Assembly (NCBI GenBank): GCA_947073765.1
Contig: CAMTMZ010000006.1
Location: forward strand, 1 to 64,000
Reading direction: 5' to 3'
Length of the DNA: 64,000 bases
Origin: an uncultured Bacillota bacterium
Lineage (GTDB): Bacteria; Bacillota; Clostridia; Oscillospirales; Oscillospiraceae
Shown here: positions 1-64,000 of the stretch, in pieces
How the letters are laid out: every line of letters starts with the position of its first letter
Position numbering within the stretch: the stretch's first letter is position 1
The notes under the pieces: model-generated
Told to the model about the DNA's origin: nothing
The model's database searches: none
The model's input: the letters and a program-made list of their open reading frames with translations, nothing else
Program-made: the position numbers and the translations under genes

Positions 1-1
1 T

Positions 2-77
<76 letters not shown>

Positions 78-155
78 GAGGGACATTGGATGAACACCTG
101 CTATTTCAAAGGCGGCTTTGCCGTAACGGTGCAGCTCTGATGTCAGAACGAGCAA

Positions 156-194
156 CGGAGGTCAAGGTGTAAAAGCCTTGGCCTCCGCTGTTTT
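156..194 (+). terminator. terminator behind tRNA-Ala
   Basis: A 12-bp stem (CGGAGGTCAAGG with CCTTGGCCTCCG, one G-U pair), an 8-nt loop and then a short T run. It lies about 80 nt downstream of the tRNA and fits the end of its transcript. Confidence 0.6.
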
Positions 195-274
195 ATCAGG
201 TTGACTTTTCGGTAAACAAATTCCATCTTAAAAATGCTCATGGTTGATACCTCCATGTTAATGCAAAAAGATAT

Positions 275-317
275 CTCCCGGCACCGTCTTTCCAGATGTG
301 CCGGGAGTCTTTTTTTC
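275..317. terminator. bidirectional terminator
   Basis: A perfect 10-bp stem CTCCCGGCAC/GTGCCGGGAG followed by a long T run on the plus strand. Read on the minus strand it is followed by ATATCTTTTT, so it can also end the BCCT/ergothionase transcript coming from the right. Confidence 0.75.
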
Positions 318-375
318 CGTATCTCGTATAGAATGGACAGGCCACTGATTTAGGAGGCACCTTTATACTCTGCTG

Positions 376-630
376 CTAGCGGCAAAATTCCGACTTCCGG
401 AACAGAGAACGCAGCAGGACGATCCAGCCCCAGGAGATGGACAGGGTAGGCAGGCAAGCCAACAGAATGGCCTTGATGGGGTGAATGTCCGTGAAGCAGA
501 TGGGCCCGAAGAACATGACGAACAAAACTACCATCATTACCAGCAGGGTGATCTGTTCCCGACGGTTGTTGGGAGGTGTCAGAAAAATCTTTTTCAGGTC
601 GATCTCCACTCGAATGACTTCCTTTTTCAT
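376..630 (-). CDS. small membrane protein, third gene of the ergothionase operon
   Basis: 84 residues with a charged N-terminus (about 1-25), two hydrophobic segments (about 27-48 and 51-74) and a basic C-terminal tail, so probably a two-pass inner-membrane protein. I do not recognise the family. Its ATG follows the stop codon of the upstream lyase gene by a single base (TGA-T-ATG), so it is almost certainly translationally coupled and belongs to the BCCT-lyase transcript. A role as an accessory subunit of the transporter is possible but is only inferred from position. Confidence 0.7.
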   Translation of the reverse strand: MKKEVIRVEIDLKKIFLTPPNNRREQITLLVMMVVLFVMFFGPICFTDIHPIKAILLACLPTLSISWGWIVLLRSLFRKSEFCR

Positions 631-631
631 A

Positions 632-2164
632 TCAGCTCAGCGCTCCTGTCACGTTTTCAGCCACCCGGATTAATGCCCCGGAGTGAATAAAGTCTTTCAG
701 GTACTCGATGTAAGGGTGGAGCAGCATATCCTTTTCCATCACCGGTACATGCTTGCTGATTTCAGCAAGCACCGCCGTGGTGGCAGGGGCACGGCTTACG
801 TCCGGGTCTACAAACTGCTGCACCTGATAGACACTGAGCAGCTCGATGGCCAGTATGTATTCCAGCTTCTCCGCCATGGGGCCGGATTTTTTACAGGCGT
901 TGTAGCCCATGGCCACATAGTCCTCCTGGTTTCCACAGGTGGGGGTGTTGTCGATGGTGGAGGGGGTGGCCAGCATCCGCATCTCGTTCAACAGTCCAGC
1001 CTGGACGTACTGGGGGATCATCAGTCCAGAGTTGAGTCCCGGCTCTTTGATGCAGAAGAAGGGGTAGCCGGACAGAGATCCATCTACAATGCGGTTATTC
1101 CGCCGTTCGGAGATTTTGGCCAGTCCAACGGCGGCGATGCAAGCGCTGTCCATCTCCATACCCACATAGGCCGAATCGGCGTTGCAGGCGGAGATGACAT
1201 CTTCGTTGCCTTTTTCCGGCCAGATGATGGGGTTGTCGCAGCAGGAATTCATCTCGATCTCAATGGTCTTTTTTGCGTCCTCCAGGGTTTTCCGGGCCGC
1301 GCCGTGGAGCTGGGGAATGCACCGCAGGGACAGGGCGTCCTGCACCCGGCTGCCCCGGTATTTCTCCATAATGCCCGAGCCCTTGAGCATGCGCCGCACA
1401 TTCTCTGAGGCGTTAAGCTGGTCGGGGTGGGGGCGGACGGCCATCACCCGGGGGTCGAAGGCATTGATAACGCCCTTCATGGCCTCCAAGGACATGGCGC
1501 CCACGATATCGGCAGACTTGGCGGCGTTGAGCATGTCATACAGAGCCAGGGCCGCCATGGCGGTGGCTGAGGTGGTGCCCGACACCAGGGCCAGTCCCTC
1601 TTTAGAGCTGAGGGTCATAGGCTCCAGTCCGGCCCGCTTCAGGGCCTCGGCCCCCTCCAGCAGCTCGCCGTTGTAATAGGCCTTCCCCTTGCCCAGAAGC
1701 ACCAGGGCCATGTGGGCCTCGGGGGAGAGGTAGCCCACGCTGCCGCTGCCGGGGGCGCAGGGGGTCAGGCCAGCGTTGAGGAAATCCCGATACCGCTCCA
1801 GCACTACCATCCGCACTCCGCTGTACCCCTGACCGATGTTTTGCAGCACCATGAGCATGATACCCCGTACCCGCTCGATGCTCAGGGGCTCGCCTACCGA
1901 AACTGAATGGGACAGGATGATATTTTCCTGGAGCTGGGCGGTTTCCTTCTTGTCGATGGCCTTGGTGCACAGAGCACCGAAGCCGGTGGTGACGCCGTAC
2001 ATCACCCGCTCCTCCTCCACCCATTTCTCGACCAAAGCCCGGGAACGATTCACCCGGGCGGTATACTCCGGGGAAAATTCTACCTTCCGTCCAAACCGGG
2101 CTACGGATACGAAGTCGTCCAGCGTAATGGGCTCCCCTAAAATCAGCGTTTTCGTCTCTTCCAT
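632..2164 (-). CDS. ergothionase-like, MIO-less member of the HutH/aromatic lyase family
   Basis: 510 residues, full length for the histidine ammonia-lyase fold. Conserved features include YGVTTGFG (Tyr56), LSHSVSVGEP (His86), SLRC (Arg281), GLNSG and NQEDYVAMG (Glu414). The Ala-Ser-Gly triad that cyclises to the MIO cofactor is exactly missing. Where HAL has GSVG-ASG-DLAPLAHMA, this protein has GSVG followed directly by YLSPEAHMA (residues 141-153). The Tyr of the canonical QDxYSLRC motif is Leu280, and NFHG is replaced by NADS. Ergothionases of this fold are known to lack MIO because trimethylamine is already a good leaving group. Together with the adjacent betaine-type transporter this points to ergothioneine cleavage to thiourocanate and trimethylamine. 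Automatic annotation would call it HutH. The exact substrate is an inference; another betaine of an aromatic amino acid is possible. Confidence 0.75.
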   Translation of the reverse strand: MEETKTLILGEPITLDDFVSVARFGRKVEFSPEYTARVNRSRALVEKWVEEERVMYGVTTGFGALCTKAIDKKETAQLQENIILSHSVSVGEPLSIERVRGIMLMVLQNIGQGYSGVRMVVLERYRDFLNAGLTPCAPGSGSVGYLSPEAHMALVLLGKGKAYYNGELLEGAEALKRAGLEPMTLSSKEGLALVSGTTSATAMAALALYDMLNAAKSADIVGAMSLEAMKGVINAFDPRVMAVRPHPDQLNASENVRRMLKGSGIMEKYRGSRVQDALSLRCIPQLHGAARKTLEDAKKTIEIEMNSCCDNPIIWPEKGNEDVISACNADSAYVGMEMDSACIAAVGLAKISERRNNRIVDGSLSGYPFFCIKEPGLNSGLMIPQYVQAGLLNEMRMLATPSTIDNTPTCGNQEDYVAMGYNACKKSGPMAEKLEYILAIELLSVYQVQQFVDPDVSRAPATTAVLAEISKHVPVMEKDMLLHPYIEYLKDFIHSGALIRVAENVTGALS

Positions 2165-2183
2165 ATCGCAATGTCTCCCCTCA

Positions 2184-2257
2184 GTAGGGCCGCCGCCCTC
2201 GGCGGTCCGTATTTGATTTTACTATGTACGGGGGCTGGCGAGGGCGTCGGCCCCTAC
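2184..2257. repeat. dispersed palindromic repeat, copy 1
   Basis: It begins GTAGGGCCG and ends CGGCCCCTAC, with two internal GC-rich hairpin arms around an AT-rich centre. A similarly built element with the same GTAGGG/CCCTAC ends lies at 49173-49244. It fills the gap between the transporter and lyase genes and would form a stable structure in their shared mRNA. Confidence 0.5.
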
Positions 2258-2264
2258 AGAAAAA

Positions 2265-3842
2265 TTACACTTCGACCTGATCCACGCTGTCTACAATGTC
2301 TTTCTTGGTCTCGGGATCGAAGAAGAACACCTTGAAAGCTGCGGCTACTTGGAATATAAATACAATAAGCACCACAAAGCCGCCGCAGGCCGCCAGGTAC
2401 TTTACGCCGTCTACGCCCTGGGCGCCGCCGCCAAAGGCTACCATGACGCAGGCGATCACGCCGATGGACACACCCCAAACGATTTTTTGCCAGATGGCAG
2501 GCTCCTCGTCGTGACGGGCACCGCTGGTACACAGAGCGGCGATGGTGGTGGACATAGTGTCCGCTGTGGTGGAGAAGGCCGCGATGAGGGCCAGAATGAT
2601 AACAGGGATGATAATCATGCCCAGAGGGACGTTCTTCAGGAACTCCCACAGGCCAGTGGTAGCGCCGCCGTTCTGAATGGCGGTGATGATGTCGGCGCTG
2701 CCGCTCTTCTGCCACTCCAGGGCGGTGGAGCCCCACACGGAGAACCACACAAAGCCGAAAGAGGCGGGGAGAATCCAGTTGACGATAAGGAACTGCCGCA
2801 CGGTGCGGCCGTAGGCGATGATGGCGAAGAAGATGCCCATCAGGGGGGCATAGGCGATCCAGATGGCCCAGTCATACATGGTCCACCAAGTGACCAGGGC
2901 GGAGCCGCCCACGGTATAGGGGTCGAAGCCCCACATCCAGAAGCGGTCAAGCCAGTATCCCAGGCCCACGTTGGCCATATTCAAGATGTAGATGGTAGGG
3001 CCGATGATGAACAGCAGGATGAGCAGCACGTAGAAGATCTTGGAGGTCAGGCCGGCCAGCCATTTAATACCTTTGTCAATGCCGGTGACCGAGGCGATGG
3101 TAAAGGTGACGGTGATGATGGCGGTGAGGGCCATCCACACGATGGGACCCTGCTCCACGCCGTAGGCGGAGTAGAGGCCGGAGCCGATAAGAGCAAGCCC
3201 GGCGCCCAGGGAGGAGGCCAGACCCAAGGCGATGGCCAGCACGGACAGCACATCTACCAGCACCACCCAGATGCCATGGGTGACCTTCTCACCGAAGATG
3301 GGGGTAAGGGAGGCGGCCACAGACAGCTGCTTTTTGCGGTTGAAGTACATATAAGCGATGAGAACCCCGGAAAGGGCATACATGGCGTAGGGAATAAAGG
3401 TCCAGTTATAGAAGCAGCGGCCCATGGCAAACAGCTCCGCCTCCTGGGTCAGGGGCTGGATGCCATAGCCCTCCAGCTCACCGTAGATGTTGCCGTAGTA
3501 GATAAGTACCTCATTGACGCCATAGGTGATCAGACCGGTGGCAATGCCGCCGGTGAGGGTCATGGCGAACCAGGAGCCAAAGGAATGTTTGGCCTTGGCC
3601 TCCGGGCCGCCAAAGCGGATCTTGCCCACCCTGGTGAACATCAGCAGGCAGGCAAGCAGCAGGGTAACCATGGCTACGATCTGATACAGCCAGCCAAAGG
3701 TGCTCAGCGACCAGTCAAACATGGTGTAGGTAACGTTGGTCAGCCAGGCGTTGTTGACGATGCCCAGCAGGGCCGCGCCTCCAATGACGATGAAGCAGGG
3801 GATAAACACATCCCAGCGGATTGGCTTGCTCTCGTGTTTCAT
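2265..3842 (-). CDS. BCCT-family betaine/carnitine/choline-type transporter
   Basis: 525 residues from an ATG with a GGAGAG ribosome site. About twelve hydrophobic segments and the diagnostic BCCT region around WTMYDWAIWIAYAPLMG and YGRTVRQFL. BCCT proteins carry substrates with a quaternary ammonium group, and the ergothioneine side chain is a trimethylammonium betaine. The gene is first in an operon with the MIO-less lyase and is preceded by a -24/-12 promoter at 3909-3924. An upstream in-frame extension exists but lacks a ribosome site and would run through the promoter. Uptake of ergothioneine is inferred; carnitine or glycine betaine cannot be excluded from sequence. Confidence 0.88.
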   Translation of the reverse strand: MKHESKPIRWDVFIPCFIVIGGAALLGIVNNAWLTNVTYTMFDWSLSTFGWLYQIVAMVTLLLACLLMFTRVGKIRFGGPEAKAKHSFGSWFAMTLTGGIATGLITYGVNEVLIYYGNIYGELEGYGIQPLTQEAELFAMGRCFYNWTFIPYAMYALSGVLIAYMYFNRKKQLSVAASLTPIFGEKVTHGIWVVLVDVLSVLAIALGLASSLGAGLALIGSGLYSAYGVEQGPIVWMALTAIITVTFTIASVTGIDKGIKWLAGLTSKIFYVLLILLFIIGPTIYILNMANVGLGYWLDRFWMWGFDPYTVGGSALVTWWTMYDWAIWIAYAPLMGIFFAIIAYGRTVRQFLIVNWILPASFGFVWFSVWGSTALEWQKSGSADIITAIQNGGATTGLWEFLKNVPLGMIIIPVIILALIAAFSTTADTMSTTIAALCTSGARHDEEPAIWQKIVWGVSIGVIACVMVAFGGGAQGVDGVKYLAACGGFVVLIVFIFQVAAAFKVFFFDPETKKDIVDSVDQVEV

Positions 3843-3908
3843 GTTTCTCTCCGTATGCGGCAGGAGGGCCGCATACTCTCCTTTCTTTACAGTCTGACTA
3901 TTTAATAA

Positions 3909-3924
3909 AGCAATTTTCGGGCCA
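3909..3924 (-). promoter_or_regulatory. sigma-54 (-24/-12) promoter of the BCCT-ergothionase operon
   Basis: The minus strand reads TGGCCCG-AAAA-TTGCT, one mismatch from the consensus TGGCACG-N4-TTGCT. The invariant GG (3923-3922) and GC (3911-3910) are correctly spaced. Transcription should start near 3898, about 55 nt before the transporter ATG. The neighbouring genes encode a sigma-54 activator and sigma-54 itself. Confidence 0.8.
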
Positions 3925-4054
3925 AAGGGAGAAAACAGAGGAAACTTTCCAAAACTTTGTCTTACCTGCACTAATTTGATAGTTCTGATTTGTGTAAATC
4001 AACCATGATTTGATTCAGATCTTCTGGTGCTGGACGCAGCTTTACGGTTAATGG

Positions 4055-4090
4055 TGCAAATATAATTTGCATATCGCAAAATATATTTGC
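4055..4090. promoter_or_regulatory. tandem palindromes, probable activator binding sites (UAS)
   Basis: Site 1 is TGCAAAT-ATA-ATTTGCA (4055-4071, perfect 7-bp arms). Site 2 is GCAAA-ATATA-TTTGC (4076-4090). Their centres are 20 bp apart, about two helical turns, and they lie about 130-180 bp upstream of the sigma-54 promoter and just upstream of the activator gene. This is the usual position for enhancer sites of sigma-54 activators and would also allow autoregulation. Confidence 0.6.
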
Positions 4091-4197
4091 AGATGCACTT
4101 GACAGAGACCTGGAACTTCGATACACTGTCCATATATGGGCAGGGGCAATGCTCTTTCCCTACGGATAAAACGAAAGCAAAAGGGGGGAGGGGTACC

Positions 4198-5847
4198 ATG
4201 CTCTATGACATTCTGTTTACGCTGGACCGCTCAGGCTGCTTCTGCAAGGTGGCCTGGGGAAACCGGGAGGCGGAGGAGCTGTACCGGGAGCTGTTTGAAA
4301 GCTGGGCCAGGAGCAGACGTATGGTTACCACCGCCTTCGCTCTTCCGGAGGGTGCGGACAACGGCCGTTTTCTCTGGGAGGAAAACACTTTTTACTTCCA
4401 GTATCTTTCCGCACCTGAGGGGGGACTCTGGCTGCTGCTCAAGCGTGAGGACAACCGGCCTTATCTCCTGGCCCGGGCGCTTGACCAGGTCACCGACGGG
4501 GTGCAGATTTACGACAAGACCGCCTGCGCCGTCTATTTTAATCGGGCAAGCCGAAGTATTTCTCACATCCCCAGCGGAGTGAGCGTGGAGGGACGGCACC
4601 TGCTTGACCTCTACAACCTGGATGAAAATGTCAGCACCACCATGACCGCCCTTCAGACCCAGGCTCCGGTTATCGACCGGGTGGACAGCTTCCGGGCCAA
4701 CGACTTCAGCACCGCCCCCATCGCCTCGGCCAACACCTCCTACCCCATCTTCCGGGAGGGTGAGCTGCTGGGAGCGGTGGTCTTTGAGCAGACAGCGGAG
4801 ATCGTGGACAAAGGAATCAAAAAGCTGGAGGCCACCCGACAGGCGCTCAGCTCCTTTCAAAATAAATCGCCGAAAATCAGCTTTTCTGGCTACACCTTTG
4901 CCAACGTAATCGGCGGCTGCCCCAAGCTGCGGGAGGCGATTGAGCTGGCCCAGCGGGTAGCCCCTCAGGACAGCCCCATCCTTCTGGTGGGAGAGACTGG
5001 GACAGGCAAGGAGATTTTCGCCCAGAGTATCCACCGCGCCAGCCGCCGCCGGAGCGGAAAGTTTCTGGCCATCAACTGTGCCGCCATTCCGGAGACCCTC
5101 ATTGAGAGCCTCCTCTTTGGCACCCGGAGGGGTAGCTTTACTGGCAGCGAAGACAAAACAGGTTATCTGGAAGAGGCATCCGGCGGCACTCTGTTTCTGG
5201 ACGAACTGAATTCCATGAGCCTTGCCATGCAGTCCAAGATCCTGCGGGTTCTCCAGGAGAAGGCCTTTCGCCGGGTGGGGGACAGTAAGGACCTGAAGCT
5301 GGATGTGCGCATCATCTCCTCCTGCAACGAGGACCCCTTCAAGGCCATTTCGGAGAATACTTTCCGCCGGGACCTGTTTTACCGGTTGTCCACAGTAATG
5401 ATCGAACTGCCCCCTCTCCGGGAGCATCTGGAGGACTTGGAGGAACTGATCCACTACCATTTGGAGGCCACCGCCTATCAGTTTGTCCGCGCTGTCACTC
5501 GGATTGACCCGGAGGTCTGTGTCCTGCTGCGGTCCTACCACTGGCCGGGCAATGTGCGGGAGCTGTTTCACGTTCTGGACTATGCCCAGAACGTTACAGA
5601 CTCCGGGTCGATAGAGGTATGTCATCTCCCTCCCTATCTGCTGAAGCGCCGGGGTTCCCCTTCCGCCGCCCCGGCCATCGATTTCACCCAAAGGGACCTC
5701 CAGAGCCTGATGGATGACTACGAGCGGGAGATCATCGTCCAGGCCCTGGACTACTGTGGCTATAACATCTCTCAAACAGCCAAAACTCTGGGTATCCTCC
5801 GCCAGAGCCTGCAATACCGCATACGAAAATACGGATTGATTTTTTAG
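4198..5847 (+). CDS. sigma-54-dependent PAS/AAA+ transcriptional activator
   Basis: 549 residues. An N-terminal sensory part contains a PAS-like segment (about 95-200, near LARALDQVTDGVQIYDKTA). The AAA+ domain (about 225-455) has Walker A GETGTGKE and Walker B GGTLFLDE, and a Fis-type helix-turn-helix lies at the C-terminus (NISQTAKTLGILRQSLQYRI). The sigma-54-contact loop is GSFTGS instead of the consensus GAFTGA. The ATG has a strong GGGAGGGG site; an earlier in-frame ATG at 4087 overlaps the palindromes and is less likely. It is divergent from the BCCT-lyase operon and followed by rpoN, so it very probably activates that operon, perhaps by sensing the substrate through the PAS domain. Confidence 0.92.
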   Translation: MLYDILFTLDRSGCFCKVAWGNREAEELYRELFESWARSRRMVTTAFALPEGADNGRFLWEENTFYFQYLSAPEGGLWLLLKREDNRPYLLARALDQVTDGVQIYDKTACAVYFNRASRSISHIPSGVSVEGRHLLDLYNLDENVSTTMTALQTQAPVIDRVDSFRANDFSTAPIASANTSYPIFREGELLGAVVFEQTAEIVDKGIKKLEATRQALSSFQNKSPKISFSGYTFANVIGGCPKLREAIELAQRVAPQDSPILLVGETGTGKEIFAQSIHRASRRRSGKFLAINCAAIPETLIESLLFGTRRGSFTGSEDKTGYLEEASGGTLFLDELNSMSLAMQSKILRVLQEKAFRRVGDSKDLKLDVRIISSCNEDPFKAISENTFRRDLFYRLSTVMIELPPLREHLEDLEELIHYHLEATAYQFVRAVTRIDPEVCVLLRSYHWPGNVRELFHVLDYAQNVTDSGSIEVCHLPPYLLKRRGSPSAAPAIDFTQRDLQSLMDDYEREIIVQALDYCGYNISQTAKTLGILRQSLQYRIRKYGLIF

Positions 5848-5867
5848 ACGTTCAAGAGGTGCATACA

Positions 5868-7229
5868 ATGGAATTATTGCAGGTACAGTGTCAGCAGCTG
5901 AGCTATCAGCAGATACAGGGACTAAAGCTGCTGCAGATGAGCTCCTGGGAGCTGGAGCAGTATTTGCGGGAGCTGTCACAGGAGAACCCTCTGGTCGATC
6001 TGGAGCCAGAGACCCCCTCTGTGGAAGAGAAAGACGAGCTTCTCCACTATCTGCAATGGCTGGAAGATAACGACTACCAAAATCTCTACTGCCAGCAGGT
6101 GAACGAGGACGAGCTGGACCCGCTGTCCCAGGTAGGTACAGCGGGCGGGCTGGAGGAGACTCTGTTTCGGTTCCTGTCGCAGCAGTTATACTCCAGGGAC
6201 TTGGAGGATAAGATGTCGGAAACGGTGCGGTACCTGGCCTCCTGTCTGGATGAGCGGGGTTATCTGACCACCCCCTTGAGAGAGCTGTCCCAAAGGGACC
6301 ATATCCCTCTCACACGGTTGGAGCAGGCACTGGACATTCTCCAGGGATTGGAGCCGGCCGGGGTAGGGGCGGAAAACCTATCACAGTGCCTGGAGCTGCA
6401 GTTGCTGCGCATCAGGGAAGAGGGGCCGGCTCTTGCCATTGTAAAGCACCACCTGGAGATGTTGGCACGGCATCAATACTCGGCCATCGCGGTCCAGATA
6501 GGTATTTCAACCGAGCAGGTAAAAGGGGCGGCGGCTATCATCCGGGAGCTGGACCCCAGGCCAGGCGCCATCTTTGAGCAAGCGGAACAGATCCCATATA
6601 TCCTGCCGGATATTTTTGTGGAGGAGCAGGGGGGGCACTACACCGCTCAGATCCGAAAACCTGGCCGGCAGTACTTTCAGATCAACGAGTACTACAAAAA
6701 CCTTCTTCTCCGTTCCCAAGACCCCCAAGTGACTGAATATTTAAAGGACAAACTTCAGCAGGCTGAAAGTGTTCAGCAGGCGGTGTTTCAGCGGGAAAGT
6801 ACGCTGCTGCGGTGTGCCCAGGCCATCGTAGACACCCAGGCCGGATTCTTCCGCTGTGGCCCCCAGGCGCTGTGCTCTCTGACAATGGCTGATCTGTCAA
6901 AGAAGCTGGACCTCCATGAATCTACAGTCAGCCGGGCAGTGAGAGGGAAATATATCCAATGCGTCCAGGGTACTTACCCCTTAAGATATTTCTTTTCCCG
7001 CGGCGTAACTGCAGAAAGGGGGGGAGCACAGATTGGCGGTACAGCGGTCAGGCTGAGACTGAAACAACTCATCGATCAGGAGGATCACCAAAATCCACTG
7101 TCGGATCAGAAACTCGCCGCGCTTCTTACCCAGGCCAACTGCCCCATTTCCCGACGGACAGTGGCAAAATATCGAGAAGAAATGAATATTCCCAATATGT
7201 CTGGCCGAAAGCGTGGTTTCCATTTATGA
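5868..7229 (+). CDS. rpoN: RNA polymerase sigma-54 factor
   Basis: 453 residues with the glutamine- and leucine-rich region I at the N-terminus, a core-binding middle part and a C-terminal RpoN box (RRTVAKYREEMNIP) that contacts the -24 element. I choose the ATG at 5868 because an AGAGGT ribosome site precedes it at proper spacing; a GTG at 5859 overlaps that site. It starts 20 nt after the activator stop codon, so the pair is co-transcribed. A sigma-54 gene linked to a single activator and target operon suggests that this is its main or only job here. Confidence 0.95.
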   Translation: MELLQVQCQQLSYQQIQGLKLLQMSSWELEQYLRELSQENPLVDLEPETPSVEEKDELLHYLQWLEDNDYQNLYCQQVNEDELDPLSQVGTAGGLEETLFRFLSQQLYSRDLEDKMSETVRYLASCLDERGYLTTPLRELSQRDHIPLTRLEQALDILQGLEPAGVGAENLSQCLELQLLRIREEGPALAIVKHHLEMLARHQYSAIAVQIGISTEQVKGAAAIIRELDPRPGAIFEQAEQIPYILPDIFVEEQGGHYTAQIRKPGRQYFQINEYYKNLLLRSQDPQVTEYLKDKLQQAESVQQAVFQRESTLLRCAQAIVDTQAGFFRCGPQALCSLTMADLSKKLDLHESTVSRAVRGKYIQCVQGTYPLRYFFSRGVTAERGGAQIGGTAVRLRLKQLIDQEDHQNPLSDQKLAALLTQANCPISRRTVAKYREEMNIPNMSGRKRGFHL

Positions 7230-7332
7230 TGATTAGTGTGGGACTGAAATAAACCGCTGCTATTTTGTTGAGTATCACTACTCGACACTGATTGTTATAC
7301 TACTGAGGAAAATAACACTGATTGGGAGTGAA

Positions 7333-7806
7333 ATGAGAATGACGAGTGTGCTTTTTGTTTGTCACGGCAATATATGCCGCAGTCCAATGGCCGAATTTGT
7401 TATGAAGGATCTGGTGAAAAGAGCAGGGCTGGAGGCTCAATTTCACATCGAGTCCGCAGCGACCAGCATCGAGGAAATTGGCAACCCAGTCTATCCTCCA
7501 GCCCGCCGCAAACTGGCCGAGCACGGCATCGACTGCGCCGGCAAAACGGCTCGACAGTTGAGGAACGAGGACTACGACCGCTTCGACCTCCTGATTGGGA
7601 TGGACAGGGCCAACCTTCGTAACATGCACCGCATCTGCGGCTGCGACTTCGACAGCAAGCTGAAGCTGCTTATGGAGTTTGCGGGCCGCCCGGATACCGA
7701 GGTCGCAGATCCTTGGTACACGGGAGACTTCGAGTCCACTTGGCAGGATGTGCTGTCTGGATGTCAGGGACTGCTGGATATATTGCAGAAAACTGAAAAA
7801 TTATAG
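7333..7806 (+). CDS. low-molecular-weight protein-tyrosine-phosphatase family protein
   Basis: 157 residues. The N-terminal phosphate loop CHGNICRS (Cys10 to Arg16, CX5R) is directly followed by the family SPMAE sequence, and the general-acid motif DPWY (Asp126) is near the C-terminus. Length is normal for the family. These enzymes dephosphorylate phosphotyrosine or phosphoarginine residues on proteins. It has a GGGAG site and stands alone about 100 nt behind rpoN. No partner kinase gene is next to it, so the target is unknown. Confidence 0.9.
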   Translation: MRMTSVLFVCHGNICRSPMAEFVMKDLVKRAGLEAQFHIESAATSIEEIGNPVYPPARRKLAEHGIDCAGKTARQLRNEDYDRFDLLIGMDRANLRNMHRICGCDFDSKLKLLMEFAGRPDTEVADPWYTGDFESTWQDVLSGCQGLLDILQKTEKL

Positions 7807-7862
7807 TGGAATTGCCGGTGAAAGCATGATATCCAGTGTTTTCAATGGTTTTTCTCGGGTGT

Positions 7863-7929
7863 GGAGAAGTTTGGTATCGCGCTTGAATGGACTTCAAGAG
7901 GTAGTGGTTCGTCTCGTTTATCTCCACCA
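7863..7929 (+). pseudogene. decayed tRNA-Ala-like sequence
   Basis: From 7879 it matches the 3' two thirds of the tRNA-Ala at 2-77: an intact anticodon stem CTTGA/TCAAG, a T-arm-like segment and an identical TTATCTCCACCA end. The D arm is missing, the T stem has lost a base, the alanine G3-U70 pair is A-U, and the anticodon would read GGA. It is unlikely to be a working tRNA. It may be a degraded gene copy or the distal repeat left by integration at tRNA-Ala. Confidence 0.65.
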
Positions 7930-7951
7930 TCTCAAAGGGAATGTATTTGAG

Positions 7952-7981
7952 GCTCGTCTCTAAAAAGAGGCGAGCTTTTTT
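7952..7981 (+). terminator. intrinsic terminator behind the tRNA-like remnant
   Basis: A 9-bp stem GCTCGTCTC/GAGGCGAGC, a TAAAAA loop and a T6 tail. Confidence 0.75.
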
Positions 7982-7986
7982 CTATG

Positions 7987-8130
7987 CTATCGAACACAGC
8001 CAGGGTGGTGGCTTTTGACGAAGCCGGCGCAATAATCCACAAGGGGCTGCAAGTCGTAGTTGGCCAGCCTGGCGGTGGCCAGGGATATGGGGACCTGGAG
8101 CAGCAGTTCTCCGCCCCGATCCCAAAGCAT
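7987..8130 (-). CDS. possible 47-residue remnant or small protein
   Basis: An ATG-started reading frame (begins MLWDRGGELLLQVP, ends SHHPGCVR) lies downstream of the rpsI terminator and fills otherwise empty sequence. The composition looks protein-like, but I recognise no family and see no convincing ribosome site. It may be the tail of a lost gene. Confidence 0.25.
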   Translation of the reverse strand: MLWDRGGELLLQVPISLATARLANYDLQPLVDYCAGFVKSHHPGCVR

Positions 8131-8138
8131 CAGAACAG

Positions 8139-8174
8139 AAAACCCCCAGAAAATCGAAATTTTCCGGGGGTTTT
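8139..8174 (-). terminator. terminator of the rplM-rpsI operon
   Basis: AAAACCCCC pairs with GGGGGTTTT, then after one mismatch GAAAAT pairs with ATTTTC, closing a CGAA loop. It is symmetric and can work on both strands. Confidence 0.8.
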
Positions 8175-8193
8175 GAGCGTTTCGGATATAAAA

Positions 8194-8598
8194 TCAGCGC
8201 TTGCTGAACTGAGGCGCGCGGCGGGCAGCCTTGAGTCCGTATTTTTTGCGCTCCTTCATACGAGGATCGCGGGTGAGGAAACCGGCGGCCTTCAGGGCGG
8301 GGCGGAACTCCTCGTTGACCAGCAGCAGGGCGCGGGCAATGCCGTGGCGCATGGCGCCGGCCTGACCGGTGACGCCGCCGCCGGTAACAGTGGCGACAAT
8401 ATCCACCTTGCCCATCTGCTCAGTGGCCACCAGGGGCTGGCGGACGATCAGCTTCAGGGTCTCCAGGCCAAAATAGTCGTCGATGTCACGGCCGTTGATG
8501 GTGATGGCGCCTGTGCCGTTCTCAAACAGATGGACGCGGGCCACGGAGGACTTCCGGCGGCCAGTGCCATAGAAATAAGGCTTCTTGCTCTTATACAT
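8194..8598 (-). CDS. rpsI: 30S ribosomal protein S9
   Basis: 134 residues, the usual length for S9. It shows the family N-terminal [15 protein letters not shown], the central [19 protein letters not shown] segment and the invariant C-terminal SKR tail that reaches the ribosomal P site. It is 14 nt behind rplM, the common bacterial rplM-rpsI pair, and is followed by a terminator. Confidence 0.99.
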
Positions 8599-8612
8599 GT
8601 TTTAAATCCTCC

Positions 8613-9044
8613 TTATTCGGCGTCCCAGATCTCGGGTTTCTGGGCGGCATGACTGTGCTCACTGCCGCGGTAGATGTGCAGACGGGTCATAGACTCCCGG
8701 GACAGGGTATTCTTCGGCATCATGCCCTTAACAGCCAGCTGCATGGCTAACTCAGGCTTGGTCTGCATCAGAGTGCGGTACTTGGTCTCCTTCAGGCCGC
8801 CCACCCAGCCGGAGTGGGTGCGATAATACTTCTGATCAAGCTTCTTGCCGGTGAGCACCGCCTTCTCGGCGTTGATAATGATGACAAAGTCGCCGCAGTC
8901 GGCGTGGGGGGTAAACTCGGGCTTGCGCTTGCCCCGCAGCAGGTCGGCGGCGATGACAGCGGTCTTGCCCATGGGCTTGCCGGCGGCGTCAATGACATAC
9001 CACTTCCGCTGGATGCTGCCCTTGTTGGCCATGAACGTGGACAT
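8613..9044 (-). CDS. rplM: 50S ribosomal protein L13
   Basis: 143 residues. The family core is clear: [15 protein letters not shown] near the N-terminus, the [14 protein letters not shown] segment and the C-terminal [12 protein letters not shown] place the start at the ATG at 9044; an upstream in-frame ATG at 9059 overlaps the GGAGG ribosome site. It is first in the rplM-rpsI operon and is preceded by a consensus promoter and a structured leader. Confidence 0.99.
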
Positions 9045-9079
9045 AGGTGAAACCTCCAATTTCCTTTACATTTATGTGA

Positions 9080-9103
9080 AAAATGCTCTGTGACAAGCAT
9101 TTT
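9080..9103 (-). promoter_or_regulatory. leader hairpin of rplM
   Basis: In the rplM 5' leader the RNA can form AAAATGCT/AGCATTTT around an 8-nt loop, followed directly by Ts. Such a hairpin could act as an attenuator. L13 leaders in other Firmicutes are autoregulatory, but whether this one binds L13 is inference. Confidence 0.45.
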
Positions 9104-9138
9104 GCCCCAAGTGTTCCAAACAGTGCGGAGCGTTTTGT

Positions 9139-9167
9139 ATTATAGTACGGGGCTGTGCGGGTGTCAA
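9139..9167 (-). promoter_or_regulatory. sigma-A promoter of rplM-rpsI
   Basis: The minus strand has perfect boxes TTGACA and TATAAT separated by 17 bp. It drives rplM-rpsI with a leader of about 90 nt. Confidence 0.88.
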
Positions 9168-9324
9168 CGGGTTTTTTGAGAAATTTTAAGAAAATCTTTT
9201 ATATCTCTTATTTTCTTTGGTTTTCTCTCAAATGCTCTTATAATCTCTGATTTGATTTTTGATTTTTACTTGCGGAAAGCTGTCCTGTTATGGTAAAATG
9301 TCCGTGATAAAGGGGGGCTTCCCA

Positions 9325-10089
9325 ATGAATAAAATCCTCTCTCTCACCCGCCGGTGTGTAGAGGACTACGAAATGATTTGCCCGGGGGACCGGATCGCGG
9401 TGGGGGTATCCGGAGGCAAGGACTCACTGACGCTGCTCCTGGCCCTGGCCAGGCTGCGGGAGTTTTACCCAATTCCTTTTACAGTAGAGGCCATTACTTT
9501 GGATATGGGCCATGCCGACGGGATTGCGCCTATGGACTTTTCTCCTGTTGAAGCGCTGTGCCGGGAGTTGGATGTGCCATACACCACCTTGCGCAGTGAA
9601 ATTCAGCACATCATTTTTGATCTGCGCAGGGAGAAAAATCCCTGCTCCATGTGCGCCAAGATGCGCCGGGGGGCGCTTCACGCCGCGTTGAGAGAGCGAG
9701 GAATTTCCAAAATCGCGCTGGGACACCACTACGACGACGCAGTGGAGACCTTTTTTATGTCCCTGATCTTTGAGGGGCGGCTGTCCTGCTTTCAGCCTGT
9801 CACCTATCTGGACCGGACGGGCGTCACCCAGATACGTCCCCTGCTCTACTGTGGGGAGAACCTGATCCGCAACACTGCCCGGCGACTGGAACTGCCGGTG
9901 GTGGAAAATCATTGTCCGGCCAACGGGAATACCAAGCGGCAGGAGATTAAGGAACTGGTTTTTTCGCTCCAGGGCCAGTATCCCGGACTGAAGGCCCGGG
10001 CCTTTGGAGCGATGCAGCGCCTGCCGCTTCCCGCCTGGGGACCTGTGGAACAGCGGAGGCGTCCGCTGCCGGAAGAATTGGAGGGGTGA
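9325..10089 (+). CDS. TtcA-like PP-loop ATPase (tRNA 2-thiolation family)
   Basis: 254 residues. The ATP-binding PP-loop SGGKDS (29-34) is followed by the CSMC pair (Cys107, Cys110) that in TtcA proteins helps hold an iron-sulfur cluster, and a HHYDDAVET motif. TtcA enzymes adenylate tRNA cytidine 32 and install sulfur. I use the ATG at 9325 behind a run of Gs; the frame is open further upstream without a ribosome site. Bacteria often carry several paralogues, so the exact tRNA position is not certain. Confidence 0.82.
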   Translation: MNKILSLTRRCVEDYEMICPGDRIAVGVSGGKDSLTLLLALARLREFYPIPFTVEAITLDMGHADGIAPMDFSPVEALCRELDVPYTTLRSEIQHIIFDLRREKNPCSMCAKMRRGALHAALRERGISKIALGHHYDDAVETFFMSLIFEGRLSCFQPVTYLDRTGVTQIRPLLYCGENLIRNTARRLELPVVENHCPANGNTKRQEIKELVFSLQGQYPGLKARAFGAMQRLPLPAWGPVEQRRRPLPEELEG

Positions 10090-10092
10090 GCG

Positions 10093-11166
10093 ATGAGACG
10101 AAGGAGACAAAAAAGTCAGCAGGGCTGGGTTTGGATCTTCCTGCTGATCATGCTGACTCTGGCGTTGGCCTATATGCTATACAGCCGGCAGGAGCAGAGC
10201 GATTCAGTTCCGGCGGAGGAGGGGAGCTTTGCGGTCCACTTCATCGATGTGGGGCAGGCGGATTCCGCTCTTGTTGTGTGCGACGGGCACTATATGCTCA
10301 TTGACGGGGGCAATGCGGAGGACTCCGATTTGGTATACGCTTATCTGGAGCGCAACGGGGTAAAGCATCTGGACTACATGGTGGCCAGCCACGCCCACGA
10401 GGACCATATCGGCGGACTGTCCGGTGCGCTGAATTACGCCGCAGTAGACACCGCCTTCTGCCCGGTGACGGAGTACAGCTCCAAGGTATTCCGGGATATG
10501 GTGCGATTTTTGAGTGAACAGGGAAAATCCCTTACAGTACCTGAGCCGGGCGAAAAATTTTCTCTGGGCTCCGCTCAGGTGGAGATTCTAGGGCCGATAC
10601 AGGAGTATGAGGACACCAACGACACCTCCATCGTCCTGCGTATTGATTATGGAGAGACGTCCTTTCTTTTTACCGGGGACATGGAGACAGGGGCGGAGGC
10701 GGATTTGCTGGACGCCGGGGCCAGTGTGCGTGCCACGGTGCTGAAGGCCGGCCATCACGGCAGCGATACCTCTACCAGCTACCGTTTTCTCCGGGAGGTC
10801 AGTCCCAGATATACGGTGATCTCGGTGGGGGAAGGAAACAGCTACGGCCACCCCTCCGATGAGGTGCTCAGCCGCTTCCGGGATGCGGGAACAGAGGTCT
10901 ACCGCACCGATATGCAGGGCCACATCATCGCGGAGAGCGACGGAAAAACCGTCACCTTCCGTACGGAGAAGGAGGCCGGCACCGCGACCAATCCGACAGG
11001 GAACTCTACTTTACAGACATACATAGGCAACTCCGGAACACAAAAGTTCCACCTGCCTGACTGCGCCTCAGCCAGAGACATCCAGGAGAGCAAGCGGGTG
11101 GTGTTTCTCACCCGGCTGCAGGCCCTTTTGGAGGGCTACGAGCCCTGCGGGCGGTGCAAGCCATAG
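10093..11166 (+). CDS. ComEC/Rec2-like extracellular metallo-beta-lactamase-fold hydrolase
   Basis: 357 residues. A basic start and one membrane segment (about 11-31) anchor or export it. A metallo-beta-lactamase domain follows, with metal ligands SHAHEDH (His100, His102, Asp104, His105), LFTGDM and GHHGSD. It resembles the C-terminal domain of competence protein ComEC, which acts on DNA at the cell surface. From about 313 a small Cys/His domain follows (FHLPDC and CGRC), similar to metal-binding tails on secreted nucleases. The gene starts 3 nt after the TtcA-like gene. A role in extracellular nucleic acid or nucleotide hydrolysis is likely but unproved. Confidence 0.8.
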   Translation: MRRRRQKSQQGWVWIFLLIMLTLALAYMLYSRQEQSDSVPAEEGSFAVHFIDVGQADSALVVCDGHYMLIDGGNAEDSDLVYAYLERNGVKHLDYMVASHAHEDHIGGLSGALNYAAVDTAFCPVTEYSSKVFRDMVRFLSEQGKSLTVPEPGEKFSLGSAQVEILGPIQEYEDTNDTSIVLRIDYGETSFLFTGDMETGAEADLLDAGASVRATVLKAGHHGSDTSTSYRFLREVSPRYTVISVGEGNSYGHPSDEVLSRFRDAGTEVYRTDMQGHIIAESDGKTVTFRTEKEAGTATNPTGNSTLQTYIGNSGTQKFHLPDCASARDIQESKRVVFLTRLQALLEGYEPCGRCKP

Positions 11167-11206
11167 ACGCAGTGAAATGGACGATTCATGTTGAGCAGGT
11201 GTAAAA

Positions 11207-11244
11207 TCCTCCTTTCCGGCACAGACTAAGCCGAAAAGGAGGGG
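11207..11244 (+). promoter_or_regulatory. hairpin covering the tepA ribosome binding site
   Basis: TCCTCCTTTCCGGC (11207-11220) pairs with GCCGAAAAGGAGGG (11230-11243): 13 bp with one C-A mismatch and a 9-nt loop. The 3' arm is the AGGAGG ribosome site of the gene starting at 11251. No T run follows, so translational control is more likely than termination. Confidence 0.55.
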
Positions 11245-11250
11245 ACATCC

Positions 11251-11934
11251 ATGGACGACAACCAAGACCAGCTCCCCCAGGAGGGGGACATCCAGCCGAT
11301 TATTGACCTGGGATCATCTCTGATCCGCACAGAGCGGGGCACAATCTATGTGTTAACCATTGTCGGGCAGATTGAGGGGCACCAGCTGCTGCCGCCCACC
11401 AGCAAGAGTACAAAATATGAGCATGTTCTGCCCCTGCTGGCTACCATTGAGGGGAGTGAGGAGATCGACGGTCTGCTCATTCTGCTGAACAACGGCGGGG
11501 GAGATGTGGAGGCGGGACTGGCTATCTCAGAGGTTATTGCTTCCATGTCAAAGCCCACCGTCTCACTGGTGCTGGGGGGGAGCCACTCCATCGGCGTACC
11601 TCTGGCGGTTTCTGCCAAGCGATCCTTTATTGCTCCCTCGGCGGCCATGACCATCCATCCGGTGCGGCTTAACGGCCTGGTCATCGGCGTGCCTCAGACC
11701 TTCTATTATTTTGAGCGCATTCAGGAGCGAATCCTGCAGTTCGTCACTGCCAACAGCCATATAAAGCGTGAAGCCTTTACAAAGTTGATGCTCCAGACCG
11801 GAGAGCTGGCCGCTGATGTGGGCAGTGTGATATATGGTGAGGAGGCGGTAGAGCTGGGGCTTATCGACCGGATCGGAGGGCTGTCCGACGCGCTGGGCTG
11901 CCTGTATGAGATGATTGAGGAGAAAAAACGCTGA
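11251..11934 (+). CDS. tepA: ClpP/crotonase-fold serine protease of the TepA family
   Basis: 227 residues. It has the ClpP-like fold signature: NNGGGDVEAGLAI forming the oxyanion region and GGSHSIGVPLA with the candidate nucleophile Ser. B. subtilis TepA (translocation-enhancing protein) is also a ClpP relative and lies next to spoIIIE/ftsK. Here too ftsK lies two genes downstream. It is probably a cytosolic peptidase clearing signal or membrane peptides. The ribosome site is inside a hairpin. Confidence 0.82.
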   Translation: MDDNQDQLPQEGDIQPIIDLGSSLIRTERGTIYVLTIVGQIEGHQLLPPTSKSTKYEHVLPLLATIEGSEEIDGLLILLNNGGGDVEAGLAISEVIASMSKPTVSLVLGGSHSIGVPLAVSAKRSFIAPSAAMTIHPVRLNGLVIGVPQTFYYFERIQERILQFVTANSHIKREAFTKLMLQTGELAADVGSVIYGEEAVELGLIDRIGGLSDALGCLYEMIEEKKR

Positions 11935-11936
11935 AG

Positions 11937-11960
11937 TGGCGGGGGTGACCCCGCCATTTT
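11937..11960 (+). terminator. terminator of tepA
   Basis: A perfect 8-bp GC stem TGGCGGGG/CCCCGCCA with a GTGA loop, then TTTTCC. Confidence 0.7.
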
Positions 11961-12066
11961 CCTTACGATAACGCCGAAAGAAAAACACTGGAATTTTTCC
12001 CAAGCTTGTGTTAATATAGTAATTAGTGATTTTATGGGCATTTGTCCCACCAAGGAGGTACAGCCT

Positions 12067-12927
12067 TTGACCTACTTTATGTCCGCCGTGCTGGGATTTG
12101 TGCAGGGTGTTGCAGAGTTCCTGCCCATCTCCAGCTCAGGCCACCTCACGTTGTTCCAGCACTTTTTCGGGATGCCGGAGCCAGATCAACTGTTCAACGT
12201 TCTGCTCCACTTCGCTACGCTGCTGGCGGTGTGCGTTGTCTACTGGCGGGACATCTGGGATATGGTGGTGGAGTTCTTCGCCTTTTTCGGTGATCTGTTC
12301 TCACGCCGGTCCTACCGGGGCAATCCTCCGGAGGCCAGACGGATGGTGCTGCTGATCATTGTGGGTACCCTGCCCCTGTTTCTGGTGCTGCCTATTAAAG
12401 ATAAGGTGGAGGCCTTTGGCGGCAATCCGCTGTTTGTCTGCGGAGCGCTGCTAATTACCGGCTGCATCCTGTTTCTCTCCGACCAGATGGCCCGGGGCCG
12501 CAAAACCGCCCGGAACGCCACCCTGCTGGATGTACTGCTGGTGGGCGCGGCCCAGGCCTGCGCCACTATCCCAGGGCTGTCCCGGTCAGGATGCACCATC
12601 TCCGCCGGGATGGCAAGGGGATTTGACCGGCGATTTGCCGTGCGCTACTCCTTTTTGATGTCCTTGCCAGCGGTGCTGGGTGCCACCCTGCTGGAGGTGC
12701 TGGACGTGGTAAAGGCGGAGGGGGGCGTTCCTGCGGAAAGCCTGCCCAAATATCTGCTGGGCATGACAATTGCCGCTGTGGTGGGTTATTTTTCCATCCA
12801 GCTGGTAAAACTGCTGGCGGATAAGGGCCGCTTTGGGGCGTTCGCTTTTTACTGCTGGGGCGCTGGGGCGCTGTTCATTCTGCTGAATATCATGGGCTGG
12901 ACCTTTGCGCCGGGAACAGCGGCGTAA
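12067..12927 (+). CDS. uppP: undecaprenyl-diphosphatase (BacA type)
   Basis: 286 residues of mostly membrane segments. The two catalytic signatures are GVAEFLPISSSGH near the N-terminus and PGLSRSGCTI in the middle, whose Glu, Ser and Arg residues bind and hydrolyse the lipid pyrophosphate. The enzyme recycles undecaprenyl pyrophosphate for cell-wall synthesis and gives bacitracin tolerance. I choose the TTG at 12067, 8 nt behind AAGGAGG, because the first ATG (12079) is too far from the site. Confidence 0.95.
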   Translation: MTYFMSAVLGFVQGVAEFLPISSSGHLTLFQHFFGMPEPDQLFNVLLHFATLLAVCVVYWRDIWDMVVEFFAFFGDLFSRRSYRGNPPEARRMVLLIIVGTLPLFLVLPIKDKVEAFGGNPLFVCGALLITGCILFLSDQMARGRKTARNATLLDVLLVGAAQACATIPGLSRSGCTISAGMARGFDRRFAVRYSFLMSLPAVLGATLLEVLDVVKAEGGVPAESLPKYLLGMTIAAVVGYFSIQLVKLLADKGRFGAFAFYCWGAGALFILLNIMGWTFAPGTAA

Positions 12928-12963
12928 GTTAGAAGTTTACCATCCGAAAGGAACGATCTACAT

Positions 12964-15804
12964 ATGGCGACACAAAAGAAAACAGGGGGGAGTGCCGCCG
13001 GCGGAGGCCGGAGCGGATCCTCTCGCTCCTCCTCCAAGGGGGGGAGCCGTACGAGAAGCGGGGGAAAGAGTCAGCCGGCTCAGCGTCCCGTCCGCCGGGA
13101 AGTGGGGGCGGTGGTCTGCCTGCTGCTGGCTGTCTTTTCCGCTTTGGGCTACTTCAATATGCAGGCTATCTTCATCAGCTGGCTGTGCTCCCTGCTTAAA
13201 GGGCTGCTGGGCTACGGTTTTCTGCTTATGCCCCCCGCTCTGCTGCTGGGTGCGTACATTCTCGGCTTCCACCGCGGGCGGCCAGTGCGGCTGCGGCTGA
13301 CCTGCGCCCTGCTGCTGCCTCTGATCTTCTCCTGTCTGATCCACGCTATGCTCATTGAGCCCCAGGAGTGGAGCGCAGCTCTTTGGGGGAACCTGATGGA
13401 AAGCGGAAAAGCTTTACGGTCAGGCGGGGCGCTGGGCGGGGTGATCGCGCAGGGCTTTTCCTCTCTGTTTACCGCCCTGGGGGCCACCATTGTCTTTGTG
13501 ATTGCCGGAGTCTTTGTGGGACTGGCCGCCTTCAACCGCTCTATTGTGGATGTGGCCGACTGGGTGTTTAATCGCCCCATCTATGAGCCGGAGCCCGAGC
13601 CGGCCCGGCGCCCGGGACGCCGCCAGGAGCGGAAAAAGGACCGGTATGAGGAGCCGGCTGTGTCACGGGCGGCGACCCGCGCGGCCATAGATATCCCAGT
13701 GGAGGACGGCCCTCTGGTAGGGCAGGAGCCTCCGCCGAAAAAGCGGGGCTTTTTCAACCGCAGCCCTCGGGTGCCCTCGCCGGACCAGCTGCTCCGCCCT
13801 CAGGAGGAGCCGGAGGAGGAGATTCAGACGCAGGAGGCCCCGGTGGAGGTGGAGTTTCCCGCCATCTCCAAGCCAGAGCCCATTACGCCGCCGGGACAGA
13901 AAGAATCTGTCAAAGATAATACCTTTACAGCTGTTCCCTTCCAGCCAATTGTTTTGGAACCGTCTCCTGTGACGGTACCGCCCGCCGCGGCTGAGCCGGC
14001 GCAGCCGCATGGCGCCCCCGACCCTGTGGAGCCCAGGCCTGTGCCGGAACAGAATGCCGCCATGCCGCCGGCGGGGACAGCTCCGGTCCCTCCTTTGACA
14101 GGGGACACGCCCCAGCCCGTCCCCACACCCAGCGCCCTGCTGACCAAGGTGACGGCCCAAGAGGCCGCCAGCCAGGCTGCCCAGGTGGAGGAGGAGATTC
14201 AGCAGGCGATGGGCCAGGAGCCGCCGCCTTATCAGTATCCGCCTCTGACTCTGCTGCAGGAGGGCGCCGGGGAGATTGGCGGCGAGGCCCTGGGGGAGCT
14301 CAACGCCAACCGCCAGCGGCTGGGAGACACCATCCACTCCTTCGGCATCGACGCCAACATCATCAATGTGGTCCGGGGGCCCTCCGTTACCCGGTATGAG
14401 CTGGCGCTGGAACAGGGAGTGAAGTTGAATAAGCTGACCAACCTGGCCGATGACATCGCCCTGGCTTTGGGGGCCGCCGGTGTGCGCATCGCCCCGATCC
14501 CGGATAAAATCTCTGTGGTGGGGATCGAGGTGCCCAACAAGGTGGTCTCTCCGGTGAGTATCCGTTCGGTGATTGGGTCCGCGGCTTTTACTGGAAGCCG
14601 GGCAAAAACCTCCTTCGCCGTGGGCAAGGACATCAGCGGACAGGCGATTGTGGGGGATATCGGCAAGCTCCCCCACCTTCTGATTGCCGGAACCACCGGC
14701 TCAGGCAAGTCGGTGTGTACCAACACCATTATCACCTCTCTGCTGTATAAGGCCACCCCGGAGGAGGTCCGCCTGATTATGGTGGACCCCAAAATGGTGG
14801 AGCTAGGCATCTACAACGGCATCCCCCATCTGCTCATTCCCGTGGTGACCGACCCCAAGAAGGCCGCCGGGGCCCTGCAGTGGGCGGTGACGGAGATGAT
14901 GAAGCGCTACCGCACCTTCTCTGAGGTTGGGGTGCGCAAATTAGAGGAGTATAATGCCTACGCCGAGCGCACCGAGGGGGTGGACAAGATGCCCGCCGTG
15001 GTGGTGCTCATTGACGAGCTGGCCGACCTGATGCTGGTGGCCGCCAAGGAGGTGGAGGAGTCCATCTGCCGGGTGGCCCAGATGGGCCGCGCCGCCGGAA
15101 TGCACCTGGTGATCGCCACCCAGCGCCCTTCCGCCGACGTGATCACCGGACTGATGAAGGCCAATATCCCATCCCGCATCGCCTTTGCCGTGGCCTCCGC
15201 CATGGAGTCCAGGATTATTTTGGACACCCAGGGCGCCGAAAAGCTGGTGGGCCGGGGCGACATGCTCTTCGCCCCCCTGGGCAGCGGAAAGCCCCAGCGG
15301 GTGCAGGGCTGCTTCATCTCCGACCCGGAGGTCGCGGCCGTGGTAAACTTTGTGAAGCAAAACAGCGGCGCGGCCCAGTATGACAACGCCGTGATGGAGG
15401 AGATTGAGCACAACGCCGCTGAGAAGGAGAAGGGCGCCAAGGGAGTGGGCGGCGCCGCCCCCGAGGATGTGGACAGCGAATTCGACGAGCTCATCGACAC
15501 GGCCGCGGAGGTGGTGGTGGAGACGGGTCAGGCCTCTGTGTCCATGCTCCAGCGGCGGCTGAAGCTGGGCTACGCCCGGGCCGCCCGGCTGGTGGACCAG
15601 CTGGAGGAAAAGGGCATCGTGGGTCCCTTCGAGGGCTCCAAGCCCCGGCAGCTGCTGGTAACCAAGGAGCAGTGGCAGGAGATGAAGTACCGCCAGGGGA
15701 TCACCACCCCCGGCGATGCGTTTGCACCGCCCGCCCCGGAGGAGGATGCGCCCCCCTTTGACGTGGAGGACGCCCTGGACCGGGCAGAGGAGGATACGCT
15801 GTGA
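12964..15804 (+). CDS. ftsK: DNA translocase FtsK/SpoIIIE
   Basis: 946 residues. A basic Ser/Gly-rich start is followed by about four membrane segments (about 45-195), a long Pro/Glu-rich linker (about 200-420) and the RecA-like motor with Walker A GTTGSGKS (about 576-583) and IDELADLM. The C-terminal winged-helix gamma domain reads DNA polarity sequences (VSMLQRRLKLGYARAARLVD). It pumps DNA through the division or sporulation septum. The next gene overlaps its end by 4 bp. Confidence 0.96.
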   Translation: MATQKKTGGSAAGGGRSGSSRSSSKGGSRTRSGGKSQPAQRPVRREVGAVVCLLLAVFSALGYFNMQAIFISWLCSLLKGLLGYGFLLMPPALLLGAYILGFHRGRPVRLRLTCALLLPLIFSCLIHAMLIEPQEWSAALWGNLMESGKALRSGGALGGVIAQGFSSLFTALGATIVFVIAGVFVGLAAFNRSIVDVADWVFNRPIYEPEPEPARRPGRRQERKKDRYEEPAVSRAATRAAIDIPVEDGPLVGQEPPPKKRGFFNRSPRVPSPDQLLRPQEEPEEEIQTQEAPVEVEFPAISKPEPITPPGQKESVKDNTFTAVPFQPIVLEPSPVTVPPAAAEPAQPHGAPDPVEPRPVPEQNAAMPPAGTAPVPPLTGDTPQPVPTPSALLTKVTAQEAASQAAQVEEEIQQAMGQEPPPYQYPPLTLLQEGAGEIGGEALGELNANRQRLGDTIHSFGIDANIINVVRGPSVTRYELALEQGVKLNKLTNLADDIALALGAAGVRIAPIPDKISVVGIEVPNKVVSPVSIRSVIGSAAFTGSRAKTSFAVGKDISGQAIVGDIGKLPHLLIAGTTGSGKSVCTNTIITSLLYKATPEEVRLIMVDPKMVELGIYNGIPHLLIPVVTDPKKAAGALQWAVTEMMKRYRTFSEVGVRKLEEYNAYAERTEGVDKMPAVVVLIDELADLMLVAAKEVEESICRVAQMGRAAGMHLVIATQRPSADVITGLMKANIPSRIAFAVASAMESRIILDTQGAEKLVGRGDMLFAPLGSGKPQRVQGCFISDPEVAAVVNFVKQNSGAAQYDNAVMEEIEHNAAEKEKGAKGVGGAAPEDVDSEFDELIDTAAEVVVETGQASVSMLQRRLKLGYARAARLVDQLEEKGIVGPFEGSKPRQLLVTKEQWQEMKYRQGITTPGDAFAPPAPEEDAPPFDVEDALDRAEEDTL

Positions 15805-17024
15805 GCCAACAAAAACGACAGAGGGCCATCCGCCTCTTTGTGGTGGTGCTGGCCCTGACGGCCCTGGCCAACGGTTTGGGCAACAACATTCTGTCCAACT
15901 ACTTCAACGAGGTTTTCCACGTGGACGAGGTCCAGCGGGGGTTTATTGAGATTCCCCGGGAGAGCCCCGGTATCCTGTGCATGGTGCTGGTGGCTGCCCT
16001 GGGCTTTCTGGGCAATCTGTGGATGTCCGTTGTGGCCCAGGCACTGGTACTGGTGGGCTTTCTTGTCATGGGCTGGATGTCCCCCGGGTACGGGATGATG
16101 CTGGCCTTTATGTTCATCCACTCCCTGGGAATGCACCTGTTCATGCCGCTTAACGACGCTATCTCCATGGACCTGGCGGAGAGGGGGAAGGTGGGCTCCA
16201 CCCTGGGAAAATTCAAGGGAGTCACCACCCTGTTCAGCATGGCGGCGGCGGTAATGGTATTTTTCGGCTTCCGGACGGGATTTTTCAGCTTTCAGACCGG
16301 GATCATTCTGCCCTTTGCCATCGGCGGAGCAGCCACAGCCGGGGCGGTGGCTCTGCTGGCACTGATGGCCCTGTCCGTTCCCCGGCAGGACGGGGTGAAA
16401 AACCACAGGCTGCTCTTCCGGAAGCGGTATATGCCATACTATATGGTCACTCTGGCCTACGGCTGTCAAAAGCGGATCAAGATCGTGTTTGCCCCCTGGG
16501 TCATCATCAATCTGCTGGGGCAGGGGGCGGATACCGTGGCCCTGCTCACCATTGTCACCTACCTGGCAGGTACCTGGGCGGCTCCCTATATTGGAAAAAT
16601 GCTGGACCGATGGGGGGTGCGGAGGATGCTGTTGGCGGAGGCCGCTTACATCGTCCTCTCCTTCTCGGTGATGGGTCTGCTGGCCGGGATGCTGGCGGGG
16701 GGCGCATTCAGTCCGGGGGATTGGCGGACCTGGCTGGTTTACGGGGCCTATGTGCTGTGCGTCCTCTTTGAGCAGTTCAACATGGTCCACTCCTATATGA
16801 TGCGGGCCATTGCCCTGGACCCCTCTGAGGTTACCCAAACCCTGTCGGTGGGGCTGAGTGTGGACCATGTGATGGCCATTATCGCCTCCCCGGTGATGGG
16901 GATAATCTGGCACACCTGGGGGGTACAGTATGTGTTCTGGCTGGCGGCTGTGTCGGCTCTGTTCCAGGTGGCCGCCGCGGCCATGACCCGGGAGACACAG
17001 GGAGCGGGGAGCGCGCCGGTGTGA
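15801..17024 (+). CDS. major facilitator superfamily transporter
   Basis: 407 residues with about twelve hydrophobic segments and no large soluble domain. It starts at GTG overlapping the ftsK stop (GTGA), so it is translationally coupled to ftsK. I see no substrate signature. It is an inner-membrane secondary carrier, possibly an exporter, and the link to ftsK may be only positional. Confidence 0.8.
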   Translation: MSQQKRQRAIRLFVVVLALTALANGLGNNILSNYFNEVFHVDEVQRGFIEIPRESPGILCMVLVAALGFLGNLWMSVVAQALVLVGFLVMGWMSPGYGMMLAFMFIHSLGMHLFMPLNDAISMDLAERGKVGSTLGKFKGVTTLFSMAAAVMVFFGFRTGFFSFQTGIILPFAIGGAATAGAVALLALMALSVPRQDGVKNHRLLFRKRYMPYYMVTLAYGCQKRIKIVFAPWVIINLLGQGADTVALLTIVTYLAGTWAAPYIGKMLDRWGVRRMLLAEAAYIVLSFSVMGLLAGMLAGGAFSPGDWRTWLVYGAYVLCVLFEQFNMVHSYMMRAIALDPSEVTQTLSVGLSVDHVMAIIASPVMGIIWHTWGVQYVFWLAAVSALFQVAAAAMTRETQGAGSAPV

Positions 17025-17151
17025 GAAATGTTTCATTTATATTAAATTTCGTCAAAGCCCTTTACATCGACAAAGTTTTGGAGTACACTAGGCGCATGAT
17101 GTTGCTTCCCGTGGGAGGGGAGGCGGAAAATGTTGTATGGGAGGTGCTGGT

Positions 17152-17403
17152 ATGGAGGAGATGGACTTCACCCGCAAATTCAGCCTGGGGGACCAGCGGG
17201 ATATGGAGATTAAGGCCATCCTGACCACAGTCTATCAGGCGCTGCAGGAGAAGGGTTATAATCCTATCAATCAAATTGTGGGCTATATCCTGTCGGAGGA
17301 CCCCACTTATATCACCAACCACAACAACGCCCGGGCCCTTATCCGCAAGGCGGATCGGGATGAACTGCTCCAGACTCTGGTCAGGTACTACCTGACCCAC
17401 TGA
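17152..17403 (+). CDS. IreB/YrzL family (UPF0297) regulatory phosphoprotein
   Basis: 83 residues. The family core is unmistakable: [20 protein letters not shown] and [14 protein letters not shown]. In Enterococcus, IreB is a substrate of the PASTA kinase IreK and affects cephalosporin tolerance. In most clostridia the gene precedes ruvX/yrrK, but not here, where a terminator follows. I use the ATG at 17152 behind GGGAGG; the ATG at 17137 lies upstream of that site. Confidence 0.9.
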
Positions 17404-17418
17404 GCTTGCACTCAACAG

Positions 17419-17447
17419 CGGCCCGCCGGACAGGCGGGCCGTTTTTT
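17419..17447 (+). terminator. terminator behind the IreB-family gene
   Basis: A perfect 9-bp stem CGGCCCGCC/GGCGGGCCG and a T6 tail. Confidence 0.9.
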
Positions 17448-17461
17448 GCGGGAGGAACGGT

Positions 17462-17902
17462 ATGAATATTTTAGTCAGCCACTGTTTTTTGGGGGAGCCC
17501 TGCCGGTATGACGGGGCCAGCCGCCTGGACCGGCAGATTATTGAGCTGCACCGGGCGGGGCACAATCTGGTTCCTGTCTGCCCCGAGCTCCTGGGGGGAT
17601 TGGACGTGCCCCGTTCTCCGGCGGAAATTCAGCCTGACGGCCGGGTGGTCACCCAAGACGGGGAGGATGTCACCGCCGCCTACCGGGCGGGAGCGGAGCG
17701 GGCGGTGGAGATTGCCAAAGAGAAGGGCTGTACCGCAGCCATTTTGAAGGCCCGCTCCCCCTCCTGCGGCAGCGGGGAGGTGTACGACGGCACCTTCACC
17801 CACACGATCACCTCTGGCTGGGGGATTGCCGCCCGCCTGCTGGACGAGGCCGGACTTGAGGTGATGGACGAGGACCACCTTCAGGCCTGGCTGTACAGGT
17901 AA
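17462..17902 (+). CDS. DUF523/TudS-like protein
   Basis: 146 residues, the normal size for DUF523. Three conserved cysteine sites (SHCFLGEPCRYDG, VCPE and SPSCGSG) match those that hold the [4Fe-4S] cluster in the thiouracil desulfurase TudS. The protein is therefore probably an iron-sulfur desulfidase acting on thiolated pyrimidines or similar compounds. Its small distance from the preceding terminator (14 nt) means that it depends on read-through or its own promoter. Confidence 0.8.
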   Translation: MNILVSHCFLGEPCRYDGASRLDRQIIELHRAGHNLVPVCPELLGGLDVPRSPAEIQPDGRVVTQDGEDVTAAYRAGAERAVEIAKEKGCTAAILKARSPSCGSGEVYDGTFTHTITSGWGIAARLLDEAGLEVMDEDHLQAWLYR

Positions 17903-18005
17903 AGGAAAGGTAGCCGCGGACTTTCTCCTACAAGATGTGCCTTTAAAAATCCATCGAAAACAGTCTGACGATAAAAAATTTAAGGCCGCACAAAACGGTA
18001 TGAAA

Positions 18006-18057
18006 GACCTCCCCCCGGAGATACTGGAAATAGTATTCCGGGCGGGAGGTCATTTTT
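18006..18057 (+). promoter_or_regulatory. hairpin in the sigG leader sequestering its ribosome site
   Basis: GACCTCCC (18006-18013) pairs with GGGAGGTC (18044-18051), and CCCGGA (18014-18019) pairs with TCCGGG (18037-18042), giving 14 bp with one bulged C. The 3' arm is the GGGAGGT ribosome site of sigG (ATG 18059), and a short T run follows. It can therefore act as a terminator for the upstream gene and as a translational block on sigG. B. subtilis sigG is known to have a leader hairpin that tunes its translation. Confidence 0.7.
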
Positions 18058-18058
18058 C

Positions 18059-18829
18059 ATGCAGCATAAGGTTGAAATATGTGGGGTGAACACCGCCAAG
18101 CTGAAGGTGCTCAAAAGCAGTGAGACCCAGGCGCTGCTCCTCAGAGCTAAGGCGGGGGATATGGAGGCCAGAGAGGAGCTGATCGCCGGCAATCTGCGGC
18201 TGGTGCTGTCGGTCATTCAGCGTTTTGCAAACCGGGGAGAGAACGCCGACGACCTGTTTCAGGTGGGGTGCATCGGCTTAATCAAGGCAATTGATAATTT
18301 CAACACCGATCTGGATGTAAAATTTTCCACCTACGGCGTGCCCATGATCGTGGGGGAGATACGCCGCTACCTCCGGGACAACAGCACCATGCGGGTGTCC
18401 CGGGCTATGCGGGATACCGCCTACAAGGTTCTTCAGGCCAAGGAAGCTTATATGGCGCAGCACCAGAAGGAGCCCACTGTGGAGGAAATTTCCAAAATTC
18501 TGGGCATCAAGCGGGAGGATGTGGTCTTTGCTCTGGACGCCATTCTGGAGCCAGTGTCCCTCTATGAGCCAGTGTATTCCGACAGCGGGGACACCATCTG
18601 CGTAATGGACCAGGTGAAGGACAACAAGAACAACGACGAGATGTGGGTGGAGCGCATCGCCCTGAAGGAGGCGGTGGGACACCTCACCGACCGGGAGCGG
18701 AAGATTCTGTCTATGCGCTTCTTTCAGGGAAAGACCCAGATGGAGGTATCCGCCGAGATCGGCATCTCCCAGGCACAGGTGTCGCGGCTGGAGAAAAACG
18801 CCCTGCGGCAGATCAGGAACGAGATGTGA
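18059..18829 (+). CDS. sigG: forespore sporulation sigma factor SigG
   Basis: 256 residues. The N-terminal KVEICGVNTAKLKVLKS is specific to SigG. Sigma region 2 (NLRLVLSVIQRF, DLFQVGCIGLIKAIDNFN, FSTYGVPMIVGEIRRYLRD) and region 4 (RFFQGKTQMEVSAEIGISQAQVSRLE) are complete. It directs late forespore transcription. spoIIGA and sigE, which often precede it, are absent. Its 3' end overlaps the convergent small gene by 17 bp. Confidence 0.97.
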   Translation: MQHKVEICGVNTAKLKVLKSSETQALLLRAKAGDMEAREELIAGNLRLVLSVIQRFANRGENADDLFQVGCIGLIKAIDNFNTDLDVKFSTYGVPMIVGEIRRYLRDNSTMRVSRAMRDTAYKVLQAKEAYMAQHQKEPTVEEISKILGIKREDVVFALDAILEPVSLYEPVYSDSGDTICVMDQVKDNKNNDEMWVERIALKEAVGHLTDRERKILSMRFFQGKTQMEVSAEIGISQAQVSRLEKNALRQIRNEM

Positions 18830-19052
18830 GATGCCAGCGGGAGCCGCCGCCCATGATGGACAGGTACTCCTCCTCAACCACGGAAAACTGTATGGCCAGA
18901 TGGCCGCACAGGTTGGAGGCCTCCAACGCCTCCGGCGAGCCCAGCCCATGAATCTGCACGGTATTTTCCAGGTCCAGCTGGGCGGCGACAAATTCCTTGC
19001 CCAGCTTGTTGAGCTGCTGCCGTAAATCAAGAACTTTTTGGTTTTCTGTCAT
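18813..19052 (-). CDS. small helical protein of unknown function
   Basis: 79 residues, mostly helix-forming with heptad-like leucines (VLDLRQQLNKLGKEFVAAQ), followed by a short Gly/Ser-rich tail. I do not recognise it. A GAGGAG site precedes the ATG at 19052; upstream in-frame starts lack one. It converges on sigG with a 17-bp overlap of the coding ends, so the two messages are antisense at their 3' ends. Confidence 0.6.
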   Translation of the reverse strand: MTENQKVLDLRQQLNKLGKEFVAAQLDLENTVQIHGLGSPEALEASNLCGHLAIQFSVVEEEYLSIMGGGSRWHLTSRS

Positions 19053-19291
19053 TTTTTTGTTTCTCCTCATATAAAATGAAATTGAATTATAGCTTAAATA
19101 AACAGAATTGTCAACTCCAATTTGCACCCTCTCCGCCGCCGCCCACCCGGCGGCACATTTACATTCCCATTTGCATTGACATTATCATTCACATTGGCTT
19201 TTACTTTATCATTATCATTGTACGCTTTTTAATTGCACCTAAACGTACAACTTTCCGCCCTTTCCCGCCTTGGGTAAGGAGGATGATCACA
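19053..19291. other. AT-rich gap with an N/V-repeat remnant on the minus strand
   Basis: No complete gene. On the minus strand from about 19230 a short frame reads as alternating Asn/Val (KANVNDNVNANGNVNV), a linker typical of phage replication-related and DUF6291-type proteins. It lies beside, and opposite to, the DUF6291-like gene and may be a rearranged fragment. Confidence 0.35.
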
Positions 19292-19654
19292 ATGGCAGCA
19301 GTGAAAAAAGGTTTTGTCGTCTACTTCAACAACTATCCGCTTATGGCCTCTCTGCCCCTGGAGCAGCGGGGGCTGCTGTTTTCTGTGCTGATGGTCTACG
19401 CGGACCGGGTTTGGCGGGACAGCGCCGTTACCATAGAAGAGGTGATGGAGGGCTTTCCACAGTTAACTCCAGAAACAAGAATGGCCTGCGGCTTTATGGG
19501 AGCGGCCATCCGGCAAGATACCCAGGCCTGGCTGAGCAAGCGGGAGCACAGGGCAAAAAAGCAGCCAGGGCAGAATGACGCGGCTGCCGGGACGGACCGG
19601 CGGGCCAGGGAGGACATGGAGCGGGTCCGGCGGCTGCTGGAGCAGTCAGCCTAA
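19292..19654 (+). CDS. DUF6291-like protein (short form)
   Basis: 120 residues. The N-terminus (GFVVYFNNYPLMASLPLEQRG) and MACGFMGAAIRQD match proteins often annotated as DUF6291 or phage replication-associated. The usual long C-terminal part is missing; it ends in a charged, Arg-rich tail. Start at the ATG 9 nt behind AAGGAGG. Function unknown. Its end overlaps the convergent ZIP gene by 9 bp. Confidence 0.55.
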   Translation: MAAVKKGFVVYFNNYPLMASLPLEQRGLLFSVLMVYADRVWRDSAVTIEEVMEGFPQLTPETRMACGFMGAAIRQDTQAWLSKREHRAKKQPGQNDAAAGTDRRAREDMERVRRLLEQSA

Positions 19655-20428
19655 GGCCACATCCAGAATCATCATCACCAGAAACCCGGCCATCACGCCC
19701 AGGGTGCCGGAGTGGCCCCCCTGAGACAGGTTGGCCTCGGGAATGAGCTCCTCCACCACCACATAGAGCATGGCTCCGGCGGCGAAGGACAGCAGCCAGG
19801 GGAGGACCAGCTGAACCGTTCCGGCTACCAGCACAGTGAGCAGAGCAAACACCGGCTCTACCACACCGGAGGCAGCTCCGATGAGGAAGGCTCTGCCCTT
19901 GCCCATCCCCTCCTGATACAGGGGCAGGGAGATGGCCGCGCCCTCCGGGAAGTTCTGGATGCCGATGCCCAGGGCCAGAGCGGTGGAGGCGGTGAGCAGG
20001 GCGGTATCGCCGTTTTGCGCGGCCAGAGCGAAGGAGACCCCCACCGCCATCCCCTCCGGGATGTTGTGGAGGGTGACCGCCAGCACCAGCAGCGCCGTCC
20101 GGCTGGGGGAGGCCCCCCGGTGAAAGGACTCCGGCCCGAAGTGGGGGAGAAGATAGTCCATCAGCAGCAGAAAACCAATGCCCAGGACGGAGCCCCCCGC
20201 GGCGGGGAGCCAGCCCGTCATGCCCAGCTCCTCCGCCTTCTCAATGGCCGGGATGAGCAGTGACCACATGCTGGCCGCGATCATGACCCCGGCGGCGAAG
20301 CCCAGCATTACCCGGTGGAGGGCGAGGGAATTTTTCTTGCGGAATAGAAAGACTACGGCGGCCCCGGCGGCGGTCATCAGGGCGGTGAAGCCCGTACCCC
20401 CCGCGGCCCAAGTAAGTGCCTGTAACAC
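19646..20428 (-). CDS. ZIP-family metal cation transporter
   Basis: 260 residues with about eight membrane segments. The two metal-binding helices carry HNIPEGMAVG and NFPEGAAISLP, and a His/charged loop lies between the first three segments and the rest. ZIP proteins move zinc, iron or manganese into the cytosol. It follows the phosphate transporter gene by 64 nt on the same strand. Confidence 0.93.
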   Translation of the reverse strand: MLQALTWAAGGTGFTALMTAAGAAVVFLFRKKNSLALHRVMLGFAAGVMIAASMWSLLIPAIEKAEELGMTGWLPAAGGSVLGIGFLLLMDYLLPHFGPESFHRGASPSRTALLVLAVTLHNIPEGMAVGVSFALAAQNGDTALLTASTALALGIGIQNFPEGAAISLPLYQEGMGKGRAFLIGAASGVVEPVFALLTVLVAGTVQLVLPWLLSFAAGAMLYVVVEELIPEANLSQGGHSGTLGVMAGFLVMMILDVALG

Positions 20429-20492
20429 GATGTAAAATCCCTTTCCGGAACACTCGCAGGCTTAACGCCTGTACGGTTGCTTCCAGATTAGG

Positions 20493-21518
20493 CTATGCGG
20501 CGAGGAAGAGTTTTGCCATCCAATACCCGATGGCCATACAGCCGGGGAAGGTGAGCAGCCAGGCCAGGGCGATTTTCCCGGCCACAGACCAATTGGTCCG
20601 CTCAGCGGCGGAGCCCACCCCCATCAGAGCGCAGGTGCGGGTGTGGGTGGTGGAGACAGGCAGCCCCAGCACGGTGGCCCCCAGCAGGCAGACGATGCTG
20701 CCCAGGTCGGCGGCCAGGCTCTCCCGTGGTCCCAGGCTGACCATCTCCCGGCCCACGGTGTCGATAATTCGCCGGCCCCCCATCAGAGTTCCCAGGGCCA
20801 TAAAGAGAGCGCACAGCACCATGAGCCACAGAGGAACGGAGAAGGTGCTCTCATCCCCCCGGCCCTGGGCCAGGGCTGTTCCCAGGAGAAAGACGCCGAT
20901 AAACTTTTGACCGTCCTGGGCGCCGTGGAGAAAGGAGGCTGCCGCCGCGCCAGACAGCTGTGCCAGAAGAACTGTATGGCCAGATAGCTTTATAGATTGG
21001 AGGCGGCGGAGGGCTGCCCCACCCGCCCAGAATCCGGCGACGGCGGACAGCAGCAGCCCCAGGACGACCTTGGCCCAGCAGTCCCAGCGTACACAGGAGA
21101 GAGAGCCCTCCAGGGCCACAGCCGCTCCGGAAACTCCGGCTACCAGAGCGTGGCTCTCACTGGTAGGGATGCCGAAGAGCCAGGCCAGGGCAGCCCACAG
21201 GACGATGGCTGTCATAGCGGCGCACAGGGCGGTGAGAGCGGCCCTTGACCCGCCGCCGAAAGAGGCGATGGAGTAGACTGTCTCCGCTACGGAGGCGTTC
21301 ACTGAAGTAACGCACAGCACCCCTAAAATATTGCACACCGCCGATAAAAAAACTGCCGGGCGGAAGGGAAGAGCCCCCGTCACCACCACTCCGGCAATGG
21401 CGTTGGGCGCGTCAGTCCAGCCGTTCACCAGCAGAACGGCCAGTGTAAGCATAACTGTGCCCGTCAGTGCGGGATTTCTGGCGAGCTGGGCTAAAAAGTC
21501 AAAAAAAGACAGGGGCAT
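20493..21518 (-). CDS. PiT-family inorganic phosphate transporter
   Basis: 341 residues with about ten membrane segments. The PiT signatures NGWTDAPNAIAGVVVTGAL at the N-terminus and LGLPVSTTHT near the C-terminus are clear. It is a low-affinity phosphate or metal-phosphate symporter. The ATG at 21518 follows GGAGGT; the frame continues 5 codons upstream to 21533. Its pairing with a ZIP transporter suggests co-transport of divalent metal and phosphate, which is inference. Confidence 0.92.
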   Translation of the reverse strand: MPLSFFDFLAQLARNPALTGTVMLTLAVLLVNGWTDAPNAIAGVVVTGALPFRPAVFLSAVCNILGVLCVTSVNASVAETVYSIASFGGGSRAALTALCAAMTAIVLWAALAWLFGIPTSESHALVAGVSGAAVALEGSLSCVRWDCWAKVVLGLLLSAVAGFWAGGAALRRLQSIKLSGHTVLLAQLSGAAAASFLHGAQDGQKFIGVFLLGTALAQGRGDESTFSVPLWLMVLCALFMALGTLMGGRRIIDTVGREMVSLGPRESLAADLGSIVCLLGATVLGLPVSTTHTRTCALMGVGSAAERTNWSVAGKIALAWLLTFPGCMAIGYWMAKLFLAA

Positions 21519-21591
21519 GGACAGCACCTCCATGCCCCAGAGTATGCGAAAAAGACAGCCTGTAACACAACAAAACGTGATTTTTCAGCCG

Positions 21592-22827
21592 CTATCCCCG
21601 CCCTCCCGGAGGCGCAGCGCAGCGATCCAGGCCCGGGTCACGGGGGGCAGAGGCGGGAGCAATGGACCCGGGGCCGTATTTGGCCCGGATGGTGTCCAGG
21701 GTGTTCTCCAGTCGCTCCAGCCGGCGGCGCTTCTCGTCCCGGCCAGAGGAAAACAGGTCCAGCTGGGTCCCGGCTTCCCCTGCGGGAAGGAGGTAAATGG
21801 CGGTTACAGTCAAGGCCCGCACCGGGCTGGACATGTTCCAGCAGCTGTCTGCCAGGGACATGGCCGCCTGGGTCAGTTCCCGAGCCAGATCGGTAGGAGG
21901 GTTCAGCCGGGTCTGGCGGCTGAGATCCTGAAAGGCCGGGTTTCGAATAGCAAGGGAAACTCCTTGACACATCATGCCATGCTTGCGCAGCCGGGTGGCT
22001 ACTTGGTCCGCCAGCTGGGCGATCCCGGCCTTGATCTCATCCCGACCCTGGAGATCCCTGGGGAAGGTATACCCGTTCCCAATGGACTTGGGTGGTGTGT
22101 ATTGCCCGGCGGGGGCCACGGGGGAGCGGTCCTCGCCGCAGGCAAAGTCGTGGAGCTGGACCCCGTTTTTGCCTAGGAGGGAGAACAGCCGCTCCCGGTT
22201 GAAGGCGGCCAGATCGCCAATGGTGTCCACCCCGAATTTTTGGAAGGTCCGGGCCGCCGCCCGGCCCACATAGAGCATATCGGTAATGGGGAGAGGCCAG
22301 ATCACTGTGCGAAAGTTTTCCCGGGTGATGGCGGTGGTGGCGTCCGGTTTTTTGTAGTCGCTGCCCAGCTTGGCGAACACCTTGTTGAAGGATACTCCTA
22401 CAGAGATGGTCAGGCCGAACCGGCCGCGCACCTCATCCCGCAGCCGGCGGGCAAGGGCGCAGGGGTCGCCGCCGAAGAGGTGAAGGGTGCCGGTGACGTC
22501 CAGCCAGCTCTCGTCGATGCCGAAGGGCTCCACCAGGTCGGTGTACTCATTATAAAGTGAATTCACTTTACGGGAAAAATCCCGGTAGAGACCGTGATGG
22601 GCAGGGAGAAGGACCAGATTGGGACACTTCCGCTTAGCCTGCCAGAGGGTTTCCGCTGTTTTGACTCCAAAAGACTTGGCGGGCTCATTTTTGGCCAGAA
22701 TGATGCCATGGCGGCTGCTTGGATCACCGCACACCGCCACCGGCAGGTGGCGCAGCTCTGGGTGGGACAGCAGTTCCACCGAGGCGTAAAAGCTGTTTAA
22801 ATCGCAGTGAAAAATCACACGGTCCAT
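21592..22827 (-). CDS. dinB: DNA polymerase IV (Y-family)
   Basis: 411 residues. Catalytic motifs DLNSFYASVE and GIDESWLDVTG carry the metal-binding acidic residues (the usual DESYLDVT has Trp here). The helix-hairpin-helix around DMLYVGRAAARTFQ and the C-terminal little-finger part are present. It performs error-prone translesion synthesis. The start has AAAGGGGGCG in front; the longer upstream frame has no ribosome site and would overlap the divergent promoter region. Confidence 0.93.
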   Translation of the reverse strand: MDRVIFHCDLNSFYASVELLSHPELRHLPVAVCGDPSSRHGIILAKNEPAKSFGVKTAETLWQAKRKCPNLVLLPAHHGLYRDFSRKVNSLYNEYTDLVEPFGIDESWLDVTGTLHLFGGDPCALARRLRDEVRGRFGLTISVGVSFNKVFAKLGSDYKKPDATTAITRENFRTVIWPLPITDMLYVGRAAARTFQKFGVDTIGDLAAFNRERLFSLLGKNGVQLHDFACGEDRSPVAPAGQYTPPKSIGNGYTFPRDLQGRDEIKAGIAQLADQVATRLRKHGMMCQGVSLAIRNPAFQDLSRQTRLNPPTDLARELTQAAMSLADSCWNMSSPVRALTVTAIYLLPAGEAGTQLDLFSSGRDEKRRRLERLENTLDTIRAKYGPGSIAPASAPRDPGLDRCAAPPGGRG

Positions 22828-22895
22828 GGATCCGCCCCCTTTGCGGTTATTATACACCACGGACACAAATAAGTCAAACTTGTGTTCTAATTTTC

Positions 22896-22924
22896 TTGAC
22901 AAATCCGTGTGGGATTGGTACAAT
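22896..22924 (+). promoter_or_regulatory. sigma-A promoter upstream of the SPL-like gene
   Basis: TTGACA and TACAAT with a 17-bp spacer. Transcription would start near 22931, leaving about 165 nt before the SPL-like ATG, which contains the broken small frame described separately. Confidence 0.75.
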
Positions 22925-22952
22925 GGACAACAGGGGACAGAACCAGCCAATT

Positions 22953-23094
22953 ATGCAGTATGGCGGGGATTCTTCCCTCGGGAAAACACCCAAGCACACC
23001 GCGTTTTACTATGCCGAGGTGACCCAGGCGGCTCCGTCATCTGGTAAGGCTGCTGGAGGACGCAGGCGGCGAGCTGCATGGCACAGGGGACTGA
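22953..23094 (+). pseudogene. frameshifted small gene between promoter and SPL-like gene
   Basis: One frame gives a start MQYGGDSSLGK through AFYYAEVTQ. The next frame continues as RLRHLVRLLEDAGGELHG and stops at 23092-23094, just before the SPL-like ATG. The two halves read as one plausible protein of about 47 residues if a single base near 23025 is removed. I do not know the family. A mutation, a sequencing error or programmed frameshifting would all look like this. Confidence 0.4.
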
Positions 23095-23096
23095 CA

Positions 23097-23987
23097 ATGG
23101 ACTACATCACCGCCAAACATCTGCTCCACCGGAACAAATCTACAGAGTGGTTCGGCACAGACCATACGATGAACATCTACCGGGGGTGCTGTCACGGCTG
23201 TCTCTACTGCGACAGCCGCAGTTCCTGCTACCAAAATCCGGATTTTGACCGGGTGAAGGTGAAGGCGGACGCGCTGCGTATCCTTCGGGACGACCTGGCC
23301 CGGAAGGCCAAACCCGCTTTTATCACAATGGGCTCGATGAGCGACCCCTACAACCCCTTTGAGAAGGATCTTCAGCTCACCCGCCATGCCCTGGAACTTA
23401 TCGACGCCTACCGGTGCGGGGTGGCGGCAGCCACAAAAAGCGGACTCATTGTCCGAGATATCGACCTGTACCAAATGATTCAGGAGCACGCTCCGGTGAT
23501 TTGCAAGATTACCGTTACCACTGCTGACGACGCTCTTGCGGCAAAAATTGAACCCCACGCACCCCCGCCCAGCCAGAGGCTGACAGCTCTGGAGAAGCTG
23601 TCCGGTACGGGAGTGTTCGCCGGGGTGCTCCTTATGCCTGTGCTGCCATATGTGGCGGATTCGGCGGAGAATGTTCTGTCTGTGGTGGACAGCGCCGCCC
23701 GGGCGGGAGCGAAGTTTATCTACGCCGCCTTTGGCGTCACCATGCGGGACGGCCAGCGGGATTTTTTTCTGGACGGCCTGAACCGGGTTTTTCCCGGCCA
23801 GGGGATAGGGGAGAAGTACCGAAAGCGCTACGGCACCCGCTACTACTGCCCCAGCCCCAAGGCCAAGGAACTGTGGGAGATTTTTACTAGGCGGTGTCAG
23901 GAGCTGGGATTGCTGTATGAGATGAGACATATTGTTTCAGCTGCCACCCGGAACTATGAGGACCGCCAGCTGAGCTTTTTTGATTGA
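23097..23987 (+). CDS. SPL-family radical SAM protein
   Basis: 296 residues. The N-terminal cluster motif CCHGCLYC (CX3CX2C) binds the [4Fe-4S] used to cleave SAM. GSMSDPYNPFEKDLQLTR is typical of the spore-photoproduct-lyase-like Rv2578c group rather than true SplB. The substrate is unknown. The ATG follows AGGGGAC; the frame is open upstream but that part belongs to the broken small gene. It is divergent from dinB, which may hint at a DNA-repair role. Confidence 0.88.
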   Translation: MDYITAKHLLHRNKSTEWFGTDHTMNIYRGCCHGCLYCDSRSSCYQNPDFDRVKVKADALRILRDDLARKAKPAFITMGSMSDPYNPFEKDLQLTRHALELIDAYRCGVAAATKSGLIVRDIDLYQMIQEHAPVICKITVTTADDALAAKIEPHAPPPSQRLTALEKLSGTGVFAGVLLMPVLPYVADSAENVLSVVDSAARAGAKFIYAAFGVTMRDGQRDFFLDGLNRVFPGQGIGEKYRKRYGTRYYCPSPKAKELWEIFTRRCQELGLLYEMRHIVSAATRNYEDRQLSFFD

Positions 23988-23988
23988 A

Positions 23989-24015
23989 AAAGCCCGCCCC
24001 TTGGGGGCGGGCTTT
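23989..24015. terminator. bidirectional terminator between the SPL-like gene and pfp
   Basis: A perfect 12-bp stem AAAGCCCGCCCC/GGGGCGGGCTTT with a 3-nt loop, serving both convergent genes. Confidence 0.85.
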
Positions 24016-24028
24016 CGTTTGAACAAAA

Positions 24029-25270
24029 TTACTTGGCCAGGACCTTCTTCAGGCGGGCGAACCGGGGGAGCGCGTTCTCAGTGGGAGCCTCGGCCGCGCC
24101 CTGGATGAGGGGCAGTGCGTAGTCGATAAAGGCCTGGGTCACGCCGTTGTGCTCAGCGTTGATCCACTCCATGGGCACCTTCTTTTCAAAATTTGCGACC
24201 TCGGACAGATTGAACAGCTTGGTTTTGCAGGTGTACTTGCCATCCTCGCGGGAACACTCAAAGCCCACCATCTTGTCGGTCTCGCCAGCCACGGCGGCCT
24301 CCACGGCGGTCTTGCCGGCCAGGAAGGACTCGTCGATATCGGTGCGGGAGGCCACATGGGCGCCGCAGCGCTGGAGCAGGGACAGCTCGATGCCCCGGAC
24401 CTTGGCGCCGGTCTTCTCCTTGACCACGCTGGCCAGCAGCGCGGCCAGGCCGCCCAACTGGGCGTGGCCAAAGCCGTCAGTGGCGGAGGTCTTGGCTTCG
24501 GAAACGAAGGAACCGTCGGCGTAGTGGATGCCCTCGGAGACGGCTACGATGCAGTTGCCGTTAGCCTTATAGATGCGGTCCACATCGGTGAGGAATTTGT
24601 CCATATCGAAGTCCACCTCAGGAAGATAGACCAGGTCGGGGGCGCAGCCCACTACGCCGGCCAGGGCGGCGGCGCCGGCCAGCCAGCCAGCGTGACGGCC
24701 CATGATCTCGATGATGGTCACCATACCAGTGTCGTACACCCGGGCGTCCTTGTAAACCTCGGCGCAGGAGGTGGCGATATATTTGGCGGCGGAGGCGAAG
24801 CCGGGGCAGTGGTCGGTGCCAAAGAGGTCGTTGTCAATGGTCTTGGGCACGCCCATGATGCGGCACTCGTAGCCCGCTTTCTGCATATACTTGCTGATCT
24901 TGTTGCAGGTGTCCATAGAATCGTTGCCGCCGTTGTAGAAGAAGTAGCGCACATCGTACTTTTTAAAGATTTCCAGGATGCGCTTGTAGTCGGTGTCGTC
25001 GGCGTCGGGGTCGGCGATCTTGTAGCGGCAGGAACCCAGCTCAGAGGAGGGGGTGTTAAGCAGCAGCTCCAGCTCCTTGGCGTCCTCCTGGCCCATATCG
25101 TACAGCTTGTCGTTCAGTACGCCCTTGATGCCGTGGGCCGCGCCGTACACGGCGGTGATGTCAGGGCAGTCCAAAGCGGTGCGGATCACACCGTAGGCGC
25201 TGGCGTTGATAACCGAAGTGGGGCCGCCGGACTGACCGATAATCAGGGCGCCCTTTAACGTGTTGCTCAT
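24029..25270 (-). CDS. pfp: 6-phosphofructokinase, probably pyrophosphate-dependent
   Basis: 413 residues. The nucleotide site GQSGGPTSVINAS is followed by GGNDSMDT and PKTIDNDLFGTDH. The Lys in PKTIDND and the lack of the ATP-type GGDGS glycine point to the PPi-dependent class, though GGNDS differs from the usual GGDDS by Asp to Asn. It makes fructose 1,6-bisphosphate; the aldolase gene lies divergently next door. ATG behind GGAGG; upstream in-frame codons cross the promoter. Confidence 0.9.
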   Translation of the reverse strand: MSNTLKGALIIGQSGGPTSVINASAYGVIRTALDCPDITAVYGAAHGIKGVLNDKLYDMGQEDAKELELLLNTPSSELGSCRYKIADPDADDTDYKRILEIFKKYDVRYFFYNGGNDSMDTCNKISKYMQKAGYECRIMGVPKTIDNDLFGTDHCPGFASAAKYIATSCAEVYKDARVYDTGMVTIIEIMGRHAGWLAGAAALAGVVGCAPDLVYLPEVDFDMDKFLTDVDRIYKANGNCIVAVSEGIHYADGSFVSEAKTSATDGFGHAQLGGLAALLASVVKEKTGAKVRGIELSLLQRCGAHVASRTDIDESFLAGKTAVEAAVAGETDKMVGFECSREDGKYTCKTKLFNLSEVANFEKKVPMEWINAEHNGVTQAFIDYALPLIQGAAEAPTENALPRFARLKKVLAK

Positions 25271-25330
25271 GTTGATTACCTCCAAATTTAAAATATCCTT
25301 TGCGGGATGGGTAATATTTTTAGCAGAGTT

Positions 25331-25359
25331 ATTATAGCAAAAACTTTTACCCTTGTAAA
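25331..25359 (-). promoter_or_regulatory. sigma-A promoter of pfp
   Basis: The minus strand has TTTACA, a 17-bp spacer and a perfect TATAAT, about 60 nt before the pfp ATG. Confidence 0.75.
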
Positions 25360-25441
25360 CGGGAAGAATAGCTGACCTTGCCCTGAATTTCAGTGGTGGA
25401 AATGGTAAAATCGGAATAGAAAAATGAAATTGAGGAGGGAA

Positions 25442-25549
25442 ATGGTAGATTTTATAGCTTGGGCTTGGATTGGTATTTGCGGTAAGCATTGGCGGTATAA
25501 TCGATATCAATATCGGAGACCGGATAAAAAGTGGGCTATCAATTTTTGA
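25442..25549 (+). CDS. possible 35-residue aromatic peptide
   Basis: ATG behind GAGGAGGGAA, starting MVDFIAWAWIGICGK and ending in a Trp/Arg/Tyr-rich tail. An extended -10 (TGGTAAAAT, about 25405) lies upstream and a strong terminator follows the stop by about 15 nt. That makes a self-contained small transcription unit between pfp and fba. Unknown family; it could equally be a small RNA. Confidence 0.3.
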   Translation: MVDFIAWAWIGICGKHWRYNRYQYRRPDKKWAINF

Positions 25550-25563
25550 CTAACAAATCCCAC

Positions 25564-25594
25564 AAAACTCCCGCCTGTCCGACGGGAGTTTTTT
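25564..25594 (+). terminator. intrinsic terminator between pfp and fba
   Basis: AAAACTCCCG/CGGGAGTTTT, 10 bp, T6. No annotated plus-strand gene precedes it, which supports a small transcript in this gap. Confidence 0.85.
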
Positions 25595-25606
25595 CCCGCT
25601 GGTATG

Positions 25607-25634
25607 TTGCAATCTGGGGAAAATGTGGTAAAAT
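25607..25634 (+). promoter_or_regulatory. sigma-A promoter of fba
   Basis: TTGCAA and TAAAAT with a 16-bp spacer, about 30 nt before the AAGGAGG site of the aldolase gene. Confidence 0.65.
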
Positions 25635-25666
25635 AAAAGGGACTTAATTATAAGGAGGTTATTCCC

Positions 25667-26635
25667 ATGCCCCTTGTTACTTCTACTGAAATGTTCAAGA
25701 AGGCCTATAACGGTGGCTACGCCATCGGCGCCTTCAACGTCAACAACATGGAGATCGTCCAGGGCATCACCGAGGCCTGCCGCGAGGAGAAGGCCCCCGT
25801 GATCCTTCAGGTTTCCAAAGGCGCCCGGGCCTATGCCAACCACACCTATCTGGTGAAGCTGGTGGAGTCCGCCGTTATCGAGTGCCCCGAGATTCCCATC
25901 GTGCTCCACCTGGACCACGGCGACAGCTTTGAGACCTGCAAGTCCTGCATCGACGGCGGTTTTACCTCCGTCATGATTGACGCCTCCTCTAAGCCCTTTG
26001 CCGAGAACATTGAGATTACCAAGAAAGTGGTGGAGTACGCCCACGACCACGGTGTGGTTGTTGAGGCCGAGCTGGGCGCACTGGCCGGCGTGGAGGACGA
26101 GGTCAATGTCTCCGCCGAGGAGTCTCACTACACCCGGCCAGAAGAGGTGGAGGAGTTTGTCGCTAAGACCGGCTGCGACTCTCTGGCCATCGCCATCGGT
26201 ACCAGCCACGGCGCCTACAAGTTCACTGCCGCCCAGTGCACCCGCAATGAGAAGGGCGAGTTGGTTCCTCCGCCCCTGCGTTTTGACATCCTGGAGGAGG
26301 TTGTCAAACGTCTGCCCGGTTTCCCCATTGTGCTCCACGGCTCCTCCAGCGTGCCCCAGGAGTATGTGAAGATGGTCAACGCCAACGGCGGCAAGATGCC
26401 CGACGCTGTGGGTATTCCCGAGTCTCAGCTGCGTGAGGCCGCCAAGAGCGCCGTGTGTAAGATCAACATTGACTCTGATCTGCGCCTGGCCATGACCGGC
26501 ACCATTCGTCAGTTCTTCAATGAGCACCCCGACAAGTTTGACCCCCGGGAGTACCTCAAGCCTGCCCGGGCTAACATCAAGGAGTTGGTCCGCCACAAGC
26601 TGGTGGATGTCCTGGGTTGCAACGGTAAGGCCTGA
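25667..26635 (+). CDS. fba: class II fructose-bisphosphate aldolase
   Basis: 322 residues. Zinc and substrate motifs LHLDHGDSFETC, EAELGALAGVEDE, GTSHGAYK, LHGSSS and KINIDSDLR match class II aldolases of the Fba/GatY type. It splits fructose 1,6-bisphosphate made by the neighbouring PFP. It has its own promoter, a strong ribosome site and a terminator, so it is a single-gene unit. Codon use is visibly C-rich, as expected for a highly expressed gene. Confidence 0.97.
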   Translation: MPLVTSTEMFKKAYNGGYAIGAFNVNNMEIVQGITEACREEKAPVILQVSKGARAYANHTYLVKLVESAVIECPEIPIVLHLDHGDSFETCKSCIDGGFTSVMIDASSKPFAENIEITKKVVEYAHDHGVVVEAELGALAGVEDEVNVSAEESHYTRPEEVEEFVAKTGCDSLAIAIGTSHGAYKFTAAQCTRNEKGELVPPPLRFDILEEVVKRLPGFPIVLHGSSSVPQEYVKMVNANGGKMPDAVGIPESQLREAAKSAVCKINIDSDLRLAMTGTIRQFFNEHPDKFDPREYLKPARANIKELVRHKLVDVLGCNGKA

Positions 26636-26651
26636 GTGATCCAGTTTGCGG

Positions 26652-26680
26652 AAAGGGAGCGTTTTGGCGCTCCCTTTTTT
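26652..26680 (+). terminator. terminator of fba
   Basis: AAAGGGAGCG/CGCTCCCTTT, 10 bp, then further Ts. Confidence 0.88.
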
Positions 26681-26776
26681 GCTTTTGTACGTTCCTGATC
26701 GGGTTTGCAATTGGGGTCAGCTGGGCAGGGGGCATTCTTCAAAACAAAATCTTCCGTCCTGCCCGCTGGCGAAAAA

Positions 26777-26809
26777 AAAGAGGTGGTCAAGATTCTGACC
26801 GCCTCTTTT
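26777..26809 (-). terminator. terminator of the small MTDQELL gene
   Basis: On the minus strand AAAAGAGG/CCTCTTTT and GGTCA/TGACC pair around one mismatch and a 6-nt loop, followed by a T8 run. Confidence 0.8.
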
Positions 26810-26819
26810 CATCAATCGT

Positions 26820-26990
26820 CTATGTCCGGCAGGGTAATGTAGCTGCCATGCTGACCTTTTCCGACCAGTTAATCAGCATGTTTACTCCAGTTCTGACCTC
26901 GGATAGATCTTCTTTCATTTCTTCTTTGAGGGGTTTCATTTCCTCTCGGGTGATTGCTCTGATTGCCTGAAGCAATTCCTGATCTGTCAT
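26820..26990 (-). CDS. small MTDQELLQAI protein, apparently frameshifted at its end
   Basis: 56 residues, starting MTDQELLQAI like the coiled-coil protein at 37837-38358, then a short charged helix. The last 15 residues look out of frame. In the next frame the sequence runs on as GQHGSYITLPDIDD and stops 9 nt later, as if one A was lost from an AAAA run near WSEK. Good AAAGGAG site and own terminator. Function unknown; the intact relative is probably about 60 residues. Confidence 0.55.
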   Translation of the reverse strand: MTDQELLQAIRAITREEMKPLKEEMKEDLSEVRTGVNMLINWSEKVSMAATLPCRT

Positions 26991-27106
26991 GGCTATGCTC
27001 TCCTTTGTTGTTCGATGTTTCCAGTATACCATGGCTGTCAAGTAGTTGCTACCGTGGCCAGTCCAAGTCACGGGGGAGGCCTAGGATATAGTCGGCAGAA
27101 ACGTGA

Positions 27107-27886
27107 CGGGATAGGGGGCTGATCTGCAATTTCCCAGTCAATGAGGGCTTTGTTGGTAAGAAGCTGAAAGCCCGCGTGGAATATTGGGACAACTCGGATC
27201 TGACAGCGGCTCGTCTGGTGGCCTATGCCTTGGATAACCATAAGATTGGGAAGGAAGGTCAGACACTGGTTGTCATTGATGAGTGCCAGATTATTTTCAA
27301 CTGCAGGGACTTCGGGCGTAAGGATCGCAATGCCTGGGTGACCTTTTTTGCCCAGCACCGCAAGCTCGGCTTCAACGTGATCCTGATCACGCAGTCTGAC
27401 CGGATGATAGACCGGCAGATTAGGTCGCTGGTGGAAGAGGAAGTGAAACACCGGAAACTGAACAACTACGGTTTTGGAGGCGGTATGCTGTCCCTGCTGA
27501 CCTTGGGCCGCACCTGGTTTATCGCGATTCAGTATTGGTACGGTGGGAACCGCCTGAAGCTGGGCCAGACGGTATTCCCGTACCGGAAGCGCTACTCCGA
27601 GGTCTATGACAGCTACAAGCTATTTTCTGATATGGTCACCGCAGGCGGCGATGTCTGTGCCGGGGGGGACCGTGTAAGCGGTGGGGCCCCGGGGAACGGC
27701 GTCGCCGCCGAGGATGAGCGAGAGCAGAAACAGCAGCTTGTACTGTCCTTGATCTCGGTGCTGCGTGTTCGTCAGCGGGAACTTGCTGTCCTGCCAGCTC
27801 CACGGCGGGCGCTCATCCTGGTAAGGCTGTGGCGTGAGCTGCGGTTAAAGATAAAGCGGCTCCGGAGTCGAAAACGGAGGCGGTAA
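27107..27886 (+). pseudogene. 5'-truncated Zot-like gene, inovirus (filamentous phage) remnant
   Basis: The reading frame is open from about 27107 and begins inside the protein (GLICNFPVNEGF). Zot/pI family proteins have the P-loop before this point, and it is missing. The Walker B region LVVIDECQIIFNCRDFG and AQHRKLGFNVILITQ are clear, and a basic C-terminal tail ends at 27886. Zot/pI proteins are the membrane ATPases that assemble filamentous phages. Other inovirus genes are absent, so this is a relic. A GTG at 27176 could still start a shortened product. Confidence 0.75.
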
Positions 27887-27911
27887 CAGGTAGTGATAAA
27901 GTTATGTTTTG

Positions 27912-27940
27912 TTGACCTGACAGAAAAAGCGTGCTATACT
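27912..27940 (+). promoter_or_regulatory. promoter whose -35 box lies in the 14-bp repeat
   Basis: TTGACC, 17 bp, TATACT. The -35 box is inside TTTTGTTGACCTGA (27907-27920), one of three copies of this sequence. Confidence 0.6.
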
Positions 27941-28001
27941 TGTTGAAAACTACTGCGCAAGCGGAAAGGAGGGACGCTGGGCCTCTGAATAGTAGATAGT
28001 A

Positions 28002-28035
28002 TCAGGTCAACAAAATAAAAATTTTGTTGACCTGA
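28002..28035. repeat. perfect 15-bp inverted repeat upstream of the recombinase gene
   Basis: TCAGGTCAACAAAAT (28002-28016), AAAA, ATTTTGTTGACCTGA (28021-28035). The same 14-mer also occurs at 27907-27920. The right arm forms the -35 (TTGACC) of a second promoter with TATACT at 28051-28056 (18-bp spacer). It could be an operator for a repressor or a recombination site. It lacks the T run of a terminator. Confidence 0.7.
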
Positions 28036-29067
28036 GTGGAGGTTATACACTATACTAAGGACCCAGAACTGATTTTGGACTACCGAACTGAGGCGCCGCC
28101 GATTCTGCGGGACTTTCTGGTCTACCATGAAACCATTCAGGGACATTCCCGCCAAACTGTGGATGAATACTACTTAGATTTACGGAGCTTTCTGCGATTT
28201 CTTAAACGGAGCAAAGATCTGGTTTCTAAAGATGATGAGATGGATGACATTTCGATCAGTGATGTAGACCTGCCATTGGTTCGATCTGTTACTCTGACAG
28301 ACATTTATTCCTATATGAACTATCTTTCTCGGGACCGAGGTTTGAACAATGCCTCTCGGGCGCGCAAGGTTGCCACTATCCGGTCATTTTATAAATATCT
28401 GACCCATAAGGCAAAGCTTATGGAGTCAAACCCTGTCCAGGATTTGGACGCGCCAAAGCTAAAAAAGTCTCTTCCAAAATATTTGAATCTGGAAGAAAGC
28501 TTGGGGCTTTTAGACAGTGTAGAGGGAAAAAATTCCAGCCGGGACTACTGTATTCTGACACTGTTTCTCAACTGCGGCCTGCGCATTTCCGAGCTGGTAG
28601 GGCTGAATAAAACGGATGTTCGTGGAGATCAGCTGCGCGTGTTGGGTAAGGGGAACAAAGAGCGAATACTCTACCTGAATGACGCCTGCCAGCGGGCTCT
28701 GGAGGACTGGATCACTGAGCGGGATACTCTGACACTGGTGGATCAAAACGCCCTGTTTGTAACACTCCAGAACCGGCGGCGCATCTCCACAGCGGCGGTC
28801 CACAAGCTGGTAAAAAAGCATCTGGCCGCTGCGGGACTGGACAGCGCCCAATACTCCTCCCACAAGCTGCGCCATACCGCTGCTACACTTATGCTGCAAA
28901 ACGGTGTTGATGTGCGCACATTGCAGGAGGTTCTGGGCCATGACCACCTGAATACCACCCAGATATACACCCATGTGGACAATGAGGATCTGAGGACTGC
29001 TGCCCGGGCTAATCCGCTTGGGGGCGTAAAAAAACGGAAAACGTCACAAAAAGAAGAGAAAATATGA
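28036..29067 (+). CDS. tyrosine recombinase of the Xer/phage integrase family
   Basis: 343 residues from the GTG directly behind the palindrome; the true start is uncertain because the stop codon TGA immediately precedes it and the second promoter would begin transcription inside this frame. The catalytic set is complete: Arg183 (CGLRISE), His276-x-x-Arg279 (HKLRH), His302 (LGHDH) and Tyr311. It has an N-terminal SAM-like core-binding domain. It lies beside the Zot relic and may be its integrase or a domesticated Xer-like protein. It is distinct from the XerD-like gene at 38379-39266. Confidence 0.88.
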   Translation: MEVIHYTKDPELILDYRTEAPPILRDFLVYHETIQGHSRQTVDEYYLDLRSFLRFLKRSKDLVSKDDEMDDISISDVDLPLVRSVTLTDIYSYMNYLSRDRGLNNASRARKVATIRSFYKYLTHKAKLMESNPVQDLDAPKLKKSLPKYLNLEESLGLLDSVEGKNSSRDYCILTLFLNCGLRISELVGLNKTDVRGDQLRVLGKGNKERILYLNDACQRALEDWITERDTLTLVDQNALFVTLQNRRRISTAAVHKLVKKHLAAAGLDSAQYSSHKLRHTAATLMLQNGVDVRTLQEVLGHDHLNTTQIYTHVDNEDLRTAARANPLGGVKKRKTSQKEEKI

Positions 29068-29076
29068 GGATTAACT

Positions 29077-29430
29077 ATGTATACATTTTATTTCATCATT
29101 GTTATGCTGGCTCCGGCAGCTATGTTGGCCGTGGGGCTGATGTGGAAAATTTCCCCTCCCCCCTATCAGTCGAAAGGGTTGGCGTACAGCACAGAGCTGA
29201 CGCGGAAGGATCAGGACGCTTGGGCGGCAGCTCACCGCCACTGCGCTAAACTGTGGACGAGAATTGGAATTACCGGAGGTGGGGCCAGCGCGTTTTTAAT
29301 GGTCCTGTTTAAAGAAAACTATTCCTCCTTTTGGTTGTGGCTTATCGTTGGGCAAATGGTTCTATTCTGCGTGTCGGTATTTATGATTGATCTGTTGTTA
29401 AAAAGCCAGTTCGGTGGCGACGACAAATAA
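29077..29430 (+). CDS. SdpI-like small membrane protein
   Basis: 117 residues with three hydrophobic segments (about 3-24, 63-82, 88-108). The segment between the first two (LAYSTELTRKDQDAWAAAHRH) resembles the SdpI family pattern GYRTxxSxxNxxxWxxA. SdpI proteins give immunity to killing peptides. The gene starts 9 nt after the recombinase stop and is followed by a terminator, so the pair is one unit. Function here unknown. Confidence 0.6.
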   Translation: MYTFYFIIVMLAPAAMLAVGLMWKISPPPYQSKGLAYSTELTRKDQDAWAAAHRHCAKLWTRIGITGGGASAFLMVLFKENYSSFWLWLIVGQMVLFCVSVFMIDLLLKSQFGGDDK

Positions 29431-29462
29431 AAAAGCGCCTGTCTGTTCAGACAGGCGCTTTT
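29431..29462. terminator. bidirectional terminator
   Basis: A perfect 13-bp stem AAAAGCGCCTGTC/GACAGGCGCTTTT between the convergent SdpI-like and DUF362 genes. Confidence 0.88.
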
Positions 29463-29465
29463 CCC

Positions 29466-30596
29466 TTACATCTCAATCAGCTCATACACTCGAGAACCTA
29501 AACCGATTTTTTCGGCGTGAGCCAGACAGCTTTTCCACTCCGACTCCGGTGTGGAGTTGGTGAAGTGGTCGTGGTGGTCGTGGAAGCCAGGAGCCGCCAA
29601 ATTCCTGGCCAGCTGACTGCCTGGAATAGGATCAGCGGCCAAGCAGGCATCCACACAGGCCTGGTCCAGAGCCAGAGGGTCAGTGGAGACAAACATGCCG
29701 ATATTGGGCAGAATGGGAATATCGTTCTCTCCGTGACAGTCGCAGTTGGGAGACACATCCACGATGAGGGAGATATGAAACTGTGGCCGGCCGGCCACTA
29801 CCGCCTTGGTGTATTCCGCCATACGGCAGTTCAGGGCAGCTTGGGCATTGTCGTTTTCAAAATAGATGGCGTCGAAGTTACAGGCCCCCAGGCAGCGGCC
29901 ACAGCCCACACAGTGAGCGTTATCTACTGTCATCTTCATAGTCTGCTCATCAAAAACCAGACCGCTGTTGGCGCACTCCTTCTGACAGCGCCGGCAACCC
30001 CGGCAGGCATCGGCGGCAATTTTGGGCTTCCCGCTGGCGTGCTGTTCTTTTTTTCCGGCTCTGGAGCCGCAGCCCATGCCGATGTTCTTGATAGCGCCAC
30101 CAAAACCCGTCATCTCATGGCCCTTAAAGTGGGTCAAACTGATAAAGACGTCAGCATCCATAATGGCCCGGCCGATTCTGGCCTCGGCGACGTACTCGCC
30201 GCCCTCCACGGGAACGGCTACATCGTCAGTACCCTTCAGTCCATCGCCAATCAGAATTGGACAGCCCACCGTCAGCGGAGTGAAGCCGTTTTCCCAGGCG
30301 CACTCCAGATGTTCCAGAGCGTTTTTCCGGCTGCCGGGATACATGGTGTTGCAGTCGGTAAGAAAGGGCCGGCCTCCTAGCTCCTTGACCACGTCTACTA
30401 CAGCACGGGCGTAGTTAGGCCTCAGGTAACTTATGTTGCCCAGCTCACCAAAGTGCATCTTAATGGCCACAAACTTTCCATCCAGGTTCAAGTCCTGAAT
30501 GCCGGCCAGTTTGATAAGCTTTTTCAGCTTGGTGGGTAGCCCGTCACCGAAGGCTTGTGTGTGGAAGTCGGTAAAATAAACCTTGGATTTCTGCAT
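29466..30596 (-). CDS. DUF362 protein with two 4Fe-4S centres
   Basis: 376 residues. The DUF362 domain is N-terminal (about 1-190 and the last third). A ferredoxin-like insert carries CRGCRRCQKECAN and CVGCGRCLGACNFDAI, two cluster sites in the CX2CX2CX3C style. The family is widespread in anaerobes and presumed to act in electron transfer, but no reaction is established. Good GGAGAG site. A TTGACT/GATATA promoter (17-bp spacer) precedes it. Confidence 0.88.
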   Translation of the reverse strand: MQKSKVYFTDFHTQAFGDGLPTKLKKLIKLAGIQDLNLDGKFVAIKMHFGELGNISYLRPNYARAVVDVVKELGGRPFLTDCNTMYPGSRKNALEHLECAWENGFTPLTVGCPILIGDGLKGTDDVAVPVEGGEYVAEARIGRAIMDADVFISLTHFKGHEMTGFGGAIKNIGMGCGSRAGKKEQHASGKPKIAADACRGCRRCQKECANSGLVFDEQTMKMTVDNAHCVGCGRCLGACNFDAIYFENDNAQAALNCRMAEYTKAVVAGRPQFHISLIVDVSPNCDCHGENDIPILPNIGMFVSTDPLALDQACVDACLAADPIPGSQLARNLAAPGFHDHHDHFTNSTPESEWKSCLAHAEKIGLGSRVYELIEM

Positions 30597-30667
30597 GACT
30601 GTCTCTCCTTACTATGTAAATTTGCACCACTATATCATATGAAGTGCACTTTAAGTCAAGAGGGAAA

Positions 30668-31609
30668 CTAAAAATTTCCTCTTCGCGCCTCTTTGATACC
30701 GGGGATAATGGCGCACAGGGAGCCTACAACAATGAGCGCTACACCGATGAGCATGCTTTGGGAGATCTCCTCCCCATGAACGGCCCAGGCAAGCAGGGGC
30801 GACAGGGCCGGCTTGAAGAAATAGACCAGAGACACTACGCTGGCTGGCTGGTACTCCATGGCCAAAAAGTAGGCGCAGAAGCCAATGCCCGCCACTCCCA
30901 CTGACACGAACAGCACATACGGAAGATTCTGTAAGGTGTATCCATCAAAAAGGGGAATATAAGCAAAATTGTCAAGGCCCGCGTCTAAAAACAGCTGGGC
31001 CACCGCCGGCACATGGCTGAGAATGGTAAAGGCCAGTACAATCAGGCTGCCAAAGAAAAAGCTGAAGCATGTAACCACCGCGCCGCCAAACTCCGCCACC
31101 TTTCGTTTTCCCATCACACCGTACAAGGAAAACAGCAGGGTCGACAGCAAGGCAAGAAGCACTCCTGTCATATTCAGCTTGACGTCCCAGGGGCTGATAA
31201 TGACCACTGTACCGAGAATTTCCAGCGCCAGAGCGGCGATGTGCCGTGGTTTAATGGGTTCTCGCAGGAGAAAAAAGGCCAAAAAGGTGACAAACACCGG
31301 GTTGCAGCTGAACATAACCGCCGCTACAGAGGAATTGGTGTAGCTCACTGCCATCTGGAGGATCGGCATGCACAGAGCGATGCCGATCAGACCGAGCAGG
31401 GCGAAATAGAACATACTCTCCACGTCCAGGAACTTTCCTCGTTTACGCAGAGTGCGCAGCGCCACCGGCAGCAGAAATAGAAAGCCGATGGAGAACCGGC
31501 ACAATGTGAGCTGCACTGGATTGATCTGCCCGGCAATAAATTTCAGCACAACCTCAAAAGAGGTGAACATCACCACCGCCACGGCGATATAAAGATACCC
31601 TTTTTTCAT
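30668..31609 (-). CDS. EamA/DMT-family transporter
   Basis: 313 residues with ten membrane segments in two repeated EamA halves (about 1-140 and 150-300), including QPASVVSLVYFFKPALSPL near the end. Such carriers export or import amino acids and other metabolites, and the substrate cannot be told from sequence. It stands between DUF362 and ligA on the same strand, with an AGGGGAGAG site. Confidence 0.88.
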   Translation of the reverse strand: MKKGYLYIAVAVVMFTSFEVVLKFIAGQINPVQLTLCRFSIGFLFLLPVALRTLRKRGKFLDVESMFYFALLGLIGIALCMPILQMAVSYTNSSVAAVMFSCNPVFVTFLAFFLLREPIKPRHIAALALEILGTVVIISPWDVKLNMTGVLLALLSTLLFSLYGVMGKRKVAEFGGAVVTCFSFFFGSLIVLAFTILSHVPAVAQLFLDAGLDNFAYIPLFDGYTLQNLPYVLFVSVGVAGIGFCAYFLAMEYQPASVVSLVYFFKPALSPLLAWAVHGEEISQSMLIGVALIVVGSLCAIIPGIKEARRGNF

Positions 31610-31635
31610 ATGCCTCTCCCCTTTTTCTTTCTGAA

Positions 31636-34291
<2,656 letters not shown>

Positions 34292-34309
34292 GGATAGTTT
34301 CTCCTTTGT

Positions 34310-35011
34310 TCATGGCTGTCCCAGCTGTAAATAGGTGTCGGGTACCTTCCCAACAATCACGGTTTCCGCCACACACAGCCGGGTGTGAAGGGTAGTTTCC
34401 ACCTCACCCCCAGGGAGCAGAAGTTTCATTGGAACTGATACCTCCATCCAGATGCGGTGCAGGGTTTGGTTTACGCCCGCAGAGGTAAACTGACTCTCAA
34501 ACTCGGTCCGAACAGTACCCACGGTCATAGCCCTGGCTCTCAAAGCGGGACCCTTGGCCCATAGAGGCTCCAGGTCGAATAGGCTACCCAGCGGCACCTG
34601 AATCTCGGATACATCCGCCCCCTCCAGCGCTTTCAGTATAGCGGCTGTCAGTTCCGCGCGGAGCAGGTTCATCCGGGCCATATCGGTGGTGAGAGCGGTG
34701 ATAGCACCCCCCTCATCCCGCTGAATGGTGACAAAATCTCCGTAGCTCACATGACGGGTAGCCAAATCAGCGGTTACGGCGTTTTCCACCACCTCAGTCA
34801 TAACATTTTGGGTCTGTGCGGCGGCAATTTCTTTCACAACAGGCCGCAGCCTGGCCTGTAGCAGAGCGATGCTTGCCCCAGCCACCGCCAAAGCTACCGC
34901 CAGAGTGATCAGGGCTGGCGGGATATTCAGTTTGGGTCCCAGAGCTGCACTCTGCCGAAGCCTGCCTGGACTGCGCATGTATCTGATTAGCTCCCGCCGC
35001 CAGGGCCGCAT
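34310..35011 (-). CDS. yunB: sporulation protein YunB
   Basis: 233 residues. One N-terminal membrane helix (about 35-57) is followed by an extracytoplasmic domain with the YunB features ENAVTADLATRHVSYGDFVTIQRD and PLGSLFDLEPLWAKGP. In Bacillus, yunB is expressed in the mother cell and is needed for efficient spore formation. The ATG at 35011 has a GGGGGTG site; an upstream TTG in frame is less likely. Confidence 0.88.
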   Translation of the reverse strand: MRPWRRELIRYMRSPGRLRQSAALGPKLNIPPALITLAVALAVAGASIALLQARLRPVVKEIAAAQTQNVMTEVVENAVTADLATRHVSYGDFVTIQRDEGGAITALTTDMARMNLLRAELTAAILKALEGADVSEIQVPLGSLFDLEPLWAKGPALRARAMTVGTVRTEFESQFTSAGVNQTLHRIWMEVSVPMKLLLPGGEVETTLHTRLCVAETVIVGKVPDTYLQLGQP

Positions 35012-35056
35012 ATCCTCACCCCCTATAGGAGCAGGATATTCCAAAGCCGGCTTGAC

Positions 35057-36295
35057 CTATTCCTGCAACAGCTCCTGAACCGCCAGCAGCACCCCTAGCT
35101 TACCTGACTCAAACGTCAGCCCACCCTGAAGGTAGACAGTATAGGGCTCCCGCATGGGGGCGTCGGCAGACAGTTCGATAGACGCACCCTGAATAAACGC
35201 CCCTGCCGCCATAATGACCTGGCAGTCATAGCCCGGCATGTCCCAAGGCTCCGGAGTGACATAGGAGTCCACCGGCGCCCCGGTCTGAATCCCTTTGCAG
35301 AACCTTTTTAAAGCCTCGGGATGCTTCATGTGGATCATTTGAATGATATCGTGGCGGACCGCTGAGGAGTGGGGGTCTGTCTCGTAGCCTAGCAGTTCCA
35401 TAATCTTAGCCGCGAAAACAGCGGTCTTTAAGGCCTGAGCCACAGTGTGAGGGGCCAGAAACAGGCCCTGATAGAGCAGACGGTTCTGTCCCAGGGTGCA
35501 TCCGCACTCTCCACCGATGCCTGGAACTGTGAGGCGCATGGCGGCACCCTCTACCAAATCCTTCCGCCCGGCAATATATCCCCCTGTGGGAGCCAGTCCT
35601 CCACCCGGATTTTTAATCAAAGAACCCACGACAAGGTCAGCTCCCACGTGGGTGGGCTCCAGGGGCTCTACAAACTCTCCGTAACAGTTATCCACCAGAA
35701 TGGAGGCGTTGGGATTGGCTCCCTTAATTACACGGCACATCTCTCCTATCTCTGCTACCGACAAAGAGGCCCGGGTGGCATAGCCCCTGGAGCGTTGAAT
35801 CAACACAGCCTTTACCTGTGGGTCAGCGGCGGCTTCGGCTATCCTTCCCAGATGCGGTTTATTGTCAAGGAGTTCCACTTGCCTGTATTTTATGCCGTAG
35901 TCTTTTAAGGAGCCGTGTCCTTTTTCCACCGCTCCTACTACACCTAATAGCGTGTCGTAGGGCGCGCCCACAGCGGAGAGCAGAACATCTCCTGCTTTCA
36001 GCGCTCCGAACAGGGCACAGGCGATGGCATGGGTGCCGTTGACAAATTGGATGCGCACCAAGGCGGTCTCTGTTCCAAATAGTTCAGCGTAAATGTCGTC
36101 TAATTTATCTCTGCCCAGGTCATCGTAGCCGTAGCCGGTGGTACCCGCGAAATAACCGTCAGCTACCCGGTGCTTTTGGAAAGCGGTCAGCACCCGTGCG
36201 GTGTTCTCCTCTGCGACGGCGTCAATGTGGGCAAACGCTTCTGTCAGCTGGCCCTGTGCCTGGGCACCCAGAGCCCTGATGCGGTCATTGATCAT
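35057..36295 (-). CDS. PLP-dependent methionine gamma-lyase-like protein (YnbB/Al-resistance family)
   Basis: 412 residues. The PLP-binding Lys lies in GSLIKNPGGGLAPTGGYIAG, preceded by DNCYGEFVE with the ring-contacting Asp. This is the Cys/Met-metabolism fold group once labelled aluminium-resistance protein and now methionine gamma-lyase family; the actual substrate is not established. ATG at 36295; a TTG at 36307 also fits the frame. It is between murD and yunB in one transcriptional direction. Confidence 0.85.
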   Translation of the reverse strand: MINDRIRALGAQAQGQLTEAFAHIDAVAEENTARVLTAFQKHRVADGYFAGTTGYGYDDLGRDKLDDIYAELFGTETALVRIQFVNGTHAIACALFGALKAGDVLLSAVGAPYDTLLGVVGAVEKGHGSLKDYGIKYRQVELLDNKPHLGRIAEAAADPQVKAVLIQRSRGYATRASLSVAEIGEMCRVIKGANPNASILVDNCYGEFVEPLEPTHVGADLVVGSLIKNPGGGLAPTGGYIAGRKDLVEGAAMRLTVPGIGGECGCTLGQNRLLYQGLFLAPHTVAQALKTAVFAAKIMELLGYETDPHSSAVRHDIIQMIHMKHPEALKRFCKGIQTGAPVDSYVTPEPWDMPGYDCQVIMAAGAFIQGASIELSADAPMREPYTVYLQGGLTFESGKLGVLLAVQELLQE

Positions 36296-36321
36296 TTTAC
36301 TCGTCAATCCTATCTTTTTTA

Positions 36322-37707
36322 TTATAAATTGTTCACCAGCTGCTTAAACACTTTGCCCCGCTCCATGAAGTTTTTAAATCGGTCAAACGCGGCGCAGGCC
36401 GGAGACAACACGACCACATCACCCTCCTGGGCAATATCTCGGGCGGCGGCCACAGCAGCGGACAGATTTTCTGTCTCCAAAATCTTCAGCCCGCTCTCCG
36501 CATAGCCCTCCGCGGCCTCTGCCGCTCTCTTGATAGCGGGGGCAGTATCACCAGTAAGGATAAGCGCTTTTACCTGTCGAACAATTTCCACACCAAGCTG
36601 AGTAAAGGGAACTCCCTTATCATAACCACCGGCGATCAAAATTAATTTTTGCTCGAAGGAGTCCAAACAGGCCATAGTCCGGGTAGGACTGGTGCCGATG
36701 GAGTCGTTGTAGTATTTCACGCCGTTCAGCTCCCGAACCAGTTCGATCCGGTGCTCTACACCAGTGAAGCGCTGTGCTACCGCTCGGACACACTTGTCCG
36801 GTACAATGCCATCTACCGCCGCAATAGCAGCCATGTAGTTTTCGATGTTGTGGACGCCAGGGATGCGGATTTCAGACAGGGACAGAACCTCCCTGCTGCC
36901 CATGTTGTTGGTGAGCCAGATGGCGCCGTCACGGAGATATACTCCTTCCTCCAGCCGGTGGCTCCGACTGAAGAGCATAGGCCTCCCTACCGCTGTTTTG
37001 GCCAGGGACCGGGTAATGTCGTTGTCATAGTTAAAGACAGCGCGGTCCTGCGGGTTCTGGTGGCAGAAAATATTCAGCTTTGCTTGAGTGTATTCCTCCA
37101 TTGTGTGATGGTAGTCCAGGTGATTGGGTGACAGATTGGTAAATACCGCCACATTGGGGCTGCGGTCCATAGTCATCAACTGGAAGGAGGACAATTCCAC
37201 CACAGCTATGTCGTCAGGCGTCATGCCGTCCACATCGGGCAGCAGAGGCCGGCCGATGTTTCCACCTAAATAGACGTTGCGCCCCGCCTCTTTTAAAAAC
37301 TCACTGATAAGGGTGGTGGTGGTAGTTTTGCCGTCACTTCCCGTAATACCGATTATATGACAGGGGCACAACTGAAAAAACAACTCCATCTCAGAGGTAA
37401 GAATGCTGCCTCCAGCCATCGCTTTTAGCAGTTCCGGAGTATTAGGGCTGAGTCCGGGGGTGCGGAAGATGACGTCAGCTTTGTGGAGCTTGGCCAAGTA
37501 TTCCGGCCCTGTCCTGAGTTTAGCCCCCAGGCTCTCCAGCTCTGACGCCTGCTCCTCCACCCGTTCCCGGGGTGATTTGTCGCACACAGTAACCTTCAGT
37601 TCAGCCCGCAGCAGGGTGCGGATCAATGGGGTATTGCTGACACCCATGCCGATTACGGCAACAGACTTTCCCCGCAGACTCTCCAAATAAGCAGACATGG
37701 TGGACAT
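36322..37707 (-). CDS. murD: UDP-N-acetylmuramoyl-L-alanine--D-glutamate ligase
   Basis: 461 residues. ATP site GSDGKTTTT, the central Mur-ligase domain (NLSPNHLDYH, FNYDND) and the C-terminal domain (YYNDSIGTSPTRT, AGGYDKG) are complete. It adds D-glutamate to UDP-MurNAc-L-Ala in peptidoglycan synthesis. AAAGGAGG precedes the ATG. It stands outside the classical mur/fts cluster and starts a run of genes down to ligA. Confidence 0.96.
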   Translation of the reverse strand: MSTMSAYLESLRGKSVAVIGMGVSNTPLIRTLLRAELKVTVCDKSPRERVEEQASELESLGAKLRTGPEYLAKLHKADVIFRTPGLSPNTPELLKAMAGGSILTSEMELFFQLCPCHIIGITGSDGKTTTTTLISEFLKEAGRNVYLGGNIGRPLLPDVDGMTPDDIAVVELSSFQLMTMDRSPNVAVFTNLSPNHLDYHHTMEEYTQAKLNIFCHQNPQDRAVFNYDNDITRSLAKTAVGRPMLFSRSHRLEEGVYLRDGAIWLTNNMGSREVLSLSEIRIPGVHNIENYMAAIAAVDGIVPDKCVRAVAQRFTGVEHRIELVRELNGVKYYNDSIGTSPTRTMACLDSFEQKLILIAGGYDKGVPFTQLGVEIVRQVKALILTGDTAPAIKRAAEAAEGYAESGLKILETENLSAAVAAARDIAQEGDVVVLSPACAAFDRFKNFMERGKVFKQLVNNL

Positions 37708-37785
37708 AGAAACATCCTCCTTTCACTATTTCCTTTTCTTTTCATATATTACCATATCTCGTGAAATAATTCAATCATGTTCCCA

Positions 37786-37824
37786 CCAAAAATGGCCCGC
37801 ATGGCATTTGCCGTGCGGGCCATT
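37786..37824 (-). terminator. terminator behind the coiled-coil gene
   Basis: A 15-bp stem (AATGGCCCGCA with TGCGGGCCATT, extended by TGGC/GCCG) with an ATTT loop, then T5 on the minus strand. Confidence 0.88.
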
Positions 37825-37836
37825 GACCTATCTGTT

Positions 37837-38358
37837 TTATGCCAGCCGCAGTTGCAGTTCACGGATCTCCTGGCTGTGCCGCTGCACGGTTAACGCCAAA
37901 ACCTCAGTCCTGTCCTCTAATGGATCGAACTCCTCATGGGGAACAAAACGGTCCCACAGTGCCTGCTGGCCCTCCAGCAGCAGATTTAGAGTCCGCTTTT
38001 GTTCGTTCTCCAGATATAACCGGACGTTAGTTACCTGATCCTTCAGAGTAGAAACCTGTTTGTCCAGTGATGTGTACCCAACCTTCAGCTCTTGGACATC
38101 TGTCTTCAGTGTCTCGACATCCACCCTCAGCCCTTGGACATCTGTCTTTAGTGTCTCGACATCCACCTTCAGCCCTTGGATATCTGTCTTTAGTGTCTCG
38201 ACATCCGCTTTCAGCCCTTGGACGTCTGTCTTCAGTGTCTCGACATCTACCTTCAGCCCTTGGACATCCGCCTTTAATTCATGGATATCCTGTCGAATGG
38301 GTTCCATCTTGGCCTCAACGACCTGCCCAATTGCCTGAAGCAGCTCCTGATCTGTCAT
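37837..38358 (-). CDS. coiled-coil protein with 14-residue repeats
   Basis: 173 residues. The N-terminus MTDQELLQAI matches the small gene at 26820-26990. Residues about 26-95 are four to five near-identical 14-residue units of the form VETLKTDVQGLKVD with hydrophobic a/d positions, predicting a long coiled coil. A helical tail follows. No catalytic motif; it may be a structural or DNA-associated protein. It lies 20 nt after the XerD-like gene in the same direction. Confidence 0.7.
   Translation of the reverse strand: MTDQELLQAIGQVVEAKMEPIRQDIHELKADVQGLKVDVETLKTDVQGLKADVETLKTDIQGLKVDVETLKTDVQGLRVDVETLKTDVQELKVGYTSLDKQVSTLKDQVTNVRLYLENEQKRTLNLLLEGQQALWDRFVPHEEFDPLEDRTEVLALTVQRHSQEIRELQLRLA
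38104..38280 (-). repeat. 42-bp tandem repeats inside the coiled-coil gene
   Basis: About four copies of a 42-bp unit (14 codons), each with a GTCGAGACACT core on the minus strand. The copies differ by a few bases. Copy number could vary in frame by slippage. Confidence 0.8.
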
Positions 38359-38378
38359 AGTTTCTTCTCCTTATCTGT

Positions 38379-39266
38379 CTACGCCCGGGGATGGGCCTTT
38401 TTGTACACGTCTTTAATCTTCTGGTTTATAAGTTTGGAGTAGATCTGAGTAGAGGAGATATCAGCATGACCAAGCATCTCCTGAATAGAACGCAGATCGG
38501 CGCCATTTTCCAGCAGGTGAGCGGCAAAGGAGTGGCGCAGAGTATGTGGGGTAATGTCTTTTTGTATCCCAGCCTTCTCCTGATAATACTTAATCAGCTT
38601 CCAAAAGCCTTGGCGGCTCATGCGTTCTCCGTTCATATTGACAAAGAGGGCAGTTTCTTCCGGAGAATCTACCAACTGGGGCCGCACGTTATGTATGTAT
38701 TCTCCCAGAGCCCGGATCGCTGTGGAGTAGAGAGGAATGATTCTCTCTTTACTTTTGCTGAAGCATTTTAGCACGCCGCCAGGCAGATTCACGTCGTCAA
38801 CGTCAAGTTCAATCAGTTCGCTGACCCGGATCCCAGTGGCGTAGAGCAGCTCCAGCATGGCCCGGTCCCGATAGCCTTTCAAGTCGGTGCACTCAGGCTG
38901 TTCCAGGAACAGCTCCACCTCCTTGCTTGTGAGGACTTGGGGCAGTTTGCGTTCCACTTTGGCGGGAGTCACATGTTTGGCCGGATTTTGAACCACATAC
39001 CCCTTTCCCACAAGGCAGGAGTAAAAAGATTTAATGGAAGCCACCGACCGGGTAACAGTGGCGGGGGACTTGCCCCGCTTGGTGAGGGAATTGGCGTAAT
39101 CCTCCACGTCCCGAGCTGCTACTTGGATGAGGTCCACCCCTCTCCCATCCATGGCTGCGGCAAACTGGCTGATATCCCGGAGATAAGAGCTGACCGTGTT
39201 AGCCGAGGCGTGTTTTTCAATTTTCAAAAAGTCCTCGTAAGCCGTCAGCAATTCAGACACGTTCAC
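38379..39266 (-). CDS. xerD: site-specific tyrosine recombinase, XerD-like
   Basis: 295 residues, the usual Xer size. Catalytic residues Arg147 (ATGIRVSE), Lys171 (SKSKERIIP), His241-x-x-Arg244 (HTLRHSFA), His267 (LGHAD) and Tyr276. It probably resolves chromosome dimers at dif with a partner Xer protein. It lies directly downstream of spoIIM, and in B. subtilis xerD (ripX) is also close to spoIIM, which supports the housekeeping role. XerC versus XerD cannot be fixed by eye. Confidence 0.88.
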   Translation of the reverse strand: MNVSELLTAYEDFLKIEKHASANTVSSYLRDISQFAAAMDGRGVDLIQVAARDVEDYANSLTKRGKSPATVTRSVASIKSFYSCLVGKGYVVQNPAKHVTPAKVERKLPQVLTSKEVELFLEQPECTDLKGYRDRAMLELLYATGIRVSELIELDVDDVNLPGGVLKCFSKSKERIIPLYSTAIRALGEYIHNVRPQLVDSPEETALFVNMNGERMSRQGFWKLIKYYQEKAGIQKDITPHTLRHSFAAHLLENGADLRSIQEMLGHADISSTQIYSKLINQKIKDVYKKAHPRA

Positions 39267-39281
39267 AACTCCTTTAACATT

Positions 39282-39902
39282 TTATAAAATCACCCGGGCT
39301 GCCGCACGCAGCAAAACAGGAACAACCCAGTATTCCAACAGCCCAGCAGCTAAAGTGAGGACCAAGCACAGGCCGGCCCGGCACCAGAAGGGACTTCCCA
39401 AAACCGGCCCTCCCCGGTTTTCTCCCCAAAAACGGCGCAGCAATTGCTGTGCAGAGAGGAAGCCAGATGTGCCCATCAAATACAGGGCTGGCATCCAAAG
39501 CAGGGCAGGGAGCGCAAATAGAACAAAAGCAGGAAATAATCCCCTGCCGCCAAAGATGCGACAGAAGCAGGCTACAGGAAAAGAGAAAAAGAATCCCCGT
39601 ACTCCAAAAAGTACCGGCAGCCCAACCAGTCCTAAGACGGTAAAACTCAGTAGCAGAGAGAGAAGCCAGTACCTAGCCTGCTCCCACAGCACAGCCCAAA
39701 GGCTGCGGGGCAAGCTTCCCTCCTGCGCCAGGGAGAGATAACCGGTCAGATAGCTGCAGAGCTCTTCCGCGCCTGCCCCATCAGACAGGGCGGCAAGCAG
39801 ACAGCCGGCGCCACCACCCACAAAAAAGGCAAAGGAAAGTACAGGCAACCCCCAGCGCTGCTCTAGCGGCAAGTCCCATTTTTTGCGGATTCTCCTTCCC
39901 AT
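39282..39902 (-). CDS. spoIIM: stage II sporulation protein M-like membrane protein
   Basis: 206 residues with about five membrane segments and no catalytic motif. The topology and size fit SpoIIM, and the neighbour xerD matches the Bacillus arrangement. SpoIIM forms the DMP complex with SpoIID and SpoIIP for septal peptidoglycan removal during engulfment. I use the ATG at 39902 behind GAGGTG. The identification rests partly on synteny. Confidence 0.65.
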   Translation of the reverse strand: MGRRIRKKWDLPLEQRWGLPVLSFAFFVGGGAGCLLAALSDGAGAEELCSYLTGYLSLAQEGSLPRSLWAVLWEQARYWLLSLLLSFTVLGLVGLPVLFGVRGFFFSFPVACFCRIFGGRGLFPAFVLFALPALLWMPALYLMGTSGFLSAQQLLRRFWGENRGGPVLGSPFWCRAGLCLVLTLAAGLLEYWVVPVLLRAAARVIL

Positions 39903-39978
39903 AGACATCACCTCAATAGACAGCCTATGAGGCGAAAGAAAAAATTAGACGCGGACTTCCCTTCATTTGGTAACTCAT

Positions 39979-40007
39979 ACTATAGCCCCTTCCGTCCTTT
40001 TTCGCAA
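39979..40007 (-). promoter_or_regulatory. sigma-A-type promoter of spoIIM-xerD
   Basis: The minus strand has TTGCGA, a 17-bp spacer and TATAGT, about 75 nt before spoIIM. Confidence 0.55.
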
Positions 40008-40090
40008 GGGGGTTTCGCGATTTTCTCTGTTTTTGCCAATTCCATAAACTTCTTATGTAAATTGCGTTATGTAAATTTCGGAACCCAAAA

Positions 40091-40121
40091 AGAAGTCGGG
40101 GCCCTTGCGAGACCCCGATAC
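40091..40121 (-). terminator. likely terminator of the SCIFF maturase gene
   Basis: The minus strand forms TCGGGG/CCCCGA around an 11-nt loop, followed by CTTCTTTTT. A second hairpin GCCCTA/TAGGGC (about 40152-40171) lies closer to the gene but lacks Ts. Confidence 0.5.
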
Positions 40122-40181
40122 AACTAAATCTAGGATCCGTGTGCGCTGTTTGCCCTAAATATAGATAGGGCCCTTGGGAAT

Positions 40182-41606
40182 TCAACGATCACACGGATTA
40201 CTATTTGTATTATTACAGTTTGTATTATCGACGCAGCCAATCCCAGCAGCAATGGCGTTGAGAGCTATGGCGCACTCAAGCCGTTTGCGCTCCATTTTAC
40301 ACGCAACCTCATTTGAGTGCATTATGTCGCCGTTGACAAGCAAATTTGAAGCAGAACATCCCCCGCTGCAGTAGAATCTGGCCCAGCACTCACGGCATGC
40401 TGGACGAGTATACACATTCTGTTGGGCAAATTGACCAGAGATATTCATGTCAAAGGAGCCGTCATGGACGCTTCCCATGCAAAATTCCTCTTTCCCTACA
40501 AACTGGTGACAGGGATAAATGTCTCCATCGGGGGTGATGGCCACATACTCGCAGCCGGCTCCACAGCCCCGCAGCCGCTTGATGACGCAGGGGCCCTGGG
40601 CCAGGTCTACATTGAAATGGAAGAAATTGATATCTTTCCGATCGATCAGAGCCCAGGCCAGTTTTTCGTATTCCTTTTCTACCCTGTCCAGGTCCTCCTC
40701 CCGGATGGCGAAGGGATCGTCGGCTGGTCCGCTGCAGGGTTCCACCGATACGTGACGAAAGCCCAGGTCACCCATGTGCAATACATCGGCGGTGAAGTCT
40801 AGATTCTCCCGGGTGAAGGTGCCCCGGACGTAGTAGTCCTTACTTCCTCTCTGAGCCACCAGCTTTTGGAACTTGGGAACAATCACTTCATAGCTCCCTT
40901 TACCATTCGCCGTGGGGCGCATTTGATCGTTTACCTCTCCCCTGCCGTCCAGGGAAAGCACTACGTTGGACATCTCCCGGTTGATGTAGTCGATGGTCTC
41001 GTTATCCAACAAAATTCCGTTGGTTGTAATAGTAAAGCGAAATACCTTGTCATGCTCTTCCTCCAAGGAACGGGCGTACTCTACCGTCCGCCTTACAGTG
41101 TCCATGGCCATCAGGGGTTCTCCCCCGAAGAAGTCGATTTCAATATTGCGCCGCTTGCCTGATTTGGCAACCACCCAGTCGATGGCTTTTTTGGCGGTTT
41201 CAAAGTCCATTGTCATCCTGTGTCCAGTGCCAAAGTCTCCGGTGGAGGCAAAGCAGTATTTACACCGCAGGTTGCAGTCGTGGGATACGTGGAGACACAG
41301 TGCTTTTACTACTGCAGCTTTGGGCAGAGCCATGGCCGCTTCCGGGTCCAGATAGTCGTCAGTGGTGAAGAGCAATCCGGCGTTTTGCAGCACCCGCAGC
41401 TCCTGCCAGCTCTCCTCCAGATCGTCTGGGTCATACTGGGGCAGCTGCGTCACCAGTTCCAGTGGGATTTTTCCCTCCCCTATCGGCCCCTCGCCAATCA
41501 GTGTGAGCAGATCATAAGTCAGCTTGTCCAAAACATGGACTGCTCCGCTGTTTATGTCCGCCGCCAGGTATTGTCCCAGGGCGGTAAAGGTATGTACGGT
41601 TATCAT
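40182..41606 (-). CDS. scfB: SCIFF peptide maturase (radical SAM, SPASM)
   Basis: 474 residues. Radical SAM motif CNLRCKYCFASTGDFG and a C-terminal SPASM domain with cysteine-rich sites (RGCGAGCEYVA, CHQF, CRECWARFYCSGGCSA) for auxiliary 4Fe-4S clusters. It installs thioether links in the SCIFF peptide encoded 89 nt upstream. The last 20 residues are an unusual Asn/Thr/Cys tail (NTNCNNTN). The N-terminus resembles a PqqD-like peptide-binding domain (about 1-85). Confidence 0.93.
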   Translation of the reverse strand: MITVHTFTALGQYLAADINSGAVHVLDKLTYDLLTLIGEGPIGEGKIPLELVTQLPQYDPDDLEESWQELRVLQNAGLLFTTDDYLDPEAAMALPKAAVVKALCLHVSHDCNLRCKYCFASTGDFGTGHRMTMDFETAKKAIDWVVAKSGKRRNIEIDFFGGEPLMAMDTVRRTVEYARSLEEEHDKVFRFTITTNGILLDNETIDYINREMSNVVLSLDGRGEVNDQMRPTANGKGSYEVIVPKFQKLVAQRGSKDYYVRGTFTRENLDFTADVLHMGDLGFRHVSVEPCSGPADDPFAIREEDLDRVEKEYEKLAWALIDRKDINFFHFNVDLAQGPCVIKRLRGCGAGCEYVAITPDGDIYPCHQFVGKEEFCMGSVHDGSFDMNISGQFAQQNVYTRPACRECWARFYCSGGCSASNLLVNGDIMHSNEVACKMERKRLECAIALNAIAAGIGCVDNTNCNNTNSNPCDR

Positions 41607-41651
41607 GACATTTTCTCCTCTCGTTTAGACAGTCTTAAAATCTGGAACAGC

Positions 41652-41683
41652 AAAAAGGCAGGCGCAAAAGCGCCCGCCTTTTC
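41652..41683 (-). terminator. hairpin between scfA and scfB
   Basis: The minus strand forms AAAAGGC-x-GGCGC/GCGCC-x-GCCTTTT with a TTTT loop and T tail. It would let most transcripts stop after the peptide gene, giving more peptide than enzyme. Confidence 0.8.
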
Positions 41684-41694
41684 AGGCTGTTTTT

Positions 41695-41835
41695 TTACTT
41701 GTTTTCGCACTTCTGGTTGGCGACGGTGCAGGAAGTCTTGCAGGCAGACTGGCAAGAGGTCTGGCACTCGCCGCAGCCACCCTTGGCGGCGCTGGCCTTC
41801 AGAGTAGCCCCGTTGAGCGTCTGGATATGTTTCAT
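41695..41835 (-). CDS. scfA: SCIFF ribosomal peptide (six cysteines in forty-five residues)
   Basis: 46 residues, too short for standard gene calling. It starts MKHIQTLNGATLKAS and has six cysteines at 21, 24, 28, 32, 36 and 43 in a Thr/Ser/Gln-rich tail (GGCGECQTSC). The first part is the leader and the Cys-rich part the core that the maturase crosslinks to Thr or similar residues. SCIFF is nearly universal in clostridia, and its biological role is unknown. It lies between the TIGR04086 gene and scfB, the normal order. Confidence 0.95.
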   Translation of the reverse strand: MKHIQTLNGATLKASAAKGGCGECQTSCQSACKTSCTVANQKCENK

Positions 41836-41919
41836 TTTATTTCTCCTCCTGTATTTGGTTGCTTACAGCATTTTTGGCTATAACGGACATATTATAGCAC
41901 AGCGTTTTGGAAATTTCAA

Positions 41920-42342
41920 TCATCTTCTGCGTTTTTTCTTCGGTTTTCTGCCCAGCAATCCGGAGATAGCGCCGCCGCACAAGCAGGCGCATAGAATGCC
42001 AGCCCCGCCGTTGGCAATCGAGGCTCCATGGTAAGCGATGAGTCCGGCGGTAAGCAACAGGAAAAACAGCACCATTCCAACACCCAGCCCAGCCAAAAAA
42101 GACCGGCCATTCACCCGGCAAGTGGCGTAAATACCGCCTGTCAATCCGCCTAGGACGCATACAGCCAGTACCGCGCCGTACATAGCTCCCACTGGAACCA
42201 TCCCCATAGAGACCAGTACCGAACATACCAACAGGGCCAGGATGGTGGTCACCCCGGCCAGCACACCGCCCTTGAGTACTTCACACATGGCATTGAGCCA
42301 TTCGCTGCCAGCTTCTTCTGGGCGCCGCTCCCTCTTCTTCAT
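41920..42342 (-). CDS. TIGR04086-family membrane protein
   Basis: 140 residues with four hydrophobic segments after a charged start (about 1-20) and a very basic tail (RKPKKKRRR). This family is regularly found beside the SCIFF genes and yajC in clostridia. Its function is not known. The ATG at 42342 follows GGGGGAGGG; codons upstream are in frame but lack a site. Confidence 0.8.
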   Translation of the reverse strand: MKKRERRPEEAGSEWLNAMCEVLKGGVLAGVTTILALLVCSVLVSMGMVPVGAMYGAVLAVCVLGGLTGGIYATCRVNGRSFLAGLGVGMVLFFLLLTAGLIAYHGASIANGGAGILCACLCGGAISGLLGRKPKKKRRR

Positions 42343-42409
42343 AAAAACACCCTCCCCCACGGTTTGGTAAAACCTATGCGGAGAGGGCAAAAGACATGCC
42401 TGTTACTTT

Positions 42410-42691
42410 TTAATTAGAAGGCTGCTCGGCGGATACATTTTTGCTGGACACAGCCCACTTGGTGAACTCCACACGCACCCGGTCGGCACTGGTCTCAATG
42501 ACAATGGTGTTCTCGTCCACCTTACAGATGGTACCCACGATACCGCCGATGGTGGTAATAACATCCCCCACTTTCAGGGAATCCCGCAGATTCTGGGCGT
42601 CCTTTTTCCGCTTGTTCTCCGGGCGGATCATAAAGAAGTACAGCATGGCGAGCATCAGGACAATCATAATGATAAAACTAGGGTCACCCAT
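42410..42691 (-). CDS. yajC: preprotein translocase accessory subunit YajC
   Basis: 93 residues. One N-terminal membrane helix (about 4-21) is followed by the YajC cytosolic domain (MIRPENKRKKDAQ, SLKVGDVITTIGGIVGTI). It is an accessory of SecDF in protein export. ATG 8 nt behind GGAGG. Located after tgt, as in many bacteria. Confidence 0.95.
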   Translation of the reverse strand: MGDPSFIIMIVLMLAMLYFFMIRPENKRKKDAQNLRDSLKVGDVITTIGGIVGTICKVDENTIVIETSADRVRVEFTKWAVSSKNVSAEQPSN

Positions 42692-42804
42692 AAATTTTTC
42701 CTCCAAAGTTTAAAATCACTCTGTCAACAGAATTTCTATTTGACGCAGTAAGGAGCATTATACCGGATATTTTCCCGGTTGACAAGCCCCTTTGGAAAAT
42801 TTCT

Positions 42805-43944
42805 CTATTCCTCCTGAACTGGCCGGTCCAGCAGTCCAGAGTATTGGGACCGGAAATTTAAAAAAGTTCCATTGTCAATACTCTCCCGGATGCGGGCCAT
42901 CAGTTCATTATAAAAGTGCAGATTATGGAGCACAGCCAGCCGCATGGCCAGCATCTCCCCCGCTGTCAGCAAATGGCGCAGATATGCCCGGGAGAAGGAT
43001 TTGCATGCGGGACAACAACATGTGGAATCAATGGGACGGGGGTCCAGCTTGTATCTCTCATTTTTGATGTTGATAGTTCCATTCCAGGTGTACAGCTTGC
43101 CGTGGCGGGCATTCCGGGCGGGCATAACGCAGTCGAAAAAGTCTATTCCCCGGGCAACCCCCTCGATGATGTTGGAAGGCGTCCCCACTCCCATAAGATA
43201 CCTGGGCTTGTCCAATGGCATGTGAGGCTCCACCGCATCAATAATATCGTACATCACCTGAGTGGGCTCCCCCACCGCCAAACCTCCGATGGCGTAGCCG
43301 TCGCAATTCAGCTTAGCAATTTGGTCCATATGCCAGACGCGAAGATCAGGAAATGTTCCCCCCTGGTTAATGCCGAAAAGCTGCTGATAGGGATTTACAA
43401 CATTCGCAAGACTGTTTAATCTGCTGTGTTCCGCAACGCAGCGCTCTAACCACCGGGCCGTACGCTCACAGGACGACTTAACATATTCATATGGAGAAGG
43501 ATTCTCCACACACTCATCAAAGGCCATAGCGATATCACTGCCCAGATTGGCCTGAATCCGCATAGACTCTTCTGGACCCATGAAGATACGCCGGCCATCA
43601 ATGTGAGAGGAGAATGTTACCCCCTCCTCGGTGATCTTCCGAAGACCGGACAGAGAAAAAACCTGAAAGCCGCCGCTGTCAGTAAGTATGGGGCCGTCCC
43701 AGTCCATAAATTTATGGAGTCCTCCCAACTGTCGGATTGCTCCGTCTCCAGGACGCAGGTGCAGATGATAGGTGTTGGACAACTCAACCTGACAACCGAT
43801 CTCTTTCAAGTCGTGGGCAGACACTGCGCCCTTAATGGCCCCTTGAGTGCCAACGTTCATAAACACCGGGGTCTGAACCACCCCGTGAGCGCAAATAAAA
43901 GTTCCCCGCCGGGCTTTTCCTTCTTGTTTTAAAATCTCAAACAC
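42805..43944 (-). CDS. tgt: queuine/preQ1 tRNA-guanine transglycosylase
   Basis: 379 residues. Catalytic Asp in TDSGGFQVFSLS, substrate region SDIAMAFDECVENPSPYEY, and zinc site CCCPACKS with a downstream His (LRHLL). It exchanges guanine 34 for a queuosine precursor in GUN-anticodon tRNAs. Usually queA directly precedes it; here the two are 1 kb apart with a small-peptide locus between. Confidence 0.97.
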   Translation of the reverse strand: MFEILKQEGKARRGTFICAHGVVQTPVFMNVGTQGAIKGAVSAHDLKEIGCQVELSNTYHLHLRPGDGAIRQLGGLHKFMDWDGPILTDSGGFQVFSLSGLRKITEEGVTFSSHIDGRRIFMGPEESMRIQANLGSDIAMAFDECVENPSPYEYVKSSCERTARWLERCVAEHSRLNSLANVVNPYQQLFGINQGGTFPDLRVWHMDQIAKLNCDGYAIGGLAVGEPTQVMYDIIDAVEPHMPLDKPRYLMGVGTPSNIIEGVARGIDFFDCVMPARNARHGKLYTWNGTINIKNERYKLDPRPIDSTCCCPACKSFSRAYLRHLLTAGEMLAMRLAVLHNLHFYNELMARIRESIDNGTFLNFRSQYSGLLDRPVQEE

Positions 43945-44340
43945 AAAAATCTTCCTTTTTTATTTCTTGGATAATCCGACAAAAAATCCGCAGCTCCACC
44001 CTGATTTAAGGGGGGAGATGGGGTTTTTCACACCATGCAGCTTATCACGTACCAGTATATCAAATCAGGGGAGAATATTTCCTGGGAAGTAAAGCACAAT
44101 TCAACAATTTAAAACGATTATCAATTATTAAAAACTGTGAGTGTAAAGTAAATTATCCTGTCGGGCTGTTTTGCTACGCTAAAGCGGTAATTTCTTTTTC
44201 AGGCCTATAAAGTGAATTTACATTACAGAACAGTTTGCATGTGCTGTGTATTTATACACAGCACCCTTAAAAATTGTCTATTTACCATAAAGCTCACCTG
44301 TGTAAACAGGCGAGCTTTGGTGATTCCTGCCAATTTCTTT
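43945..44340. other. AT-rich gap upstream of tgt, no protein gene seen
   Basis: Visibly AT-richer than its surroundings. Two hairpins stand out: GTGCTGTGTA/TACACAGCAC (44241-44264, 10 bp) and AAAGCTC-x-CCTG/CAGG-x-GAGCTTT (44289-44318). They may end minus-strand RNAs from the toxin locus or be remnants of an insertion. No coding frame was found. Confidence 0.5.
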
Positions 44341-44356
44341 TTTCAGGGTTTGATGG

Positions 44357-44362
44357 TAAAAT
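44357..44362 (+). promoter_or_regulatory. extended -10 promoter of the peptide mRNA
   Basis: TGGTAAAAT (TGn plus TAAAAT at 44357-44362), with no good -35. It places the 5' end near 44369, just before the anti-complementary 5' arm. Confidence 0.5.
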
Positions 44363-44470
44363 AGATACTGTGATCCTCCAATAAGAACATAGCTGCTCCC
44401 CATTATCTGGGGGCAGATATTAGCCCCCACGTACCGAAAAACCATCGAAACGAAAAGGGGGCCTTATAAT

Positions 44471-44563
44471 ATGTTTTCTGTTGAAACACTGCTTCAAACC
44501 GTATACTTAATTCTAATGGCCGCGGACCTCTGCATTAAGATATACGAGCTTTGGAGAGACTGA
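44471..44563 (+). CDS. 30-residue hydrophobic peptide, probable type I toxin
   Basis: Starts MFSVETLLQTVYLIL and ends IKIYELWRD. One membrane-spanning stretch (about residues 6-22) with a charged C-terminal end, typical of small clostridial and bacillar type I toxins and holin-like peptides. AAAGGGGG ribosome site 9 nt upstream. It sits inside an RNA whose ends pair and faces an antisense promoter. It is not similar by eye to a named toxin, so the role is inferred from architecture. Confidence 0.6.
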   Translation: MFSVETLLQTVYLILMAADLCIKIYELWRD

Positions 44564-44708
44564 ATCATTTATGTTTTAGAGGGAATGTAACCGATGCCCT
44601 AGCACGACAACCGGCTACACCCCCCACAAGCTAACCTCAGCGTTTAACTGAGGGGCAGCTATGTTCGGAGGAGGACCACACAATATAGGATCATACTTCC
44701 AAACAGCA
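44560..44708 (-). ncRNA. antisense RNA to the peptide mRNA (putative antitoxin)
   Basis: The promoter at 44715-44743 should start this RNA near 44708 and run leftwards across the 3' part of the peptide transcript, including the segment that pairs with its 5' end. The 3' end is not clear; I set it at the peptide stop only as a minimum estimate. Confidence 0.45.
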
Positions 44709-44714
44709 TGATAT

Positions 44715-44743
44715 ATTCTACCACCTTTGGTATTAACCGTCAA
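44715..44743 (-). promoter_or_regulatory. strong sigma-A promoter facing the peptide gene
   Basis: The minus strand has TTGACG, a 17-bp spacer and TAGAAT. No minus-strand protein gene starts downstream before tgt, so it should produce an antisense RNA. Confidence 0.75.
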
Positions 44744-44826
44744 GCCCCTTTTTTATCCAATGAAGTTTTTTTGTTTGTTTGCTTCTCATATTCTGTTAAA
44801 TTCCACATTTTTCTTTGCTTAAATAA

Positions 44827-44869
44827 AAAAAGTCTTTCATTTCTGCAAAAACGAAATGAAAGACTTTTT
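44827..44869. terminator. bidirectional terminator downstream of queA and the peptide locus
   Basis: A perfect 17-bp stem AAAAAGTCTTTCATTTC/GAAATGAAAGACTTTTT with a 9-nt loop. It ends the queA side on one strand and the peptide transcript on the other. Confidence 0.85.
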
Positions 44870-44964
44870 GTTTTCATGATACAACATATTGTGGATGTTC
44901 TGCCGTTTTAGAAATGATTCTGCTGTTTGCGCTGAGGCAGATTCATGGGACTGCGTTTGCTGGT

Positions 44965-45993
44965 TTATAGATCTGTAATGAACATGGCGTCCCCAAAAGA
45001 GAAGAAACGGTATTTTTCCCGCACCGCCTCCTCATAGGCCTCTAAAATGTGTTCCCGGCCCGCCAAGGCGGATACCAGCATGATAAGGGTAGACTGGGGC
45101 AGGTGGAAGTTCGTGATAAGGGCATCCAGCACCTTAAATTTGTACCCCGGATAGATGAAAATATTAGTCCACCCGGAACATTCCGATATGGTTCCGTCCT
45201 CTGCCGCAAAACTTTCTATAGTGCGGCAAGAAGTGGTTCCAACACAAATAACCCGTCCGCCGCTGCGCTTTGTCTCATTGATGATGTCTGCGGTTTCCCG
45301 GGTGATCATGCAAAACTCCGAGTGCATTTCGTGATTTTGGATGTCCTCCGCCTTAACAGGGCGGAAGGTTCCCAACCCTACGTGGAGTGTCACACAGCAG
45401 GTTTTTATACCTGCTGCCCGTATCCGCTCCAACAGTTCCGGTGTAAAATGGAGTCCGGCGGTGGGGGCGGCGGCGGAGCCTGCCACTTTGGAATAGACAG
45501 TCTGGTACCGCTCCTGATCGGACAACTCCGCTTTGATATAAGGCGGCAGAGGCATCCTGCCAAGCTGTTCCAGTATTTCCAAAAAAATCCCCTGATAATG
45601 GAACCGGATAGTGCGCTTGCCATCATTCAGCTCCGCCTCTACAGTGGCGGTAAGCTGTCCGTCTCCAAAAATGACCTGGGCTCCCGGCTTCAGTTTTCGA
45701 CCAGGACGGACCAGACACTCCCACCGATCCTCCCCCATGTCCACAAGAAGAAGCACTTCACAGGTTCCTCCGGTGGGGCGGTGTCCGATCAGCCGGGCGG
45801 GAAGCACCCGAGAGTCGTTGAGCACCAGGCAGTCCCCGGGACGGAGGAACTGGGGGAGATCATAAAAATGACGGTGTTTGATGGTCCCCATACGCTTGTC
45901 CAAGATCAGCAGGCGGGAGCTGTCCCTCTGTGCCAAGGGGGTTTGGGCGATAAGCTCCTCAGGGAGCTGAAAATCAAAGTCAGAAGTTTTCAA
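44965..45993 (-). CDS. queA: S-adenosylmethionine:tRNA ribosyltransferase-isomerase
   Basis: 342 residues, full length ([21 protein letters not shown] start, [28 protein letters not shown]). It transfers the ribosyl group of SAM to preQ1 on tRNA, the step after Tgt in queuosine synthesis. Separated from tgt by the toxin-like locus and a strong terminator, so the two are no longer one operon. Confidence 0.97.
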
Positions 45994-46018
45994 ACCAACA
46001 ACATCCTTTTATTATTGA

Positions 46019-47839
46019 TCAGTAGTGGGAAACTTGAACACCAGGAAAGTAGAATTTAACGATCTCGTCCCCCGCAAATCCTCTGCGGGCCATGGCATTG
46101 GCGCCGTACTGGCTCATACCCACCTGATGTCCCCAGCCGCCGCCGCTGAAGACGTAGGTGCTTCCGGAGACGGTCACCGTTCCGCCCCCGACCGGCGGTG
46201 TGATGGCAGTCGTTCCGCCGTTCCCGTTTCCGGTGCCAGTGATGCCTCTCCCAATCTCCGATATCGTTCCTGTTCCAGAGATGACATAGGCGCTCTCTCC
46301 CAGTTGTGACACAGTCCCGGTTCCGGAAAGGACATATTTGTCCTTCAAACCGTTCAGCTTTCCTGTGTCGTTAACAAAAATGTCCTCCCCTGCAGAGGGT
46401 GTTGTGGGTTGGCCGGGTGTCACAGCATCACTGGCCCCCGCTCCGTTGACCGTGAACCGGATGGAATTGACATCAAACCGTGAACGGATGTTGCTGGCGC
46501 TGATGGTTGTGCTCTGGCCGTTGGCCCATCGGACTACTACCTGGATCACGTTGCCTAGCTGGGAATAAGTCAGATCAAGGCTTTTGACCGAGGTGCCAAC
46601 CCCCAGTCCGTGCTTCTGGAGCTGCTGGGTAAGCTGGGCGGCAGTATAGGTCTTGGTCCAGGGGGACATGTCGTTGCGGTCGTTCAGGTCGGCCTCGTAG
46701 GGGTCCTCCACGCCGCACAGATAGGGGTACTCGTTCACCGTGTCCGTTCCCCACACATACTTTGCGTTTTCACTGGCCCCGCCGAAACTGGAGGAGTAAA
46801 AGACCTCCGCCAGTCTGCCATTGTACTTGGCCACCATCCCCGCCGTCTCAGCCACCGCCTGCATACTGGTGGAGCTGGGGCCGTAATTCGGTTTGTTGCT
46901 GCCCATGCCGTGGTAGACCTGGCAGCTGGCGGAGGTGCAGATATCAAAGCCATAGCTCTCGTGCTTGCCCAGGTTCTTCATCACATAGGTGCGGGCACAG
47001 ATGGCCTGGGCCTTCAGAGCCTCCAGGGGCCACTCCCGGCCCATCTCGTAGCAAGCTACGCCGTTAATGTAGTCCTCCAGTCCCAGCACGTTGACCACCG
47101 TAAGGTTCCCGCCCCCCCGCCGGTGGTACTGGAAGCCTCCACGGTACTTGTACCCGGCAAACCAGGTGCGGGTCTCCCCCACTCCGGTGACGTCGGGCTG
47201 GATGGCCAGCCGCCCCGACTCGCCGCAGTCGTACTGAAACAGAATCTGGCTGGTGCCTGTTTTGACCACACTCATGCCGTAGGAGCTGGTACCCACCACC
47301 TGGGAGGCGGGCAGGCCGCCCAACGCAGCTTCAGCCGCCTCTTTCGACGTGTAGGCCCCCACCCGAACCTGGTAGGCCCCATCGATCCAGGCCACAAAGC
47401 CGCCGTAACTGTCTGCGGCCATGGCCGCATCGGCGTAAGTGGGGAAGCTGCCATCCAGCCGAATGTGGAAGCAGCCTACTGTGGTATTGCTGACTACGGA
47501 ACTGGAGTAGGTGTTCTTCTCCAGGGAGGAATCGTAACCGTAGGAGAGGTTTTGGGTTTTGAGCACTGTCACCTGGGTGGTGCTCGCACCAGTACGGGCC
47601 AGCTCCACAAAGTTCAGGCCGCTGTCGTAATATCCGAAACGGTAGCCGGAACCGTAGCCGGTGTTGTTCTCCAGGTTGGCCGCCTCCAGCTCCCCGGTGG
47701 GGACGTGGGCGTTGGAGGATGCCAGGCCGACCCGAATGACGACATCTCCGTATTGGTTTGTGGTCACGGCACCAGCCCCAGGAATCATCAGACACACCGC
47801 AAGAGCCGCGGCAGCCAGCCGTATCAATCTTTTACCCAT
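46019..47839 (-). CDS. secreted SpoIID/LytB-domain protein with SPOR-like segment
   Basis: 606 residues. Signal peptide (about 1-25: RLIRLAAAALAVCLMIPGAGA), a SPOR-like region (about 125-175) that may bind peptidoglycan, and the SpoIID domain (about 235-445: VNVLGLEDYINGV, AQAICARTYVMKN). A Gly/Thr-rich spacer follows, and the family C-terminal GGGWGHQVGMSQYGA. SpoIID is a lytic transglycosylase of engulfment; this longer relative may act in vegetative or spore wall remodelling. The frame continues 17 codons upstream without a better site. Confidence 0.85.
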   Translation of the reverse strand: MGKRLIRLAAAALAVCLMIPGAGAVTTNQYGDVVIRVGLASSNAHVPTGELEAANLENNTGYGSGYRFGYYDSGLNFVELARTGASTTQVTVLKTQNLSYGYDSSLEKNTYSSSVVSNTTVGCFHIRLDGSFPTYADAAMAADSYGGFVAWIDGAYQVRVGAYTSKEAAEAALGGLPASQVVGTSSYGMSVVKTGTSQILFQYDCGESGRLAIQPDVTGVGETRTWFAGYKYRGGFQYHRRGGGNLTVVNVLGLEDYINGVACYEMGREWPLEALKAQAICARTYVMKNLGKHESYGFDICTSASCQVYHGMGSNKPNYGPSSTSMQAVAETAGMVAKYNGRLAEVFYSSSFGGASENAKYVWGTDTVNEYPYLCGVEDPYEADLNDRNDMSPWTKTYTAAQLTQQLQKHGLGVGTSVKSLDLTYSQLGNVIQVVVRWANGQSTTISASNIRSRFDVNSIRFTVNGAGASDAVTPGQPTTPSAGEDIFVNDTGKLNGLKDKYVLSGTGTVSQLGESAYVISGTGTISEIGRGITGTGNGNGGTTAITPPVGGGTVTVSGSTYVFSGGGWGHQVGMSQYGANAMARRGFAGDEIVKFYFPGVQVSHY

Positions 47840-47971
47840 AATGTACCCCGTTTCTCTCAATTCTTTGGACGTTATTCTATTGACACTCATGAAAAATCAT
47901 GGTACGATAATCTAAATATTGAGGGCTGCGGCTTGCGTTCAGCAAATTGCCCTCCCCGACATTATAGTACA

Positions 47972-48009
47972 AAATCAGCCGCTTGAAAAGCCGCTGATTT
48001 ATTTTTTTC
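47972..48009 (+). terminator. hairpin with T run between spoIID-like gene and asd
   Basis: AAATCAGC/GCTGATTT extended by GCTT/AAGC pairing, followed by ATTTTTTTC. No plus-strand gene precedes it. On the minus strand a TATAAT (47963-47968 region) just beyond it may be the spoIID-like promoter. Confidence 0.55.
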
Positions 48010-48064
48010 ATCCGACCAATATTTAACACATAGAATGGTTTGGATTGAGGATGGAGGTTATATT

Positions 48065-49162
48065 ATGGAAAAATATAAGGTAGGCATCATCGGCGCCACC
48101 GGTATGGTGGGCCAGCGCTTCGTCTCCCTGATAGAGAACCACCCCTGGTTCCAGCTCACTGTTCTGGCGGCCAGCTCCCGCTCCTCAGGCAAGCCCTATC
48201 AGGAGGCCGTGTCCGGCCGCTGGGCTATGAGGTCCCCTATCCCTCAGGAAGCCAGGGACCTGGTAGTCATGGATGCCCAAGCCGATGTGGATAAGATCGC
48301 CGGTATGGTGGATTTCGTTTTCTGCGCTGTGGACATGAAGAAGGACGAGATCAAGGCGCTGGAGGAGCGATACGCCGAGGCAGAATGCCCTGTGGTGTCC
48401 AACAACTCCGCCAACCGCTGGACTGAGGATGTGCCCATGGTGGTGCCCGAGCTCAACGCCCAGCACATTGAGATCATCCCCGCCCAGCGCAAGCGTCTGG
48501 GCACGAAACGGGGCTTTATCGCCGTCAAGTCCAACTGCTCTATCCAGAGCTACACGCCCCTCCTCACCCCCCTGATGCGGGCGGGTTATGAGGTAGAAAG
48601 CGTGCTGGCCTGCACCTATCAGGCCATTTCCGGCGCGGGCAAGACCTTTGAGCGCTGGCCCGAGATGGTGGATAACCTCATCCCCTACATCGGCGGTGAG
48701 GAGGAGAAGAGCGAACAGGAGCCCTTGAAGGTATGGGGACACATTGAGGGGGACAAAATCGTCAAAGCGGACGGTCCCGCCATCACCACTCAGTGCCTCC
48801 GGGTGCCTGTGTCCGACGGCCACACCGCCGCCGTCTTTGTCCGCTTTCAAGAGGGCAAAAAGCCCACTGCGGAGCAGATCAAGGAGATTTGGAAAACCTT
48901 CAAGGGCCGGGCCCAGGAGCTGGACCTCCCCTCCGCCCCCAAGCAATTTATCCACTACTTTGAGGAGCCAGACCGTCCCCAGGCCAGGACCGAGCGTGAG
49001 CTGGAGGGAGGGATGGCCATCTCTGTGGGACGCCTCCGCCCCGACAGTCAATACGACTATAAGTTCGTGGGCCTGAGCCACAACACCCTCCGGGGCGCCG
49101 CCGGCGGCGGAGTCCTGCTGGCCGAGCTGCTGTGCGCCGAGGGGTATATTGACCATAAATAA
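48065..49162 (+). CDS. asd: aspartate-semialdehyde dehydrogenase
   Basis: 365 residues. NADP site GIIGATGMVGQRF, catalytic Cys in KSNCSIQSYTP, and the late EGGMAISVGRLR region. It makes aspartate semialdehyde for lysine, diaminopimelate, threonine and methionine. The ATG at 48065 follows GGAGG. The next two genes, dapA and dapB, continue the lysine/DAP branch. Confidence 0.96.
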   Translation: MEKYKVGIIGATGMVGQRFVSLIENHPWFQLTVLAASSRSSGKPYQEAVSGRWAMRSPIPQEARDLVVMDAQADVDKIAGMVDFVFCAVDMKKDEIKALEERYAEAECPVVSNNSANRWTEDVPMVVPELNAQHIEIIPAQRKRLGTKRGFIAVKSNCSIQSYTPLLTPLMRAGYEVESVLACTYQAISGAGKTFERWPEMVDNLIPYIGGEEEKSEQEPLKVWGHIEGDKIVKADGPAITTQCLRVPVSDGHTAAVFVRFQEGKKPTAEQIKEIWKTFKGRAQELDLPSAPKQFIHYFEEPDRPQARTERELEGGMAISVGRLRPDSQYDYKFVGLSHNTLRGAAGGGVLLAELLCAEGYIDHK

Positions 49163-49172
49163 AATGCCACTC

Positions 49173-49244
49173 TGTAGGGACGGCCTGCGGTCGCCTGTCA
49201 GAAAAAACGTATTTTATCCCGGGCGGCCATAGGCCGCCCCTACA
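49173..49244. repeat. dispersed palindromic repeat, copy 2
   Basis: Starts TGTAGGG and ends CCCTACA, with GGGCGGCC/GGCCGCCC forming an inner hairpin. Similar ends and AT-rich middle to the element at 2184-2257. It lies between asd and dapA and may shape the operon mRNA. Confidence 0.55.
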
Positions 49245-49272
49245 TCACATAATTAGAAAGGGCTGCATTTTT

Positions 49273-50163
49273 ATGAGAACTCCCGTATTCACCGGCTCCT
49301 GCCCCGCGCTGGTCACCCCTTTTGACGACCACGGCACAATCAACTACGACGCTTTCGGCAAGCTGATTGACGATCAGATCAAGTCCGGCGTAGATGCCGT
49401 CTGCGTCTGCGGCACCACCGGCGAGTCGGCTACCATGTCCATTCGGGAGCACATCGCCGCCGTGGAGTTCTGCGTCAAGCGGGTAGACCACCGGGTGAAG
49501 GTCATCGCCGGAGCGGGGAGCAACGACACCTCCGCCGCTGTCTATCTGTCTCAGCACGCCCAGGACTCTGGGGCCGACGCCCTGCTTCATGTGACCCCCT
49601 ACTACAACAAGGCCAGCCAGACCGGCCTCATCAAGCACTATGAGTACATTGCAGACCGCACCGAACTGCCCATCATCCTCTACAATGTGCCTGGGCGCAC
49701 CGGCGTCTCCTTCACGGCCGACACCTACAAGGTCCTCTCTCAAATTGAGAAGATCAACGGCGTAAAGGAGGCCAGCGGCAACTTTTCCCTTCTGGCCCAC
49801 ACCCGCTACCTCTGCCCCGACGACTTCTATATCTGGTCGGGCAACGACGACCAGGTAGTGCCCATGATGGCTCTGGGGGCAAAAGGCGTGATCTCTGTGG
49901 CCTCCAATATTATCCCGGAGGTCATGGTAAAGATGAGCCACCTGTGTCTGGAAAACGACTTTGCCGCCGCTTCTCAGCTCCAGATTAAGTACATGGATCT
50001 GATCGACGCTCTGTTCTGTGAGGTAAACCCCATTCCCATCAAATCCGCTATGAACCTGATGGGCATGGAGGCCGGTCCCCTGCGTCTGCCCCTGTGCGAC
50101 ATTTCTGACAAAAACCTGGCCGTTCTCCGCGCCTCTATGGAGCGGATGGGTCTGCTGAAGTAA
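49273..50163 (+). CDS. dapA: 4-hydroxy-tetrahydrodipicolinate synthase
   Basis: 296 residues. Schiff-base Lys165 in GVKEASGN, Tyr137 in ILYNVPGRTG and CGTTGESATM for pyruvate binding. It condenses pyruvate and aspartate semialdehyde. In a spore former it also feeds dipicolinic acid. Located between asd and dapB. Confidence 0.97.
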   Translation: MRTPVFTGSCPALVTPFDDHGTINYDAFGKLIDDQIKSGVDAVCVCGTTGESATMSIREHIAAVEFCVKRVDHRVKVIAGAGSNDTSAAVYLSQHAQDSGADALLHVTPYYNKASQTGLIKHYEYIADRTELPIILYNVPGRTGVSFTADTYKVLSQIEKINGVKEASGNFSLLAHTRYLCPDDFYIWSGNDDQVVPMMALGAKGVISVASNIIPEVMVKMSHLCLENDFAAASQLQIKYMDLIDALFCEVNPIPIKSAMNLMGMEAGPLRLPLCDISDKNLAVLRASMERMGLLK

Positions 50164-50176
50164 GGAGTCCCCGTCT

Positions 50177-50932
50177 ATGCTGAAGATAATCATTTCTGGC
50201 TGCAACGGCCACATGGGCCGGGTGGTGGAGTCCCTGTGCGCCAACGATCCCGCTGTAGAGGTGTGCGCCGGCTTCGACGTGCTAGGCACGTGCGACCGGG
50301 AGTTCCCGGTGTATACCTCCCCTGCCCAGTTTACCGGTCAGGCGGACGCAGTGATTGATTTCTCCTCCCCTGCCGCCCTGGACGGCCTGCTGGAGTTCGC
50401 TCAGGCCCAGAAAGTTCCCTTGGTGCTGGCCACCACCGGCTACACCCCGGAGCAGGAGGCTCAGGTGGGAGCCGCCGCCCGGTCGGTTCCTGTTTTCCGT
50501 TCCGCCAACATGTCCCTGGGAATCAACGTGCTTCTGGAGCTGGTGAAAAAGGCCGCTTCCGTCCTGGGGGACAGCTACGATATTGAAATTGTGGAACGCC
50601 ACCACCGTCGGAAGGTGGACGCCCCCTCCGGCACCGCCCTGATGATCGCCGACGCGGCGGCTCAGTCCTGCGGCCACGAAACGGAGTACGTCTACGAGCG
50701 CCATGCCACCCGCCATCCCCGGGATAAAAAGGAGATCGGCATCTCAGCCGTCCGGGGCGGAACCATTGTAGGAGAGCACGAGATCATCTTCGCCGGGCAC
50801 GACGAGATTATGGAGATTAAGCACACCGCCCTCTCTAGGGAAATCTTCGCCCAGGGCGCGGTAGAGGCTGCCAAATTCATCGCTGGAGTGGATAAACCTG
50901 GACTGTATGACATGAGTTATCTGGTAAAATAA
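50177..50932 (+). CDS. dapB: 4-hydroxy-tetrahydrodipicolinate reductase
   Basis: 251 residues. Nucleotide site GCNGHMGRVV and the catalytic ERHHRRKVDAPSGTA (His/His/Lys). It reduces the DapA product. It starts 13 nt after dapA, so the two are co-transcribed, and a perfect hairpin follows. Confidence 0.97.
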   Translation: MLKIIISGCNGHMGRVVESLCANDPAVEVCAGFDVLGTCDREFPVYTSPAQFTGQADAVIDFSSPAALDGLLEFAQAQKVPLVLATTGYTPEQEAQVGAAARSVPVFRSANMSLGINVLLELVKKAASVLGDSYDIEIVERHHRRKVDAPSGTALMIADAAAQSCGHETEYVYERHATRHPRDKKEIGISAVRGGTIVGEHEIIFAGHDEIMEIKHTALSREIFAQGAVEAAKFIAGVDKPGLYDMSYLVK

Positions 50933-50937
50933 GCAAA

Positions 50938-50967
50938 ACCGCCTCTGTCAACCTTGACAGAGGCGGT
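50938..50967 (+). terminator. hairpin behind dapB
   Basis: A perfect 14-bp stem ACCGCCTCTGTCAA/TTGACAGAGGCGGT with a 2-nt loop. It lacks a T run, so it may stabilise the 3' end rather than terminate. Confidence 0.5.
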
Positions 50968-51209
50968 ATACTGATACTGCCTAAAGGATCTACAATGGTT
51001 ATGGGAAAAACTGCCGTCTGCCAGCAATTGAAAGAAGCCTCGCCCGCCTCCCCCTGTATCAAAGGCTGAATACTATAAAAATTGACACAACCGGAAAAAC
51101 GGTTGCAGAAGTTTCCAGAGAAATACAGGCGCTATAAAATCCAACTCTACGCAGCGGCGATTGATTTTTTCTAAAAAACCTGCTACCCTGTTTTGCGGAG
51201 GTGGGACAT

Positions 51210-51794
51210 ATGGACCAGGAAAAGACCGGTAAGCTCATCCGTACCCTGCGCACCCAGCGCGGGCTGACCCAAAAGACGCTGGCTGAGGCTGTAGGCGTAG
51301 GCGACAAGGCAGTCAGCAAATGGGAGCGGGGGTTAGGCTGCCCGGACGTGTCCCTCCTTCCGGAATTAGCAAGGTTTTTGGGCGTCAGGCTGGAGTCTCT
51401 TCTCTCCGGCGAGCTGGACGCCAACGACCAGGAAAGAGGAAATATGAAAAAGCTGCAATTTTATGTCTGCCCCAGCTGCGGGAATTTCATCACTTCCGCA
51501 TCGGAGGCAGGAGTGTCCTGCTGCGGCAGGACGCTGCGCCCGCTGGAGGCCCAAAAAGCGGAGGGCGAAAATAGGCTGTCGGTGGAAAAAATTGACGACA
51601 GCTGGTTTGTCTCCTCCCATCACCCCATGACGAAGGAGCACTATCTCTCCTTTGTAGCCCTGCTCACCGGCGACACGCTATTTCTCCGCCGTCTCTACCC
51701 CGAGTGGGACCTGCAAACCCGCGTTCCAAGCTTCGGCCACGGTATTCTGCTTTGGTACTGCACCCAACACGGACTGTTTCGACAGCTGATCTGA
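51210..51794 (+). CDS. XRE-family regulator with C-terminal zinc-ribbon part
   Basis: 194 residues. N-terminal Cro/CI helix-turn-helix (about 6-62: RGLTQKTLAEAVGVGDKAVSKWE). Then CPSCGNFIT and SCCGR form a desulfoferrodoxin-like metal-binding segment (about 82-115), and the rest resembles the same fold. This domain pairing is common in clostridia and suggests a metal- or redox-responsive regulator. Targets unknown; the next gene on the strand is the DUF2500-like one. Confidence 0.82.
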   Translation: MDQEKTGKLIRTLRTQRGLTQKTLAEAVGVGDKAVSKWERGLGCPDVSLLPELARFLGVRLESLLSGELDANDQERGNMKKLQFYVCPSCGNFITSASEAGVSCCGRTLRPLEAQKAEGENRLSVEKIDDSWFVSSHHPMTKEHYLSFVALLTGDTLFLRRLYPEWDLQTRVPSFGHGILLWYCTQHGLFRQLI

Positions 51795-51811
51795 AAAGCA
51801 AGGTGATGGAA

Positions 51812-52180
51812 ATGGCTCCCTTTCTGGTACTCTTGGCCTGTGTTCTGATTGCTCTTTTGTACTGGAAACTCCACAATTTACAGGACAATAGCAAAGACGA
51901 ACCCATTTTGACCGAGCACGCCAAGGTACACGCCAAGTCGGAGCATGGCGGGCTTCGAGGGGTCCCGTCCGCAAAATATATCCACTTCTATGTTCCGGAA
52001 CGGGACGCCATAGTCATATGCCAAGTCACCGAGGGCATTTGGCACTACCTCCCCAAAAACGATTGGGGTATGCTGCACCACCAAGGTGGAAAATTTTTAT
52101 CCTTCCGGCGGGACTGCGACGGCGAACTGGTCGAGCTGAAGGACTACAGCACGGTTTGGGATATTTATTCGGGTCGTTAG
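51812..52180 (+). CDS. DUF2500-like membrane-anchored protein
   Basis: 122 residues. One N-terminal helix (about 2-18), then a beta-rich domain with a pattern typical of DUF2500 (HFYVPERDAIVICQV, GGKFLSFRRD). No known function. I use the ATG at 51812, which has AAGGTG at proper spacing. It lies 17 nt after the regulator, so probably the same transcript. Confidence 0.6.
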   Translation: MAPFLVLLACVLIALLYWKLHNLQDNSKDEPILTEHAKVHAKSEHGGLRGVPSAKYIHFYVPERDAIVICQVTEGIWHYLPKNDWGMLHHQGGKFLSFRRDCDGELVELKDYSTVWDIYSGR

Positions 52181-52194
52181 AGGAGGGCATCGCT

Positions 52195-52938
52195 GTGTCG
52201 GATCCATTCATCCGCACCCGCCTGCTGGTGGGTGACGAGCCGCTGGAGCGGCTGCAAAAGGCCAGGGTGGCCGTCTTCGGCGTGGGAGGCGTAGGGGGTT
52301 ACGCCGTTGAGGCACTGGCACGGTCAGGCATAGGTGCTTTACACCTCTACGACGACGACACCGTCTCCGAGAGCAACCTGAACCGGCAAATTGCCGCCCT
52401 TCACTCCACCGTCGGCCAGCCTAAGGCGGAGGTTATGGCCCGGCGGGTGCGGGATATCAATCCAAACTGCAATGTGGAGGCAATCCGGATGTTCTACCTC
52501 CCCTCCAACGCCGGCGCGGTGGACTTGTCCCAATACGACTACGTGGTGGACTGTATCGACACTGTAACCGCTAAGCTGGAACTGGTAACAAGGTGTACTG
52601 CCTTACAGATAAAAATCATTTCCGCTATGGGGACCGGAAACAAATTTGATCCCTCCGCCCTTACCCTTACCGATATTTCCAAAACCCAGGGTTGTCCCCT
52701 GGCCCGGAACATGCGCAAGGAGCTGCGGAAACGGGGGATTAATCACCTGAAGGTGGTCTACTCCACTGAGCTGCCCACCGTTCCTCTGCGTCGAGCTGAG
52801 CAAGAGGCACCCAATTCCTCCAATACCCGCCCCGATTCTTCCACCCGGCGGGATACGCCAGGCTCCACCCCATTCGTCCCTGCCGCTGCCGGGCTGTTGC
52901 TGGCCTCCGCCGTGGTCCGTGAATTGGGACAATACTAA
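52195..52938 (+). CDS. tcdA: tRNA threonylcarbamoyladenosine dehydratase (TcdA/CsdL)
   Basis: 247 residues from GTG behind GGAGGG. ThiF/E1-like nucleotide fold GVGGVGGYAVEALARSG, NLNRQ for ATP contact, and the TcdA-type VDCIDTVTAKLEL and SAMGTGNKFDPS. It converts t6A37 to the cyclic form on ANN-decoding tRNAs. The frame is open further upstream over the DUF2500 gene, but that is a shadow. Confidence 0.93.
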   Translation: MSDPFIRTRLLVGDEPLERLQKARVAVFGVGGVGGYAVEALARSGIGALHLYDDDTVSESNLNRQIAALHSTVGQPKAEVMARRVRDINPNCNVEAIRMFYLPSNAGAVDLSQYDYVVDCIDTVTAKLELVTRCTALQIKIISAMGTGNKFDPSALTLTDISKTQGCPLARNMRKELRKRGINHLKVVYSTELPTVPLRRAEQEAPNSSNTRPDSSTRRDTPGSTPFVPAAAGLLLASAVVRELGQY

Positions 52939-52977
52939 ACCGTGCCGTCCATTGGACCGGCACGGTTCGTATTTTTT
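52938..52977 (+). terminator. terminator of tcdA
   Basis: AACCGTGCCG-TCC pairs with GGA-CCGGCACGGTT (one bulge), followed by CGTATTTTTT. It begins at the stop codon. Confidence 0.85.
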
Positions 52978-53018
52978 ATCCTATTTCGGGCATGCTAGCA
53001 AGCAAAAGGAGCGATAAA

Positions 53019-53198
53019 ATGAGCCTGATTGTATGTACAGATCCTTGCGTGTACCAAAAAGACGGTTACTGTTCCTTGTCCCGCGCCGCGTCCTCTGGGG
53101 AGCCGGGGCAGTCCAAGTGTGTCAACTTTGTGCCGGTCCGTCCCTCAGAGCAAAGCGGCCATCGCCTCCCGGATGTTGGCCACACGAATGAGCTCTAG
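53019..53198 (+). CDS. small four-cysteine protein of unknown function
   Basis: 59 residues with VCTDPCVYQKDGYC and KCVNF, a pattern that suggests metal binding. Similar short clostridial proteins carry misleading database names. AAAGGAG site. Its last 54 nt overlap the end of the convergent radA gene, so the C-terminal 18 residues may be extension by chance. Confidence 0.6.
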   Translation: MSLIVCTDPCVYQKDGYCSLSRAASSGEPGQSKCVNFVPVRPSEQSGHRLPDVGHTNEL

Positions 53199-54515
53199 GC
53201 CCTCCGGTACAGTGAGTTTCCCCTGTGTTCGCTTTGGAACCATACATTTTGTAAAGCCTAAGCGCTTTACCTCTGAAAGGCGCTGACCCAAGGTGCTGGC
53301 CGCCCGAAGCTCACCGGTAAGGCCCACCTCACCGATGGCGGCCAAGTCGTGGGGCAAGGGCCTGTCCCGAAAGCTGGAGGCCAGGGCCAGGATGACCGCA
53401 AGGTCAGCGGCAGGCTCCTCCAGATATAGCCCGCCGATGACATTGAGGTAGGCGTCACAGTTGCCCACCATCAGTCCGCCCCGTTTTTCCAGCACAGCCA
53501 GCAGCAGCATGGACCGGCTGTAGTCAAAACCGTTGCTCACCCGGCGGGGGTTGCCCAGGCTGGAGGGCACCACCAGCGCCTGAATTTCCGCCAGCACCGG
53601 GCGGACGCCCTCCATCACGCAGGTGACGCAGGTACCTGGCGCTCCGGCCGGCCGGCCGGCCAGCATTGCCTCAGAGGGGTTGGGAACCTCAGTAAGGCCC
53701 CCCTCCTCCATCTCAAAAACACCGATCTCGTTGGTGGCCCCGAACCTGTTCTTTGCCGCCCGGAGAATGCGGTAGGCCATGTGGCGCTCCCCCTCAAAAT
53801 AGAGGACACAATCCACCATGTGCTCCAGCACTTTGGGCCCGGCGATGGAGCCCTCTTTGTTCACGTGGCCGATGACAAAAACGGTGACCCCTTCCCCCTT
53901 TGCCAGTTGTATCAATGTTAAGGTACATTCCTTTACTTGGCTTACACTGCCTGGAGCGGAGGTCACATCACCGTGATAAAGTGTCTGGATGGAGTCCACG
54001 ATCAGCACGTCAGGCCGGAGTTGATGGACGGCGTCTACCAAGTTCTCCAGATTGGTCTCCGCAAGCAGGTAGAGGCCCTCACCCCGTACCTTCAACCGCT
54101 CCGCCCGCAGCTTAATCTGCCGCTCCGACTCCTCCCCGGATACATACAGCACTGTGGCAAAGCGGCACAGATTATCGCAAATTTGCAACATCAGCGTGGA
54201 TTTGCCGATCCCTGGCGCGCCCCCCACCAGAACCAGCGAACCCTTGACAGCCCCGCCGCCCAGCACCCGGTCCAGTTCCCCCATGCCGGTGGCAAAACGC
54301 AACGCGTCAGTGGTCTCCACCTCTTTCATGGGGAGTGGACGGTTTACGACCACTCCTGTTACGGAGCCTCCCTTCACCTGACTTGACCGTTTGGTCGGCT
54401 TTTCTGCCGGTTGCTCTAAAATAGTGTTCCAGGATTTACAGTATGGACATTGTCCCTGCCATTTTGGAAATTCATTGCCACACTCAGTACAATAAAACAA
54501 GGTTTTTGCTTTCAT
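53145..54515 (-). CDS. radA: DNA repair protein RadA/Sms
   Basis: 456 residues. N-terminal zinc finger CTECGNEFPKWQGQCPYC, Walker A GAPGIGKST, the RadA-specific KNRFG motif and a Lon-like C-terminal domain. It drives branch migration in recombination. ATG behind GAGGAG. Confidence 0.97.
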   Translation of the reverse strand: MKAKTLFYCTECGNEFPKWQGQCPYCKSWNTILEQPAEKPTKRSSQVKGGSVTGVVVNRPLPMKEVETTDALRFATGMGELDRVLGGGAVKGSLVLVGGAPGIGKSTLMLQICDNLCRFATVLYVSGEESERQIKLRAERLKVRGEGLYLLAETNLENLVDAVHQLRPDVLIVDSIQTLYHGDVTSAPGSVSQVKECTLTLIQLAKGEGVTVFVIGHVNKEGSIAGPKVLEHMVDCVLYFEGERHMAYRILRAAKNRFGATNEIGVFEMEEGGLTEVPNPSEAMLAGRPAGAPGTCVTCVMEGVRPVLAEIQALVVPSSLGNPRRVSNGFDYSRSMLLLAVLEKRGGLMVGNCDAYLNVIGGLYLEEPAADLAVILALASSFRDRPLPHDLAAIGEVGLTGELRAASTLGQRLSEVKRLGFTKCMVPKRTQGKLTVPEGLELIRVANIREAMAALL

Positions 54516-54578
54516 AATTTCTTTCTCCTCTGTGAAATTGTGGAACAATTATAGCAGAATTTTACCGGATTGCAAATC

Positions 54579-55280
54579 TTATTTATCTGCAGTCAGCCAG
54601 GCTCCCGCAACAACAGCGGCCAACTTTCGTTGGTAGTTTTCGTCCCGCAATAACGCTTCTTCTTCTGGATTGGTAAGAAACCCACACTCGATGAGGATAG
54701 CCGGACAGGTGATGTGGTTCATAATATAAACGGTATCAGGAATCTGCTTGGCAACCCGTTCGTTGTCAGCTTGTAAGGCGGCTTTTATACTGTTTTGAAA
54801 ATGTTCCGCCAAATCCTGTGAACCCTGGGTTGGGGCGTAAAAGACATGGGTTCCATGATAGCGGCTGCTGGGGTAAGTATTTTGATGGATGCTCAGGAGG
54901 GTTCCTCCCTCCACCTCCTCAATAGCTGACACCCGGTTTTCCAGGTCAGATCGTTTCTTCTCCCGCAATGTGTTGGCGCTGCTGTTGTGAAGAGATATGT
55001 CCTCCTCTCGGAGCAGTATCGGATCCACTCCGTACATTCCCAATACGTCCCGTAGCTTGAGTACGATTGCCAGATTGAACCGGCTTTCCGGGACTCCAGT
55101 GATAGAGACCGCCCCTCCGTCCTCACCCCCGTGCCCCGCATCCAATACCAGAGGCTGTGCACGCCCAAAAAGTGCCGGCTCCATTGCTGGCTTGGCAATA
55201 TTGTTCAGCCGGCTTATCGCCAGGGCCAGCAGAACAACCGTTCCCAAAAGCGCTCCGGCCAGCAGGACTCCCTTTTTCAA
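54579..55280 (-). CDS. N-acetylmuramoyl-L-alanine amidase, CwlD-like
   Basis: 233 residues from TTG behind GGGGGAGG. Uncleaved or signal-like helix (about 3-22), then an amidase_3 domain: DAGHGGEDGGAVS (zinc His), ILLREEDISLHN, SIHQNTY and the catalytic Glu in ILIECGFLTN. CwlD makes muramic lactam in spore cortex with PdaA; domain order and size fit, and the divergent cotJ operon supports a sporulation role. Confidence 0.8.
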   Translation of the reverse strand: MKKGVLLAGALLGTVVLLALAISRLNNIAKPAMEPALFGRAQPLVLDAGHGGEDGGAVSITGVPESRFNLAIVLKLRDVLGMYGVDPILLREEDISLHNSSANTLREKKRSDLENRVSAIEEVEGGTLLSIHQNTYPSSRYHGTHVFYAPTQGSQDLAEHFQNSIKAALQADNERVAKQIPDTVYIMNHITCPAILIECGFLTNPEEEALLRDENYQRKLAAVVAGAWLTADK

Positions 55281-55427
55281 TATGACCACCTCCCCCCTAT
55301 CTTATGGGCACCGGCCGTTTGGTATGCGTGTACCTCTTGGAGCCGCAATACATAGAATGATCTGAGGGGGACGCTGTGCGCTCCCTGTGCCCGTCCTCCT
55401 TGTATTGAATGAAGGAGGGAATTTCCC

Positions 55428-55937
55428 TTGTTTATGGAAAATAGCAATGCCTCCCGGCCCGTTACCATGACTGCAGGTGGGACAAATACGGCCCAAACAA
55501 ACCAGACTGGCTGTCCAGACTCCAACGGAACCTTGCCATCCTGTGCGGGGCTGGCAGTACCCTATGTGCCTTTTCAACAGAACAATCCCCAGAAGTATGC
55601 CCAGAGCGAGGCGCTGAGCAATGGCACTCTCTTCCCCGGGCTGAATCTGCCCTTCCGTCTGGCGGTAGAGGGCTCCTCTTTACCCGCCACACCCCTGGCC
55701 GAGCTACAGGCACTGGAATTTGTAGTGCTGGAGTTGAATCTTTACCTTGACACCCACAAAGATGATACCGAAGCGTTCAATCTGTTTAAGCAGTTTTCCG
55801 CCATGGAAAAGGCGGCGAAAGCGGCTTATGAATCCAAATATGGCCCTGTCACAACGCAGGGAGCAGCTGTTGGTGACAGATATCAGTGGTTATCTGACCC
55901 CTGGCCCTGGAATTTTGCGCAGAATGAGGTGAAATAA
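55428..55937 (+). CDS. CotJA-CotJB fusion, spore coat
   Basis: 169 residues. Residues about 35-82 are CotJA-like (AVPYVPFQQNNPQKYAQSEAL, LFPGLNLPF). Residues about 88-169 are CotJB-like (PLAELQALEFVVLELNLYLD, YQWLSDPWPWNF). In Bacillus these are two genes; here one frame with a short linker joins them, with no stop or restart between. The TTG at 55428 has the best spacing to GGAGGG; an ATG at 55434 also fits. Expressed with cotJC in the mother cell by analogy. Confidence 0.88.
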   Translation: MFMENSNASRPVTMTAGGTNTAQTNQTGCPDSNGTLPSCAGLAVPYVPFQQNNPQKYAQSEALSNGTLFPGLNLPFRLAVEGSSLPATPLAELQALEFVVLELNLYLDTHKDDTEAFNLFKQFSAMEKAAKAAYESKYGPVTTQGAAVGDRYQWLSDPWPWNFAQNEVK

Positions 55938-56129
55938 ATGTTCCACTATGAAAAAAAACTTCAATTCCCAGTAAAAATTACCACCCCCAACCCTAAACTG
56001 GCCGCATTCATTATCAGTCAGTACGGTGGGCCCGATGGTGAGCTGGGCGCCTCTATGCGCTACCTGTCTCAGCGGTACTCCATGCCTTACGCTGAGGCTA
56101 AGGGACTGCTCACCGACATTGGTACTGAG
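55938..56129 (+). pseudogene. cotJC: cotJC, N-terminal part only (interrupted by the serine-recombinase element)
   Basis: Begins directly at the end of the fusion gene with MFHYEKKLQFPVKI and follows CotJC (manganese-catalase-like coat protein of about 190 residues) through LLTDIGTE. After this codon, where the family continues EEFAHLE with metal ligands, the sequence switches to unrelated GSFCDWC and soon stops at 56180. The missing two thirds are not in the window. It is functional only if the element is removed. Confidence 0.85.
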
Positions 56130-57709
56130 GGTTCATTCTGTGACTGGTGCAGATTTTTCAGCATGAAAGTCCACTTTTGAGACAAAAAATTGAGATAAAC
56201 CTCCACTTTTCGGTTTTTATATACCACCATCTGGTCCAAAACGTTTTTGTAGAACGCCTCACTGTCTGTCCTGCCATTTACAATGTCGGTTACTTGATGG
56301 CCTATGGTCTCCCTCAGTTGTTCTGTCTCGTAGGTGATGCTCCCTCTAGATCGCACCGTCTCAAGCCGCTTTTGGAGCATTTCCAACTCTCTGTCATATC
56401 GCTGATTGACCAGCTGCATCTCCTCTTTTGTAATCTGCTTGGAAAAGAACGCATCCAGCACATCCGTCTTTTTCTGGTTCAGTTGGCCAATCTCATATTC
56501 CAATTCCTCAATCCGGTCCACAGTCCCATCCTCACTCACCCGAATGGCCTCGAACGCAAGGGATGTGACATTTTGGATAATCCCCTCCCGATCCATTCGC
56601 AGCGTTGCCAAGGACTGCCTCAGGATATCCATAGCCAACTCCTCCCGCAGGAGTTTTCCTATATCGCAGCCCACCTCATTGCCTTGAGCGTCAACATGTT
56701 TTCGTCCTTCAGATGTGGCAGTGTAGCAGCTCCAACGCCTGTAAAGGGAACCATCTTTGCGGTGTTTTTTCCGTGATACAAAGCTGGCTCCACACTCTCC
56801 ACATTTTATTTTACCGCTGAATACGTAACGGTTGGAATGCCCCTTCCCTAGCTTACTGCTGCGGTCCCGTTTTTTCAGCTCCTGCTGTACGGTATCCCAC
56901 AGCTTCCGATCAATGATGGGCTCATGGTGATTTCGAATGATGACCAGTTCCTCCTCGCCATGGTTGTACTTTTTAGTATGGCTTAAGTAATCGGGGGTAA
57001 ATGTTTTTTTCTGAACCAAATCCCCCACATACTTTTCGTTCTTTAAAATTTTTACGATGTGGGAATTAGACCACTTCACGTTACCGCTGTAGGTCCGGTA
57101 TCCCGCTTCGCGAAGCTCCCGGGCGATGACAGTAGTCCCTTTTTTTTCTACGCCATATTTGTAGAAGATCAGCCTAACAACCTCCGCCCCCTCCGGATTT
57201 AATGTCAGGTATCCTCCCTTTACATCATATCCCAGGAGCGATCTTCCGAATACAACCCCCTGCTCCATCCGCCGGGTCTGTCCCCATTTTACCCGGGCGG
57301 AGGTTTTGCGGCTCTCCTCCTGGGCCAGAGAGCCCATAATGGATAGGCGCAGCTCAGAATCTGGCTCCAGCGTGCTGATACCGTCGTTTACAAAGACTAC
57401 CCCTATGTTCAGCACTCTCAGTTCTCGGGTATAGGTGATGGTGTCTAAAATATTCCGGGAGAATCGGCTGACCTCCTTGGTGAGGATGATTTGAAATTTT
57501 CCCTGGTGGGCGTCAGCGATCATCTGGTTGAAGGCTGCCCGCTTTTTTGTGGAGGTACCGGTTATCCCTTCATCAGCGTAGACTTGGTACAGTTCCCAGT
57601 TCGGCTGGCGGTCGATATACTCCTTAAAATAACGCTGCTGACTCTCAAAGGAGTTGGCCTGATCTTTGTGGTCTGTAGATACGCGGCAGTAGGCAGCTGC
57701 TTTTATCAT
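56087..57709 (-). CDS. large serine recombinase
   Basis: 540 residues. Resolvase catalytic domain (AYCRVSTD with Ser11; TKEVSRFSRN; LSIMGSLAQEESR), a Recombinase domain (about 150-270), zinc ribbon CGECGASFVSRKK and a coiled-coil C-terminus. The last about 15 residues (from NEP onward) are encoded by antisense of cotJC, so the C-terminus is chimeric with the target. It should catalyse the element's integration and excision, as SpoIVCA does for skin. Confidence 0.95.
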   Translation of the reverse strand: MIKAAAYCRVSTDHKDQANSFESQQRYFKEYIDRQPNWELYQVYADEGITGTSTKKRAAFNQMIADAHQGKFQIILTKEVSRFSRNILDTITYTRELRVLNIGVVFVNDGISTLEPDSELRLSIMGSLAQEESRKTSARVKWGQTRRMEQGVVFGRSLLGYDVKGGYLTLNPEGAEVVRLIFYKYGVEKKGTTVIARELREAGYRTYSGNVKWSNSHIVKILKNEKYVGDLVQKKTFTPDYLSHTKKYNHGEEELVIIRNHHEPIIDRKLWDTVQQELKKRDRSSKLGKGHSNRYVFSGKIKCGECGASFVSRKKHRKDGSLYRRWSCYTATSEGRKHVDAQGNEVGCDIGKLLREELAMDILRQSLATLRMDREGIIQNVTSLAFEAIRVSEDGTVDRIEELEYEIGQLNQKKTDVLDAFFSKQITKEEMQLVNQRYDRELEMLQKRLETVRSRGSITYETEQLRETIGHQVTDIVNGRTDSEAFYKNVLDQMVVYKNRKVEVYLNFLSQKWTFMLKNLHQSQNEPSVPMSVSSPLASA

Positions 57710-57788
57710 GGCAGTTCACCTCTCAAATATTTTTTGAGTTGTAACCTGGTGCGGTTACATACAACACATCGCATTGGGCTTTAAATGT

Positions 57789-57968
57789 CTATTTTATCTG
57801 ATCTGTTAGCTTTTCTTCAGCATAGCGGTACTGCATTTCATTTAATACACCTTTGGCCTTCAGTGCCAGCAGAACGGCACGCTGGTACTCAAACAGAAAT
57901 TGATTGTCGGTCTCTTTGGTGACCCTGTGATCGTTTTCAATCCTGATAAGCCCTGCCTGTTCCCTCAC
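57789..57968 (-). CDS. small protein upstream of the recombinase, possible directionality factor
   Basis: 59 residues from GTG behind GGGGAG (an in-frame ATG at 58001 would give 70). Charged, helical; the C-terminal half (FEYQRAVLLALKAKGVLNEMQYRYAEEKL) resembles SHOCT-like tails common in small genes next to clostridial serine recombinases. It ends 79 nt before the recombinase ATG. A role in excision is a guess from position. Confidence 0.6.
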   Translation of the reverse strand: MREQAGLIRIENDHRVTKETDNQFLFEYQRAVLLALKAKGVLNEMQYRYAEEKLTDQIK

Positions 57969-58267
57969 TCCACCACTCCCCTTTATCTCAAGGGTATGCA
58001 TAGGACAGGCCTATTTTGTCTGGCAGATTTCCTCCGAACAAAAAAGTTTGGTTTTTGGGGCTTATATGAAATTTGCCTGTGCTCGCCAATGACGAACTTT
58101 TGTTGATCTTTTCCTTTTTCTGATCGAAATGATCCTGAAAATGATGATTGTTGACATAGATGTTTTCATACCTGTCATCTCGTATCATCTGCAGTATATT
58201 TAAGCCGAGTGTGACAGCAAGCACATTTCATCAGAAAAGATGTACTGCCTGGCCGAAAATTGTAAAA
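57969..58267. other. gap between recombinase unit and cargo operon
   Basis: An ATG frame of 78 codons exists on the minus strand (57988-58224), but its composition and lack of a ribosome site do not convince me. Probably promoter and leader for the small gene and recombinase. Confidence 0.4.
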
Positions 58268-58307
58268 AAAGCCCCTTGGCTAAACGGTGATTTCAGCCAA
58301 GGGGTTT
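58268..58307 (-). terminator. terminator of the phosphoramidate operon
   Basis: On the minus strand AAACCCCTTGGCT pairs with AGCCAAGGGGCTT over 10 perfect GC-containing pairs, then T7. Confidence 0.85.
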
Positions 58308-58319
58308 ATAACTGATACC

Positions 58320-59141
58320 TCAGTTCTCTATTAACCAATCCAGGTTTAATGCTAAAGTGGACATACATATATTCGGCTTTATCAACTCCCCATGGAAGTC
58401 ACTGCCACCAGTGAGATACAGTCCATACTTCTCAGCTAGATGAAAGTAAAAAGCTTGTTGTTCCGGAGTATATTGGGGATAGAAACATTCTATTGCGTCC
58501 AGTCCGTAACTGGCCAATTCCTGTATGATGCTCTCTAATGTTTCATTATCCACTCTGATCTGATTAGGATGGGCCAAAGATACCCATCCTCCGGCCTTCT
58601 TAATGGCCTCAACACAAACTCGTGCTGCCGGCTTAGGCCGCTCAACTTGCTGATGAAATTCCTCTGTATCCAGATAGCGGCCAAAAGCCTCTCTACTGTC
58701 AGACACATAGCCACGACGTATCAACGCTTGCGCAAAGTGGGGCCGTCCTACAATATTTCCGCCGGCCAATTCCTCCACTTCGGCGAGGGACACCTCTACA
58801 CCCTGTTCCTTCAAATAGGAGATAATACGTGGTGCACGTTGGTCTCGTCCCGCTTTCAGGTCTCCACATAGAACAGCCAAAGTGTAATCATTTGGGTCAA
58901 AGCCATAACCCAAAATATGAAAAGTATGGTACTCCTTAGCGGCGAATTCTATGCCCCGAATAACCCGAAGCTTCAAACGCTCTCCTGCCAAGACTGCTTC
59001 ATCCAGACCATCCACCGTATCGTGGTCTGTAATGGCCAGCACTTCCAGACCCTGGTCTTTCGCCAAATGTACCAGCTCTGTTGGAGTGTACTGGCCGTCG
59101 GAGGCAGTCGAGTGAGTGTGCAAATCAGCCAGTACAGTCAT
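58320..59141 (-). CDS. PHP-domain phosphoesterase, probable 3',5'-nucleoside bisphosphate phosphatase
   Basis: 273 residues. PHP metal motifs LHTHSTASDG (His8, His10, Asp15), ITDHDTV (Asp39, His40), GIEF and GGSDFHGE. The layout is that of the YciV/CV1693-type enzymes, which remove the 3'-phosphate from nucleoside 3',5'-bisphosphates. In this operon the obvious substrate is cytidine 3',5'-bisphosphate, left when a 3'-phospho-CDP-amidate donor gives up its phosphoramidate. Start overlaps the previous gene's stop (ATGA). Confidence 0.85.
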   Translation of the reverse strand: MTVLADLHTHSTASDGQYTPTELVHLAKDQGLEVLAITDHDTVDGLDEAVLAGERLKLRVIRGIEFAAKEYHTFHILGYGFDPNDYTLAVLCGDLKAGRDQRAPRIISYLKEQGVEVSLAEVEELAGGNIVGRPHFAQALIRRGYVSDSREAFGRYLDTEEFHQQVERPKPAARVCVEAIKKAGGWVSLAHPNQIRVDNETLESIIQELASYGLDAIECFYPQYTPEQQAFYFHLAEKYGLYLTGGSDFHGELIKPNICMSTLALNLDWLIEN

Positions 59142-59875
59142 AGCACATCTCCAAAATACTCCTCATAAACTGCAATATCATGTTCCGAGTCGCACTCTAG
59201 CCAGAGTTCGTCCGTAGAAATGGTTTGGATGTCATATCCCCTTTGAACAAGCTCATGGAGAAGAGTTGTCATATCCAGCTGGTTCAGAGGTTTAGCCAGT
59301 GTTTGGCGAATGGTCTCTTCTACCCAGCTCCAACTCTCTGGTGTAAACCTTAATAGTCCCATAAACTGACCCTGAATATCCTTGGGATCCTGGGGTTCTT
59401 TCCCAATCTCCTGCAAGAGGCCGTTCTCGTTTACTCGAAAGGTCTCCAAATCCTTTAGGGGATTGTTCATCCGCTTTTCCCACAGAGACCAATATCCGCT
59501 GTAGGAGGTGATAGCCAGGGGCTCAGAGCAGTCTATCAGCACCTGGACCACCTTGGAAGAAAAAACAATGTCTGAGTAGCAAACAATACAGGGCTCGCGT
59601 TTAAGCCATTCCTCCGCCATGGTCAGAGAGTAGAACATGTTCGTCTTTTCCCAGTTCTCATTGTGAAAGTATGTTACGCCAGGAATATCAAACATATTGC
59701 TGCAATACCCGGTTACAATAGCGATATCCTCTCTGGAAATTTTTGCCTGATCCAGGGTATCAAGGCAGCGATCCAACAATGTTTTACCTTGGAGAGTACA
59801 CATACATTTGGGCCGATCTTTGGTCCGCATCCCCAATCGGCTGCCTCGTCCGGCCGCTAAGATAATCACTTTCAC
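59138..59875 (-). CDS. CTP:phosphoglutamine cytidylyltransferase-like (Cj1416 type)
   Basis: 245 residues. Nucleotidyltransferase start IILAAGRGSRLG with Lys in RPKCM, and CYSDIVF for the metal Asp. The late GQFMGLLRFTPESW is typical of the choline-phosphate cytidylyltransferase-like group that contains Cj1416. There it joins N5-phospho-L-glutamine to CMP. Its neighbours are the Gln-kinase-like and amidohydrolase-like genes, in the same set as in C. jejuni. It overlaps its neighbours by 4 bp at both ends. Confidence 0.82.
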   Translation of the reverse strand: MKVIILAAGRGSRLGMRTKDRPKCMCTLQGKTLLDRCLDTLDQAKISREDIAIVTGYCSNMFDIPGVTYFHNENWEKTNMFYSLTMAEEWLKREPCIVCYSDIVFSSKVVQVLIDCSEPLAITSYSGYWSLWEKRMNNPLKDLETFRVNENGLLQEIGKEPQDPKDIQGQFMGLLRFTPESWSWVEETIRQTLAKPLNQLDMTTLLHELVQRGYDIQTISTDELWLECDSEHDIAVYEEYFGDVL

Positions 59876-60468
59876 AACGAAAACACTTCCTTTATTAACT
59901 GAATATCTCCTGTTCTAAGTGGATAATACCGTTCCGGATGCCACATAATTCCTCGAATCCAGGAAAAATTCTCATGTCTCACCGCCTCCAATACCCCATC
60001 AGCACTCCATGCCGTAGGAATCAGCGGAAAGTCACAGGCAGTTGTTCCCCAGCTGTGGAAGCTGTTCACCCTGTCTCCATTGGACAGAGGATGTTCCACC
60101 CGAACATGCTCTTCAATCCTCTGAAGGGGAGTTCCAAAGTAATCCAGTATCATTTGCATTCCTCGGCAGACACCCAGCACAGGGACATGTTTTTCTACCG
60201 CGGTTCGGATCAAAAACCGCTCCACCTCATCTCGTTCTGGGGCATCACCACCGTAAACCGCCAGATCATTACCACCTGTCAGTAAAAAACCGTTGGGCCT
60301 TTGAGTCTTCAACAATTCTTTCACCGTAGCCGAGTGATTTGGCAGAAGGAGCGGCAGAAAGCCGCATATTTCCGCTAAAATGGTCCATTCCTGGGATAGT
60401 GCGTCCCGTCGTTCCCCAATATCTTTTATGGATTCCACACGCTGGGTAAGAGCTATTATTTTCCTCAT
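59872..60468 (-). CDS. gamma-glutamyl-CDP-amidate hydrolase-like class I glutaminase (Cj1417 type)
   Basis: 198 residues. Peptidase C26/GATase fold: nucleophile Cys in LGVCRGMQM, catalytic His-x-Glu in MWHPERY, and FLLTGGNDL. In the phosphoramidate pathway it removes glutamate from gamma-glutamyl-CDP-amidate to give cytidine diphosphoramidate. ATG overlaps the kinase stop (ATGA). A generic gamma-glutamyl hydrolase is the alternative without the context. Confidence 0.82.
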   Translation of the reverse strand: MRKIIALTQRVESIKDIGERRDALSQEWTILAEICGFLPLLLPNHSATVKELLKTQRPNGFLLTGGNDLAVYGGDAPERDEVERFLIRTAVEKHVPVLGVCRGMQMILDYFGTPLQRIEEHVRVEHPLSNGDRVNSFHSWGTTACDFPLIPTAWSADGVLEAVRHENFSWIRGIMWHPERYYPLRTGDIQLIKEVFSL

Positions 60469-62774
60469 AATACTACCACAGTCCGGTTCTTGCAATCCAG
60501 AGCAATGCGCTGGGCAGAGGCATAGCGGGCAAACTGCTTCTCTCCAACCCCAATTACCGCTGGAATTCCGAACTCCGCCGCTCGAATGGCCATATGAGAA
60601 TTGGCTCCGCCATATGCGGTAATAAAACCGGCAATATTGTGAGAAAATATCCAATCATAGCCAGGGTCGGCTCCACGGATCAGGACCAGTTTACCTGTCA
60701 ACTCCTCCTCTGCGGGAAGCAGAACTGTCCGTGCTGAACAGCAGCTCTGGGTAATGAAGTTCGGACTTCCGTTTGGCATGAAAAAACTGTACACCTGCTC
60801 CTCCCTCCACAGGAGAGGAGGCAGAGTAATACCGGCCGCCGCTTGTTCCATCTGTCTTCCTTCCAGGATGGAGCTCCTCATAACTGCTTCCAAATCTCCC
60901 GCGTTGGAATATGCTTCCATGATCCTTTGAATAGTTACATGGGATATGTCCTCCCGGCTCAGGCCGCAGCTTTCTCCTAAGTCGGCCAACAGCTCCAGCA
61001 CATCGGACAATGTGTGTGTAAAGATAAATTTAGCGTACTCACGGCCTTCGATTGCGTGCTGGATAAAATGAAAGAGAGATAAAACATCGGTTTTTAACTG
61101 ATGTTTCTCCAGCATATGCTGGAGGTTTTCATACTGCGTCAGGGACAATTTAAATGGGTACGTTTCCTCTGCCCTGTCTTCTCTGACATGACTGAAGTCA
61201 AAATACCTCTCTTTGTCCTGATCGTACCTGGGGGAGCAGATATCATAGGTTCCAGGCCGCAGATGTCCGTACCGCTTCAAAAACGCCTCAGGAGAGAGGG
61301 TGGACAAATCCTGGGAGATATTCTTGCCCACGGTAGACAGGCTATTCATATATGCTGCCCGCTCCTCCTCCGTCAATACTCCAGCTGATACCATAGAACG
61401 CAGGAACTCCACAGCAATAAATCCAGCCCGAGCCAAACCCGCAAAAGGCAAAGTGCCGTACCGTTTGCAGTATTCCAGCAGCCAGTAGATCTTATCCCCT
61501 GTTCCCAAACCGCTGTTTATAATCTCCTGACGTTTCTGACCAAGAATCTCTATCTTTGCAGCATCTTTTTTCCACAGCCCATCTTCACAGATGATTGAGT
61601 TGGTCAAATCGCTCAGACATTCTGTCAGACAGGCACACTCATCCTCTGTGAAGCAATTGTTCAACAGTATTTTTACTCGCTCTGGCAGGTCAAATGTATA
61701 ACAGGTAAAGGCAATTTCAAACTCTACTTTATCATGAAACTCTGGGTGTTTCCGGAGTCGATTCAGGTAATACTCTGCCAGCTTCTCCGCGAGAGGCTCG
61801 GGAAGAGTTTTGGGCATAAAGGAGTTGAAGCTTACTCGAGTGTCTATGTAGGGTAGCCCCAGAAAATTGACCATCAATGGAAAAGAGCGCAGATTTCGGT
61901 ATCCATAGTTGTCCCGCTGATAGGCCCAAACACCGTTGGTAATTATCTCTTTGTATAGGCTCAGTGCCAGCGCCCGGGGCCGAACACCGATCATTTCCGC
62001 CGGATTCCAGTCCGGCATAATCCCATAGATTGTCTGCCGTCCACACAAGTCTGGGTGAGGCATGATCGAGGCGCACAGCTTTGCCCTGATCTGCTCCAGA
62101 CATTGCCTCTGCTCCTCCAAGTCAGCCAAAGGCTTCGTCAGTACTAATGGCCGAACCTGAAGAAGATACAGCTTTTCCTCTGAAACAGCAAACTCAATGT
62201 CCAGCGCAGGTTGTTGGAACAATTCTTCCAATTCCTGACACAGGTCAATCACACGGTCCAGCGGGGCAGGAGGCGGCTTAAGTGAGCCCTTGAAGTGATA
62301 GAATGTCTCAAGTTCCTGTCCAGTTCCATCGGTAACAGAGCTGGTAGAGCCGGTAGAAGCGTCATAGTTCAGGATAAAATAGTTTCCTCCAGTGTTTGGA
62401 TCCGCGGTGAAAGCCACACCGCATAACTCTACAGAGGTTAAGAAGGGCTGGACGAACACTTGGTTTTCCAGATCGGGGCCCATGGCCGCCACAACCTGTT
62501 CCACCGCATGAAGAATATCCTCCTCACTTTTCACATCCGGGATAGAAAGAAATTTTCCCGCATTTGAACACTCTGCCATATCCTCATTCTTCGCACTGCT
62601 GCGGACGATGAGCGTTTTTCCAAGTAGTCCGTTCCTGTGCAGCATGGAAAGTATTTGTCCAGGATCCTTTTCCACCTCACCGGTTGTCAGGCACACCTGT
62701 GGAAGCACCTCTGCCGCTTTAAGCTGACCGTATAGGGCTCGCAATGTGTCTGCTTTTGTTGTAAATTGCAACAT
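60465..62774 (-). CDS. L-glutamine kinase-like, PEP-synthase fold (Cj1418 type)
   Basis: 769 residues. N-terminal ATP-binding domain of PEP synthase (IVRSSAKNED, SNAGKF, CGVAFTADPNTGGNY), a long central part and a C-terminal phosphohistidine domain GGANSHMAIRAAEFGIPAV with catalytic His727. It is not a PEP synthase: the usual PEP/pyruvate C-terminal barrel is absent. Cj1418 of C. jejuni has this architecture and phosphorylates the amide nitrogen of L-glutamine. Starts 5 nt after the methyltransferase gene. Confidence 0.85.
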   Translation of the reverse strand: MLQFTTKADTLRALYGQLKAAEVLPQVCLTTGEVEKDPGQILSMLHRNGLLGKTLIVRSSAKNEDMAECSNAGKFLSIPDVKSEEDILHAVEQVVAAMGPDLENQVFVQPFLTSVELCGVAFTADPNTGGNYFILNYDASTGSTSSVTDGTGQELETFYHFKGSLKPPPAPLDRVIDLCQELEELFQQPALDIEFAVSEEKLYLLQVRPLVLTKPLADLEEQRQCLEQIRAKLCASIMPHPDLCGRQTIYGIMPDWNPAEMIGVRPRALALSLYKEIITNGVWAYQRDNYGYRNLRSFPLMVNFLGLPYIDTRVSFNSFMPKTLPEPLAEKLAEYYLNRLRKHPEFHDKVEFEIAFTCYTFDLPERVKILLNNCFTEDECACLTECLSDLTNSIICEDGLWKKDAAKIEILGQKRQEIINSGLGTGDKIYWLLEYCKRYGTLPFAGLARAGFIAVEFLRSMVSAGVLTEEERAAYMNSLSTVGKNISQDLSTLSPEAFLKRYGHLRPGTYDICSPRYDQDKERYFDFSHVREDRAEETYPFKLSLTQYENLQHMLEKHQLKTDVLSLFHFIQHAIEGREYAKFIFTHTLSDVLELLADLGESCGLSREDISHVTIQRIMEAYSNAGDLEAVMRSSILEGRQMEQAAAGITLPPLLWREEQVYSFFMPNGSPNFITQSCCSARTVLLPAEEELTGKLVLIRGADPGYDWIFSHNIAGFITAYGGANSHMAIRAAEFGIPAVIGVGEKQFARYASAQRIALDCKNRTVVVL

Positions 62775-62779
62775 ATTTG

Positions 62780-63532
62780 TCACCGCTTTTTTTGAGCCAT
62801 CCAAATTCTTGTTGTATAGGGTACTGTAATTGTTTCCTGATTGAGTTGTTCAACAACCTGCCGGATTTCGGCAATTATTTGTTCAAATACGTCGGGAGAT
62901 TGGCGATAAACTGTACCATGCGATTTCCAACCTTCAATGAAATCTTCTGCGTTTAAATGGTGTTCAATCCGCCCGGAAATGAATTTTACTGGCCCAAATA
63001 GCCCAGACTGATCAATTATATTGGTCTGATCTTCTCGGCGGGTTCCGTAGCTATAATCAGCGATGTGCCTTTTAATTACCGCTTCGATTGCCTGCTGAAC
63101 TGGGTTATCTAAGTTCCGATGATTCCACATACAGGCAAACCAGCCTCTTGGCTTTAGTATACGGCTAGTTTCTATTAAGGCCTGTTTCCTATCGCACACA
63201 TTGAAAGACGACCCAAATGTTACCAGATCATATTTGGAGGAATCCATCCCAGTGTCTTCACCCACACCCTCGAACCACTGAACATTCGAATATTTCTCTG
63301 TTCGTTTAACTCCGTTTGACCGCATGGCATCATTAGGCTCTACGGCCCACACGTTCAGCCCAAATTTAGCTAGCTCTAAAGTTAGATGGGCTGCTCCTGC
63401 ACCTACATCGCACACCTCATCTCCGGGCTTCACCCCAGCACAGACCAGCATTTCTAAGATTGCAGTTGACGCATACTCCGGACGGTGGAGATAGGCCTCT
63501 GCTAAGTTCGTATAATCCCATTCTGTTTTCAT
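62780..63532 (-). CDS. SAM-dependent methyltransferase
   Basis: 250 residues, class I Rossmann fold: VCDVGAGAAHLTLELAKFG as the SAM loop, VEPNDAM, and WFACMWNHRNLDN. Small-molecule type. Within this operon it is a candidate for O-methylation of the phosphoramidate (counterpart of Cj1419/Cj1420), but regiochemistry cannot be seen. It starts 4 nt after the kinase-like gene. Confidence 0.82.
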   Translation of the reverse strand: MKTEWDYTNLAEAYLHRPEYASTAILEMLVCAGVKPGDEVCDVGAGAAHLTLELAKFGLNVWAVEPNDAMRSNGVKRTEKYSNVQWFEGVGEDTGMDSSKYDLVTFGSSFNVCDRKQALIETSRILKPRGWFACMWNHRNLDNPVQQAIEAVIKRHIADYSYGTRREDQTNIIDQSGLFGPVKFISGRIEHHLNAEDFIEGWKSHGTVYRQSPDVFEQIIAEIRQVVEQLNQETITVPYTTRIWMAQKKR

Positions 63533-63536
63533 AGTT

Positions 63537-64000
63537 TTATTTCTCCTCACATGATTTTATAGATATCAATTTTATCTGTTCCTCTGGTGTTCTATCCCCG
63601 TCATTTTCCAGAATCAGGTCTGGATTTTTAGGTTCCTCTACCTGGACATGAATTCCCGCCACGTCAGCTTGTGCCTGACTGTACAGGCACTTTTGATCCC
63701 GGCGTCTGAGCGTTTCCAATGATACTTTAATATAGACCTCAAAATAATCCGGTATATTTGACCGGTTCCATTCCCGTACGCTGTCAAACATGGAGATTGT
63801 GCAGCAAATTACTGTAATTCCCTGCATGGCCAGCAGCGCGCACAGCCTGGCATTGCGCATTGCGCTTTTCCGGCGGTCTATTTCTGTAAATCCTAAGTCA
63901 TCTCCAAAGACCTGGCGCAGCTCATCTCCATCCAGGAGGACTACCGGCTTGCCATCTGCCTTTAACTTTTCATACCATAGTCGGCCAATGGTCGTTTTTC
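63537..64000 (-). CDS. APS-kinase-like, probable CDP-amidate kinase (Cj1415 type), partial
   Basis: The last about 154 residues; the N-terminus is outside the window. KTTIGRLWYEKL at the very edge is the end of the P-loop, followed by VVLLDGDELRQVFG and SVREWNR, as in adenylylsulfate kinases. No other sulfate-assimilation gene is nearby. Cj1415 is the same fold and phosphorylates the ribose 3'-OH of cytidine diphosphoramidate, the step that fits this operon. Confidence 0.8.
   Translation of the reverse strand, partial: KTTIGRLWYEKLKADGKPVVLLDGDELRQVFGDDLGFTEIDRRKSAMRNARLCALLAMQGITVICCTISMFDSVREWNRSNIPDYFEVYIKVSLETLRRRDQKCLYSQAQADVAGIHVQVEEPKNPDLILENDGDRTPEEQIKLISIKSCEEK

Follow-up and report, generated by a model that had tools for sequence, protein, structure and literature searches.

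A flagellin-headed gene cluster in an uncultured Oscillospiraceae bacterium with a predicted phosphoramidate pathway

Across the end of a 64,000-nucleotide stretch of DNA from an uncultured Oscillospiraceae bacterium (the window), we found a same-strand run of genes headed by flagellin and containing a phosphoramidate-type set of enzymes. Gene order, protein families, conservation, gene fusions and flagellin adjacency suggest that this run is probably a flagellin-modification island, in which phosphoramidate, a rare phosphorus-nitrogen group, would be made and then attached to the filament or to its sugars. If so, this chemistry would be spread over many phyla and would reach flagella, a surface recognised by immunity and phages. 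It would also give a role to a nucleotide phosphatase and a reason for the odd 3′-phosphate of the donor, because a sulfotransferase-type enzyme would need that phosphate.

Layout of the cluster and of the genes beyond the window

The six coupled minus-strand ORFs listed in a preliminary description of the window were confirmed in their frames, start codons and stop codons (Table 1). Intergenic distances from the PHP gene to the APS-kinase-like gene are -4, -4, -4, +5 and +4, and 40 bases of the latter extend beyond the window end (64000), its span stopping at 64040. The domain calls (PF01583, methyltransferase PF08241, PPDK_N plus PEP-utilizers, Peptidase_C26, NTP_transf_3 and PHP) were upheld as well. 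Past base 64000, to which that description had pointed for a transferase and glycan genes, a candidate transferase gene and glycan genes are present on the same contig. The transferase and APS-kinase-like genes share an overlap of 8 bases. Flagellin, the glycosyltransferase and three sugar-nucleotide genes (acetyltransferase, aminotransferase and oxidoreductase) lie in one same-strand run, which is broken up by a 227-base gap and by a hairpin, seen by eye, between flagellin and the GT2 gene. The GT2 enzyme and the sugar-nucleotide enzymes would build a flagellin glycan. An Rfam search of the loci holding the two flagellin leaders (L003 and L121) gave no match at the gathering threshold.

Table 1. 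Features of the cluster and of the adjoining sequence (window coordinates, continued past 64000)
Feature	Position	Strand	Basis
PHP-family phosphoesterase	58320-59141	minus	ORF, start and stop codons checked
MobA/LicC-like nucleotidyltransferase, predicted CTP:phosphoglutamine cytidylyltransferase	59138-59875	minus	PF12804
Class-I amidotransferase-like hydrolase, predicted gamma-glutamyl-CDP-amidate hydrolase	59872-60468	minus	best curated family NF045546
PEP-synthase-like kinase, predicted L-glutamine kinase	60465-62774	minus	NF004508
SAM methyltransferase	62780-63532	minus	PF08241
APS-kinase-like P-loop kinase, predicted CDP-phosphoramidate 3′-kinase	63537-64040	minus	NF004041
Sulfotransferase-fold candidate phosphoramidate transferase, 581 residues	64033-65778	minus	predicted fold
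Acetyltransferase	66006-66605	minus	
DegT aminotransferase	66638-67885	minus	
Oxidoreductase	67860-68834	minus	
GT2 glycosyltransferase	68822-71047	minus	
Flagellin	71098-72867	minus	
csrA-like ORF	about 73030-73190	minus	
TldR-like TnpB (nuclease-dead)	73381-74598	minus	

The cluster had also been placed on a mobile element of a spore-forming host. Mobility is favoured by a serine recombinase 0.6 kb from the cluster start, by a split cotJC gene with its break at 2.2 kb, by the low GC of the cluster and by its patchy distribution. Against it, the other cotJC half lies on another contig. Bearing on the idea of a compact cotJC element that carries the whole island are the break of this second contig inside flagellin and exporter genes farther along contig C6, which have homologues at other places in congener genomes. 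Spore formation is suggested by cotJC together with a cwlD-like gene recognised by eye.

Enzymes of the predicted pathway

The kinase scored 950.5 bits against NCBIfam NF004508 (cut-off 501), a family of which we take Campylobacter jejuni Cj1418 to be a member. Against the PEP synthase model TIGR01418 it scored 50.7 bits and did not reach the cut-off of 739.75; a true PEP synthase was rejected on these scores. His727, singled out in the preliminary description, shows no variation across the window protein and 15 relatives aligned with it, and through this residue the kinase would N-phosphorylate glutamine with ATP. The cytidylyltransferase, whose nearest solved sequence is CTP:phosphocholine cytidylyltransferase (1jyk, E 6.7e-8), would couple phosphoglutamine to CTP, and the hydrolase would strip glutamate to leave CDP-phosphoramidate; the genes for these three enzymes stand side by side. 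On a longer ORF starting at an upstream TTG, the hydrolase scored 109.8 bits against the gamma-glutamyl-CDP-amidate hydrolase equivalog NF045546, under its cut-off of 250. Two relatives gave 94.7 and 107.4 bits and the kinase-fused one 71.2.

The APS-kinase-like protein matched NF004041 with 175.6 bits (cut-off 127) and stayed under the cut-off of the APS-kinase equivalog TIGR00455 (118.3 against 138.7 bits). ATP sulfurylase (PF01747) and CysD (TIGR02039) had no match in the window genome, a 96% complete assembly; among 14 control genomes, these models were over cut-off in 5 and 4, respectively. A true APS kinase was rejected on the TIGR00455 score and the missing sulfate activation genes; the enzyme would place a 3′-phosphate on CDP-phosphoramidate. 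The same findings weigh on an account by ordinary sulfation, in which a true APS kinase and a true sulfotransferase would produce a sulfated flagellin glycan, the remaining enzymes being separate. NF004041 does bear the name adenylyl-sulfate kinase, and the transferase fold is predicted as that of a sulfotransferase; but with sulfate activation unmatched, the equivalog cut-off missed and 9 of 80 kinase loci showing a fusion between the APS-kinase-like domain and the glutamine-kinase-like enzyme, sulfation is distinctly improbable.

In the phosphoramidate pathway, the 581-residue transferase would then pass phosphoramidate to the acceptor. Sulfotransferase-fold enzymes bind a 3′-phosphonucleotide donor (PAPS), and PAP phosphatases recycle the nucleotide in sulfation. 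The window transferase, for which such a fold is predicted, scored 14.7 bits against PF13469, under the cut-off of 27. The 11 shorter relatives taken for this comparison, from which contig-cut or partial hits (L043, for example) were left out, all matched the model at E 0.01 or better. Sulfotransferase motifs presumably comprise a donor-loop lysine and a 3′-phosphate arginine; in the subfamily alignment Arg381 and Gly237 are each present in 45/45 sequences, and Lys232 is not among the conserved positions. The profile used to recognise the transferase is broad, since it also takes two Radical-SAM proteins of one locus (L005). In size the protein is close to the MeOPN transferases of C. jejuni 81-176, tabulated in an excerpt of PMC13317227 as 592 and 603, read as residues.

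Among curated families, the PHP protein came closest to 3′,5′-nucleoside bisphosphate phosphatase (NF041577) and RNase RNM (NF047791), scoring 179.5 and 175.9 bits, respectively, under cut-offs of 400 and 375. Its solved relatives include 2yb1 (112 bits), and as a query against its own genome it matched only itself. This sixth gene is best read as a pathway member in nucleotide recycling, which would convert the by-product cytidine 3′,5′-bisphosphate to CMP. The scheme would then follow the logic of PAPS-dependent sulfation (APS kinase, sulfotransferase, PAP phosphatase) in its 3′-phosphorylated donor, its transferase fold and its recycling 3′-phosphatase, whereas the predicted donor here is CDP-phosphoramidate and the genome lacks matches to ATP sulfurylase and CysD. 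As for the methyl-transfer role drawn earlier from Cj1419/Cj1420, the methyltransferase gene is present, but the step, by which it may O-methylate the phosphoramidate or a sugar, is a guess, because Cj1419 and Cj1420 have no assigned function in the consulted part of PMC11800397.

Five of the six genes match, by enzyme type, the C. jejuni phosphoramidate set to which the preliminary description had likened them. The likeness to the MeOPN pathway (Cj1415-Cj1418, transferases Cj1421/Cj1422) is one of enzyme types; the product of that pathway is given as CDP-phosphoramidate 3′-phosphate (PMC11800397, in excerpt). The present cluster differs in lying at a flagellin locus and not a capsule locus, in the added PHP enzyme, in a hydrolase under the equivalog cut-off and perhaps in the sulfotransferase fold predicted for its transferase. 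In the literature surveyed, partly in excerpt, phosphoramidate chemistry is reported only on Campylobacter, and an extract of PMC9561416 speaks of a 'jejuni-specific glutamine kinase'. Titles and abstract openings of the matches listed, in a search that left most subscription papers outside, held no report of phosphoramidate in Firmicutes or on flagellin.

Linkage of the pathway genes across genomes

To follow the cluster elsewhere, 80 loci were fetched by the kinase alone and neighbours were scored within 6 kb of it. The hydrolase and the cytidylyltransferase were each found in 78/80 loci, one hydrolase match (L020) being weak and on the opposite strand, the APS-kinase-like gene in 71/80 and, with a broad profile, a methyltransferase in 63/80. 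Three kinds of gene fusion unite pathway enzymes, including that of the APS-kinase-like domain with the kinase mentioned above and one of hydrolase with kinase in MT837632.1. The linkage of the pathway genes is strong and not a matter of chance.

A recognised transferase was absent within 6 kb in 46/80 loci, as would be the case if the cluster product were a small diffusible P-N metabolite or nucleotide and no surface were decorated. This is highly improbable for the window cluster, whose transferase gene overlaps its neighbour and whose run held no exporter among the proteins scanned.

The cluster is no isolated oddity: at least 527 stretches of species genomes encode a kinase relative. The distribution of the kinase covers many phyla and is patchy: 3/400 genomes of the family carry it, and an order-wide family search matched 69/295 genomes at E 0.001 or better, with a score over cut-off in only one. 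The kinase also occurs in 20 plasmid records, none from Campylobacter, of which 14 cover at least 80% of it. MT837632.1 is the sole phage-collection record with the kinase, and its other genes look like bacterial DNA.

Flagellin adjacency and the acceptor

The preliminary description had likened the enzyme set to a capsule pathway; a capsule reading was dropped because flagellin leads the run, here and in relatives, which makes it a probable flagellin-modification locus. The flagellin-first order is found in the window genome, in four close relatives, in genome G656, where a different protein (CDP-glycerol-transferase-like by eye) takes the place of the transferase, and in cultured Anaerotruncus colihominis DSM 17241, whose complete genome carries the cluster in one run beginning at two flagellins. 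In Pseudomonas the cluster lies at the flgL-fliC position. Flagellin_N was present in all 20 kinase-bearing genomes tested. Unselected counting gave a flagellin-type gene within about 10 kb in 13/80 kinase loci, Pseudomonas flagellar islands included; six of these 13 are flgL-like genes adjoining the kinase in Pseudomonas or a gammaproteobacterium, the Pfam check covering L040 only. Among 20 loci, flagellin was near in 7 against 0.59 expected (P 5e-7), a soft estimate, since the loci are related, genome sizes were rounded and the sample was partly chosen (L005-L014 taken as they came, others picked, with L033 and L052 chosen once a flagellin was known to lie there).

In the remaining 67/80 loci the fetched flank lacks a flagellin-type gene, partly from contig ends, and one close relative (L005) has none in 10 kb on either side. 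Together with the capsule acceptor of C. jejuni (PMC3907429 and PMC11800397, both in part), these loci would suit transfer from the same donor to another surface polymer, such as capsule, teichoic acid or a lipid glycan, with the flagellin neighbour incidental. We regard this as rather unlikely in view of the recurrent flagellin-first order, the flgL-fliC position and the presence of Flagellin_N throughout the genomes tested.

Like the flagellar glycosylation islands of Pseudomonas (flgL-fliC) and C. difficile type A, the window run has flagellin next to a GT2 gene and to genes for sugar nucleotides and phosphorus transfer; unlike them, it has donor enzymes of the phosphoramidate type. Both of the flagellin glycans with phosphorus described in an excerpt of PMC11833859 carry phospho-methylthreonines, and the corresponding islands (C. 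difficile type A, P. aeruginosa b-type) likewise contain a methyltransferase and a GT2 together with an enzyme predicted to form CDP-amino acids. A CDP-amino-acid pathway transferring a phospho-amino acid could thus be envisaged here, the more so as two phosphoramidate-type islands contain CDP-glycerol-transferase-like proteins (PF04464 in L040; L134 by eye). It is improbable, however, as the kinase, hydrolase and APS-kinase-like set would have no evident role in it and PF04464 had no match among the eight upstream proteins of the window genome that were scanned. With phosphoramidate as the transferred group, the acceptor could be the flagellin protein itself, because in four loci (L006, L008, L010 and L012) flagellin and transferase lie too close together to leave space for a glycosyltransferase.

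An excerpt of PMC13418256 describes csrA-TldR-fliC loci in Oscillibacter and Flavonifractor, in which, as here, a nuclease-dead TnpB and a csrA-like ORF stand beside flagellin; the flagellin here differs in heading a modification operon, and the stem 'glycosyl' does not occur in the text of that paper. The upstream TldR/csrA pair likely switches this flagellin on or off. More tentatively, phosphoramidation may be a parallel to sulfation across many phyla, with 3′-phospho-CDP-phosphoramidate, sulfotransferase-fold transferases and a recycling 3′-phosphatase, and with the C. jejuni capsule as one use; in Clostridia it might be packaged with the RNA-guided TldR/csrA switch, so that a change of flagellin would be a change of covalent chemistry, and in operons lacking a glycosyltransferase the flagellin protein itself might be phosphoramidated. 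In a phmmer alignment to TnpB structures, inspected by eye at what we take to be the RuvC catalytic positions, the first Asp and the Glu of the window protein are replaced and the last Asp is kept; in the TnpB of L008 the last Asp is lost as well.

Enzymes of the six-gene cluster and their linkage

The cluster lies in a 2.33 Mb assembly (96% complete), on a contig that extends to 82974. Checking ORF coordinates confirmed the six minus-strand genes and the tight coupling proposed for them in the preliminary description. The GC content of 58320-64000 was 0.479 versus 0.559 for positions 1-55900 of the window, lower than in every 5.7 kb stretch of 1-55900 sampled in steps of 500.

The predicted L-glutamine kinase matched NF004508 with 950.5 bits (cut-off 501), and its His727 was invariant in an alignment of the window protein with 15 relatives; catalytic motifs of the other cluster proteins were seen by eye only. 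As a PEP synthase the kinase reached just 50.7 bits against TIGR01418 (cut-off 739.75). The top curated families of the hydrolase and the PHP protein were gamma-glutamyl-CDP-amidate hydrolase (NF045546, 109.8 bits, short of its cut-off of 250) and 3',5'-nucleoside bisphosphate phosphatase (NF041577, 179.5 bits, short of its cut-off of 400), the latter closely followed by RNase RNM (175.9 bits). CTP:phosphocholine cytidylyltransferase was the nearest solved sequence to the cytidylyltransferase. Scored at full length, with the bases past the window end included, the APS-kinase-like protein exceeded the cut-off of NF004041 (175.6 bits; 127) and fell below that of the APS-kinase equivalog TIGR00455 (118.3 versus 138.7 bits). 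With regard to sulfation as an alternative, neither ATP sulfurylase nor CysD had a match in the source genome; in control genomes they exceeded their cut-offs in 5 and 4 of 14, respectively.

At least 527 stretches of species genomes encode a relative of the kinase, according to the kinase alignment. By the names of the matched records, these span Oscillospiraceae, Lachnospiraceae, Paenibacillus, Bacillus, Pseudomonas, Azospirillum, Treponema, Acidobacteriaceae, Planctomycetaceae, Verrucomicrobia, Nitrospina and others. Among the best 80 of these, genes within 6 kb of the kinase were the hydrolase (78/80), the cytidylyltransferase (78/80), the APS-kinase-like gene (71/80, 7 of them on the opposite strand), the methyltransferase (63/80, broad profile), the candidate transferase (34/80, with a broad profile that also catches two Radical-SAM proteins of locus L005; in the window genome a 581-residue protein with a predicted sulfotransferase fold) and PHP (8/80). 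In nine of the 80 loci (L043, L055, L066, L067, L070, L073, L076, L078, L084; six acidobacterial by record title) the APS-kinase-like domain is fused N-terminally to the glutamine-kinase-like part, in proteins of 955-1060 residues. A kinase-hydrolase fusion occurs in MT837632.1 (L123, 619-3684), a 9.5 kb record in which the cytidylyltransferase had no match. This record is named 'Bacteriophage sp.'; its neighbouring genes, judged from translations, look bacterial. The phosphoramidate-type enzymology claimed earlier is well supported by homology and linkage.

In the sections of PMC11800397 drawn on here, C. jejuni Cj1415-Cj1418 convert glutamine, ATP and CTP to CDP-phosphoramidate 3'-phosphate, MeOPN (O-methyl phosphoramidate) is lost upon deletion of Cj1421 and Cj1422, and Cj1419/Cj1420 have no assigned function. 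In the present locus, a donor bearing a 3'-phosphate, the sulfotransferase-fold transferase and the bisphosphate-nucleotide phosphatase would act together by the same logic as PAPS sulfation, a scheme whose chemical steps we infer throughout.

Association with flagellin

The glycan-locus frame of the preliminary description gave way to one of flagellin modification. Our preferred reading is a predicted island for flagellin phosphoramidation, which would be a novel, flagellin-tied form of the C. jejuni MeOPN system. Because 227 bases separate the 581-residue gene from the acetyltransferase gene and a hairpin sits between flagellin and GT2, a single transcript for the run is putative.

Genes beyond the window on contig CAMTMZ010000006.1
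Feature	Coordinates	Strand	Remark
581-residue protein (candidate transferase)	64033-65778	-	overlaps APS-kinase-like gene by 8 bases
Acetyltransferase	66006-66605	-	
Aminotransferase	66638-67885	-	
Oxidoreductase	67860-68834	-	
GT2 glycosyltransferase	68822-71047	-	counted from first start codon
Flagellin	71098-72867	-	
csrA-like short ORF	about 73030-73190		farther upstream of flagellin
TnpB-like gene	73381-74598 (L003:18381-19598)		farther upstream of flagellin

A Flagellin_N gene was found within the fetched flank in 13 of the best 80 of at least 527 loci (L006, L008, L010, L012, L024, L031, L033, L039, L040, L044, L045, L052, L058), and in L006, L008, L010 and L012 the transferase directly follows flagellin. 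The close relative L005 had no flagellin across 10 kb on either side. G656, a genome of the window's family, has the order flagellin, GT2, 487-residue protein, APS-kinase-like, methyltransferase, kinase, hydrolase, cytidylyltransferase, PHP. The order in Pseudomonas taiwanensis is flgK, flgL, kinase, hydrolase, cytidylyltransferase, APS-kinase-like, methyltransferase, DegT, acetyltransferase, PF04464 protein, GT2, fliC (flgL and fliC named from domain and position). In Anaerotruncus colihominis DSM 17241, a plus-strand run starts at two flagellins (1127855) and reaches the PHP gene (1156671); with antisense shadow ORFs disregarded, the ORFs read along it show no interruption. Flagellin_N exceeded its cut-off in all 20 kinase-bearing genomes tested from the 80 (weakest margin 29.8 bits), compared with 53/295 genomes of the window's order.

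CDP-glycerol-transferase-like proteins were observed at L040:17090-18163 (PF04464) and L134:12508-13971 (by eye). Neither of these two islands has a recognised sulfotransferase-like protein, and the CDP-glycerol-transferase-like proteins are perhaps a second transferase type. In the window genome, a second flagellin ends another contig, C1 (stretch L121:7765-10589), alongside a Hin/resolvase-like gene, with a sigma-28-like promoter between the two (by eye). About 130 bases ahead of the start codons of both flagellins look nearly identical; this shared leader had no Rfam match.

Putative TldR-like regulation

In an alignment with TnpB structures, read by eye, the TnpB-like protein departs from the RuvC catalytic triad at two of its three residues, as in a TldR (nuclease-dead TnpB), and its gene accompanies the csrA-like ORF in the window genome. 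Homologues adjoin flagellin at L008:3054-4358, the only such locus in the best 80 of at least 527, and L134:18286-19455. Two of the TnpB-like genes of these three phosphoramidate-type islands were aligned, and both are nuclease-dead. Published csrA-associated TldRs adjoin flagellin in Oscillibacter and Flavonifractor (PMC13418256); the parts of that paper used here do not discuss a flagellin heading a modification operon.

Distribution and possible integration site

The kinase family exceeded its cut-off in 1/295 genomes of the window's order (69/295 matched at E 0.001 or better), in 3/400 genomes of the family, source genome counted, and in none of nine congeners listed, a patchy distribution consistent with transfer.

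The spore-coat gene cotJC is split (window 55938-57709; L121:7240-7716): residues 1-65 stop at a large serine recombinase, and the remainder lies on C1. Within the genus, cotJC is undivided in G424, G697 and G699 (204-212 residues), whereas in other genomes it is broken at further positions, with the pieces separated by, for instance, 13 kb in G659, 27 kb in G702 and 15 kb in G693; integration seems to have targeted cotJC repeatedly.
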